38,749 bases of DNA, from the NCBI RefSeq assembly GCF_001942495.1, contig NZ_MKZS01000001.1:6399088-6437836 (forward strand). Direction: 5' to 3'. A program made the translations under genes and the position numbers. Numbering within the stretch: the first letter of the stretch is position 1; the number at the start of each line of letters is the position of its first letter. The notes under the pieces are model-generated. The model was not told the DNA's origin. It worked only from the letters and a program-made list of their open reading frames with translations, and ran no database searches. Source of the DNA: Moorena bouillonii PNG. GTDB taxonomy: Bacteria; Cyanobacteriota; Cyanobacteriia; Cyanobacteriales; Coleofasciculaceae. Positions 1 to 38,749 of this stretch are shown piece by piece.

Positions 1-306
1 ATTTAATTCGCCTACGGAAAACGCACCATTACGGTCTTGGGGGTTCCCACGGGGCTTACAAGGTGCGGACGCAGGTTCCGCACACAGCCCCTCCCCATGA
101 GCGACTGCATCAAGAACCGCTTGTTCAGAGGTAGCGCGGTCTTGGGGGTCCCCCCCATGAGCGACTACCGGTGGTGTTTTTAAGTCACTGGAATTCTGTT
201 GAGGTGCATCCGGTAGGGACTGAATGGTTTGCCCACGGCTTGGTTTGGATACACCAATACTGGCAGTAGCAGCGATCATTGCTGCTAACAAAGGAGATAA
301 ACGCAT
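1..306 (-). CDS. 5' part of an exported protein gene, possibly BamA/Omp85 (runs off left edge)
   Basis: The frame is open from an ATG at 306 to the window edge (102 codons, no stop); the rest of the gene lies outside. The N-terminus reads MRLSPLLAAMIAATASIGVS, a typical signal peptide with a short basic n-region and a hydrophobic, Ala-rich core. A Gln/Pro-rich, low-complexity linker follows. No folded domain has begun by residue 102, so function cannot be read directly. In many cyanobacteria purC lies next to the Omp85/BamA gene, which has a signal peptide and a long linker before its POTRA domains; the gene here is codirectional with and downstream of purC, so BamA is a reasonable guess from context only. 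The linker contains two copies of a GC-rich repeat translated in frame. No strong ribosome-binding site is visible. Confidence 0.55.
   Translation of the reverse strand, partial: MRLSPLLAAMIAATASIGVSKPSRGQTIQSLPDAPQQNSSDLKTPPVVAHGGDPQDRATSEQAVLDAVAHGEGLCAEPASAPCKPRGNPQDRNGAFSVGELN
32..166. repeat. Two copies of a GC-rich repeat inside a reading frame
   Basis: The block CGGTCTTGGGGGT followed by CCCATGAGCGACT occurs twice, at about 32-105 (interrupted by an extra insert of about 45 bases) and at 137-166. Both copies lie in the linker-coding part of the partial gene and are translated in the same frame, giving VAHG and NPQDR/DPQDR peptides. This looks like a dispersed cyanobacterial repeat that has invaded a tolerant coding segment; dispersal elsewhere in the genome is inferred. 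Confidence 0.6.
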
Positions 307-631
307 TGTGTTGTTTGTTTTTGACACTTCCACACACCATTCCTATTGGGTCATTGGTCATTGGTAAACTCTCAGTAAGCCATTGATTACTGGTTGACGG
401 AGGGCTAACAACTCCAGTGCCATAGGAGCAACTATTATATTAGTTATTAGTTGTCAGCCACAGTACCATGACTGAACACTTGACCTAAGCAAGCAATGCG
501 CATGCCTGTTGTCTATTTTCGTTCGTCTGTGGTTATTTTTACCAATGTGCTGAATTTTTTTGGGTTACGGGTTAACGATGGCATCAATCCCGTCACTTGT
601 TGTCAACCTGTCACGTCTAGTCAGAGGCTGA
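307..631. other. Intergenic region between purC and the partial exported-protein gene
   Basis: No supported gene. It holds two copies of the heptamer GGTCATT (near 348-362) and AT-rich sequence. A plus-strand frame that starts at 496 runs into purC antisense and has no ribosome-binding site or recognisable domain, so it is not called. No clear terminator for purC was seen. Confidence 0.5.
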
Positions 632-1360
632 TTAGAGTTTGCTCTCAAGAACTTTTTGTAGCACTTGCTGATAGGCTTGTTCTACATTGCCCAAGTCCTT
701 GCGAAATCGGTCTTTGTCCATCACTCGACGCTCCGGATCAGTTTCAGCTTGGTTCCAAAGGCGGCAGGTATCAGGACTGATTTCATCGGCTAATAGTAGT
801 TCTTCAGACGGGGTTAAACCAAACTCCAACTTGAAGTCTACTAGAGTAATGCCACACTGATAGAAGAAGTCAGTCAGAATTTGGTTGATTCGCAACGCTT
901 GCTCAATCAGTTGTTTCAACTGCTCAGGCGTTGCTAGTTCCAGCAGTAGTAAGCGATCGCGTGTTAACAAGGGATCTCCTAAGTCGTCATTTTTTAAATA
1001 AAATTCCACTAGGGGCTTCGGGAGTACCCGACCTTCTGGTATTCCAGTTTGTTGACATAGACTACCAGCAGCAATGTTCCTGACTACCACCTCCAAGGGC
1101 ACAATTTTTACCTGTTTGACCAACATTTGGTTGGGAGTAGGACGGTCAATGAAGTGTGTAGCAATTGCCTTCTCTTCTAAGACTTTGAACAAATGAGATG
1201 CGATCGCACAATTAATCTCACCCTTACCAGAAATCTGACCTCGCTTTTGGGCATTAAAGGCAGTGGCATCATCTTTAAAGTGAGTTAGCAGAATCTCTGG
1301 GTCATCGGTAGTATATAGGATTTTCGCTTTACCTTCGTAGAGTTTTTGATCAGGGGACAT
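632..1360 (-). CDS. purC: Phosphoribosylaminoimidazole-succinocarboxamide synthase (SAICAR synthetase)
   Basis: PurC joins CAIR and L-aspartate using ATP to make SAICAR in cytosolic de novo purine synthesis. The 242-residue product has the full family length. It starts with the characteristic KLYEGKAKILY strand (residues 6-16), has VVRNIAAGSL in the substrate-binding region (about 92-101), and carries LVDFKLEFG with ADEISPDTCRLW (about 173-202), the conserved ATP/Mg region. The ATG at 1360 is the natural start because KLYEGKAK follows within six residues, as in homologues. A MITE-like inverted-repeat element lies just upstream. Nothing is missing, and it is expected to be functional. Confidence 0.97.
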   Translation of the reverse strand: MSPDQKLYEGKAKILYTTDDPEILLTHFKDDATAFNAQKRGQISGKGEINCAIASHLFKVLEEKAIATHFIDRPTPNQMLVKQVKIVPLEVVVRNIAAGSLCQQTGIPEGRVLPKPLVEFYLKNDDLGDPLLTRDRLLLLELATPEQLKQLIEQALRINQILTDFFYQCGITLVDFKLEFGLTPSEELLLADEISPDTCRLWNQAETDPERRVMDKDRFRKDLGNVEQAYQQVLQKVLESKL

Positions 1361-1404
1361 AATCAGTAAGATGATGGTTCACTGACAATATCTTGACAGA
1401 TAGA

Positions 1405-1523
1405 TTGAGCTATATCCGCGATTCATAAGGGGCTGTTTGCGCCACCTACGGGCGCACTTTATAAGCTCCGTCCCAAAACCGGATTGGGAAAACATGTGGC
1501 GCGTAAGCGCGGATCTAGCTCAA
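1405..1523. repeat. MITE-like element with 16-bp terminal inverted repeats, upstream of purC
   Basis: TTGAGCTATATCCGCG at 1405-1420 is matched in inverse orientation by CGCGGATCTAGCTCAA at 1508-1523, with one mismatch in 16. The 87-base interior contains CGCC/GGCG-rich sequence, including GCGCCACCTACGGGCGC. The element is 119 bp, non-coding, and starts 45 bases from the purC start, so it may carry or disturb the purC promoter. Length and termini resemble miniature transposable elements; no target-site duplication was confirmed. Confidence 0.55.
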
Positions 1524-1690
1524 GTTTGTCACCAAAACCGAATATGCCCTTGTGTTTTGCGTAGTACAACTAAAACCTGATGTCTATTACAGCAATCACA
1601 ATCATGCAAAATCAGAAATTTTGCTAGGAAGTTATAGTATGATCAGTTAAGTTAAGGTTAGGTTAAGAACGTCTGGTGCAGGCAATAGCT

Positions 1691-1912
1691 ATGGTAGATC
1701 CATCTGATTTTTTATACCCTCACAGTCCCTATCACGGTCAGTTCAAGCCAGAAAACCTGGTTTTTAACGCTAATTTACAGGAATTTGCTCAAAAAGTAAA
1801 CTACATCTGTAATCTCGAAACTGCTGGTAAGCTGCCTCCAGAAGAGGCTTACCAGCAGATTAAACAACTGTGGAAAGACTTGAAACAAAGCAAAAAGAGC
1901 CTGGGTATATAG
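1691..1912 (+). CDS. Small conserved cyanobacterial protein of unknown function
   Basis: A 73-residue soluble protein from the ATG at 1691; a GTG at 1676 would add five residues. It has an aromatic N-terminus (DFLYPHSPYHGQFKPENLVF), then a helical segment with LQEFAQKVNYICNLETAGKL and a Lys-rich C-terminal helix ending KDLKQSKKSLGI. No membrane segment, metal motif or catalytic signature is visible. The composition and motif density look like a genuine conserved protein, and I recall similar short proteins in cyanobacteria, but no function is known to me. It converges with the cyclase gene, with 28 bases between the stops. Confidence 0.8.
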   Translation: MVDPSDFLYPHSPYHGQFKPENLVFNANLQEFAQKVNYICNLETAGKLPPEEAYQQIKQLWKDLKQSKKSLGI

Positions 1913-1940
1913 GTATATAAAGGAAGAAATAGTTCATACT

Positions 1941-4505
1941 TCACTTCGTGGTCATCGTGTAAACTCCATCCCAGGAATCATCAGGAGGATGATCACAATA
2001 GTTTTTAGCTCGGTTAATATGGGTCTTGACAGGCCGGTCATTTGGTTGTATGTCTAGTGCATCAGTAAAATACTTGAGTGCCTGGTTAAAGTCTCGTTTG
2101 ATGTAAGCATTACGCCCTGCTTGATACAAATCCAAGAACCGTTTTCTTTTATCGGTAAGGGATAGGTCGGTTTTGCCAATTAATTCATAAATCCTAACCG
2201 CTTGGTTTTTACCTTTGACCCGGATTTGATCTAACTCCCGCACCACAATGCGATCGCGGCACAAATTATAGGTAGACTCACTCAAGATAATATCGCAGCC
2301 ATACTCTTTGGTAACGCTTTCGAGACGAGCACTTAGATTCACCCCATCTCCAATAACCGTATAGTCCATCCGTTTTTGGGAGCCGATATTGCCGGAAACC
2401 ACTTCTCCAGAACTAATTCCCATCCCAATCCGGATTTCGGGTTGGTTGTTACCCCTGCGATTGGAATTAAATTTTGCTAAGCGTGAGCGCATATCTAGAG
2501 CTGATTTGACAGCCTTCCAAGCATGATTTGGCAGGGGTAAAGGTGCTCCAAACACGGCCATCAAGGCATCTCCAATAAACTTGTCCAAGGTGCCATCGTG
2601 ATTGAATACAGCCTCTACCATGGTTTCAAAATACTTATTGAGCAACGATACCACCTCTGTTGCTCCGAGATGTTCTGTTAGGTTTGTGTAGCCCCGGATA
2701 TCGGAAAATAGAATTGTTACTTCTTGCTTCTTGCCCTGCATTAAGGTATCTTCCCCGAGGGCTAAGACTTGATCAGCAACCCGTGGAGTCATGTAGCGAT
2801 ACATGGCTGTCTTCATACGCTTCTCACGAGTCATATCTTCTAAAACCACCAACCCACCCCGCACACTTCCCTCTGGGTTGAGCAAAGGATTGACGCTTAG
2901 GTTTAGACTGCGTTCAATTTCCTGAACTTGGTATTTTGACAAATAATAAGTAGATGAAGATTCTGTGTGGGGTATTTCATTCCAGGGTACATAAACATTC
3001 GGATCATCCCACTTTGGCATTGCCAGGACCATCGATGGTGATCCTAAATCCCCTTGAGGAGCTTTATACAGACCAATCTTCAGAGTTTGTTCTGGCATAT
3101 AATGCCGAGTCCCCGTAGCCAAGCTATCTTGCCAACGCCACTGGAGATTGTCAATCGGCACTATATCCCAGATGTATCGACCAGTGAGCTTAGACTGCCA
3201 CAATTTCCAATCGGGACTGCCTTTTCTACGATTAGGACCACCTAGGAACTTGATGGCTGCATCATTGATCATCACAATTCGTCCCTGCATGTCAGTGGAA
3301 ATCACTGCGTCGGTTAGACTTTGCAGGATATCTTGCTGATATTGCTTTTCAATCAGGACGCTTTCAAACAGCTGGGCATTTTCCAGAGCTATGCCTGCCT
3401 GAATATTAAACGCCCTCATAAACTCTTGATCAGAGCTGGTAAAGTAGCCTTGGTGCTTGTTGATTAACTGGGTCACACCAATTAATTTATTTTTGGAGTT
3501 AAATACCGGCATACAAAGAATACTTTCGGTGCGATAACCGGTTTGTTTGTCAGTGGTCGGGTCAAAACGGTCGTCTTTATAGGCATCTGGAATATTGAGC
3601 GGCTTACCAGTGGATGCTACATAACCAGCAATACCTCGGTTGGCTGGTATTCTGATTTCTATGGTGTTTTGTCCATCCGCTGTAGCTACCTTACTCCACA
3701 GTTCGTTGCGATCTTGGCATAGTAAAAATAGCGTAGAGCGGTCCGCTTGCATTAGATCCCGAGCCTGCTCCATAACTAAACTTAGGGTTTGTTCGAGCTT
3801 CAGACTTTTCCCCAGAGACTCAGTTGCCTTGAGTAGAGCAATCACTCCCCGTTGGTTGCGAGCTGCCCGTTGAAATGATTGGCAGGCTTCGAGGATGATG
3901 CCAAGGTCGTCGGCAAAGTCCCGAAATTGCTTTTCGTCGGTACTATCGAAGGGCACACCGCCAGTTTTATTCAAAAAATTTATTACAGCAATCACCTGGT
4001 TATTGCGATTAAAAATTGGCATACACAGGAGGCTTTGGGTACGATAGCCAGGGATTTCGTCAAATTCTGGGTTAAATAGGGGATGATGGTAAGCAACTGA
4101 CGTATTGAAAGACTTGCCAGTGGCGGCAACATGACCGACAACACCCTGATTGTGGGGAATGCGGCGTTCTATTGTTTTGTTCGTGTGACGTTGGGGAATG
4201 TTTGCCCATAGTTGACCTGTGTCGGTGTCAACCATGAAAATAGTGGCTTGGTCTGCCTGTAGGACTTGACCAACTTTTAGGGTTAAAGCCTCTATCACCT
4301 GCTCTAGCCGAGTTTCCAGAGCATCATTGTTGATCAGTGCGATCGCTCCCAGAAACTGTTGGAAATCAGCAGCAAAGAAATCTAACCAGCCGCTAAATTG
4401 AGGAATGGATAGGGTTTTGATGCGATCAATCAGATTACTGGTTTGTGAGGGTTGAGTTAACTGAGATAGTGTAGCGGTAACACTACTGGTGTTCTGTCTT
4501 GTCAT
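1941..4505 (-). CDS. CyaB-type adenylate cyclase (GAF-GAF-PAS-class III cyclase-TPR)
   Basis: Predicted to make cAMP from ATP, with cyclic-nucleotide control through tandem GAF domains. From the ATG at 4505 (AGGAG ten bases upstream) the product is 854 residues; a GTG at 4619 would add 38 residues without domain character. Domains: GAF-A about 62-210 with an intact NKFDE motif (N179, K180, F186, D190, E191); GAF-B about 232-382 with N349, K350, F355, D359 but Gln360 in place of Glu; PAS about 390-560; cyclase about 592-775; a TPR-like repeat about 790-830. The cyclase keeps metal-binding D602 (FSDIRG) and D646 (KFIGD), purine-selecting K642 with T716, and transition-state N723/R727, so it should be active and ATP-selective. 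The architecture and length match CyaB1/CyaB2 of Anabaena. Confidence 0.93.
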   Translation of the reverse strand: MTRQNTSSVTATLSQLTQPSQTSNLIDRIKTLSIPQFSGWLDFFAADFQQFLGAIALINNDALETRLEQVIEALTLKVGQVLQADQATIFMVDTDTGQLWANIPQRHTNKTIERRIPHNQGVVGHVAATGKSFNTSVAYHHPLFNPEFDEIPGYRTQSLLCMPIFNRNNQVIAVINFLNKTGGVPFDSTDEKQFRDFADDLGIILEACQSFQRAARNQRGVIALLKATESLGKSLKLEQTLSLVMEQARDLMQADRSTLFLLCQDRNELWSKVATADGQNTIEIRIPANRGIAGYVASTGKPLNIPDAYKDDRFDPTTDKQTGYRTESILCMPVFNSKNKLIGVTQLINKHQGYFTSSDQEFMRAFNIQAGIALENAQLFESVLIEKQYQQDILQSLTDAVISTDMQGRIVMINDAAIKFLGGPNRRKGSPDWKLWQSKLTGRYIWDIVPIDNLQWRWQDSLATGTRHYMPEQTLKIGLYKAPQGDLGSPSMVLAMPKWDDPNVYVPWNEIPHTESSSTYYLSKYQVQEIERSLNLSVNPLLNPEGSVRGGLVVLEDMTREKRMKTAMYRYMTPRVADQVLALGEDTLMQGKKQEVTILFSDIRGYTNLTEHLGATEVVSLLNKYFETMVEAVFNHDGTLDKFIGDALMAVFGAPLPLPNHAWKAVKSALDMRSRLAKFNSNRRGNNQPEIRIGMGISSGEVVSGNIGSQKRMDYTVIGDGVNLSARLESVTKEYGCDIILSESTYNLCRDRIVVRELDQIRVKGKNQAVRIYELIGKTDLSLTDKRKRFLDLYQAGRNAYIKRDFNQALKYFTDALDIQPNDRPVKTHINRAKNYCDHPPDDSWDGVYTMTTK

Positions 4506-4619
4506 ACTTCGTCTGCTCCTGCCTTTGGAGGCGCGTGAGGGCAAGTCAACTGGGCAGATAAGAATTGCTGCGTTGATAAGTCTTCTATCGTCTTTGACTT
4601 CAAAAACATGACTTGACAC

Positions 4620-4976
4620 CCTGGTTATCAGTAGATCTGAGGATATATCTATCCTGATTACAAGTTTGACATATCTCTCCAGTAAAAATCAGTACCCTAA
4701 GGGGTACTTCAATAGTGGATAGATTTCCCTAAAACTGTTAAGGATTCTACTATTACAATAGTAAAATTTTCGATAAGATTTTCTAAAAAAGTCAGTAATC
4801 TCAACCGGATTAGGAACGCTTAGACCCTGAAACGCTTACCTTTCACGCTCCCAATCACCCTAGCTTAAACCGTTGAATTAGGCACAGTTAATTAGGCCTT
4901 AGGTTACGAAAACTCCAAACCTAACACCTAATATCGTTAATTGTGGGGTTAATTGTGGGTCAGACCTGCGGGATGC
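4620..4976. other. Intergenic region between sqdX and the cyclase gene
   Basis: No gene is supported. The region holds a small hairpin, AGTACCC at 4691-4697 pairing with GGGTACT at 4702-4708, in the probable leader of the cyclase gene. It also has an AT-rich stretch at about 4735-4795 and a direct repeat of GTTAATTGTGGG at 4936-4959 near the sqdX stop. No poly-T terminator was identified. Confidence 0.5.
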
Positions 4977-6110
4977 TTAGGCAGCGGAAGACATGGATTC
5001 GGAAAACACGATTGCCTGGTAGTAATTTTGCAATTGGCGTGTAGCAGCTGACCAACTCCAGCGTTCAGCTTCTGCTCTAGCATTGCGGCGCAGAGTTTCC
5101 CGTTCCTGCTGTTGTGCTAAGAGACGCTGAGTTGCTGCGATCGCTCCTTGCTCATCTGCTGGATCGTATAAATACCCATTCATCCCATCCGTGACAATAT
5201 CGGGAATTCCTCCAGAGTTGGCTGCTACCACAGGACAACCTGCTGCCATCGCTTCTAGTAAGACTAGTCCTAAGGTTTCTGTCCTAGAAGGAAAGATAAA
5301 TGCATCAGCAGAGGCAAAGGCAGACCCAAGTGTTGTACCGGTAAGGTAACCCACGAAATGAGTCGGGGTTCCAGCAAAGTGTGCTTCTAGTTCCTTACGG
5401 TGCGGTCCATCTCCTACTAATGCTAGGCAAGCGTTGGGAATTGCTTCTAGCACTAGCTTGATCCGCTCAATTTCTTTTTCAGCAGAAAGACGGCCTACAT
5501 AAAGGAGTATGGGGCTGTCTGGATTTCCTTGGGAAAGATGCGATCGCATTTGGGATGAAGCTAACTCTGGTTGGAACGTTTCCGTATCCACACCTCGCTG
5601 CCACAAGTCTACTCGCTCAACACCATGGTCTCTTAATTCCTGTACCATAGCATTAGAGGTACACAAATTCAGCTCAGCTTGATTGTGACTAACCTTAATT
5701 AACTCCCACATCACTCCTTCGAGCATACCCAATCCGTAGTGCTGGAGGTACTGAGGTAAATGGGTGTGGTAGGAGGCAACCAAGGGAATATTCATCACCT
5801 TGGCATAATATAGACCTCCCAACCCTAATACTGCTGGGTTGACAACATGGATCAAATCTGGTTGAAACTCTTCTAATACCCCACCAATCGAGGGTCGTGG
5901 CAGGGCTAGCTTTAATTCGGGATACAAGGGTAGGGGAAAGCCAGAAACACCGTAAATTTTGGCTCCTTTGTAGGCTTTGAGTCCCCCTTCTGGGCATATA
6001 ACTAGCACTTGGTCACCGTTACGCTGCAAATGTTCCACCGTATGGCGCAACCGGGTCACGATGCCATCAACTTTGGGTAGAAATGTTTCAGTAAAAAAAG
6101 CAATTCGCAT
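4977..6110 (-). CDS. sqdX: Sulfoquinovosyldiacylglycerol synthase, SqdX type (GT4 glycosyltransferase)
   Basis: SqdX transfers sulfoquinovose from UDP-sulfoquinovose to diacylglycerol, the last step in making the thylakoid sulfolipid SQDG. The 377-residue product has the family's length and GT-B layout. The N-terminal acceptor domain begins RIAFFTETFLPKVDGIVTRL (residues 2-21) and includes ASYHTHLPQYLQHYG. The C-terminal nucleotide-sugar domain has LLYVGRLSAEKEIE and the GT4 EX7E signature in FPSRTETLGLVLLEAMAAG. Related GT4 mannosyltransferases share these motifs; the N-terminal match to plant SQD2 and cyanobacterial SqdX makes SqdX the best call. The ATG at 6110 lacks a Shine-Dalgarno because an 8-unit heptamer array abuts it. 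sqdB is not in the window. Confidence 0.87.
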   Translation of the reverse strand: MRIAFFTETFLPKVDGIVTRLRHTVEHLQRNGDQVLVICPEGGLKAYKGAKIYGVSGFPLPLYPELKLALPRPSIGGVLEEFQPDLIHVVNPAVLGLGGLYYAKVMNIPLVASYHTHLPQYLQHYGLGMLEGVMWELIKVSHNQAELNLCTSNAMVQELRDHGVERVDLWQRGVDTETFQPELASSQMRSHLSQGNPDSPILLYVGRLSAEKEIERIKLVLEAIPNACLALVGDGPHRKELEAHFAGTPTHFVGYLTGTTLGSAFASADAFIFPSRTETLGLVLLEAMAAGCPVVAANSGGIPDIVTDGMNGYLYDPADEQGAIAATQRLLAQQQERETLRRNARAEAERWSWSAATRQLQNYYQAIVFSESMSSAA

Positions 6111-6111
6111 A

Positions 6112-6167
6112 ATTAGTGATTATTGATTAGTCATTAGTTATTATTGATTAGTCATTAGTTATTAGTA
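6112..6167. repeat. Heptamer tandem array (8 units of ATTAGTN/ATTATTG) at the sqdX start codon
   Basis: Eight consecutive 7-bp units run without a gap: ATTAGTG, ATTATTG, ATTAGTC, ATTAGTT, ATTATTG, ATTAGTC, ATTAGTT, ATTAGTA. ATTATTG-ATTAGTC-ATTAGTT is itself duplicated, giving a 21-bp higher-order period. The array begins one base upstream of the sqdX ATG, so it forms the immediate 5' leader of that gene. It resembles the short tandemly repeated repetitive (STRR) heptamers known from filamentous cyanobacteria. Confidence 0.85.
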
Positions 6168-6385
6168 GTTTATAGTCCGTTGATCCAACTTGCGTGACCT
6201 TACTCGCTAAATGTATCAGGTTTGGGGCATTTGTTGAACATGACATTAGTTTATAGGTATTAGACCATTGGTGATGGTGTTTAGAGATTCCACCAAGCCC
6301 TTGACTCTAAGCTGATCGGTTTCGCTATAATCGTTGTTTATATGGAACCTTTTTTGAGGTCGAACCGCCAAGGTTAGAGTGAATT

Positions 6386-7000
6386 CTATAGTTCAGTAAA
6401 TTCTGGGGTTGGGATCAGCACTTCTGACGCGAAGCTAGTCCTAGGTGCAAAGTGAAATGCTCCAGCAATCGAACCCCAAACTAGTTCATCGGTTTGGGGG
6501 TCACGTCCCCTATCAAGACTAATCAATTTTTCTTCCATTACTTCAAAGCTACTATCGAGATAGGTTTCTTTACTATTCCGTACCACCAAGCAAGCTTTAC
6601 CTGGTTCTACTTCGGCTTTGAAGCTATGACCAGTCCAGGTAACATTGAACGTGCAACCAGGAAGCTTCTCTAACTGTTGGGCACTCAGGGATTTTAGACG
6701 TTCTAAATCACGGGAAGCTCCGTATAATAGTTTTTCATCCTGAACCTTGTAATTTTCGATTTTGATTTGCCCGTCTAGCTCAACAATCTTTAGCACCCGC
6801 ACTCGGTAGGGGGTGTTGAGCATATAGTCATAGGCTTGCTCAAGGAACAAGCTACATCCATCTAGCACTGACCAAGGTAGAGGACGCATGCAGACGCGGA
6901 TGTGAGCATACAATGGTGGATTCTCAAACGCCTGCTGTTGGTTACTAAAATCAGCTGCCATCCAGCGAGCTAAAGTAGCGATATCCGTAGAATGAGTCAT
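6386..7000 (-). CDS. Phycobiliprotein chromophore lyase, CpcT/CpeT family
   Basis: CpcT/CpeT proteins attach bilins to phycobiliprotein beta subunits (classically Cys-155 of beta-phycocyanin) and are cytosolic helpers of phycobilisome assembly. The 204-residue product has the expected length of the beta-barrel lyase family. Matching features are the N-terminal LARWMAADFSNQQQAFENPP (residues 10-29), the RVCMRP strand with FLEQAYDYMLNTPYRVRVL, the LPGCTFNVTW segment and the conserved end of the barrel, ELVWGSIAGAFHF. The sequence does not tell CpcT from CpeT or a divergent paralogue, so no symbol is given. The ATG at 7000 fits the usual start. It is probably transcribed alone. Confidence 0.9.
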   Translation of the reverse strand: MTHSTDIATLARWMAADFSNQQQAFENPPLYAHIRVCMRPLPWSVLDGCSLFLEQAYDYMLNTPYRVRVLKIVELDGQIKIENYKVQDEKLLYGASRDLERLKSLSAQQLEKLPGCTFNVTWTGHSFKAEVEPGKACLVVRNSKETYLDSSFEVMEEKLISLDRGRDPQTDELVWGSIAGAFHFAPRTSFASEVLIPTPEFTEL

Positions 7001-7027
7001 TACCAGAAGTGTTGAACTTAGAATAGC

Positions 7028-7083
7028 GGGAACTTCGGATGAAGTAGTGTTTGATGCAGTTGGTATCTTTAGAATACATGGTA
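7028..7083. repeat. Copy A of a dispersed repeat shared with 17333-17393
   Basis: GGGAACTTCGGATGAAGTAG, six variable bases later TGCAGTTGGTATCTTTAGAA, then TACATGG. The same blocks occur at 17333-17393 with substitutions (GGGAACTTCCGATGAAGTAG and AAGTTGGTATCTTTATACC), which identifies a two-copy dispersed family in this window. It is non-coding. Confidence 0.6.
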
Positions 7084-7124
7084 TTGATGCAGTCCCTTAT
7101 GGTTTGGGTTCTGCATCAATACCA
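7079..7124. terminator. Perfect 14-bp inverted repeat between cpcT-like and phytase-like genes
   Basis: TGGTATTGATGCAG (7079-7092) and CTGCATCAATACCA (7111-7124) are perfect inverted repeats with an 18-base loop. The hairpin is about 135 bases beyond the stop of the minus-strand phytase-like gene. It lacks a U-tract, so it may be a processing or weak termination structure, or part of a repeat element, rather than a classical terminator. Confidence 0.4.
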
Positions 7125-7258
7125 ATTGCTAAAACCTTTAGTTGACAAGCACCCATGATGACCCTGATCCAAAGTTCCCTATTCTGTATTTCCTGCGCCC
7201 AGCGCTATAGCTGATAGTTTACTGGCGAGAGCTTGGGAATCCCTCTGGTTTCTTTGGG

Positions 7259-8449
7259 CTATTTTAAACCTTTAATCCCAAACAACAGAAACTGTGTCAC
7301 CTGAGCCTCACTAAAATTATTATCACTCACCAAAATTAAACTCTGAGTGCCATCACTCAAGCGCGGACCAAGGGTCATTCCCTCTAAATTATCTAAGTAA
7401 ATCCCCAATTCACTCAAATCCAACAACAACTTTTTTTGCAGTGGCTTAATCTTGGCAATATTACCCTTGAGACTAGCAATTTTGGTGGTATCGGTTGCTC
7501 CACCGGTCACCACTTGATAAAGTTTGGCACTGAATCCAAATAAACCATAGGTACGCTCCAAACTCAGAAAATGTCCTGCAGTATCCAATGCTAATAACTC
7601 AGTCAAACCGTGAGCAATGGTGTTAGGGGGGTCTTGGTCGAGTAAGTAAAGATGTTCACTAACCAGCATTGGAGGAGTAACGTCTCCAATCAAATAGTGC
7701 AACCAACGAATTCCCGCTGCTTGTTCGGTATCTGTTTCTGGCTGGTCTTGGTGTAGGGAGTACTCACTGGCACTAAATAAGCGAAATGACTCTTGCCCAC
7801 TGGCTGCAGCTAGGCTGATCGGTTCTAAGGTTAATGCTTCAAAGCCTAAGTTATCTTGGATACCATTACTGACTGTTTCTAGGTCAGTATCATTCGGTAG
7901 ATAACGCTGGGGAATTTTTAAATTTTGCAACTGTTGTCCTGTTGCTATATCAAACTGCCGAATGAATGGAGCAATGCCTTGATTAGTAGCCCCTTCACTA
8001 GAGATAAATACAGAATCTTTTCCAGACCAAGCAATCCCTTCTGGATCTAGGGTACCCCTTACAAAGGTTTCACCATTTTTATCTTTGAGGAAAGTGACAT
8101 CTTCCACTTCTACGTTTTCAATCCCTATGTTTCCTGTATCGGTGGGATTGAAGGTTAGTTTCAGGGTGTAGAATCGGGCTGGAGCTAATCGAGAACGATC
8201 ATCAGAAACAGCTAAAAAGCGATCGCGTTCCCGATCATAGGCCAATCCTGACAATCCTCCCACTACTGTATTTTTGAATTCCGTTTGGGGGAGTTGATAC
8301 TCCCCTAAGAAGTCCACGGAAAGGTTGAGGAAGGTGCGTTCTTCTGCTGTGATGGCTGGTAAAAAGCTACAGGTAGTGGTGAGGCTACTCAGGAATATTA
8401 TTACCACAACCCATAGCATCGTTGATAGTTTTTTAGGTTTTCTTAACAT
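7259..8449 (-). CDS. Exported phytase-like / esterase-like beta-propeller protein
   Basis: The 396-residue protein has an N-terminal export segment: basic MLRKPKK, then a hydrophobic stretch at about 11-30. A Cys at 27 sits in LTTTCSF, which is not a canonical lipobox, so lipoprotein status is doubtful. The mature part matches the esterase-like activity of phytase family. It has GLSGLAYDRERDRFLAVSDD near residues 65-84, then DPEGIAW with VFISSEG, NLGFEALTLEP, and LEGMTLGPRL with LILVSDNNF near the C-terminus, the strand-and-Asp pattern of these propellers. The substrate is unknown; calcium-dependent phosphoester hydrolysis is only a family-level suggestion. The gene lies downstream of the NRPS on the same strand, but a strong hairpin separates them. 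Confidence 0.82.
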   Translation of the reverse strand: MLRKPKKLSTMLWVVVIIFLSSLTTTCSFLPAITAEERTFLNLSVDFLGEYQLPQTEFKNTVVGGLSGLAYDRERDRFLAVSDDRSRLAPARFYTLKLTFNPTDTGNIGIENVEVEDVTFLKDKNGETFVRGTLDPEGIAWSGKDSVFISSEGATNQGIAPFIRQFDIATGQQLQNLKIPQRYLPNDTDLETVSNGIQDNLGFEALTLEPISLAAASGQESFRLFSASEYSLHQDQPETDTEQAAGIRWLHYLIGDVTPPMLVSEHLYLLDQDPPNTIAHGLTELLALDTAGHFLSLERTYGLFGFSAKLYQVVTGGATDTTKIASLKGNIAKIKPLQKKLLLDLSELGIYLDNLEGMTLGPRLSDGTQSLILVSDNNFSEAQVTQFLLFGIKGLK

Positions 8450-8582
8450 TAGGTCAGTCTACGAGTACCTTAACTTACTTGTATTATTACGTGGTTCGAC
8501 CAGAAGTGTTGATTGTTATAAATTAGGTCTGAAAAAAGCACCAAGCTGTATAATAATTGGTGCTGTATAAAGAATAAATTAG

Positions 8583-8616
8583 CGCGTCTTTTTTTTTGAC
8601 AATCAAAAAAGACGCG
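8583..8616 (-). terminator. Hairpin terminator downstream of the NRPS gene
   Basis: CGCGTCTTTTTT at 8583-8594 pairs perfectly with AAAAAAGACGCG at 8605-8616, leaving a 10-base loop. It lies about 40 bases beyond the NRPS stop codon. The stem combines a GC clamp with A/T tracts, so it may work in both directions and would separate the NRPS transcript from the phytase-like gene. Confidence 0.7.
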
Positions 8617-8656
8617 ATAGTTAAAAAAAATGATTTATTCGTTAAGTATTTTTAAT

Positions 8657-11600
8657 TTATCTAATTTGTAAGAGATACTTGTTCAATTGTGCAGTTAGAC
8701 CCTCAACTTGGGGGGCTTTCATAATGGTGTAATGGTCTCCAGTAATAGTGTGAGTTTGGAGATCACCATTAACTAGAGAACCCCAGCCGTGGGTTGGGTC
8801 TTCAATTACTGCTGGGGAAGTTTGACTAGCATTTATAAGGAGAAGTGAACCTGGATAAGCTTTTGGTTGATAATGAGAGTTTGCCATCATATTTGCTTGA
8901 AAAACTTCCCATAAAGACCGCATTTGCTCTATTTCTAGGTCTGATGGCAATATCCCTTGCTGTTTGCCTTGCTCAAATAGATGCTTGACTTGCATCGGAT
9001 GTTCAAGTTGTCTAAGTGTTTCATGGGATATATCTAACTCTTGGCCATAGAGACCTCCCAAATCTTGAGCCAATTGATTTACTATCATGGCTTGATCTAT
9101 TTCTGAAGGTTTCCGCATTACAGTGGGTGCATAACTGTCTATTAAAGTTAGAAGAGCCACTGGAGTATTTTTAGCCTGTAATTGTTGTGCCATCTCATAA
9201 GCAATTACACCTCCCATAGACCAGCCTATTAGGTGTAATGGTCCTTGGGGTTGAATTGGTTTTATTGCCTCAATATAATGGGATGCCATCTCCTCAACAG
9301 AAGTTAAGGGTTGCTGTTGTCCATCTAAACCGAGAGATTGTAAACCATATACTGGATAATCTTGAGCTAAATGACGAGCTAACTCTGCATAACACAGGAC
9401 ATTACCACCAACCGGGTGAATACAGAATAATGGAGGTTGGTTTCCACTGGTTTTAATGCCCACTAAGATGGGATTTTGTGTATTTACTGAAGAACCCAGA
9501 AGGCTGGCTAGTTGTTCAATGGTGGGACTTTGGAAAAGGGTGGCTAAAGGTAAATTGATTTGGAATTGTTGTTGAATTTTTGACATCAGACGGACAGCAT
9601 TAAGGGAATGACCGCCCAGTTCAAAGAAGTTATCTTGTACTCCGACAGAGGTGAGATTCAAAACTTCTGACCAGATTTGAGTCAGTTGAAGTTCTATGGT
9701 TGTACATGGTGCGACGTATTTATGTTCTCGGGTAATTTTCCCATCAGGTGCGGGTAGGGCAAATCGGTCTACTTTGCCGTTTGGTGTCAACGGTAGAGTC
9801 TCCAAAATCACTAAGGCACTGGGCACCATGTATTCTGGTAATTTCGTTTTGAGGAAGCTAGATAATTGTGAAACCAGATGGCGATTCGATTCTTGCTTTA
9901 AGGGATTGTTGGCATAAGCACTCCAGGCTTTGATTGGAACAGTTGCTTCCAAGTTTGGAATTACCCTTTGGGAGTCACAGGCCGATTCATTACGTATAAA
10001 GATGGCATCATAGCAACCATTGCCGCCAGTACCAGACCAAGTAATATGTACCGAATAAGGTAATTCATCCTTCAAATTCCATAAATTGTCCGGCTCTACC
10101 CCTATGTGTTTTTTCTCCTGCAAAATCTTACGCAATTGACCTACAGTTTCGAGTTTCCTGAAGTCATCAAGCTCTTGAACAAGTGTGACTTCTTCTTGCA
10201 AACGAGCATTAGGGATGTGCTTAATACCAACCACCTCTGGCTTCTTATCTAGTAAAATTCGTTTGATAGCTGATAAGTTTAAACCCTCTTGATCATAGTC
10301 AAGCCATTCGGGGGTGACTGTGGCACATACTTCCTGGCCAACATGAAGAATTACATCGTAACGGAACTTAGTTAGCTCATTCTGATAATCCCCAGGTTTC
10401 AACTGGATTTGAACTTGTTTTATTTCTGGGATATATTCCCTTAAAGCTAGAAAGAAGGCTGGGTCGATCACCAATTCTTCTTCTTGCTTAACAGCTGTTT
10501 TTACCTGCTGCCTCAATTTGTCTATGGTTAATGAATCTGAGGCGCGATCAAACTTAGTTGCGGTATGAAACGTTTCTAATAATGGCAAGCTGCGAACATC
10601 ACCGACAAATAGGAAACCTCCTTTCGTTAAACTATTTACTGCACCTTTCAAAACTTCTATCAGGTAATCGATGCTTGGAAAATACTGCACAACTGAGTTA
10701 AGGATAACAGCATCGAATCGGCCTTTTTCAATGCCTGTAAAATCATCAGCCAGTTTTTGGCTTAGGCTTACATGTGAATAGCTATCTTCAAACGGTTGGA
10801 TTTGCTGCTGAACATAATCTAAAGCTACCTTACTAAAATCGGTACCATGGTAACTCAAACAATGAGGAGCAATCTGGAACAGCAACATGCCTGTGCCACA
10901 ACCGATCTCCAACACATGTTTGGGTTGCCAAAAGATAATTTTTTCAACAGTGGAATCTACCCATTGACGCATTTGCTCCTTAGGGATTTGGTTACCTGTA
11001 TAGCTGCTTTTCCAACCTAGAGTGTTGTAACTGGTTTGTTGAATTTCTACTGCGTCACTGTAGATATTATTATATATTCCTTGCCATTGCTCAATCTGTG
11101 ATGATTGTAATGGATTTTCGACAATGGATTGATTGTTTTGCTCACAAACTACATAAGCAACTAAGCGTTTGTTACCAGGAATATCTTCTCGGGCAATGAC
11201 TGCAGCTTGTTGGATGTGGGGGTGGGTGGACAGGACTGCTTCGATTTCTCCGAGTTCAATACGGAAGCCTCGAATTTTGACTTGGTTATCGATCCGACCG
11301 AGAAATTCAATGTTACCGTCTGGTAGGTATCGCGCCAGGTCTCCGGTTTTGTAGAGTCGTTCTGTTTTGGAACTACAGAAGGGGTTGGTAATGAATTTTT
11401 CTTTCGTTAGTTCTGGGCGATTGAGGTATCCTCGGGCTAGTCCATTACCTCCTATGTATAATTCTCCAGGTACTCCTATGGGTACTGGTTGGAGGTGGCG
11501 ATCTAGGATGTAGATTTGAGTATTATTAATGGCTTTTCCAATAGGAACAAAATAACCACTAAAATTATGATCTAATTGAGCTAATGTAGACCAAATAGTT

Positions 11601-14089
11601 GCTTCTGTCGGACCATATAAATTCCATAAATGTTGGCTATTTTTAATTAATTCACCGGCAACCGTTTTATCTAATGCTTCTCCACCACATAGAATTTTTA
11701 ATTGTTTGTTTCCTTTCCATCCTGCAGTTAACAATAATCTCCAAGTTGCCGGAGTGGCTTGCATTGTAGTTACTTGGTAGTTGTCTAGAATTTGTGCTAA
11801 AAGCATTCCATCTGTGGCAATTTCTCGGCTTATAACAACTAAGCGTGCACCGGTAATTAAGGGAAGATATAATTCTAATCCAGCAATATCAAAAGATAAG
11901 GTAGTAACTGATAGAAAAATATCCGTTGATTCTAATCCTGGTTTTTGCTGCATTGATTCAATAAAGTTCACCAATGCTTTGTGGTTAATTTGTACACCCT
12001 TTGGTTTACCAGTAGAACCAGAAGTATAAATCACATAAGCCAAATTATCCGAGTCAACCCCAACTTCAAGATTATCTTGACTATATTCCTCAATTGCTCC
12101 CCATTCACTATCCAAATAAACCATCTGTGTGTTATGTGAGGGCAAAGATTCTACTAGAGACTGTTGAGTCAACAATACTTCCACACCTGAATCTTCTAAC
12201 ATATAACTCAGTCGTTCTGAGGGATAATTAGGATCCAGGGGTACATAAGCACCACCAGCCTTGAGTATCCCCAACAGTCCTACCACCATCTGTACAGAAC
12301 GTTCAACACAAATACCTACCAATACTTCTGGTCCTACTCCTAAGTTTTGTAGGTGATGTGCTAATTGGTTAGCCCTTTGATTTAATTGACGGTAGGTCAA
12401 CTGTTCTTGCTCAAACACCACAGCTATAGCATCGGGTGTTTTTTCTACCTGCTCTTCAACTAACTGATGAATACATTGATCGATAGGATAGTCACTGGCA
12501 GTATCATTCCACTCCACCAACAGTTGATGGCGTTCCCTTTCACTCAACAACGGTAACTCTCCCACTCTAAGTTGGGGATTGTCCACAATTGCTGACAACA
12601 AGTTCTGGAAATGAGTAGCCATCCGTTTAATAGTAGACCTATCAAACAAGTCCGTGTTGTACTCCCATGTCCCCACCAATCCCATCTCTGTTTCCATCAT
12701 TGACAGGGTCAAATCAAACTTAGACGTAGTACTCTGTTGATTTAACTCACTCAAACTCACACCTGGTAAGTCTAATGTCCCCATCGGTGCATTCTGCAGC
12801 GCAAACATCGCCTGGAACAGGGGAGAATGACTTAATGACCGTTGGGGTTGCAATGCTTCGACTACCTGTTCAAACGGTACATCCTGATGTTCATAAGCTT
12901 TGAGTGTGGTGTCCCTGACTTGTGTAAGCAACTGAGAAAAACTGGGATTATCGTCAAAATGGGTTCTCAATACCAGGGTATTGACAAAGAAGCCAATTAG
13001 TGGCTCTATGTCACGGCGATTGCGATTGGCTATAGGTGTACCAATTAAAATATCTTCTTGACCGCTGTAACGATGTAGTAAAGTCCCAAACGCCGCTAAC
13101 AGAGTCATAAATAAGGTAGTACCACTATCTCGAGACAGGGTTTGCAACTTCTGGGTTAATTCAGTATTTAAACTAAAACTTTCAGTCCGACCCTGATAAG
13201 TTGGCGCAGTTGGGCGAGGGTAGTCAGTAGCTAACTGTAATAATTTGGGAGCACCCTCTAATTTCTGTTTCCAGTAATTAAGTTGGGTTTCTAGTATTTC
13301 TCCACTTAACCATTGTCTTTGCCAAAGGGCAAAGTCAGCATATTGAATCGGTAATTCCGGTAACGGGGATGGCGCTCCTACACAAAAGGCTTGATATAAA
13401 CTTGATAGTTCTTCGATTAATATTCCCATCGACCAACCATCCGATACGATGTGGTGCATGGTCAGCACTAACACATACTCACTGCTGTCTAGTTGCCATA
13501 ATTTACAGCGGATTAATGGTGCTACCTCTAAGTCAAAGGGAGTTGTTGCTTCACGTTGTACTTCTTGCTTTAAGATAGTCTCCCGTTCTGGTTCTGGGTA
13601 TTGTTGTAGGTCTACTACATTGATGTTAATGGTGCTGTCGGAATCAATTACTTGTATTGGTTTGCCATTAATAGTGGAGAAACTTGTCCGTAGTACTTCG
13701 TGACGATTGATTATTTCTGATAAGGCTTGTTCTAGGGCTAACACATTTAGGTTACCGGTGATTTGTAAAGCACCGTGCTCAATATAAGGAGCTTTTGACC
13801 CTTCAAGTTGATCAATCAACCACAGTCGTTCTTGACTAAAAGATAGGGGTAATTTTTGGTCTCTAGGAATAGCTTTAATTGGTGGGTAATTAGTATTATA
13901 ACCTTGACCATTTTGTTGCAAAAAAACTATAATTTCTGCTTGACGTTCAGCTATTTGTTGGCGTAGCGCAGGGGTTATAGTTCCTTTATTAACACGACAA
14001 AGGAGTTTTTCACCGTTGGTTGAGATATTAATCCCCTGGTTGTGAAGCCAAGATATAAATTCAACTATATTTACCTGGTTGTTATTCAT
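8657..14089 (-). CDS. NRPS termination module: docking-C-A(Gly)-N-MT-PCP-TE
   Basis: An 1810-residue single-module synthetase that should add and release the last residue of a peptide. Residues 1-60 resemble a TubC-type N-terminal docking domain. The condensation domain (about 75-515) has intact HHIVSDG (H212-G218). The adenylation domain (about 530-980) has YTSGSTGKPKG and YGPTEATIW; its specificity residues D734, I735, L738, Q777, L800, G802, L824, I832, W833 and K1439 read DILQLGLIWK, the classical glycine code. A methyltransferase (about 1000-1380, VLEIGCGTG at 1059-1067) is inserted in the A domain before its C-terminal subdomain, as in N-methylating modules, so the residue is probably sarcosine. 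PCP Ser1495 (LGGHSL) and TE Ser1624 (GWSMGG), Asp1651 and His1786 are present. It needs an upstream acyl/peptidyl donor, but only a ligase remnant precedes it by 2 bases. Confidence 0.95.
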   Translation of the reverse strand: MNNNQVNIVEFISWLHNQGINISTNGEKLLCRVNKGTITPALRQQIAERQAEIIVFLQQNGQGYNTNYPPIKAIPRDQKLPLSFSQERLWLIDQLEGSKAPYIEHGALQITGNLNVLALEQALSEIINRHEVLRTSFSTINGKPIQVIDSDSTININVVDLQQYPEPERETILKQEVQREATTPFDLEVAPLIRCKLWQLDSSEYVLVLTMHHIVSDGWSMGILIEELSSLYQAFCVGAPSPLPELPIQYADFALWQRQWLSGEILETQLNYWKQKLEGAPKLLQLATDYPRPTAPTYQGRTESFSLNTELTQKLQTLSRDSGTTLFMTLLAAFGTLLHRYSGQEDILIGTPIANRNRRDIEPLIGFFVNTLVLRTHFDDNPSFSQLLTQVRDTTLKAYEHQDVPFEQVVEALQPQRSLSHSPLFQAMFALQNAPMGTLDLPGVSLSELNQQSTTSKFDLTLSMMETEMGLVGTWEYNTDLFDRSTIKRMATHFQNLLSAIVDNPQLRVGELPLLSERERHQLLVEWNDTASDYPIDQCIHQLVEEQVEKTPDAIAVVFEQEQLTYRQLNQRANQLAHHLQNLGVGPEVLVGICVERSVQMVVGLLGILKAGGAYVPLDPNYPSERLSYMLEDSGVEVLLTQQSLVESLPSHNTQMVYLDSEWGAIEEYSQDNLEVGVDSDNLAYVIYTSGSTGKPKGVQINHKALVNFIESMQQKPGLESTDIFLSVTTLSFDIAGLELYLPLITGARLVVISREIATDGMLLAQILDNYQVTTMQATPATWRLLLTAGWKGNKQLKILCGGEALDKTVAGELIKNSQHLWNLYGPTEATIWSTLAQLDHNFSGYFVPIGKAINNTQIYILDRHLQPVPIGVPGELYIGGNGLARGYLNRPELTKEKFITNPFCSSKTERLYKTGDLARYLPDGNIEFLGRIDNQVKIRGFRIELGEIEAVLSTHPHIQQAAVIAREDIPGNKRLVAYVVCEQNNQSIVENPLQSSQIEQWQGIYNNIYSDAVEIQQTSYNTLGWKSSYTGNQIPKEQMRQWVDSTVEKIIFWQPKHVLEIGCGTGMLLFQIAPHCLSYHGTDFSKVALDYVQQQIQPFEDSYSHVSLSQKLADDFTGIEKGRFDAVILNSVVQYFPSIDYLIEVLKGAVNSLTKGGFLFVGDVRSLPLLETFHTATKFDRASDSLTIDKLRQQVKTAVKQEEELVIDPAFFLALREYIPEIKQVQIQLKPGDYQNELTKFRYDVILHVGQEVCATVTPEWLDYDQEGLNLSAIKRILLDKKPEVVGIKHIPNARLQEEVTLVQELDDFRKLETVGQLRKILQEKKHIGVEPDNLWNLKDELPYSVHITWSGTGGNGCYDAIFIRNESACDSQRVIPNLEATVPIKAWSAYANNPLKQESNRHLVSQLSSFLKTKLPEYMVPSALVILETLPLTPNGKVDRFALPAPDGKITREHKYVAPCTTIELQLTQIWSEVLNLTSVGVQDNFFELGGHSLNAVRLMSKIQQQFQINLPLATLFQSPTIEQLASLLGSSVNTQNPILVGIKTSGNQPPLFCIHPVGGNVLCYAELARHLAQDYPVYGLQSLGLDGQQQPLTSVEEMASHYIEAIKPIQPQGPLHLIGWSMGGVIAYEMAQQLQAKNTPVALLTLIDSYAPTVMRKPSEIDQAMIVNQLAQDLGGLYGQELDISHETLRQLEHPMQVKHLFEQGKQQGILPSDLEIEQMRSLWEVFQANMMANSHYQPKAYPGSLLLINASQTSPAVIEDPTHGWGSLVNGDLQTHTITGDHYTIMKAPQVEGLTAQLNKYLLQIR

Positions 14090-14091
14090 AA

Positions 14092-14448
14092 TTAAATCTC
14101 TATTATTTCTTCATCTATTGCCAGATTATCTGGAACTTGTAATACTCTATGATCTACCTCTAGATACTCAGTTACATTCTTAAAGCCCATAAAAGCGCTA
14201 ATCAACTCTAATCCAGAAGGGTATAACAGTAAAACTCGTTCTCCTTGCCATTGCTGGAGATGGGCTGCGTACGCTGTTGTTTGTCTATCTAATTCGCCGT
14301 AAGTAAGACTCCCTGACTCAGTTTCTCCGTTTTCCAGAAAGATATAGGCTTGCTGATTAGGCATCGCTTGCGCTCTGTTGCCTAATAAATCCACTAAACT
14401 CAAGAATTTCGACTCCCCATTGGGGAAATAATTTACACAACTCGTCAC
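14092..14448 (-). CDS. Remnant of a fatty acyl-AMP ligase gene with a foreign acidic tail
   Basis: A 118-codon frame ending two bases before the NRPS start. Residues about 15-90 match the N-terminus of FAAL-type adenylating enzymes: LVDLLGNRAQAMPNQQAYIF, LTYGELDRQTTAYAAHLQ, and GERVLLLYPSGLELISAFMG. Homology stops abruptly there. The P-loop, the adenylate-forming core and the C-terminal subdomain (normally about 450 more residues) are absent, so no activity is expected. The last residues, from TEYLEVDHRV to LAIDEEIIEI, do not look like FAAL. They resemble an acidic C-terminal docking tail, fitting the docking domain that begins the next protein. I infer an in-frame deletion of a once much larger megasynthase gene; an assembly collapse is the alternative. 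Confidence 0.75.
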   Translation of the reverse strand: MTSCVNYFPNGESKFLSLVDLLGNRAQAMPNQQAYIFLENGETESGSLTYGELDRQTTAYAAHLQQWQGERVLLLYPSGLELISAFMGFKNVTEYLEVDHRVLQVPDNLAIDEEIIEI

Positions 14449-15187
14449 TATGCTATTCCCTTAACAAGCAGTTCAAAAAAGTCAGATACCAATAATTATT
14501 TAATCAAGTTGTCAGTCCACAGTCAAGCCAAAGAACTAGTTGAATTCCTTAACTTACTCACGGCTCTTAACTAGCCTGAGTTTGTGCTCGAGCCAGGTGC
14601 TTATTAGGTCAGGGTATTCCCACCTTACTAAGCGCGATAAGTGAGTGATTGTGCTTTGAAAGTGAGAGCCTCGATCAGGGTTATATAGTAAGACCACACG
14701 ATCAGGCAAGTTAATCGACCAATAATGCTTTCAGCGATCAGGCGGTTGGGTGGCAAATCCCTAGTTTTCGTGTTCTGCGATCGCCCTGATTGCCAAGTTG
14801 TGGTAAAACCATAGTTATTCTACTATATATCTCTGGGACAGGTGTGAATTTTTGAAACAAAACTTTACAAAATTCCGCCCATTTTTCCGATATTTATAGG
14901 GCTCTTCCGGACTTAACTATGCCGTCATGTTAGTTAAAACAACGAAGGATTGGTAAGACTGGGAGGAGCATCTGATGATACTAGAAAAACTCCATTCCTC
15001 AGGTAACTATGATGGGGTTAAATACCAGGTAGTTTTTCGATTAGTTGATGCCGCCGATTATGGCATTTTTTAATCCTGGTAACGGATGTTAATTGTTGGG
15101 ATCAGATAATATTTAATTATCCAATATTATTTCCCGAAAAAACAACACTCGATAGCTTGTCGATTAGATTAAATTAAAAGCAAAAAA
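14449..15187. other. Upstream region of the FAAL/NRPS remnant
   Basis: About 740 bases with no long gene. It presumably contains the promoter for the minus-strand FAAL/NRPS pair, although no convincing -35/-10 pair was picked out. A HIP1 octamer lies near 14778. The only coding candidate is a 32-codon plus-strand frame at 14975-15073, listed separately. Confidence 0.5.
14975..15073 (+). CDS. Possible small ORF (32 residues) with a strong Shine-Dalgarno
   Basis: The ATG at 14975 is preceded by GGAGGAG (14962-14968) with six bases of spacing, one of the best ribosome-binding sites in the window. The frame encodes 32 residues, starting MILEKLHSSGNYDGVKYQ and ending ADYGIF before TAA. It is amphipathic, without a membrane segment or recognised motif. 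It may be a real small protein, a leader peptide, or the surviving 5' end of a gene lost together with the neighbouring megasynthase. Confidence 0.35.
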   Translation: MILEKLHSSGNYDGVKYQVVFRLVDAADYGIF

Positions 15188-15218
15188 AATAGCCGTAGAT
15201 ATTATTTCTACGGCTATT
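15188..15218 (-). terminator. Rho-independent terminator of the small gene at 15324-15533
   Basis: AATAGCCGTAGA (15188-15199) and TCTACGGCTATT (15207-15218) form a perfect 12-bp stem with a 7-base loop. On the minus strand the stem is followed by a run of T residues (the complement of A at 15182-15189), the textbook intrinsic terminator layout, about 105 bases past the stop of the small gene. Its presence supports that gene being transcribed. Confidence 0.85.
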
Positions 15219-15323
15219 TCAGTGCTGCAAACGCAATTGTATTGTCTATCAGTTTCCGAATCAATCCGGATGTAATCCTACCGGATCTGATCAGGGGGGA
15301 AACCCCCCCAGAAATTTAAGGTA

Positions 15324-15533
15324 TTAACCCCAAGTCTTCGACTTGGTTGCAAAACTAATTACTTGCCCTGGAATGCCGGTCGGCTGCAAAGGGCTCCAGT
15401 CGGAAACCTTAGCATACCCCAATGCACAAAGGCCGTAAATAGTATTAATTACTGCTTCAGGAGAGCCCTTAATGGACTTAATACGTTGTTTCTTTGGGTT
15501 ATTGTCTTGATTCGGAATAAAGTCTGTAGACAT
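15324..15533 (-). CDS. Small conserved hypothetical protein
   Basis: A 69-residue protein from the ATG at 15533; a TTG at 15560 would add nine residues. The N-terminus (MSTDFIPNQDNNPKKQ) is polar and probably disordered. It is followed by a compact block, KSIKGSPEAVINTIYGLCAL and then GYAKVSDWSPLQPTGIPGQV, ending FATKSKTWG. The pattern of a helix, GYA, and WSPLQPTG looks conserved, and similar short proteins occur in cyanobacteria, but I know of no function. A strong intrinsic terminator follows. It shares the strand of the FAAL/NRPS pair but is separated from it by that terminator. Confidence 0.7.
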   Translation of the reverse strand: MSTDFIPNQDNNPKKQRIKSIKGSPEAVINTIYGLCALGYAKVSDWSPLQPTGIPGQVISFATKSKTWG

Positions 15534-15560
15534 GAGTAAAAAACTAAATGACGTTTGCAA

Positions 15561-15988
15561 TTATTATTGTAATGATTATATTTTTAATTGTCAATAATTT
15601 TGATGTTTTTTTTGAGGTATTTTGATGATAAATATAAAAAAAATAATTAAAAAGTTAGCTTTTTGCGCCGTGTTACCAAAGATTTTTTATGGAATTTTAT
15701 TTCATAATATATAATTAATTATTTATTGTAATATCTGTATTTTAGCTACCTAATTTATTTATTTTATTATTGTATTTTTTCGAGAGTGACACCAGATAAA
15801 TAGACTTCTTCTGTCACTCCTAAATCTTGGTAGCAGGAACAAACTTAGTCCCGGAAGCAGTCAAACTAGTGCAGGGGGGCAGAAATAATACCAATTCTTG
15901 AAAGTAGGACTACAGATCCAGATGGCAAAATGTCAATTTGAACCGAAAATCGCTACCCTAACTGGTAATAACCTTCTTTAGTTTCCTT
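15561..15988. other. AT-rich divergent intergenic region
   Basis: About 430 bases between the small minus-strand gene and the plus-strand TPR gene. Bases 15561-15780 are very AT-rich with poly-A and poly-T runs, as expected for a divergent promoter region. No ORF, tRNA or strong hairpin was seen; no promoter is assigned with confidence. Confidence 0.5.
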
Positions 15989-17260
15989 ATGGCTACCTTG
16001 CGCTTACATCTTCTCGGACCCAAACTAAGCAAGTGGATGATCATAGCATTATCCGCTGCTATACTCCCGTTATGTTTTGCTAGTGTGACCTTGTCCCAAT
16101 CAAGTGATAATGATAATCCGAATCCATTGGAACTGACTGCTCCTGATCCCCTCCTTCCTTCGTTATCCCCAGAGGAACCTCTCAACCCTTCCGAACGTTC
16201 TAGACTCAACCAAGCTTTGGATGAACTGAATGCTGAAGCTCAAGCTGAATTCAAAGCTGGTAATCAATCCAAAGCCTTTGACATCTGGTATCGGGAAATC
16301 CGACTGCGGCGAGTGCTAGGGGATCCAGTGGCAGAAGTGCAAACCTTGGGCAGAGTAGGAGGAGTTGCCTGGAATGAAAATAATAAGCAGTCAGTGCAAC
16401 TAATTACTGCACGGTTGGAAGAGATTCAGCAGGAAAATGAAGCAGAAGACTCGATCAATCTGCCACTCTTAAAAGCTTTGGGTAAGGCTTATGAACAGAT
16501 CCGAGTGCCAGGACAAGCTTTGACAGTCTATGAGCAAATTCTCGCTGATGCTCGAAACGAGGGCGATATGGCAGCGGTTGAGGCTACCTTGAAGACTATG
16601 GGTGAATTGCACATGGCTTGGTTTGATTATCCCAAAGCAGCAGAAACCTATGAGGAATTACTGGCTCAAGCTCAGAATCAAGCTCAGAATCAACGCGATG
16701 TTCCTTTGGAACCGCTTCGCGAACGCATAAATGAAGAAGTGGCTTATTTACAACAGCTAGCTTATATCTACGACCAAGACCAACAACCAGACCAGGCATT
16801 GCCCAAAAAGCAGCAATTAGTGGACATTTACCTCAATCAAGGCAATGATACCCAGATTCCAGCCCTGAAAATTGCGATCGCATCTGACTACAACGCCCTC
16901 AATCAACCAGAAAAAGCTAGTCAAACCTATCAAGAAGCCTATTCCTTAGCCTGGTCTCTACAGCAGTTTGCCCATGCTAGCGAAGCACTACAACCTCTAG
17001 CACAACTTTACCTTACCTCTAAGCAGCCAGAGTTTGCCTTGCAAGTTTATGAGGTTTTGCTTCAAGTTGAACAACAGTCCTATAATTATTATGGCTTGAT
17101 GAATACTTACGACAAAATTGGTCAAGTTTATCTGGATATGAATAACTATCCTCAAGCCTTAGCAGCATTTCAAAAGGGGCTAGACTTAGCTGAATCATTG
17201 CAGCATCGAGAAGCTTATTTTGTCAATAAAATTCAGATAGTGAATCGGCAAAATTTGTAG
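15989..17260 (+). CDS. Exported TPR-repeat protein
   Basis: A 423-residue protein with a signal peptide: basic MATLRLHLLGPKLSKW, then the hydrophobic core MIIALSAAILPLCFASVTLS (17-36). A Pro/Ser-rich linker follows. The rest is helical repeats of TPR character, for example KAFDIWYREIRLRRVLGDP, AYEQIRVPGQALTVYEQILA, DYPKAAETYEELLAQAQ, EKASQTYQEAYSLAWSLQ and NYPQALAAFQKGLDLAESL, at least seven units in total. No catalytic domain is present, so it is probably a periplasmic scaffold or adaptor. A short local duplication (AQNQ AQNQ, near residue 230) suggests a replication slip. The start fits the signal peptide, though no clear Shine-Dalgarno is visible. Confidence 0.85.
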   Translation: MATLRLHLLGPKLSKWMIIALSAAILPLCFASVTLSQSSDNDNPNPLELTAPDPLLPSLSPEEPLNPSERSRLNQALDELNAEAQAEFKAGNQSKAFDIWYREIRLRRVLGDPVAEVQTLGRVGGVAWNENNKQSVQLITARLEEIQQENEAEDSINLPLLKALGKAYEQIRVPGQALTVYEQILADARNEGDMAAVEATLKTMGELHMAWFDYPKAAETYEELLAQAQNQAQNQRDVPLEPLRERINEEVAYLQQLAYIYDQDQQPDQALPKKQQLVDIYLNQGNDTQIPALKIAIASDYNALNQPEKASQTYQEAYSLAWSLQQFAHASEALQPLAQLYLTSKQPEFALQVYEVLLQVEQQSYNYYGLMNTYDKIGQVYLDMNNYPQALAAFQKGLDLAESLQHREAYFVNKIQIVNRQNL

Positions 17261-17304
17261 TATAATTTGATTTCGATAGTTGTTAAACTAACGACTATAG
17301 TACA

Positions 17305-17339
17305 GGGAATCGGGAATCGGGAATCGGGAATCGGGAACT
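17305..17339. repeat. GGGAATC heptamer array
   Basis: Four exact GGGAATC units (17305-17332) and a fifth variant GGGAACT (17333-17339). The variant unit is also the first bases of the dispersed repeat that follows, so the array may have grown out of the edge of that repeat. Confidence 0.85.
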
Positions 17340-17393
17340 TCCGATGAAGTAGTTATCGATTAAGTTGGTATCTTTATACCAATGGTGGAAATT
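17333..17393. repeat. Copy B of the dispersed repeat shared with 7028-7083
   Basis: GGGAACTTCCGATGAAGTAG, variable bases, then AAGTTGGTATCTTTATACCA. TTGGTAT/ATACCAA forms a 7-bp hairpin with a CTTT loop inside it. It shares two conserved blocks, in the same order and spacing, with 7028-7083. Confidence 0.6.
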
Positions 17394-17475
17394 AGGACTA
17401 AAGATCAATTTCATTTCCGTATCTCCCCATTTCCGTATCTCCCTATCTTCCCATCTCGGGAGCTAGACAACCGCC

Positions 17476-17631
17476 TCACTCTTCACCATTATCTGAATCA
17501 TCAGAGTCGATCAACAAATACAACAATACACAAATAGCAGCAACAATACCTAACAATGGAGATTCAGTAGAGAGGGTTAGAACTAGTAACACAATTTCCA
17601 GAAGGGTTTGGAAGCTTTCGAGATTGTTCAT
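17476..17631 (-). CDS. Putative small membrane protein, 51 residues
   Basis: From the ATG at 17631 the frame encodes 51 residues. It starts MNNLESFQTLLEIVLLVLTL, then STESPLLGIVAAICVLLYLL, and ends with an acidic tail IDSDDSDNGEE. It has two hydrophobic stretches (about 11-20 and 26-41), enough for a hairpin or one long membrane helix, with a strongly acidic cytosolic or lumenal C-terminus. This ordered composition is unlikely for random sequence. No strong Shine-Dalgarno is seen. The function is unknown. Confidence 0.5.
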   Translation of the reverse strand: MNNLESFQTLLEIVLLVLTLSTESPLLGIVAAICVLLYLLIDSDDSDNGEE

Positions 17632-17826
17632 GAAAATTGTTTCAGGTGAACTACAACTTCATCAAACCCTGAGGCTAAAGCAGTTCAGACCTTGGAAGCT
17701 ATTGAGATCAGGTGACTTATGGCCAACTTATAATTGATTGCCGACTTGTACCTGAGTTGTACCTGAGTTGGGCTGAGTGACTATAAAAGATAGTTATAGT
17801 TTGAGTAGTTCATCGAACCGACAACT

Positions 17827-19122
17827 ATGTCTCGCTCACTCAGAGTTCATCCAGAGTCTATTGACCAGGTTAAATTAGCTCTTAAGCGCAACGGTTATCC
17901 TCGCCAGAAAGACTTAGCTGAGGAATTGGAGATATCTCTATCAACCCTCAATAATTATCTCAATGGCCGACCTGTCGATAACCTGAATTTTCAAGAAATT
18001 AGTGAAAAATTGGGGCAAGACTGGAAAGCGATCGCTTTTCTAGATCAAGAAAGCGCACCAAGCAATAGCAACGTTAATCCAGATCCGTGGACACCGGATT
18101 TAGATCAGGACGAGTCTATCCCTGACGTTGACTATTATGTTGAACGCCCTCCTATTGAAACCACTTGTTATCAAACACTGTTACGTCCAGGTGCCTTGGT
18201 GAGAATTAAAGCACCAAGTCTAATGGGGAAGACCTTACTCATAGCTAGAGTGCTGAGAAAGTTGGTTGCCCAGCAGGGCTATCAAACTGTGTATATTAAT
18301 CTGCACCTGGCTAACCACACTGACCTTGGCAATCTTAATTCATTACTTAAGTGGTTTAGCTTCTGTGTCAGTGAAAGTTTAGGATTAGCTAATCGATTAG
18401 CTGATTACTGGTACGAAGGATTATCGACCAGTAAAATGGCTTGTACCAACTACTTTGAACGGTATTTGCTAAGGCAGGTTAACAGGCCAGTGGTCTTATG
18501 TTTGGATGAGGTTGACCGAGTTTTTCCTCACCGTGATGTGGCATCGGACTTTTTAGGAATGCTAAGGGCTTGGCATGAGAAAGCCAAGATGGGTAAACGT
18601 TTAGAACGGCTCCGATTAGTGGTGGTTCATTCCACAGAAGTTTATATTCCCCTTAACCTTAACGAATCCCCGTTTAATGTTGGTGTTCCGATTGAGTTAC
18701 CGGAATTGACCCAAGAGCAAATTATTGAATTAGCGCAACAATACCAACTTGATTGTACAGCATCTGAGGTTGAGCAATTGCAGGGCTTAGTAGGCGGACA
18801 TCCCTATTTAATTGGCGAATGCTTTAACCATCTCAAATTTAATGGTACTGGTTCCCTCGAGAAAGTATTAAACAATGCTGCCACCGAAGCTGGGATTTAT
18901 CGCAACCATCTACGACACCTCTGGCAGATGCTACAGCAACACCAAGCTTTGGCTGATGCTTTTAAAGATGTGATTGAGGCCAGTTGTCCTATTCCCTTAG
19001 AATCCCGATCAGCTTACAAACTACACAGTATGGGATTAGTTCATTTACAAGCACATCAGGTAACTCTCCGTTGTCAGTTATATCGGGAGTATTTTCAAGC
19101 GCGATTCCAGGAGACCCAATGA
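17827..19122 (+). CDS. AAA-like NTPase with N-terminal helix-turn-helix
   Basis: A 431-residue cytosolic protein. Residues about 1-70 form a helix-turn-helix-like domain ([19 protein letters not shown]), similar to domains that open vWA-MoxR-associated and STAND-like signalling proteins. An acidic linker leads to an AAA-like P-loop NTPase: Walker A is APSLMGKT (129-136, with Ala instead of the first Gly) and Walker B is [12 protein letters not shown] (222-233). The C-terminal region has [11 protein letters not shown] and a winged-helix-like end. This pattern matches the AAA-like domain family expanded in cyanobacteria. The stop overlaps the next start by four bases (ATGA), so the two proteins are translationally coupled and probably act together. 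The substrate or signal is unknown. Confidence 0.85.
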
Positions 19123-21734
19123 TTGAAACCCAGACTATGCAAATCTATCAAGTAGGCGGCGCATTACCCCTTAATGCTAGCAGTTATGTCAAGCGTCAGG
19201 CCGATGAGGAGTTGTATCAATACCTAAAAGCAGGGGAATTTTGTTATGTCTTAAATTCCCGTCAGATGGGAAAGTCTTCCCTGAAAGTTCAAACAGTAAA
19301 ACGGTTGCAACAAGAAGACATTGTTTGTGCTTCTATTGATATTACCATGCTGGGGTCGCAACAGATTCCCCCACGGGAATGGTATGGCGGTTTGATTAGT
19401 GGGTTGGTGTCTGAGTTAGAACTCTACGACAGGTTTGATGAATACCATTGGCTTCAACAGCACCAAAAGATTTCTCCGGTGCAGTGCTTTGGTAAGTTTA
19501 TCAAAGAGGTATTGTTTGAATATATTGCTCAACCAATTGTTATTTTTATTGATGAAATTGATAGCGTTCTGCAATTAAGCTTCAAAGATGACTTCTTTGC
19601 CCTAGTTCGAGCCTGTTACAACAAACGGGCAGAAAATTCTGCTTATAATCGCCTTAGTTTTGTGCTTTTAGGGGTGGCTACACCGGGGGATTTAATTGGA
19701 GATAAAGACCGAACCCCCTTTAATATCGGACGGGCGGTGGAGTTACATGGCTTTCAACGCCATGAAGTTGAGCCGTTAGTTAGGGGATTGGCGGGACAGG
19801 TCAGCAACCCCCAGGCTGTTCTCCAGGAGATATTAGACTGGACAGGAGGACAGCCCTTTCTTACCCAAAAGCTGTGTCAGTTGGTGGTGAGTTCTGCCTC
19901 GGTTTTCGATCCCTTAAAAAAGGGGGAGAAGGCATGGATTGAGAAATTGGTGCGATCGCATATCATCTCGAACTGGGAAGCTACCGATGAGCCAGAACAT
20001 TTGAAGACCATACGCGATCGCATCTTGAGTAATGAGCAACGGTCTGCCTACTTGTTGGAATTGTATCAGCAAGTGTGGCAACAGGGAGAAGTTGTTGCCA
20101 ATAACAGTTTTGAGGAAGGTAAGTTACAGTTATCTGGATTAGTATTCAAGCAGAGAGTTGGAGCTTTTCCAGTTCTTAAAGTCTATAACCGTATCTATCA
20201 TCAAGTCTTTAATCAGGACTGGATTGAGCAAGAATTAGCTGGATTACGTCCCTATTCGGAAGGGTTTAGGGCTTGGGTGGCCTCGGGATGTCAGGATGAG
20301 TCGCTGTTGTTGCGGGGGAAGGCTCTCAAGGATGCTCAAGCTTGGGCGAAAAGAAAGAATTTAAGTTATTTAGATCAACAGTTTTTGGCGGCTAGTGAAA
20401 AGAAGGGGATTGAGGAGCAAATCGCTCAAGAGAAGCTGGAAGCAGAATTAGACAGAGAGAGGAAGGATAGGGCAGCGACCCAGAAGATAAATCAGGTACT
20501 AACTGAGGCGAATCGGAAGGCTCAACGGCGGATTCAGATTGGCGCTGTGGTGCTAAGTATAGCTGTGTTGGGAGCAATTGTTTCAGGAGTAGTGGCAGGT
20601 AAGGAAGTGATCAGAGTACAGCAAGCTAAAGCTGCTCATAAAATAATCAAAGAAGATATCGAAACCATTAATCTGCTCTCTGAACTTGCTGCAGAACTCC
20701 AAAACAAGGGGCTGTCTTCTGAAGCACAAGAGGCATGGGTTCAAGTCAGTCAGTCTACACTAATCCGAGAAGACAAGCGCAATCTCAAGCAAGCCATGCT
20801 GTTAGCTTCGATTTCTTTAGCAAATCAGCAACTTAGTCAGAAGTATCAAGAATTTGAACAGGATAGTAAAGCAACGGAATGGCGGAATGAGGCTAGGCAA
20901 AGGATTAAACAGATCAAGAAAAACAATCTCTTACCCTCACCACCAAATTCAGATTTCCCCGAAGAATGGGCAATTCAGGTTCATGTCAAAAGAGTAGAAG
21001 GGAGCTTGTTGAGAACAGAAGGGAAGATAGAGGAAGCCTTAAAAGCTTACCAAAAAGCCTTTGATATCCTTGATAATGCTTGGCAAAAGTTTCCGAACGT
21101 TGATATCGATACAGAAACTCCTATACCTAGCTTTCTTCCTCAACAACAGTCAATACTCTCAACGAATGCCGTAGAAAATTTCCATCGAGAATACATTGAG
21201 TTACTATCTGAAAACGGTCAAGACTCTCAAATGGTCAAAGACTCTCTGTTGAATCACTTTCTCGCTGAACTTCACTTCTTTATGAAGTCGGGAAACTGGA
21301 AAGATGCTGAGCTAAAAAATGTTCGTATCATGCTTTACATCGCTGATCGAGAAAAAGAAGGTTGGCTCGATCTCAAACATATTGAACAATGTTCCTGCCA
21401 AAAGCTACGTACTCTTAACACCCTTTGGTTAAAACACTCAGATGGAAAGTTTGGCTTCAGTGTACAAAAGCAAATCTTGGACAAAATTATTGCTGAGCGT
21501 GGCTTACCCAAGGGAGAGTATGATGAATTATTAGATGAAACATGGTACGAGTGGTGGGAAAAAGTAAACTGGTATGCAGAAATTTTCAACAAAAACAAAG
21601 CGGAGGAAGGACACTTACCCTTGGCACCGTGGAACACCAAGGAAAATCGTACTGTGACTTTCCGGAGAGAAGACCCAGTGACGGATTGGCGCAAGTCTTT
21701 TCTTAGTGATCTATTCTCCCGTTGCGACTGGTAA
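19119..21734 (+). CDS. Membrane-anchored AAA-like NTPase with helical C-terminus
   Basis: The ATG at 19119, with AGGAG at 19109-19113 and an ATGA overlap with the previous gene, is a better start than any upstream codon; the product is 871 residues. The N-terminal AAA-like domain has Walker A NSRQMGKS (46-53) and Walker [13 protein letters not shown] (140-151), then [15 protein letters not shown], typical of this family. A charged coiled-coil-like segment (about 430-467) precedes one transmembrane helix at about 473-495 ([19 protein letters not shown]). The part beyond the membrane is helical, with a TPR-like unit near 625-655 ([15 protein letters not shown]), and a Trp-rich C-terminus that I do not recognise. 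Related proteins often carry WD40 or TPR outputs here. It probably transmits an NTP-driven signal with its operon partner. Confidence 0.83.
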
Positions 21735-21768
21735 ACTTTAACATCCTGTAGCTAACCGCTCAAACTAT

Positions 21769-21795
21769 AACCTTAAAAATTATAATTTTAAGGTT
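21769..21795. terminator. Inverted repeat between convergent genes
   Basis: AACCTTAAAA (21769-21778) pairs with TTTTAAGGTT (21786-21795) around a 7-base loop. It lies 35 bases past the NTPase stop and 22 bases past the stop of the convergent FHA gene, so it may serve both. The low GC content makes it a weak terminator. Confidence 0.45.
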
Positions 21796-21816
21796 AACTT
21801 GGCGGTCATTTCATCT

Positions 21817-22257
21817 CTAATTATCCCATTCTTCCGGATCATCAATCATGCCGGGATTAATTAGGGTAATATCATACTCATCGACTTGATCTACTGGATC
21901 AGTTGGCGTATTCTCTCGCTTCAGTAGATAATATTTAGCACTGACCTTAGGGGCAAAAATTACCTCATCTTCATCTTCGAGATCATGGGCTTGAAGCTTA
22001 CGACCATTGATTAAAATGCCATTGGCACTAGTCTTACCTTTGAGGTTACCATCAAAAATTCGGTAGTAGGGACTGCCATCAGAACGTCTACGCCTGACTA
22101 AGGTGGCATGTCGGCGAGACACAAACTTTGAAAACAGGCGGATATCAGACTCTGGATCTCTACCGATAGAATATACCTCCTCTTCCAAAGGAATCTGCTT
22201 GCTTCCTTTGTCATCCTCAATAATCAGTAAATGGTTGTGGTCAGATTGTGTAGCCAT
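21817..22257 (-). CDS. FHA domain protein
   Basis: A 146-residue cytosolic protein from the ATG at 22257; a TTG at 22296 would add 13 residues of no domain character. The forkhead-associated domain spans about residues 10-115. It has the phosphothreonine-binding signature IGRDPESDIRL, then FVSRRHATL (the Ser-Arg-Arg-His core) and TSANGILINGRKL (the NG turn). FHA domains bind phosphothreonine peptides, so a Ser/Thr kinase partner elsewhere is likely. The C-terminal 30 residues are acidic and include EEWDN. It converges with the NTPase gene. Confidence 0.92.
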   Translation of the reverse strand: MATQSDHNHLLIIEDDKGSKQIPLEEEVYSIGRDPESDIRLFSKFVSRRHATLVRRRRSDGSPYYRIFDGNLKGKTSANGILINGRKLQAHDLEDEDEVIFAPKVSAKYYLLKRENTPTDPVDQVDEYDITLINPGMIDDPEEWDN

Positions 22258-22550
22258 GAATCGCTCGTGATCAAAAGGGTAATTGCTTGAGAACAATGCT
22301 CTTATTTACTTACATTGGCACAGGTCTCAATCAGCTTGCGACTGACTTAGGTACTGATTTACCTAGAAAACCTCTCCTGAGTGGTGAGCATTACCTGATT
22401 ATCTGTTATTCAACCATTGAATCAATAAAAGTCAAAAACTAGACACCAAGCTGACTCTATGGTGGTTGCTTCCAATGACCCAGAGAAGTATAGCTTTCTG
22501 AAACCTTGCTGCTGTGGATGGTTTACTATAGGTATTCAAGCGGACTTGCA

Positions 22551-24950
22551 CTAATTCCGTAAACGGGTTAGCAACAGTGAGTTTGTGACAACACTAACTG
22601 AGCTGAAAGCCATGAAGGCACCAGCAGCAGCAGGAGAAAGTACCATCCCAAATCCTGGTAGTAGCCCACCAGCGGCTATGGGAATACCCAATATATTGTA
22701 ACCGAATGCCCAAAACAGATTCTGGCGGATTTTGTTGAAGGTTGCTCGTGATAGGTCTATGGACTTGACCACATCGAGCAAGTTATTACCAATCAGAATA
22801 ATTCCTGCTGTTTCCGCTGCCACATCGGTTCCCCCATGCAAGGCAATCCCAACATCAGCTTGTGCTAGAGCTGGACTGTCATTGATGCCATCTCCCACCA
22901 TAGCGACACAGTGTCCCTGGTCTTGGAGGTTTGCGATCGCATTAGCTTTGCCATCAGGAAGCACCCCAGCGATAACATCTTCTGGCTCTATTGACAAAGT
23001 TTTGGCCACAGCAGCCGCTACTTCCGGTCTGTCACCAGTTAGCATCATCACCCGCAATCCCAGGTCTTTGAGGTGTTCTACTGTTTCTTTAGCCTCGACT
23101 CTCGGAAGATCATTCACACCAATTAATCCAGCTAGTAGCCCATCAACGGCTACATAAACTACTGTTTTACCCCCATCTGCCAAAGCCTTGACTTCAGCTT
23201 GAGCAGTATCACTAATCGTAACATCCTGCTTACTCAACCAGTCTGCACTGCCAAGCACTACCCGTTGGTTTTCTACTAAAGCTGATAGTCCCAATCCTGG
23301 TTCTGTGTAAAAATCTTGAGCCCCTAATATCGGTAACTGTTGCTGTTGAGCTTCGGTAACAATTGCGCTACCTAAGGGATGGGATGTGCCACTTTCTGCT
23401 GCTGCTGCCAGTTGCAGCAATTGGCTAGCAGAAGATACAGCAATGGTTTTCGTAGCAATCCCGCTCTGTTGATCATTCTCTGTTTCAGGTTGAATCAGCA
23501 GGCAATCGGTAACCGTGGGTTGACCCTGAGTTAGGGTACCGGTTTTGTCAAAAACCACAGTATCCAGCCGATGCACCTGTTCTAAAATGTCACCACCTTT
23601 GATTAATAAGCCCCGCTTTGCCCCCAGGCTGGTACCGACTAGAATGGCGGTAGGTGTGGCTAGACCCAAGGCACAAGGACAAGCAATCACTAAAACTGCG
23701 ATCGCTAATTTCAAACTCAACAGTAATGGAGAAGCCGCCATGGTTGACCAGACCTCCGGCCAGATTCTAGTTCCAGCCACGTACCAAAATAGGAACGTTA
23801 AAAATGCGATCGCCATCACCCCATAGGTAAAATACCCTGCTACTAAATCTGCTAACTGCTGTACTGGCGCTTTCCGAGTTTGCGCTTCCTCCACTAGTGC
23901 TACAATTTGTGCCAAAGTAGTTTCTCTACCAGTACGGGTTGCCTTTACCACCAGCACTCCCGATTTATTCAACGTGCCACCAGTAACCATGTCCCCTGGT
24001 TGCTTCAATACTGGTAGAGATTCCCCAGTCAGCATTGACTCATCAATCGATGAGACTCCCGTAATCACTTCCCCATCGACAGGAACTTTTTCCCCAGGTA
24101 ATATCCTTAACCATTCTCCCACCCGGACTTGCTCCACAGGAATTTCGATCCCCGCTTGATCACCTTCTTTACTGTCTAATGTTCCAATCAACCGGGCTAC
24201 CTGAGGCTGTAGGGATAGCAAAGACTCAAAGTCAGCAGTAGCTTGATATCTTGCTCCTTGCTCTAAGGTCCGACCTAAAAGAATAAAACCCAGCAACATC
24301 ACTGGCTCATCAAAGAAACATTCCCATCCCAGGTTAGGGAATAGTAATGCCACACAGCTAGTGGTGTAAGCCGTCACCGCCCCCAGTCCGATCAACGTAT
24401 TCATATTGGGAGCACCGTGCCACAAACCGCGCCCACCCTCTACGATAATAGAGCGTCCCGGAAGTAGTAGCGCTAGAGTTGCCAATGCCCAATGGAACCA
24501 CAACGTACTCAATACTGGCAGCATTGGTCCATGGAACCAATGACCGATATGTCCTAATGTAGAGAAGACAATCAGGACAGCAGCAATCGCTAGTTGTTGG
24601 CGGTATGCTCTGGCTTCTTGCTCATGTCTCTGGGCTGGTGTTAACCTATCCTGGCTCTTAGTTCCCTTTTCAGTTTCAGGTAAACGGGGTTGACTAGGAA
24701 ACCCTTTTGATGTAAGCAACTCAGCTAGGACAGTTGGTTCCACCTCACCAGCTTGATACTCTACCACAGCTACCCCAGTTACCAGATTCACACAGGCTTT
24801 CGATACCCCAGGGTTACTGCTCAGTTGCCGTTCCACCACACCAACACAACCAGCACATTTCATGCCAGTTACATCTAATGTGATCGTTTCTACAGGCAAA
24901 CCTGGTTGGTTTAAAGTAGTCTTGGCGGAAGTTGGGATAGATTTTGGCAT
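22551..24950 (-). CDS. Copper-transporting P1B-type ATPase, CtaA-like
   Basis: A membrane pump for Cu(I). The ATG at 24950 gives 799 residues; a TTG at 24983 would add 11. One N-terminal HMA metal-binding domain (about 22-90) has GMKCAGC (C32, C35). The core has TGES (308-311, actuator), the CPC membrane metal site in [12 protein letters not shown] (424-426), the phosphorylated Asp468 in FDKTGTLT, the nucleotide-binding HP in SGTSHPLG, and [11 protein letters not shown]. Eight membrane helices are expected. CPC indicates Cu(I) or Ag(I). From memory, GMKCAGC in a single HMA domain is closer to cyanobacterial CtaA (copper supply across the plasma membrane) than to PacS (GMGCAAC), so CtaA-like is preferred, not proven. 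A Fur-box-like sequence lies about 113 bases upstream. Confidence 0.93.
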
Positions 24951-25062
24951 AGATTTGGTGAACAGCTTCAGGAATATTGGCAATGCCTAGATGATTAAGA
25001 AGAACACATGCCTCTTATTTCCAGCTTAGGCTAAGAGCTGCTCAACTAGGCTACAGGTTTTT

Positions 25063-25081
25063 GTTAATGGTTATCATTATT
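25063..25081 (-). promoter_or_regulatory. Candidate Fur-family operator upstream of the copper ATPase
   Basis: On the minus strand the site reads AATAATGATAACCATTAAC, matching the classical 19-bp Fur box GATAATGATAATCATTATC at 16 of 19 positions. The internal TGATAACCATTAACA also matches 12 of 14 fixed positions of a cyanobacterial Zur-type box (TGATAATNATTATCA). It lies 113 bases before the ATPase start codon. Which Fur-family regulator, if any, binds is unknown. Confidence 0.45.
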
Positions 25082-25263
25082 TTGGTGTTTATGTAAATGA
25101 CGACAGCAGGAGACTTGGAAAAAAAAAGCTTCCCCAGCTTAGATAATTCAGATCGCACTAACTTAAGGGTTTCGACAAGTTTTGGACGTGTTAATAGTTG
25201 ATAAAAAAAGCCCTAAATAGATTAACTGTGCCAGTAGCTTAGTCTTGAAATTGCGATTGACCT

Positions 25264-25285
25264 TGGCCTTTTGGCCAAAAGGCCA
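25264..25285. repeat. Perfect 22-bp palindrome
   Basis: TGGCCTTTTGG is followed directly by its reverse complement CCAAAAGGCCA. It has no loop and forms a perfect dyad, about 150 bases upstream of the methyltransferase fragment. Similar TGGCC/TTTTGGCC palindromes are frequent in large cyanobacterial genomes, so a dispersed repeat is more likely than a specific operator. Confidence 0.6.
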
Positions 25286-25431
25286 GGGAATTATGAAGGA
25301 GAATATCAAGGAAATATGAAGTAAATATGAAGTATTTCAAGAAACGAGCACTTATGATTTTACTCTCATGAAGGGAATTTCCTTGAAAATCTAGTAAGTC
25401 TGACTTGTAAGTCTCAACTTAGACAAACAAA

Positions 25432-25818
25432 ATGACACAAAAATATACAGAAGCGGACACAGAAGCGTTTTACGATCACGAAGACAGCATGTATCGTAGC
25501 TTCTGGGATTCTGAAGGCAGTTTACATTGGGGCTATTTTGACAACTTAGCCGACGCTCGTGCTCAAGACTTTGTCCCAGCTTGCCATCGTTGGAATGAAT
25601 ATATGCTCGCCTGCAGTGGGCTGACTACTGAATCTCGGGTACTTGATATCGGTTGCGGCAACGGCAACACCGCTATCTGGCTAGCCCAGCAGACAGGATG
25701 TGAAGTTGTCGGCATTGACATCAGTGCAGTCCGCGTTGACAATGCCAAGGCATTAGCTCAGGAGTATCCCTCCCTACACCTGTCCTTTCAGAAAGCATCA
25801 GTATACTCAATCGAGTAG
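25432..25818 (+). pseudogene. Truncated SAM-dependent methyltransferase
   Basis: A 128-residue frame that starts like a full methyltransferase and stops after the first third of the fold. The N-terminus has FYDHEDSMYRSFWDSEGSLH and HWGYFDN. SAM motif I is intact as RVLDIGCGNGNTAIWLAQQ (about residues 68-86), followed by the acidic-loop strand VVGIDIS. The frame then ends at SVYSIE. Families with this start (Methyltransf_11, including small-molecule and betaine-type N-methyltransferases) are usually about 270-290 residues. No continuation is seen in the next 80 bases, in any frame I checked by eye, before the next gene. The substrate-binding half is gone, so it is probably inactive. Confidence 0.8.
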
Positions 25819-25898
25819 AGTTTAACATCTTTGAAACAGAACCAATGGTTGCTCTAGTGCTGAAAAAGCACTAATTGCTGATAGTTTAAGGGGAAATC

Positions 25899-26504
25899 AT
25901 GGCTACACCATGCAAATACTATGACGTTCCATTAAAAAAGCTGAACTCAAAAAATGCTGAAGGATTAGGAAATGTATTTACAGATTTTGAAGATGTTGAA
26001 GTAGAGTTGTGTAAATGGCCAAACCCAGGAAAACGACCTCTTATTTCTAGGGGGGGTTATGGCACATTTATTGAAGACGAGTTCAAAGTATATTGGCGTG
26101 GTTCTACAGTGCTTTCCGGTGACCATAAAAGTGCTCGCGGTGGAGCAGCAGGAAAGGCTGTAGTTGATCCTGAAACTAACTCTAACTATGTGCTAGTGCA
26201 TTGGCTTAGCGCCCATCTAGATGCAGGAGAGGCTTTTATTCCTAAAAATGGTGAACCTAGCATCTTTCTATTAGCTCCTCCTGGGGACAATGTCAAAGCA
26301 GAAGATTTTGTAGCGCTTTACTCCGATGGTAGTTACGGCATATCAATTCATCCTGGAGTATGGCACACAGCTCCCTTACCACTGTCTGGAGAAGTAGTCT
26401 ATAAAAATAAACAAGGCAGTATCTATGCTACCGTAGATTGTCTATTGTTGAAGGAGCAAGATACTTGTCTAAAGATTCCCCTTCGTAAACCTGAAGAAGA
26501 CTGA
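25899..26504 (+). CDS. Ureidoglycolate-lyase-like cupin protein
   Basis: A 201-residue cytosolic protein without signal peptide. The C-terminal half carries the pattern of the ureidoglycolate lyase family: VHWLSAHLDAGEAFIPKN, then FLLAPPGD, DFVALYSDGSYGISIHPG and VWHTAPLPL, where the His residues would bind metal or substrate. In the family, AllA splits ureidoglycolate to glyoxylate and urea in purine breakdown, and is about 165 residues. Here the N-terminal part is longer, and no allantoin genes are nearby; the neighbours are a methyltransferase fragment, panD and two oxygenases. A different small-molecule role is therefore likely. The ATG at 25899 follows AGGGGAAATC. Confidence 0.65.
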   Translation: MATPCKYYDVPLKKLNSKNAEGLGNVFTDFEDVEVELCKWPNPGKRPLISRGGYGTFIEDEFKVYWRGSTVLSGDHKSARGGAAGKAVVDPETNSNYVLVHWLSAHLDAGEAFIPKNGEPSIFLLAPPGDNVKAEDFVALYSDGSYGISIHPGVWHTAPLPLSGEVVYKNKQGSIYATVDCLLLKEQDTCLKIPLRKPEED

Positions 26505-26994
26505 GAAGATAGATAGCAAACACAGCACGGAATGGATAGAAACAGATGATTTTATATAATTTGAAGTGCAAGTATTTCCCATAGCCGCTTCTAAAGGAGC
26601 TAGAGCGCCAGTTAAGTAACTGTTAAACTGGCTATTTCAATGGATAGAAAGGGATAGGGCGGGAGGGAGAAAGGTAAATCGATGTATTTTCCGGAAAATA
26701 GTGATGTATCAAAAAATGTGTTAACTTCGATTCGATGACTAGATAGCTGCTAAAAAGCGCCTATTTAGTCATAATTGTGAACGAAAAAAGAATCCTATTT
26801 CGAGACTTATAAGTCACTGATTAACCGAAATTATTCAAAACCGAAATTACTTAGGTTTTAGGTTTTTGGTGATTAAGGGAGTAACGGTATAGCAATCTCA
26901 AATAGAGATCGTAAAATGCCAATGGCTAAGTCCAGAAATAGGCTCGTTCAAGTCAATTGAATTTTAATTCATTCAACTCAATGGAGGAGAAATC
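26505..26994. other. Leader region upstream of panD
   Basis: 490 bases with no gene. It holds a hairpin GCCAGTT/AACTGGC (about 26607-26632) that may end the upstream transcript, a perfect 16-bp palindrome TATTTTCCGGAAAATA at 26685-26700, and GGAGGAG just before the panD start. This is presumably the promoter region of the panD-oxygenase operon; no riboswitch was recognised. Confidence 0.5.
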
Positions 26995-27480
26995 ATGGCG
27001 ACCATCAAACTAATGCACGCCAAGCTACATCGGGTGCGTGTGACTGAGGCAAACCGCCACTATGTGGGCAGTGTCACCATTGACTCCGACTTGCTGGCAC
27101 AGGTAGGGATTTTACCCCTCGAAGAAGTAGAAATTGTCAACATTGACAATGGCAATCGCTGGTCAACCTATGTTTTGCCAGGAGAAGCAGGTTCAGGACA
27201 AATTTGTCCCAATGGAGGGGGAGCGCTACTGTGCAAAGAGGGAGATACCTTGATTATCTGGGCAAACGAGCAATGCGATCGCGCTGAAATTTTGAGTAGC
27301 GGACACCAAGCGCGGGTACTGATTGCTGACGAAAACAACTGCTGTCAGGAAGTGTTTTACCAGACTCTGACCCCTACTCTCAGCCCTAATGGAGAGACAC
27401 TGGAATACAACGGCTATCAAACCACTAACGGCAAACAATTGACGTCTAAGTCAAAGGTAATGGTGGGGGCTGAAGCCTAG
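26995..27480 (+). CDS. panD: Aspartate 1-decarboxylase (pyruvoyl-dependent) with C-terminal extension
   Basis: PanD converts L-aspartate to beta-alanine. Key features are present: [20 protein letters not shown], where self-cleavage between Gly25 and Ser26 would create the pyruvoyl cofactor, and [17 protein letters not shown], holding the substrate-binding Arg and Tyr. [20 protein letters not shown] matches the Asn-Gly-Ala/Gly region and the Gly-Asp strand of the family. The protein has 161 residues; standard PanD is about 117-127, so about 35 residues (from about 125 on, rich in Thr, Asn and Gln) form an unfamiliar tail. GGAGGAG six bases before the ATG is a strong ribosome-binding site. It leads two oxygenase genes at 47- and 48-base spacing. 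It could serve coenzyme A synthesis, but the operon suggests a specialised supply of beta-alanine. Confidence 0.93.
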
Positions 27481-27527
27481 TTCTCAAATAAATGGAAACC
27501 AAGTAAGACAAAGGATAAAGGTGAAAC

Positions 27528-28847
27528 ATGACAACCCTACTTCGGCAACTCAAAGCCGCTTTTCGGATCGAATCAGTTGCAGTGACCAACAACGGTGTAC
27601 AAGTCACTTGGAAAGATGGTCATCACAGCTTTTACCATAATCTCTGGCTGCGGGATGCTTGCCACTGTCCCGAATGCTTCCAGCGGGATACATTGAGCCT
27701 TAACAGCTCAGAAGGGGAAGGACATGACCCCCTGAAAATGCCACTCAATCCCATCACTGAAGCGGTCAAGATCGATCGTGAAGGCAATTTGGATATAGTC
27801 TGGGGCGGTCAAGAACCTGGACATCACAGTGTATTCGATCCATCTTGGCTGCGAGTTCACTGTCAAACAGACCCCGCCCTCAAACAGCGACGAAAACCCC
27901 AACTGTGGGATTCATCAGTGTCCATCCCTCATTTTGATTACCACGAAGTGATGAAAGACGATTGGGCACTGTTGCTGTGGTTGGACAAGATGCTGGAATT
28001 GGGAGTAGTCATCATTGACAACGTGCCCAAGAATCGAGAAAGTTTTCAGGCACTGATAGAGCGGATTGGACCGATCCAAGAACGATATCATCCCACCCAT
28101 ATCTTTACCTTGGATACAGCAAACAAACTGGCAGGGAATATTCACCACGCCTATCAGTATATGAAACGTTTAGATAATCACACAGACCATGTATCTTACA
28201 ACGTTCCTCCCAGACTGCAATTTCTCGGATGTATCCAATACGATAACCCAGACAATGACAAACAGGCTTATTCTACCCTAGTGGATGGGTTCAAAATTGT
28301 CGAAGTTCTCAGAACCCAACAGCCAAAATTCTTCGAGTTGCTGACCACAGAGTATGTGCCAACAGGTCGCCGTCGCCTTGGTGTAGAAGAAAAGGTATCT
28401 AAGCATGAAATTGGCACCAAGAAGTACCAATGGGAAACTTATCATCGCCAGCATGTAATTAATTTGGATGAAACCGGTGAAGTCTACCAGATTCGTCACC
28501 ATGAAAAAGACCGAGTGCCACTAGAGGTTTCTCCTGATAAGATTCAAGACTTATATGCAGCCTACCAAGCATTTACGGCACTAGCTGAAGCTCCTGAATA
28601 TAACGCCGAATTTCTGATCGCTCCGGGACAAGTATTAGTTAACGACAACTGGCGATTACTCCACGGGCGTACCGCCATTCATAATCCTCAGCTGCGACGA
28701 GTTTTACTGGGAGCCTACATGAAACCAGAAACATTCCGTAGCAGACGGCGACTGTTACTAGGCAAAAAAAGCGGTATGTCAGATATCTGGTTAATGGGAT
28801 GCTCAGACCGTGCTTTAGAAATTCTGGCAGACCGCACCACAATCTAA
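27528..28847 (+). CDS. Gamma-butyrobetaine-hydroxylase-like Fe(II)/2-oxoglutarate oxygenase, copy 1
   Basis: A 439-residue cytosolic enzyme with the two-part layout of gamma-butyrobetaine dioxygenase and trimethyllysine dioxygenase. The N-terminal zinc-binding domain (about 10-115) has C45, C47 and C50 in DACHCPEC plus a His at 99/100, the same CxC-x2-C spacing as human BBOX1. The TauD-type jelly roll follows (about 130-420). Its iron ligands are H218 and D220 (DNHTD) and H379 (DNWRLLHGR), and an Arg about 12 residues later should hold 2-oxoglutarate. All catalytic elements are intact, so hydroxylation of a small ammonium or amino-acid carboxylate is expected; the substrate is unknown. It is clearly paralogous to the next gene and coupled to panD. 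Confidence 0.9.
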   Translation: MTTLLRQLKAAFRIESVAVTNNGVQVTWKDGHHSFYHNLWLRDACHCPECFQRDTLSLNSSEGEGHDPLKMPLNPITEAVKIDREGNLDIVWGGQEPGHHSVFDPSWLRVHCQTDPALKQRRKPQLWDSSVSIPHFDYHEVMKDDWALLLWLDKMLELGVVIIDNVPKNRESFQALIERIGPIQERYHPTHIFTLDTANKLAGNIHHAYQYMKRLDNHTDHVSYNVPPRLQFLGCIQYDNPDNDKQAYSTLVDGFKIVEVLRTQQPKFFELLTTEYVPTGRRRLGVEEKVSKHEIGTKKYQWETYHRQHVINLDETGEVYQIRHHEKDRVPLEVSPDKIQDLYAAYQAFTALAEAPEYNAEFLIAPGQVLVNDNWRLLHGRTAIHNPQLRRVLLGAYMKPETFRSRRRLLLGKKSGMSDIWLMGCSDRALEILADRTTI

Positions 28848-28895
28848 AGAAACCAAATACATTAGGAGCTTGATAAATAGGAGCTTGAAATTAAA

Positions 28896-30200
28896 ATGAC
28901 CACGCTACTTCGACAACTCAAACCTTCTTTTCGCATCGAATCCATAGCAACCCATGACAATGGTGTAGAGATCACTTGGAAAGATGGCCATCAAAGCTTT
29001 TACCATCATCTCTGGCTCCTAGATAGCTGTCGCTGTCCTAAATGCTTTCAGCGAGATACCTTAAGCCTCAATAATAGTGGACATGACCTCCTCAAAATTC
29101 CTTTAAACCCAACTCCTCAAGAGGTGACAATTGATCCTGAAGGCAATTTGGATATTGTCTGGGGTGGTCAAGAAACAGGGCATCACAGTGTATTCGATCC
29201 TTCCTGGCTACGAGTTCATTGTTACGATGACCCAGCCCTTAAACAAAAATCAAAACCTCAACTTTGGGATGCATCAGTATCTATCTCTTATTTTGATTAT
29301 CATGAGGTGATGAATGATGACGACGTTTTATTGTCCTACCTGAATCAGCTCGTCGAACTAGGGGTAGCAGTAATTGAGAATGCTCCAAATGACGAACAAA
29401 GCTTTCGGGCATTGGTGGAACGGGTGGGGCCTTTACGACAACGTTATCATCCCACCAATGTATTTACTATGGATAGAAAGAACGCAGTTGCTCAGGCTAT
29501 CCAACATTCTTATCAATTGGGACGTTTAAGAAATCATACAGACGTTACTGCCTACGATATTCCCACTGGAATCCAATTTCTGCAATGTACCCTCTACGAC
29601 AACCCGGATAACGACAGACAAGCCTATTCCACCGTCGTTGATGGTTTCAAATTAGCAGAGGTAATCAAAACAGAAAACCCCTACTTCTTTGAGCTACTTA
29701 CCACAGAATATATACCAGCAGGTCGCCGACGACTGTCTGTGGAGGAGAAACTATCGGAAAATGATTCCAGCGCTCGGAAATACGAATGGGAAGCTTACCG
29801 GCGTAATCATCTAATTAACTTGGATGAAAATGGAGAAGTGTATCAGATTCGGTATAACCACAACACCAGGATACCCCTAGAGGTTTCCTACGATAAAATT
29901 CAAGACCTATTGACAGCCTACCGAAGATTTGCCCAACTCTTACAAGATCCTGACTATAATGCCGAATTTCTACTGACTCCCGGACAGGTATTAGTAGTTG
30001 ACAACTGGCGAGTGCTCCATGGACGTACCGGTATCTGGAGTCCTTTGCTGAAACGAAGCTTGCTAGGAGCCTACTTGGAGGAAGAAACCTTCCGCTGTAG
30101 ACGGCGAATTTTGCTAGGGGAGAAAACTGGGATGTCAAACCTGTGGTTAATGGGATGCTCAGACCGTGCTTTGGAAATTCTCGCAGATCGCTATGTTTGA
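28896..30200 (+). CDS. Gamma-butyrobetaine-hydroxylase-like Fe(II)/2-oxoglutarate oxygenase, copy 2
   Basis: A 434-residue paralogue of the preceding gene, arisen by tandem duplication; most of the length aligns without gaps (for example both start MTTLLRQLK and both contain GHHSVFDPSWLRVHC and WLMGCSDRALEILADR). The zinc Cys triad (DSCRCPKC, 45-50) and iron ligands H214, D216 and H375 (DNWRVLHGR) are intact. Residues around the iron differ: NHTDVTAYDIPTGIQFLQC here against NHTDHVSYNVPPRLQFLGC in copy 1, and HGRTGIWSP against HGRTAIHNP. This suggests a different substrate or reaction step rather than simple redundancy. AGGAGC precedes the ATG. Strong hairpins follow the stop. Confidence 0.9.
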   Translation: MTTLLRQLKPSFRIESIATHDNGVEITWKDGHQSFYHHLWLLDSCRCPKCFQRDTLSLNNSGHDLLKIPLNPTPQEVTIDPEGNLDIVWGGQETGHHSVFDPSWLRVHCYDDPALKQKSKPQLWDASVSISYFDYHEVMNDDDVLLSYLNQLVELGVAVIENAPNDEQSFRALVERVGPLRQRYHPTNVFTMDRKNAVAQAIQHSYQLGRLRNHTDVTAYDIPTGIQFLQCTLYDNPDNDRQAYSTVVDGFKLAEVIKTENPYFFELLTTEYIPAGRRRLSVEEKLSENDSSARKYEWEAYRRNHLINLDENGEVYQIRYNHNTRIPLEVSYDKIQDLLTAYRRFAQLLQDPDYNAEFLLTPGQVLVVDNWRVLHGRTGIWSPLLKRSLLGAYLEEETFRCRRRILLGEKTGMSNLWLMGCSDRALEILADRYV

Positions 30201-30283
30201 GATCATCGAATAATCTTAATTGATGGGAAGCGAAGCGCTCTCAACAACAGACAGCGCTTGCATCAGAAGATTAACGCTATTTT

Positions 30284-30307
30284 TAGGGCGCACAAACGTG
30301 CGCCCTA
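30284..30307 (+). terminator. Strong hairpin downstream of the oxygenase operon
   Basis: TAGGGCGCAC (30284-30293) and GTGCGCCCTA (30298-30307) form a perfect 10-bp GC-rich stem with an AAAC loop, 84 bases beyond the operon's last stop. A U-tract is not present on the plus strand (TTTTT precedes the stem instead), so it may be a repeat-derived hairpin that also limits read-through. Confidence 0.55.
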
Positions 30308-30361
30308 ACTATTATAATAGTTGCTGAATATCACAAATTAGTAATTTGTTACTAACTAATA

Positions 30362-30381
30362 TGCCAGTTATTAAACTGGCA
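30362..30381 (+). terminator. Second hairpin, TGCCAGTT/AACTGGCA
   Basis: A perfect 8-bp stem with a 4-base ATTA loop, followed by CAAGC, poly-A and a short T run. It shares its GCCAGTT/AACTGGC core with the hairpin upstream of panD (about 26607-26632), so similar structures flank the panD-oxygenase operon. Confidence 0.5.
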
Positions 30382-30738
30382 CAAGCAAAAAAAATTTTTA
30401 CCCTCTGATTTTACTATACCTTTCCGAGGAATTGTTAAAGCAGACATAATATGACTTAAGGGTGAGATGCTGATTGCATTAACAGGGATTGGGCATGGTA
30501 ACCCAGTCATTAGCTGTTTCCTGTCGAACTAACCAAGGACATTAATATCCTCTTGACTCTAACTGTTATAAGCGGAGGATTCTGCCCAATTTTGTCAAAG
30601 ATTTGGCCGTAATCCCAGGCTCTAGTATTGAATATGAATATATAGTGGAAGAGTCTTGAGCTTGGTAGGGCTAACAACAGCTAGCTTGAAACGTCCTAAT
30701 CACTCCTCCTAGGCAGGAGTGTACTTGAACTAACAAAT

Positions 30739-30780
30739 ACCAATCACGACTCACCAATCACGACTCACCAATCACGACTA
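30739..30780. repeat. 14-bp tandem repeat, three copies
   Basis: ACCAATCACGACTC occurs at 30739-30752 and 30753-30766, and again at 30767-30780 with the last base changed. It ends 30 bases before the start of the peptidase gene. The 14-bp period is twice the 7-bp period seen in other arrays of this window. Confidence 0.8.
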
Positions 30781-30810
30781 CTGCCACCATTTCATCTATG
30801 AGGGAAACTG

Positions 30811-31917
30811 ATGGTCTTATCTTTGAAAATCGTACATGATACCTTCCTAAAACAGCAACCCGTACCCAGCCAGAAGATCGAAAATGAAGAGGATAAAGTT
30901 TGGGTCAAAAAAGGCAGGGAACTAGAGCTGCACAGCTGGGTAGACCTCAAAGAAGAGAAGTCTTACCTGCGGATTGCTTTGACCAAAGATGAATTTAATG
31001 GCAAGAATACCTGGTACGTCTACGAACCCCATGTGGAGGTTTGGGATGATGACAAGCAGTTGTTCCCTAAGAAAATATCCATCAAGGTCAGGAATGTTAC
31101 CTCCTGCTCTACAGAAGTGGTTCGGGGGCTAGACAAGCAGATTATTGATGAAATGAACCGACTGATCCCGAATGTACTAATCAGCTTTGATGATTTAGAT
31201 GTGCAACTAGGTCCTGCTGTCTGGGCTATGCTCCAACCCGCTGCCAAAAGAGCCCTCGAACGTGCTATTCAAGACCGGGGCGTTCCCATGGTAATTAATT
31301 CAGCCTATCGGACCATTGCGCAGCAATTAATACTATATAACCACTACAGAAATCGCCGTTGCGGTATTCCCATTGCTGCCCGTCCGTCTCGCAGTAATCA
31401 CCAAAGTGGTCTAGCCATTGATATTTCAGATTACCTGAGGTGGCGACCTTACCTCCAGAAGTACGGCTGGCGATGGCTCGGTTGGGGGGACCCAGTTCAT
31501 TTCGACTACGTAGGCAGAGGTACCCGAGACATTCGCGCCCTAGCAGTGCGGGCATTCCAGCGAGTTTGGAACCGCTATAATATCAATGACCGGATTTCCG
31601 AAGATGGTTCCTACGGACCATCAACCGAGAGACGACTAAACAATAGTTTTTCAGAAGGGTTTTCGATCTCGGTACCCTCCAAGAAAGAATCTGAGAAGTC
31701 AATACAATTTCGGGTACTGCGCCTAAGCCAACCTTACATGAAGGGAGAAGACGTACGTGCTATTCAACAAGCCTTGGCCAAAGCAGGCTATAGTCTGGAT
31801 GTGGATGGTGTCTATGGACGAGGTAGCGAGGCAGTTGTAAAGCAGTTCCAACAACAAAACGGTTTAGATGTAGATGGAATTGTCGGCCCAGCAACCCGTG
31901 CCAAAATGGGACTTTAA
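30811..31917 (+). CDS. VanY-type D-Ala-D-Ala carboxypeptidase with peptidoglycan-binding domain
   Basis: A 368-residue zinc peptidase predicted to trim D-Ala from peptidoglycan stem peptides. Residues 1-95 form a beta-rich module of uncertain type. The VanY/peptidase M15 domain (about 110-240) has the zinc signature S195-x-H197-x2-G200-x-A202-x-D204 (RSNHQSGLAIDI) and H230 in DPVHFDY. Residues 308-368 are a PG_binding_1 domain with MKGEDVRAIQQALAKAGY and VDGVYGRGSEAVVKQFQ; a degenerate related unit may lie at about 245-280. No signal peptide is visible, so export needs another route or the start is wrong. It lies 243 bases upstream of a second peptidoglycan hydrolase on the same strand. Confidence 0.85.
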   Translation: MVLSLKIVHDTFLKQQPVPSQKIENEEDKVWVKKGRELELHSWVDLKEEKSYLRIALTKDEFNGKNTWYVYEPHVEVWDDDKQLFPKKISIKVRNVTSCSTEVVRGLDKQIIDEMNRLIPNVLISFDDLDVQLGPAVWAMLQPAAKRALERAIQDRGVPMVINSAYRTIAQQLILYNHYRNRRCGIPIAARPSRSNHQSGLAIDISDYLRWRPYLQKYGWRWLGWGDPVHFDYVGRGTRDIRALAVRAFQRVWNRYNINDRISEDGSYGPSTERRLNNSFSEGFSISVPSKKESEKSIQFRVLRLSQPYMKGEDVRAIQQALAKAGYSLDVDGVYGRGSEAVVKQFQQQNGLDVDGIVGPATRAKMGL

Positions 31918-32160
31918 TTGAACACCATTGACCCTAACCGAATGGTAATGGTCAATGGCGAAACAATCTATCATTCATTCATTCAGAAGTTCCAGAGGTA
32001 TTCATCATTCCTAAATCATCATTGATGGTTTCATTTATTATTTCTCCGTAACTGACAATTTAAATGCGAAATGCGTAAGCTATTAGCACGATTTTTTAAA
32101 GCAATCTACCGAATTATTTTCCGACCAAAAAACGGTAAACTAAGGAGAAGAAACCCACCC

Positions 32161-33474
32161 ATGGCACGTATTATAATTTCCGCTGGTCATGACCTCAAAG
32201 ACCCGGGAGTAGTGGCTTTAGGCACAACAGAGTCTCGGGAAATGATACTTACCCGTAATGAAATTGTTAAAGAGCTGGAATTACGGGGAGTAGATTGTAT
32301 AGTTGTTCCTGACTCTCTCAGTCGTCGAGACACAATTCGATGGATCAATGCCAATGCTGTGCCTGGTGACGTAGCCTTGGAAATCCATGGTAATGCCTTT
32401 AACGGTTCCCTGCGAGGGGCTGAAGCCTTTTACATCTATGGTAACGATGAAAGGCAGCTGGATGCTCAGCTCTTACTGAATGCCTTACTCCAAGAAATTC
32501 CTGAACTTCCCAGTCGTGGCATTCAAGCGGATATCCACTCTCCCAATCGGCGCGGCTTATCCTTTTGTCGTCAGGTAGCAGTCTCTTCCGTACTGATGCA
32601 GTTGTGTTTTCTCGACAATCCTCAAGACCTAGAGTTACTGCAAAATCAGCGGGAAAAATTTGCCAAAGGGATTGCTCAAGGATTAATTAAATGGAGCGGT
32701 CAGACTCCAAAAACTCCTGAGTTTCCTACTATCAATATCTTTATTAAACAACAGAAGTATGACGAAAAAGGGATTTTAATTAATAGCAATGCCTTTATCC
32801 CCGTTGATTTAGTGGAAATGCTCGGGATTAGCCTAACTGATCGAGAAAATATTCGCCAAATCAGTTATGGAAATGTTGTCTATGTCAAAGCGGTAGACTT
32901 ACAGGAGTTTAATATAGCTGCATCCTGGGAAAATCAGACAAAAACTGTTATTTTAAATTCACTTCCCCGCACCTTACTGGAAGATGGTGATCAAATTATG
33001 GGGATGGGAAATGCCACTGAAAGCCAATTGAAAAGCTTTCTTGAGAAAAACAATGAAGACGGTTTAAAACAATTTCCTGACTTACCCAGACTTTACATAG
33101 AAGAAGCGGAAAATGAGGGAGTGAACCACGATGTTGCTTTCTGTCAGATGTGTCTGGAAACCGATTATTTACGCTTTGGAGGTAAGGTCAAACCTGAGCA
33201 GAATAACTTCTGTGGATTGGGTACCGTTGAGGCTAGTGCTGCTGGTGCTACGTTTCCTGACCCGAAAACAGGAGTTAAAGCTCACATTCAGCACCTGAAG
33301 GCATATGCCAGTACTGATATGATTAACGAGACCCCGATAGTAGACCCTCGTTTTGAATATGTGCCCAGAGGTGTTGCTCCTTCAGTTTATGACTTAGGCA
33401 GACGTTGGAATCCAGATTTGGAGTACGGGAATCAGATTATGGTATTTATTAAACAGCTTTATGGTGTTTTTTGA
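32161..33474 (+). CDS. N-acetylmuramoyl-L-alanine amidase with glucosaminidase-like C-terminus
   Basis: From the ATG at 32161 (AAGGAG at 32142-32147) the product is 437 residues and begins MARIIISAGHDLKDPG, the usual start of this amidase_3 family. An ATG at 32071 in frame would add a 30-residue very basic segment (KLLARFFKAIYRIIF) that might be a membrane anchor. The amidase domain (about 1-180) has zinc His in SAGHD and in ALEIHGNAF, and cleaves the MurNAc-L-Ala bond. A linker region contains a copper-amine-oxidase-N-like or stalk module (about 195-280). The C-terminal domain (about 285-437), with NHDVAFCQMCLETDYLRFGG and NNFCGLGTVE, resembles endo-beta-N-acetylglucosaminidases (GH73), so the protein may cut both glycan and peptide. 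No classical signal peptide is seen. Confidence 0.85.
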   Translation: MARIIISAGHDLKDPGVVALGTTESREMILTRNEIVKELELRGVDCIVVPDSLSRRDTIRWINANAVPGDVALEIHGNAFNGSLRGAEAFYIYGNDERQLDAQLLLNALLQEIPELPSRGIQADIHSPNRRGLSFCRQVAVSSVLMQLCFLDNPQDLELLQNQREKFAKGIAQGLIKWSGQTPKTPEFPTINIFIKQQKYDEKGILINSNAFIPVDLVEMLGISLTDRENIRQISYGNVVYVKAVDLQEFNIAASWENQTKTVILNSLPRTLLEDGDQIMGMGNATESQLKSFLEKNNEDGLKQFPDLPRLYIEEAENEGVNHDVAFCQMCLETDYLRFGGKVKPEQNNFCGLGTVEASAAGATFPDPKTGVKAHIQHLKAYASTDMINETPIVDPRFEYVPRGVAPSVYDLGRRWNPDLEYGNQIMVFIKQLYGVF

Positions 33475-33491
33475 AGGATGAAGAATGTCAC

Positions 33492-33547
33492 ACGTCATAC
33501 TTCACACTTAATACTTAACACTTGATACTTGACAGTTCATACTTACA
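33492..33547. repeat. Degenerate heptamer array (ACTTNAN, 8 units)
   Basis: Eight consecutive 7-bp units: ACGTCAT, ACTTCAC, ACTTAAT, ACTTAAC, ACTTGAT, ACTTGAC, AGTTCAT, ACTTACA. The period is kept although the sequence has drifted. It starts 17 bases past the amidase stop. Confidence 0.75.
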
Positions 33548-33591
33548 GCGTTTTTCATAACTATCAGGTACACAGGATTTTTTACCTCTTA

Positions 33592-33636
33592 CCTGTTCCC
33601 TGTTCCCTGTTCCCTGTTGCCTGTTCCCTGTTCCCT
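33592..33636. repeat. CCTGTTC heptamer array (6.4 units)
   Basis: Six units of CCTGTTC from 33592, the fourth with one change (CCTGTTG), and a partial seventh. It is in the same convergent intergenic region as the ACTTNAN array but has an unrelated unit. Confidence 0.9.
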
Positions 33637-33683
33637 AAAAGCCAGGAATTTGTACCTCACCCAATTGTAAACCGCTGTAATTC

Positions 33684-35294
33684 TTAACTACTCCCTAAAA
33701 CAAACAAACTCAGAAGCGTACCACTATTCCAGAGACTATGGAGCAGCATGGGAGCTAGGAGATTACGCGATCGCGTGTAAACGAATCCCAAGACAATTCC
33801 CAATGTGGCTAGGGGTAGGACTTCTGAGAGACTCAAATGAGCGATCGCAAAAATCAGACTACTTAATGCGATCGCTCCCCAAACTGGTAGATAACGAGTC
33901 AAAGAGGGCAACAAGAACCCTCGAAAGATTATCTCTTCAAACAATGGTGCTGCCACAGCTGCTGTCAGAAAGAATATGATCAAAGCTATGCTGTCCTGTC
34001 CCTCCAAAGCTAGGGGCAACAGTGGGTTACTACCGCCGTTTCCTTGCCATAACTGTTGGTTAATCAGAGATACCACAATCACCAAGGGGAGTGCTATCAA
34101 ATAGCCACCGACTCCCCAGACAATCCAGTTGCTGCGCCACTTGAAGCTAAACCAATCCTCTGGCAGGGGCAAAAAGGGCTTAATGGAAAGATACATCACT
34201 AACAAGCCCCCAAATGCCATGATTAGGTAAGTTAGCAACACATAGAAAGCACTCATCTGTACCGTAAAATTGGCTGGGTTAATTCCAACAATCCCCAGTG
34301 ACAAACCAATTAAAACCGGTAACAGCAGTTGACCGATAGCGAAAAAACCAAAAATCAGCACTTGCCAAATAATTTCCCCATCCCAAGCTGTTTTCCATGG
34401 GACATTATGATTGGTTGCTATCAGGGATTGCTTACCTTGAAACAACAACTGACCAACCAAGCACACTAAGATTAGCAAACCCAATAGGGTATTAAATCCT
34501 GGCATGACAGCGATAACGAATAATTTGACAATTGCTTGTTCAGCCGTTTCTTGTTCTTGGGTTTGGAGTGACAATAGGTCATCTTGGCGCTGCTGCACTT
34601 GATACAGCTGACTCAACGCCCGATAGCGGAACCAATTATCTAAATTTTGTTCAATTTTTTCCTCAGCATCTGGTAGTACCAGGGGTGGCTCACTCCATAG
34701 ACCCATTAATACCCCAGCAGTTTCTAATGAGCCATTAGAGTATGTCTGTTTATCCCAGGTTTCAATAGCAGCATCGGTTTTTCCTTGTTGAGCTTGGAGA
34801 ATGCCAATACGCAAATCCAGCCGAGCAATCAGCTGTTCGATGTCAGACAATGACTGTTGCAATTGCTGTTGCTGGGAGGGATAGGCGTTTTGGGTCAGGG
34901 GAGTAGCTGGTGATTGTGATTGCCCTCTATCGTTCGGTGTGGTTACCTTCCCTATGGAAAATTTTTGGAGTTTGGTCAGAACCTTTGACTGATTGGTCTG
35001 AGCCAATTGACGGGCTGTTTCATACTGTTTTTGAGCAGATTGAAACGGCTCAGCACCAATCAAAGCATTTCGAGCCACAGTCCAATCTACCTTAGACTCC
35101 TGATTAGACTGCTCAGATGCAGCAGAATCAGGGTTTGTGTTCTGCCACTCCCAGCCATGGAGTACTAGATTGGTTTGGCGAAGTTCCAGACTAGTTTGAA
35201 TCTGGGGCTGACCCCAGCTTTCTACCAGAGAAAGGCCAATTCTAGCGATCGCAAAAATCGTCAGTACAATCAAAACCAACCGTTTTATAGTCAT
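33684..35294 (-). CDS. CPBP family intramembrane metalloprotease
   Basis: A membrane protein of the CAAX protease/bacteriocin-processing family. The ATG at 35294 (preceded by a G-rich stretch, GTTGGGGGGTTCG) gives 536 residues; a GTG at 35333 would add 13 before the first membrane helix. After a membrane anchor (about 2-24) comes a soluble, Gln-rich helical region (about 25-240) with TPR-like character, which is unusual, then about eight membrane helices. The active-site motifs are intact in the C-terminal part: EEIIFRG (E453, E454, R458 in this numbering), FAIAHL (H486) and LLHSLWN (H519, N523). Substrate unknown; the large soluble region could be a partner-binding domain. Convergent with the amidase gene. 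Confidence 0.88.
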   Translation of the reverse strand: MTIKRLVLIVLTIFAIARIGLSLVESWGQPQIQTSLELRQTNLVLHGWEWQNTNPDSAASEQSNQESKVDWTVARNALIGAEPFQSAQKQYETARQLAQTNQSKVLTKLQKFSIGKVTTPNDRGQSQSPATPLTQNAYPSQQQQLQQSLSDIEQLIARLDLRIGILQAQQGKTDAAIETWDKQTYSNGSLETAGVLMGLWSEPPLVLPDAEEKIEQNLDNWFRYRALSQLYQVQQRQDDLLSLQTQEQETAEQAIVKLFVIAVMPGFNTLLGLLILVCLVGQLLFQGKQSLIATNHNVPWKTAWDGEIIWQVLIFGFFAIGQLLLPVLIGLSLGIVGINPANFTVQMSAFYVLLTYLIMAFGGLLVMYLSIKPFLPLPEDWFSFKWRSNWIVWGVGGYLIALPLVIVVSLINQQLWQGNGGSNPLLPLALEGQDSIALIIFFLTAAVAAPLFEEIIFRGFLLPSLTRYLPVWGAIALSSLIFAIAHLSLSEVLPLATLGIVLGFVYTRSRNLLAPMLLHSLWNSGTLLSLFVLGSS

Positions 35295-35524
35295 CGAACC
35301 CCCCAACACACAAGCATTTTGCTTATTAGTCACTAGTTATTTGTTGGTAGTCAACGGACAAGTAACCAATAACTAGTCACCAACTGTACACTGCCACTTT
35401 AGGGATAATCTAGCTAGGTTAGAATGACCTTGATGATTCGGAATCATCTGAGTATACCCAGTATACATTTGTCACCCTAGCTGACCCGGCTGAACCACAT
35501 ACCTGCTCATGGAGGAATAAAAGA
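35295..35524. other. Divergent promoter region with inverted ATTAGT-type repeats
   Basis: CTAGTTATT (about 35334-35342) and AATAACTAG (about 35371-35379) form an inverted repeat. The sequence between them keeps a loose 7-bp rhythm related to the array at 6112-6167. The region serves the divergent protease and phosphatase genes. Confidence 0.5.
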
Positions 35525-36874
35525 TTGGCTACCCGCGTCGTTATTGTCCGTCACGGTCAAAGTACTTACAACATTCAGCAGATCATTCAAGGACGCAGTG
35601 ATCAGTCAGTCTTGACCGACAAAGGTCGTGCTGATGCCCAAAAAGTTGGTACTGCCCTCAGTAGCCTCAGCTTTGATGCCATCTACTGCTCCCCTTTACA
35701 ACGGGCAAAGCAAACCGCAGAGATTATCCTATCCTATTTGCCAGACGCTCCCCAGTTACAGCCATCAGATCAGCTGATGGAAATCGATTTACCCCTTTGG
35801 CAAAATCTGCAAAAGAACGAAGTTTTGGAAAAATTCCCAGAAGACTACCAGCACTGGAAAGAACGCCCCCATGAATTTTCCATGGTCATTCCCACAGCGG
35901 TCGGGTCTAAAGAACACTTTCCCGTGCTTGAACTGTATAAACAAGCAGAGCAGTTTTGGCAAGAGGTTATCCCCCTCTATCAAGGAGGTACGATTTTAAT
36001 CGTAGCCCATAATGGTATCAATCGCTGCTTAATTAGCAGTGCCATTGGGGTAACTCCTGCTCGTTACCATAGTATCAGGCAATCCAATTGTGGCATCAAT
36101 GTGCTAAATTTCACTGGTGGTTGGGGAGAAACCGTACAATTGGAATCCCTCAATCAAACCTCCCACTTGGGGGAAACATTGCCAAGAAGGGGAGATATTG
36201 ACCAAGGGTTGCGTCTGTTGTTGGTGCGCCATGGTGAAACCGATTGGAATCGTGCGTCTCGCTTTCAGGGACAGATTAATGTGCCTTTAAATGACAATGG
36301 TCGTAAACAAGGACAGCAGGCGGCTGAGTTTCTCAAAGATATCCCCATTGATTTTGCAGTCAGTAGCCCCATGCTGCGTCCTAAGGAAACTGCTGAAATT
36401 ATTCTCCAGTCTCACCCCAATGTCAATTTGCAACTTGATGATGGACTCTGGGAAATCAGTCATGGCTTATGGGAGGGCAAATTAGAGTCAGAGATAGCCC
36501 AAGAGTATGGTGAATTGCTGCATCAGTGGAAAGTTGCCCCAGAAACGGTACAAATGCCAGAAGGAGAGAACCTACAGGATGTTTTGGAAAGAGTAGTGGC
36601 ATCCTGGAATGGGATAGTTAAATCAGCTACGGCATCTGGTTCTGGATTTCAGACTGGCTTAGTGGTGGCTCATGATGCTATCAATAAAGTAGTACTTTGT
36701 GACATTCTTGGCTTGAGTCCAGCATTAATTTGGAATATCAAGCAGGGAAATGGGGCTGTCAGCGTCATTGATTATCCCCAAGGCTTAGACAAAGCGCCAG
36801 TATTGCAAGCGATGAATATCACCACACACCTATCTGGAGGTGTATTGGATAAAACAGCGGCTGGTGCGCTGTAG
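35525..36874 (+). CDS. Tandem histidine phosphatase (two phosphoglycerate-mutase-like domains)
   Basis: The TTG at 35525 follows GGAGG (35512-35516) at good spacing, and the product starts at the usual family position with VVIVRHGQSTYN. At 449 residues it is a fusion of two histidine phosphatase domains. Domain 1 (about 1-205) has the phospho-accepting His in RHGQS and the second His in LIVAHNGINR. Domain 2 (about 233-430) has LLLVRHGETDWN, RFQGQ, and GLVVAHDAINK. Both appear catalytically intact. The family includes phosphoglycerate mutases and several phosphatases; this two-domain type is common in cyanobacteria and its substrate is not evident here. Transcription is probably monocistronic. 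Confidence 0.9.
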   Translation: MATRVVIVRHGQSTYNIQQIIQGRSDQSVLTDKGRADAQKVGTALSSLSFDAIYCSPLQRAKQTAEIILSYLPDAPQLQPSDQLMEIDLPLWQNLQKNEVLEKFPEDYQHWKERPHEFSMVIPTAVGSKEHFPVLELYKQAEQFWQEVIPLYQGGTILIVAHNGINRCLISSAIGVTPARYHSIRQSNCGINVLNFTGGWGETVQLESLNQTSHLGETLPRRGDIDQGLRLLLVRHGETDWNRASRFQGQINVPLNDNGRKQGQQAAEFLKDIPIDFAVSSPMLRPKETAEIILQSHPNVNLQLDDGLWEISHGLWEGKLESEIAQEYGELLHQWKVAPETVQMPEGENLQDVLERVVASWNGIVKSATASGSGFQTGLVVAHDAINKVVLCDILGLSPALIWNIKQGNGAVSVIDYPQGLDKAPVLQAMNITTHLSGGVLDKTAAGAL

Positions 36875-36912
36875 CTAAACAATAGGATCAAGTCCCATGC
36901 TTTGGGGTAAGT

Positions 36913-37005
36913 ATGTTGAAGGTTGGTTGAAGGTTGACCCTAAGCAAAGCGTGTTACAGTCAACCTCGCCGACAAAGGATGCTTACGGCGAACAACCTTC
37001 AACAT
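36913..37005. repeat. Nested inverted-repeat element upstream of acyP
   Basis: ATGTTGAAGGTTG (36913-36925) is the exact inverse of CAACCTTCAACAT (36993-37005). A second pair, AGGTTGAC (36931-36938) and GTCAACCT (36959-36966), is nested inside. The 93-bp structure is non-coding and looks like a MITE-like or cruciform repeat. It begins 39 bases after the phosphatase stop, so it may also stop transcription. Confidence 0.6.
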
Positions 37006-37036
37006 TAACTTGATGTAGTCAACAGCAAACTGCTAA

Positions 37037-37333
37037 ATGCAAAACTCATCAACACCACACAAGCAAATCCGCACCCATGTTTTCATTTCCGGAAGAGTTC
37101 AAGGAGTTGGTTATCGCTACGCCACAATGCTTCAAGCTAAGCATCTAGGGGTGAACGGCTGGGTCAGAAATCTTCTTGATAAGCGTGTGGAAGCAGTGTT
37201 TGAAGGGAACACCGCAGCAGTAGAAGCTATGGTGCGTTGGTGTCATAGCGGACCGTTAAATGCTGTGGTTGACAATGTGGTGGTTAAGAATGAGACACCG
37301 GAAGGTTTGCAGGGATTTGAAATTACCCACTAA
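37037..37333 (+). CDS. acyP: Acylphosphatase
   Basis: Hydrolyses acyl phosphates such as carbamoyl phosphate or 1,3-bisphosphoglycerate in the cytosol. The 98-residue product has the standard size. It shows the phosphate-binding loop GRVQGVGYR with catalytic Arg27, and GWVRNLLDKRVEAVFEG with catalytic Asn45. The beta-alpha-beta pattern runs to the end (GFEITH). The N-terminal ten residues are extra relative to the minimal fold. A nested inverted-repeat element lies just upstream, so expression probably depends on a short promoter between the two. Confidence 0.95.
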   Translation: MQNSSTPHKQIRTHVFISGRVQGVGYRYATMLQAKHLGVNGWVRNLLDKRVEAVFEGNTAAVEAMVRWCHSGPLNAVVDNVVVKNETPEGLQGFEITH

Positions 37334-37410
37334 TCGGTATAGTTGAGCTTGGTTGTAAATCCGTTTTCGTAGCGTGACCGTAGGTCAATCCCATTGATAA
37401 CTAAAAATTA

Positions 37411-37453
37411 ACATCTACTAGTCTAGACTAGTAGATTCTAGACTAGTAGATGT
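37411..37453. promoter_or_regulatory. 17-bp perfect dyad made of two tandem 15-mers, before the PII-like gene
   Basis: ACATCTACTAGTCTAGA (37411-37427) pairs perfectly with TCTAGACTAGTAGATGT (37437-37453) around a 9-base loop. The same region is also a tandem repeat: TCTAGACTAGTAGAT at 37422-37436 and 37437-37451. It ends 7 bases before the PII-like ATG, so the hairpin would hold the leader and ribosome-binding site. It may be an operator, an attenuator, or the acyP terminator. Confidence 0.6.
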
Positions 37454-37460
37454 CAGGATT

Positions 37461-37781
37461 ATGGAATTTCCTATGTCTACAGAAGATGCTCCCATCAATA
37501 ATGCTGTCTTAGTCACCATCATTGGTGAATCAGTAATTAGAGAAAGCCTTGTCAAGCTAATCAAAAGCCACGGGGCTACTGGTTATACTGTTAGTGATGT
37601 ACGGGGAGAGGGGGGTCATGGCAGACGTCTAGGAGATATTCCGGGCTACAACACCAATGTTGAAATTAAGACGATCGTATCCCGGGAAGTGTCTGATGCA
37701 ATTCTGCGTGCTATAGCCGAATACCGGAATCGTCACGCCTTAATTGCCTACCGACAGGATATAGAAACGTTAAGTAATTAA
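37461..37781 (+). CDS. PII-like (GlnB superfamily) signalling protein
   Basis: A 106-residue protein; an ATG at 37473 would remove four residues. It has the ferredoxin-like PII core: VLVTIIGESVIRESLVKLIK (about 16-35), then GATGYTVSDVRGEGG (the start of the T-loop), VEIKTIVSREVSDAILRAI, and ALIAYRQDIETL as the last strand. The T-loop lacks the YRG tyrosine of GlnB, so uridylylation or serine phosphorylation like classic PII is not expected. It is closer to SbtB-like or other PII-like proteins, which bind adenine nucleotides and control transporters or enzymes. No sbtA or ammonium transporter is adjacent, so the partner is unknown. A perfect palindrome occupies its leader. Confidence 0.8.
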   Translation: MEFPMSTEDAPINNAVLVTIIGESVIRESLVKLIKSHGATGYTVSDVRGEGGHGRRLGDIPGYNTNVEIKTIVSREVSDAILRAIAEYRNRHALIAYRQDIETLSN

Positions 37782-37818
37782 AGCAGCGATCAAGTTATCA
37801 CAAGTAATTACCAGTAAG

Positions 37819-38229
37819 TTAATCTAACCAATCATCGATTTTCTGGCTCCGATACACACGCCTAGACTTTGGACTTCCCTGACTCTTACTGCCAGTGCTA
37901 CTTTCACTAGGTTCGGTGGTTACAGGATTAACTTCCCGTTTATATAAATCTGACTTACGATATTGGTTCTTTAATGGTGATTGCTTCTGGGGTTTAGGCT
38001 TGGGGTGTCTATTTTTCCAACCGAGAGTTCTTTGTAAAGAGCGCAATTGGGCATGAGCTTCATTGATTTGTTGCAACTTGCAGTGAGCTTTCTGTTGTAG
38101 CCGGGGATTACCAGAAAAACGGTCAGGATGCCATACCCAGGTCAAATCGAGGTAGCCCTGGTGAATCTCCTCCTGTGAAGCTCCAGGCTCCAGCTCCAAG
38201 ATTCTGTAGTATTTCTCTACCTCTAACAT
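37819..38229 (-). CDS. Short J-domain protein
   Basis: A 136-residue protein with an N-terminal J domain (about residues 5-66): YYRILELEPGASQEEIHQGY, then WVWHPDRF with the HPD motif that activates Hsp70 (DnaK), then QINEAHAQLRSL. The C-terminal half is Lys/Pro/Ser-rich and probably disordered, ending RVYRSQKIDDWLD. It lacks the Gly/Phe region and the zinc-finger and substrate domains of full DnaJ, so it is a class C type J protein with a special client. It converges with the PII-like gene. Confidence 0.9.
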   Translation of the reverse strand: MLEVEKYYRILELEPGASQEEIHQGYLDLTWVWHPDRFSGNPRLQQKAHCKLQQINEAHAQLRSLQRTLGWKNRHPKPKPQKQSPLKNQYRKSDLYKREVNPVTTEPSESSTGSKSQGSPKSRRVYRSQKIDDWLD

Positions 38230-38308
38230 TTACAATATCCTCTTCCGACAGTGACAGGAAAATCAATTAGTAGACACAAATAAGCCCAAACAAACTTGTT
38301 GGGGCAAA

Positions 38309-38379
38309 TGTCAGCTATCAGCTTAAGCGCTACGCGCACGCTACGCGAACAGCTACCAGCTATCAGCTAATAGCTGACA
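38309..38379. repeat. CAGCTAN heptamers interrupted by a GC-rich block, bounded by inverted repeats
   Basis: Heptamers CAGCTAT and CAGCTTA (38312-38325), a 24-base block with CGCTACGCG twice (38326-38349), then CAGCTAC, CAGCTAT, CAGCTAA and TAGCTGA (38350-38377). The whole is bounded by TGTCAGCTAT (38309-38318) and its exact inverse ATAGCTGACA (38370-38379). Confidence 0.75.
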
Positions 38380-38693
38380 CTTTTATAGCTACTTACTTAG
38401 TTCAGGATAAAGGCATCTTATTTTGAAATACCTACTCGATCTAAGAGTAATACGATAAGTATTTTTGCTTATTATTTTTGTTATCTTATCTGAGTAAGGC
38501 TTCTAACATTTAGATGCTTTTGTTCTGCTACTTAGTCAAATAAACAATAAATTTAAGTCTGAATTAATTGCAAGTAAATTGCAGCAAAAAAACACATCAA
38601 TTTAAGAAATATATAGTTTCTAGTCTTTAGTTAACGTAAGTTCATAGTTTGACAGCAAACCTCTACAGCATTGATTAGCCCTGATTAGGTATA

Positions 38694-38749
38694 GCAGAAG
38701 TCAGAAGTCAGAAGTCAGAAGTCAGAAGTCAGAAGTCAGAAGTCAGAAG
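38694..38749. repeat. TCAGAAG heptamer array running off the right edge
   Basis: One variant unit GCAGAAG (38694-38700) is followed by seven exact TCAGAAG units to the last base. The true length is unknown because the window ends inside the array. Confidence 0.95.

Follow-up and report, generated by a model that had tools for sequence, protein, structure and literature searches.

The window analyzed here is a 38,749-nt stretch of the Moorena bouillonii PNG genome (contig NZ_MKZS01000001.1, positions 6,399,088 to 6,437,836). Its minus strand carries an NRPS gene preceded by a short ORF that begins like a fatty acyl-AMP ligase (FAAL) and ends in a docking-like tail; two bases separate the stop codon of this ORF from the ATG of the NRPS (Table 1). 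The C, A, PCP and TE domains of the NRPS lie within one open frame, as in a terminal module, and the TubC_N domain precedes the C domain at the N-terminus, as in TubC-type docking domains. A PDB search with the TubC_N domain returned the AerJ docking domain (3.6e-7) and EpoB (0.0033), TubC itself reaching only 0.16. A first-pass annotation of this DNA had described the orphaned NRPS frame as intact, and this held: all 1,810 residues are open, and Pfam finds every terminal-module domain. Judged by eye from motif positions, the A domain may be glycine-like in specificity; no claim is built on this.

Elsewhere in the window, two adjacent genes (27528-28847 and 28896-30200) have very similar starts and look by eye like a tandem duplication, and a methyltransferase-like ORF of 128 aa (25432-25818), again by eye, looks truncated. 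No Rfam family reached its gathering score in the window; four weak matches at 14.4-16.1 kb, to a Plasmodium snoRNA, an animal microRNA, and Salmonella and Streptococcus sRNA families, were disregarded. A plasmid collection gave 74 matching records, none covering 80% of the query; among the best 10 of the 74, nine matches were annotated as FAAL, NRPS or AMP-binding protein and one had no feature.

Table 1. Features of the window, and stubs at TubC junctions in Moorena genomes (G000, the genome of the window; G001 and G002, two further Moorena genomes; G003, Moorena sp. SIO3I8)
Feature	Position	Strand	Evidence or remark
NRPS, single open frame, 1,810 aa, TubC-C-A-MT-PCP-TE	8657..14089	-	ORF and Pfam
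Thioesterase (TE) domain	8690..9436	-	Pfam
PCP domain	9497..9688	-	Pfam
Methyltransferase (MT) inserted in adenylation domain	10610..10912	-	Pfam
Adenylation (A) domain core	11423..12457	-	Pfam and identity comparison
Condensation (C) domain	12518..13858	-	nearest relatives follow FAAL-PCP in G001 units A and B
TubC_N (beta-hairpin) docking domain	13913..14068	-	Pfam, 2.9e-14, 53.3 bits, cut-off 26
118-codon chimeric ORF, FAAL start plus docking-like tail	14092..14448	-	GTG start
28-residue tail with stop codon; probably what is left of the C-terminus of a carrier protein and its docking SLiM	14092..14178	-	
LAIDEEIIEI, last ten residues, docking-tail-like	14095..14124	-	score 10.5
Junction, end of similarity to FAAL DNA	14182..14187	-	nucleotide alignment; identical in SIO3I8
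FAAL N-terminal fragment, residues 1-88 of about 600	14185..14448	-	protein, PDB and nucleotide comparison
Promoter-side upstream region common to SIO3I8	14449..15205	-	similar DNA before three G001 FAAL units
Stub	window		same event in G003
Stub	G000:C1:736895		PKS bits, then decayed carrier end NSKSNNWIKVEL
Stub	G001:C3:1250507		half a PCP, 94-aa frame
Stub	G001:C3:1239693		short repeats, then VKDNNWIEVEL
Stub	G001:C7:168559		KS start ending ACSSSLVAVH, out-of-frame join to IKENNWIKVEL
Stub	G002:C327:15461		FAAL start of another family with stops, then DNIKENNWSKVEL
Stub, weak	G001:C5:29584		ends VDFIEGVL

The short ORF joins a FAAL fragment to a docking-like tail

The FAAL part of the ORF comprises the first 88-89 residues of the ligase, joined in frame to the 28-residue tail. 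From residue 1 or 2 to residue 89 it is 80-82% identical to three FAAL starts of Moorena genome G001. In a PDB search, ORF residues 10-89 matched the start of 7r7f, a solved 572-aa ligase labelled 'Polyketide synthase', with an E value of 1.4e-16, and the match then ended. Among the best NCBIfam matches was the fatty-acid--AMP ligase PRK05850 (3e-8, residues 17-88), far below its full-length cut-off, as expected of a fragment; Pfam AMP-binding on residues 25-88 (8.9e-7, 28.5 bits) fell just below its cut-off of 29.9. At the nucleotide level, similarity to the three G001 FAAL genes stops at about 14184. These comparisons confirm the earlier description of some 90 FAAL residues running into a tail two bases before a TubC NRPS. 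They also dispose of the idea that the tail is ordinary FAAL sequence, since FAAL similarity ends at the junction in both the nucleotide alignment and the PDB match.

The full FAAL adenylating fold (about 580-600 aa) is absent, residues 1-89 being all that is kept; by sequence comparison, the ORF is a FAAL fragment and FAAL itself is not present. Pfam found no PP-binding domain in the 118 aa at E values up to 0.01. Lacking a carrier domain and keeping just the initial seventh of a ligase, the short protein should load nothing. No other FAAL start in the genome of the window is closer than 54% identity to the fragment.

Is the tail a docking tail? TubC NRPSs were considered at 46 loci. At 37 of these the upstream frame was 250 aa or longer; four of the 37 were dropped because that frame was not a carrier end abutting the NRPS, and removal of near-duplicates left 30 donor C-termini, from which a ten-position score was built. 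The window tail scored 10.5. Only two of 181 background C-termini reached this value, those of L093/L102 and G002:C327, which are docking tails in their own right, so that the window tail outscores the other 179. The background came from frames of 150 aa or more at the fetched loci, some of which are not real genes. In leave-one-out scoring, 8 of the 30 known tails fell below it, although some pairs among the 30 share their last ten residues, which raises their own scores. Shuffled versions of the window tail reached its score in 28 of 20,000 trials.

In an alignment with donors, the tail lines up with their last PCP helix, though weakly, and with their SLiM; its EEIIEI pattern is offset from the common EEIEL. 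It sits at the extreme C-terminus, as a SLiM does, on an ORF that lacks the carrier of a SLiM-bearing donor. Its position matches too: immediately upstream of 8 of the 10 TubC NRPSs in the genome of the window lies a long frame that ends, as judged by eye, like a carrier and has a docking-like tail, the exceptions being the window itself and G000:C1:736895. By score and alignment, then, the tail resembles the docking tails (SLiMs) of carrier-bearing donors, as the first-pass annotation had proposed. A search of 388 genomes of the order with the 28 residues gave matches in nine at E values up to 1. Seven are weak (0.15-0.98); the two real ones (both about 8e-13) are the window's own genome and Moorena sp. 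SIO3I8, so the exact tail is known from the window cassette only.

FAAL units of G001 and the likely parent

The three FAAL starts of G001 lead consecutive units (L026-L027, G001:C1:1371712-1391530), with similar upstream DNA about 0.5-1 kb before each. Their domains were read from sequence and BLAST, with no profile search. Unit A (2,008 aa) reads FAAL-PCP-C-A-PCP-TE, and unit B (2,057 aa) is similar; both hold the PCP and C domain within one protein, with neither SLiM nor TubC. In unit C, FAAL, acyl-CoA dehydrogenase and ACP are followed by PKS and PKS/NRPS genes. FAAL starts of the window's family thus lead other designs as well, in unit C and in a 2,322-aa frame in Symploca.

A dispersed repeat lies on the promoter-side edge of the window cassette (15181-15640), with copies in all four Moorena genomes, the best of them 81-88% identical, and with fragments between the G001 FAAL units. 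A terminator-like hairpin (15186-15220) sits at the edge of the repeat.

The window cassette resembles units A and B in its FAAL start, upstream region and C domain, and unit A also in its TE (89.5% identical). Its C domain is 80% identical to those of A and B, as against 43% to that of unit C, which is fed by a PKS; next-best relatives, at 67-70%, include some fed by an NRPS module in cis. In contrast, neither A nor B has docking domains, each being one single protein, and the A domain of the window shares only 62-63% identity with theirs, its nearest relatives (78%) being modules in G001:C11 and in a Symploca genome (G016). Because the A domain is nearer to relatives fed by an NRPS in cis than to A and B, the window NRPS is, on these identities, a mosaic, and the argument from the C domain carries moderate weight.

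Since the closest C domains follow FAAL-PCP, a FAAL-PCP-SLiM donor would suffice as the parent of the ORF, and we infer that it is the simplest one. In unit A the PCP ends near residue 665, which would put the loss at about 575 residues (about 1.7 kb). The first-pass annotation had posited an in-frame deletion of many kilobases; that something was lost between the two ends still stands, but a FAAL-PCP donor needs only about 1.7 kb. Neither the tail search of 388 genomes of the order nor comparison with related Moorena genomes turned up the uncollapsed parent that the annotation had suggested looking for.

The same junction in a second Moorena genome

Moorena sp. SIO3I8 carries the same junction at a different site (contig NZ_JAAHHW010000024.1). 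The alignable unit spans window positions 8670-15205 and is 97.1% identical; outside it the neighbors differ. The SIO3I8 copy of the ORF has an extra 24-bp in-frame insertion, and its NRPS is the same. This insertion sits within a GCGATCGC site (L021, about 10175-10206) and keeps the frame; a near-identical short sequence occurs in a TPR gene of the window (16688-16728), and there are many dispersed matches in Moorena genomes.

Most of the sequence flanking the SIO3I8 cassette shares 97-98% identity with G001, two stretches reaching 92% and 95%, and the G001 counterpart of this site contains the three FAAL units. The window's own flanks are 94-95% identical to DNA of SIO3I8 and G001 but are located elsewhere there: about 168 kb separates the two flanks in G001, and in G002 and SIO3I8 they fall on different contigs. 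No clean empty site was found in these three genomes.

The 165 substitutions between the two units are clustered in patches of up to 19 per 100 bp, separated by identical tracts of 1,025, 531 and 445 bp; the last (between 13817 and 14263) covers the junction, the tail and the TubC domain. Because neighboring genes diverge by about 5%, the identical tracts, judged by this contrast, were shared more recently than the split of the genomes, that is, by recent exchange. With the G001 units as proxies, the donors of the divergent patches were not identified. The dN/dS ratios between the two genomes (0.39 for the NRPS, 0.29 for the ORF) were set aside as evidence of selection, since the patchy differences between identical tracts reflect exchange. 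For the same reason, shared retention proves no selection. The shared junction does make chance and misassembly unlikely.

Stubs recur at TubC junctions in Moorena

The four Moorena genomes gave 35 TubC_N matches at E values up to 0.001: 10 in G000, 13 in G001, 10 in G002 and 2 in SIO3I8 (the assemblies of the last two consist of hundreds of contigs). A donor, taken here as an upstream frame that has 330 aa or more and ends like a carrier, precedes 24 of them; two of these donors are partly readable, one has an atypical tail, and two lie 100-170 nt from the NRPS. Three junctions, one near a contig end, have neither donor nor stub. The remaining eight are stubs, at most seven of them distinct and one weak (Table 1). 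Two of the seven distinct stubs join a FAAL start to a docking end: the window and G002:C327:15461, whose FAAL start shares 95% identity with an intact FAAL of that contig. Apart from the event in the window and G003, the six stubs give frames of 11-94 aa only.

The cut-offs for these junctions were chosen after the first cases had been seen. Stubs were called by likeness to intact donor ends, G001:C5:29584 by eye to L169 only; four of them score 2.5-3.0 and are not distinct by score alone, a donorless locus (L084) having reached 4.5. We claim no rate, as the comparison outside the genus comprised 40 rows (one place twice), mostly the best match per genome and at lesser depth. Short frames with docking-like ends were also noted at L039 and L099.

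The acceptor side is better preserved. The NRPS adjoining each of the seven stubs is one open frame of 1,408-1,825 aa, and TubC is followed by a full-length Pfam C domain in six of the seven. The exception is G001:C5:29584, where the A domain starts at residue 362 and the first C domain seems shortened. The earlier reading of the window as a snapshot of assembly-line decay is thus half right, since the NRPS is open in both genomes and other stubs also adjoin open NRPS frames.

One group of junctions shares tails of the NWIEVEL type. Its members share 73-100% identity over the final 30 nt that lead up to the NRPS start. Farther up, L168 and L176 are unrelated, L171 is unrelated after about 50 nt, and L151 and L172 keep more. 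All that remains upstream of the NRPS start in the stubs L168 and L176 is about 30 nt, and these are not in frame with any start piece. The stop codon of the tail overlaps the NRPS start codon in this group (ATGA), so the bases may be kept because translation of the NRPS needs them. At G001:C3:1234000-1264836 (L180, L181), one PKS donor accompanies three similar TubC NRPSs with a near-identical docking start, one behind the donor and two behind stubs.

Origin of the junction

What is observed is a chimeric ORF with a SLiM-like tail, an open NRPS behind it, and the same junction elsewhere in a second species. We regard the ORF as somewhat more probably than otherwise a deletion or recombination scar, left when a FAAL-PCP-SLiM plus TubC-C-A-MT-PCP-TE cassette lost the body of its first gene. 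The parent would have comprised two genes, FAAL-PCP-SLiM and then the NRPS. The lost part would run from the FAAL after residue 88-89 through the PCP up to its last helix, leaving the FAAL promoter and start, the last 28 or so codons and the whole NRPS. Those last codons would be the docking tail and at the same time lead directly up to the NRPS start codon; translation of the NRPS probably continues through coupling, with expression from the FAAL promoter. It would lack a donor in cis and either be fed in trans by another SLiM-bearing carrier or lie idle. The outcome is best read as a docking-competent orphan NRPS. The 80-82% identity of the FAAL start to units A to C and the recurrence of stubs at six other Moorena junctions, one weak, favor this deletion. 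Against it, units A and B contain no such split donor, and the remnants at L168 and L176 fit transplanting as well as deletion.

Transplanting is the strongest rival, though we think it unlikely. Here recombination would have put a TubC NRPS, together with an old donor's last codons (the SLiM and translation-start stretch), behind a FAAL start, and a FAAL-PCP-SLiM gene would never have existed. The NWIEVEL group shows how this could look, its last 30 nt and TubC start being kept while the DNA farther up is unrelated in L168, in L176 and, from about 50 nt onward, in L171. So do the out-of-frame join of a different FAAL start to a docking end at G002:C327 and the one donor and two stubs at G001:C3. 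The mosaic window NRPS also fits, and passages of PMC12184294 describe megasynthase clusters that recombine at C and docking domains. However, an unrelated cluster would not be expected to supply C domains whose closest relatives follow FAAL-PCP, or a TE closest to that of a FAAL unit, and the reading frame across the junction is preserved.

We give little credence to a role for the 118-residue protein itself, for example as a TubC cap that selects donors or as an adaptor. The ORF has stayed open in two species despite the insertion in SIO3I8, and tail and TubC are unchanged between the genomes; yet the unchanged stretch lies within a recently exchanged tract and says little on selection, the ORF has no carrier match, and the other six stubs form only minor frames. 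Marginally less credible still is a chance acidic sequence, read after a deletion and no docking motif. The restriction of the exact tail to one cassette and its shift relative to EEIEL would suit such an origin, but the tail outscores 179 non-docking background C-termini and 8 of 30 known tails, and it immediately precedes a TubC NRPS, as donor tails do. Assembly collapse of a longer megasynthase, the annotation's main alternative, is rejected as scarcely conceivable: the G001 FAAL-NRPS units of this family are repetitive, but the same junction, within a tract of 445 identical bp, is present in the separately named SIO3I8 genome, at another locus and between other flanks and neighbors.

A broader reading is, in our view, rather doubtful. 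The docking junction in Moorena may be a portable block (the last 10-30 donor codons, the translation start and the TubC domain) that outlives its donor, with donors repeatedly cut or swapped and open orphan acceptors left that could be fed in trans. Stubs made of a start plus a docking tail show where breaks fall, and the acceptor side tends to remain open. If orphan NRPSs serve in trans, nature offers in them a test of how promiscuous docking gives rise to new lipopeptides; if they are unused, they date the decay.

Comparison with known systems

To our knowledge, studies of megasynthase loss and recombination do not usually show broken intermediates. In a narrow literature search, we did not meet the start-plus-tail stub or its recurrence at TubC junctions, and found no paper combining fatty acyl-AMP ligase, Moorena and gene cluster.

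It is already described that megasynthases lose and recombine parts while keeping their docking and C domains. For cyanobacteria, passages of PMC12184294 report evolution by loss of modules or domains and by recombination, C and docking domains being preserved or adjusted at subunit borders. The systems in those passages are working pathways, whereas the donor in the window is reduced to a stub.

The junction resembles SLiM/beta-hairpin pairs, which, in the parts of PMC9113145 that concern them, combine a short C-terminal tail on the donor with a TubC-type domain at the N-terminus of the acceptor. According to that review, contacts with the partner in one solved complex are confined to the last five SLiM residues, and SLiMs can be promiscuous. 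Unlike those pairs, the window tail sits on a FAAL fragment without a carrier and has nothing to deliver.

In Moorena itself, combinational interactions between PKS/NRPS docking domains are reported for the vatiamides in passages of PMC10127204, and vatiamide combinatorial biosynthesis is also covered in part of PMC10949194. A comparable set, which may or may not be the vat cluster, is the PKS with three similar TubC NRPSs at G001:C3. In contrast to vatiamide docking, no donor adjoins the window NRPS. The window NRPS may be idle, or it may be fed in trans, as the promiscuity of SLiM/TubC pairs and the reported combinatorial use of docking domains in vatiamide biosynthesis would allow.
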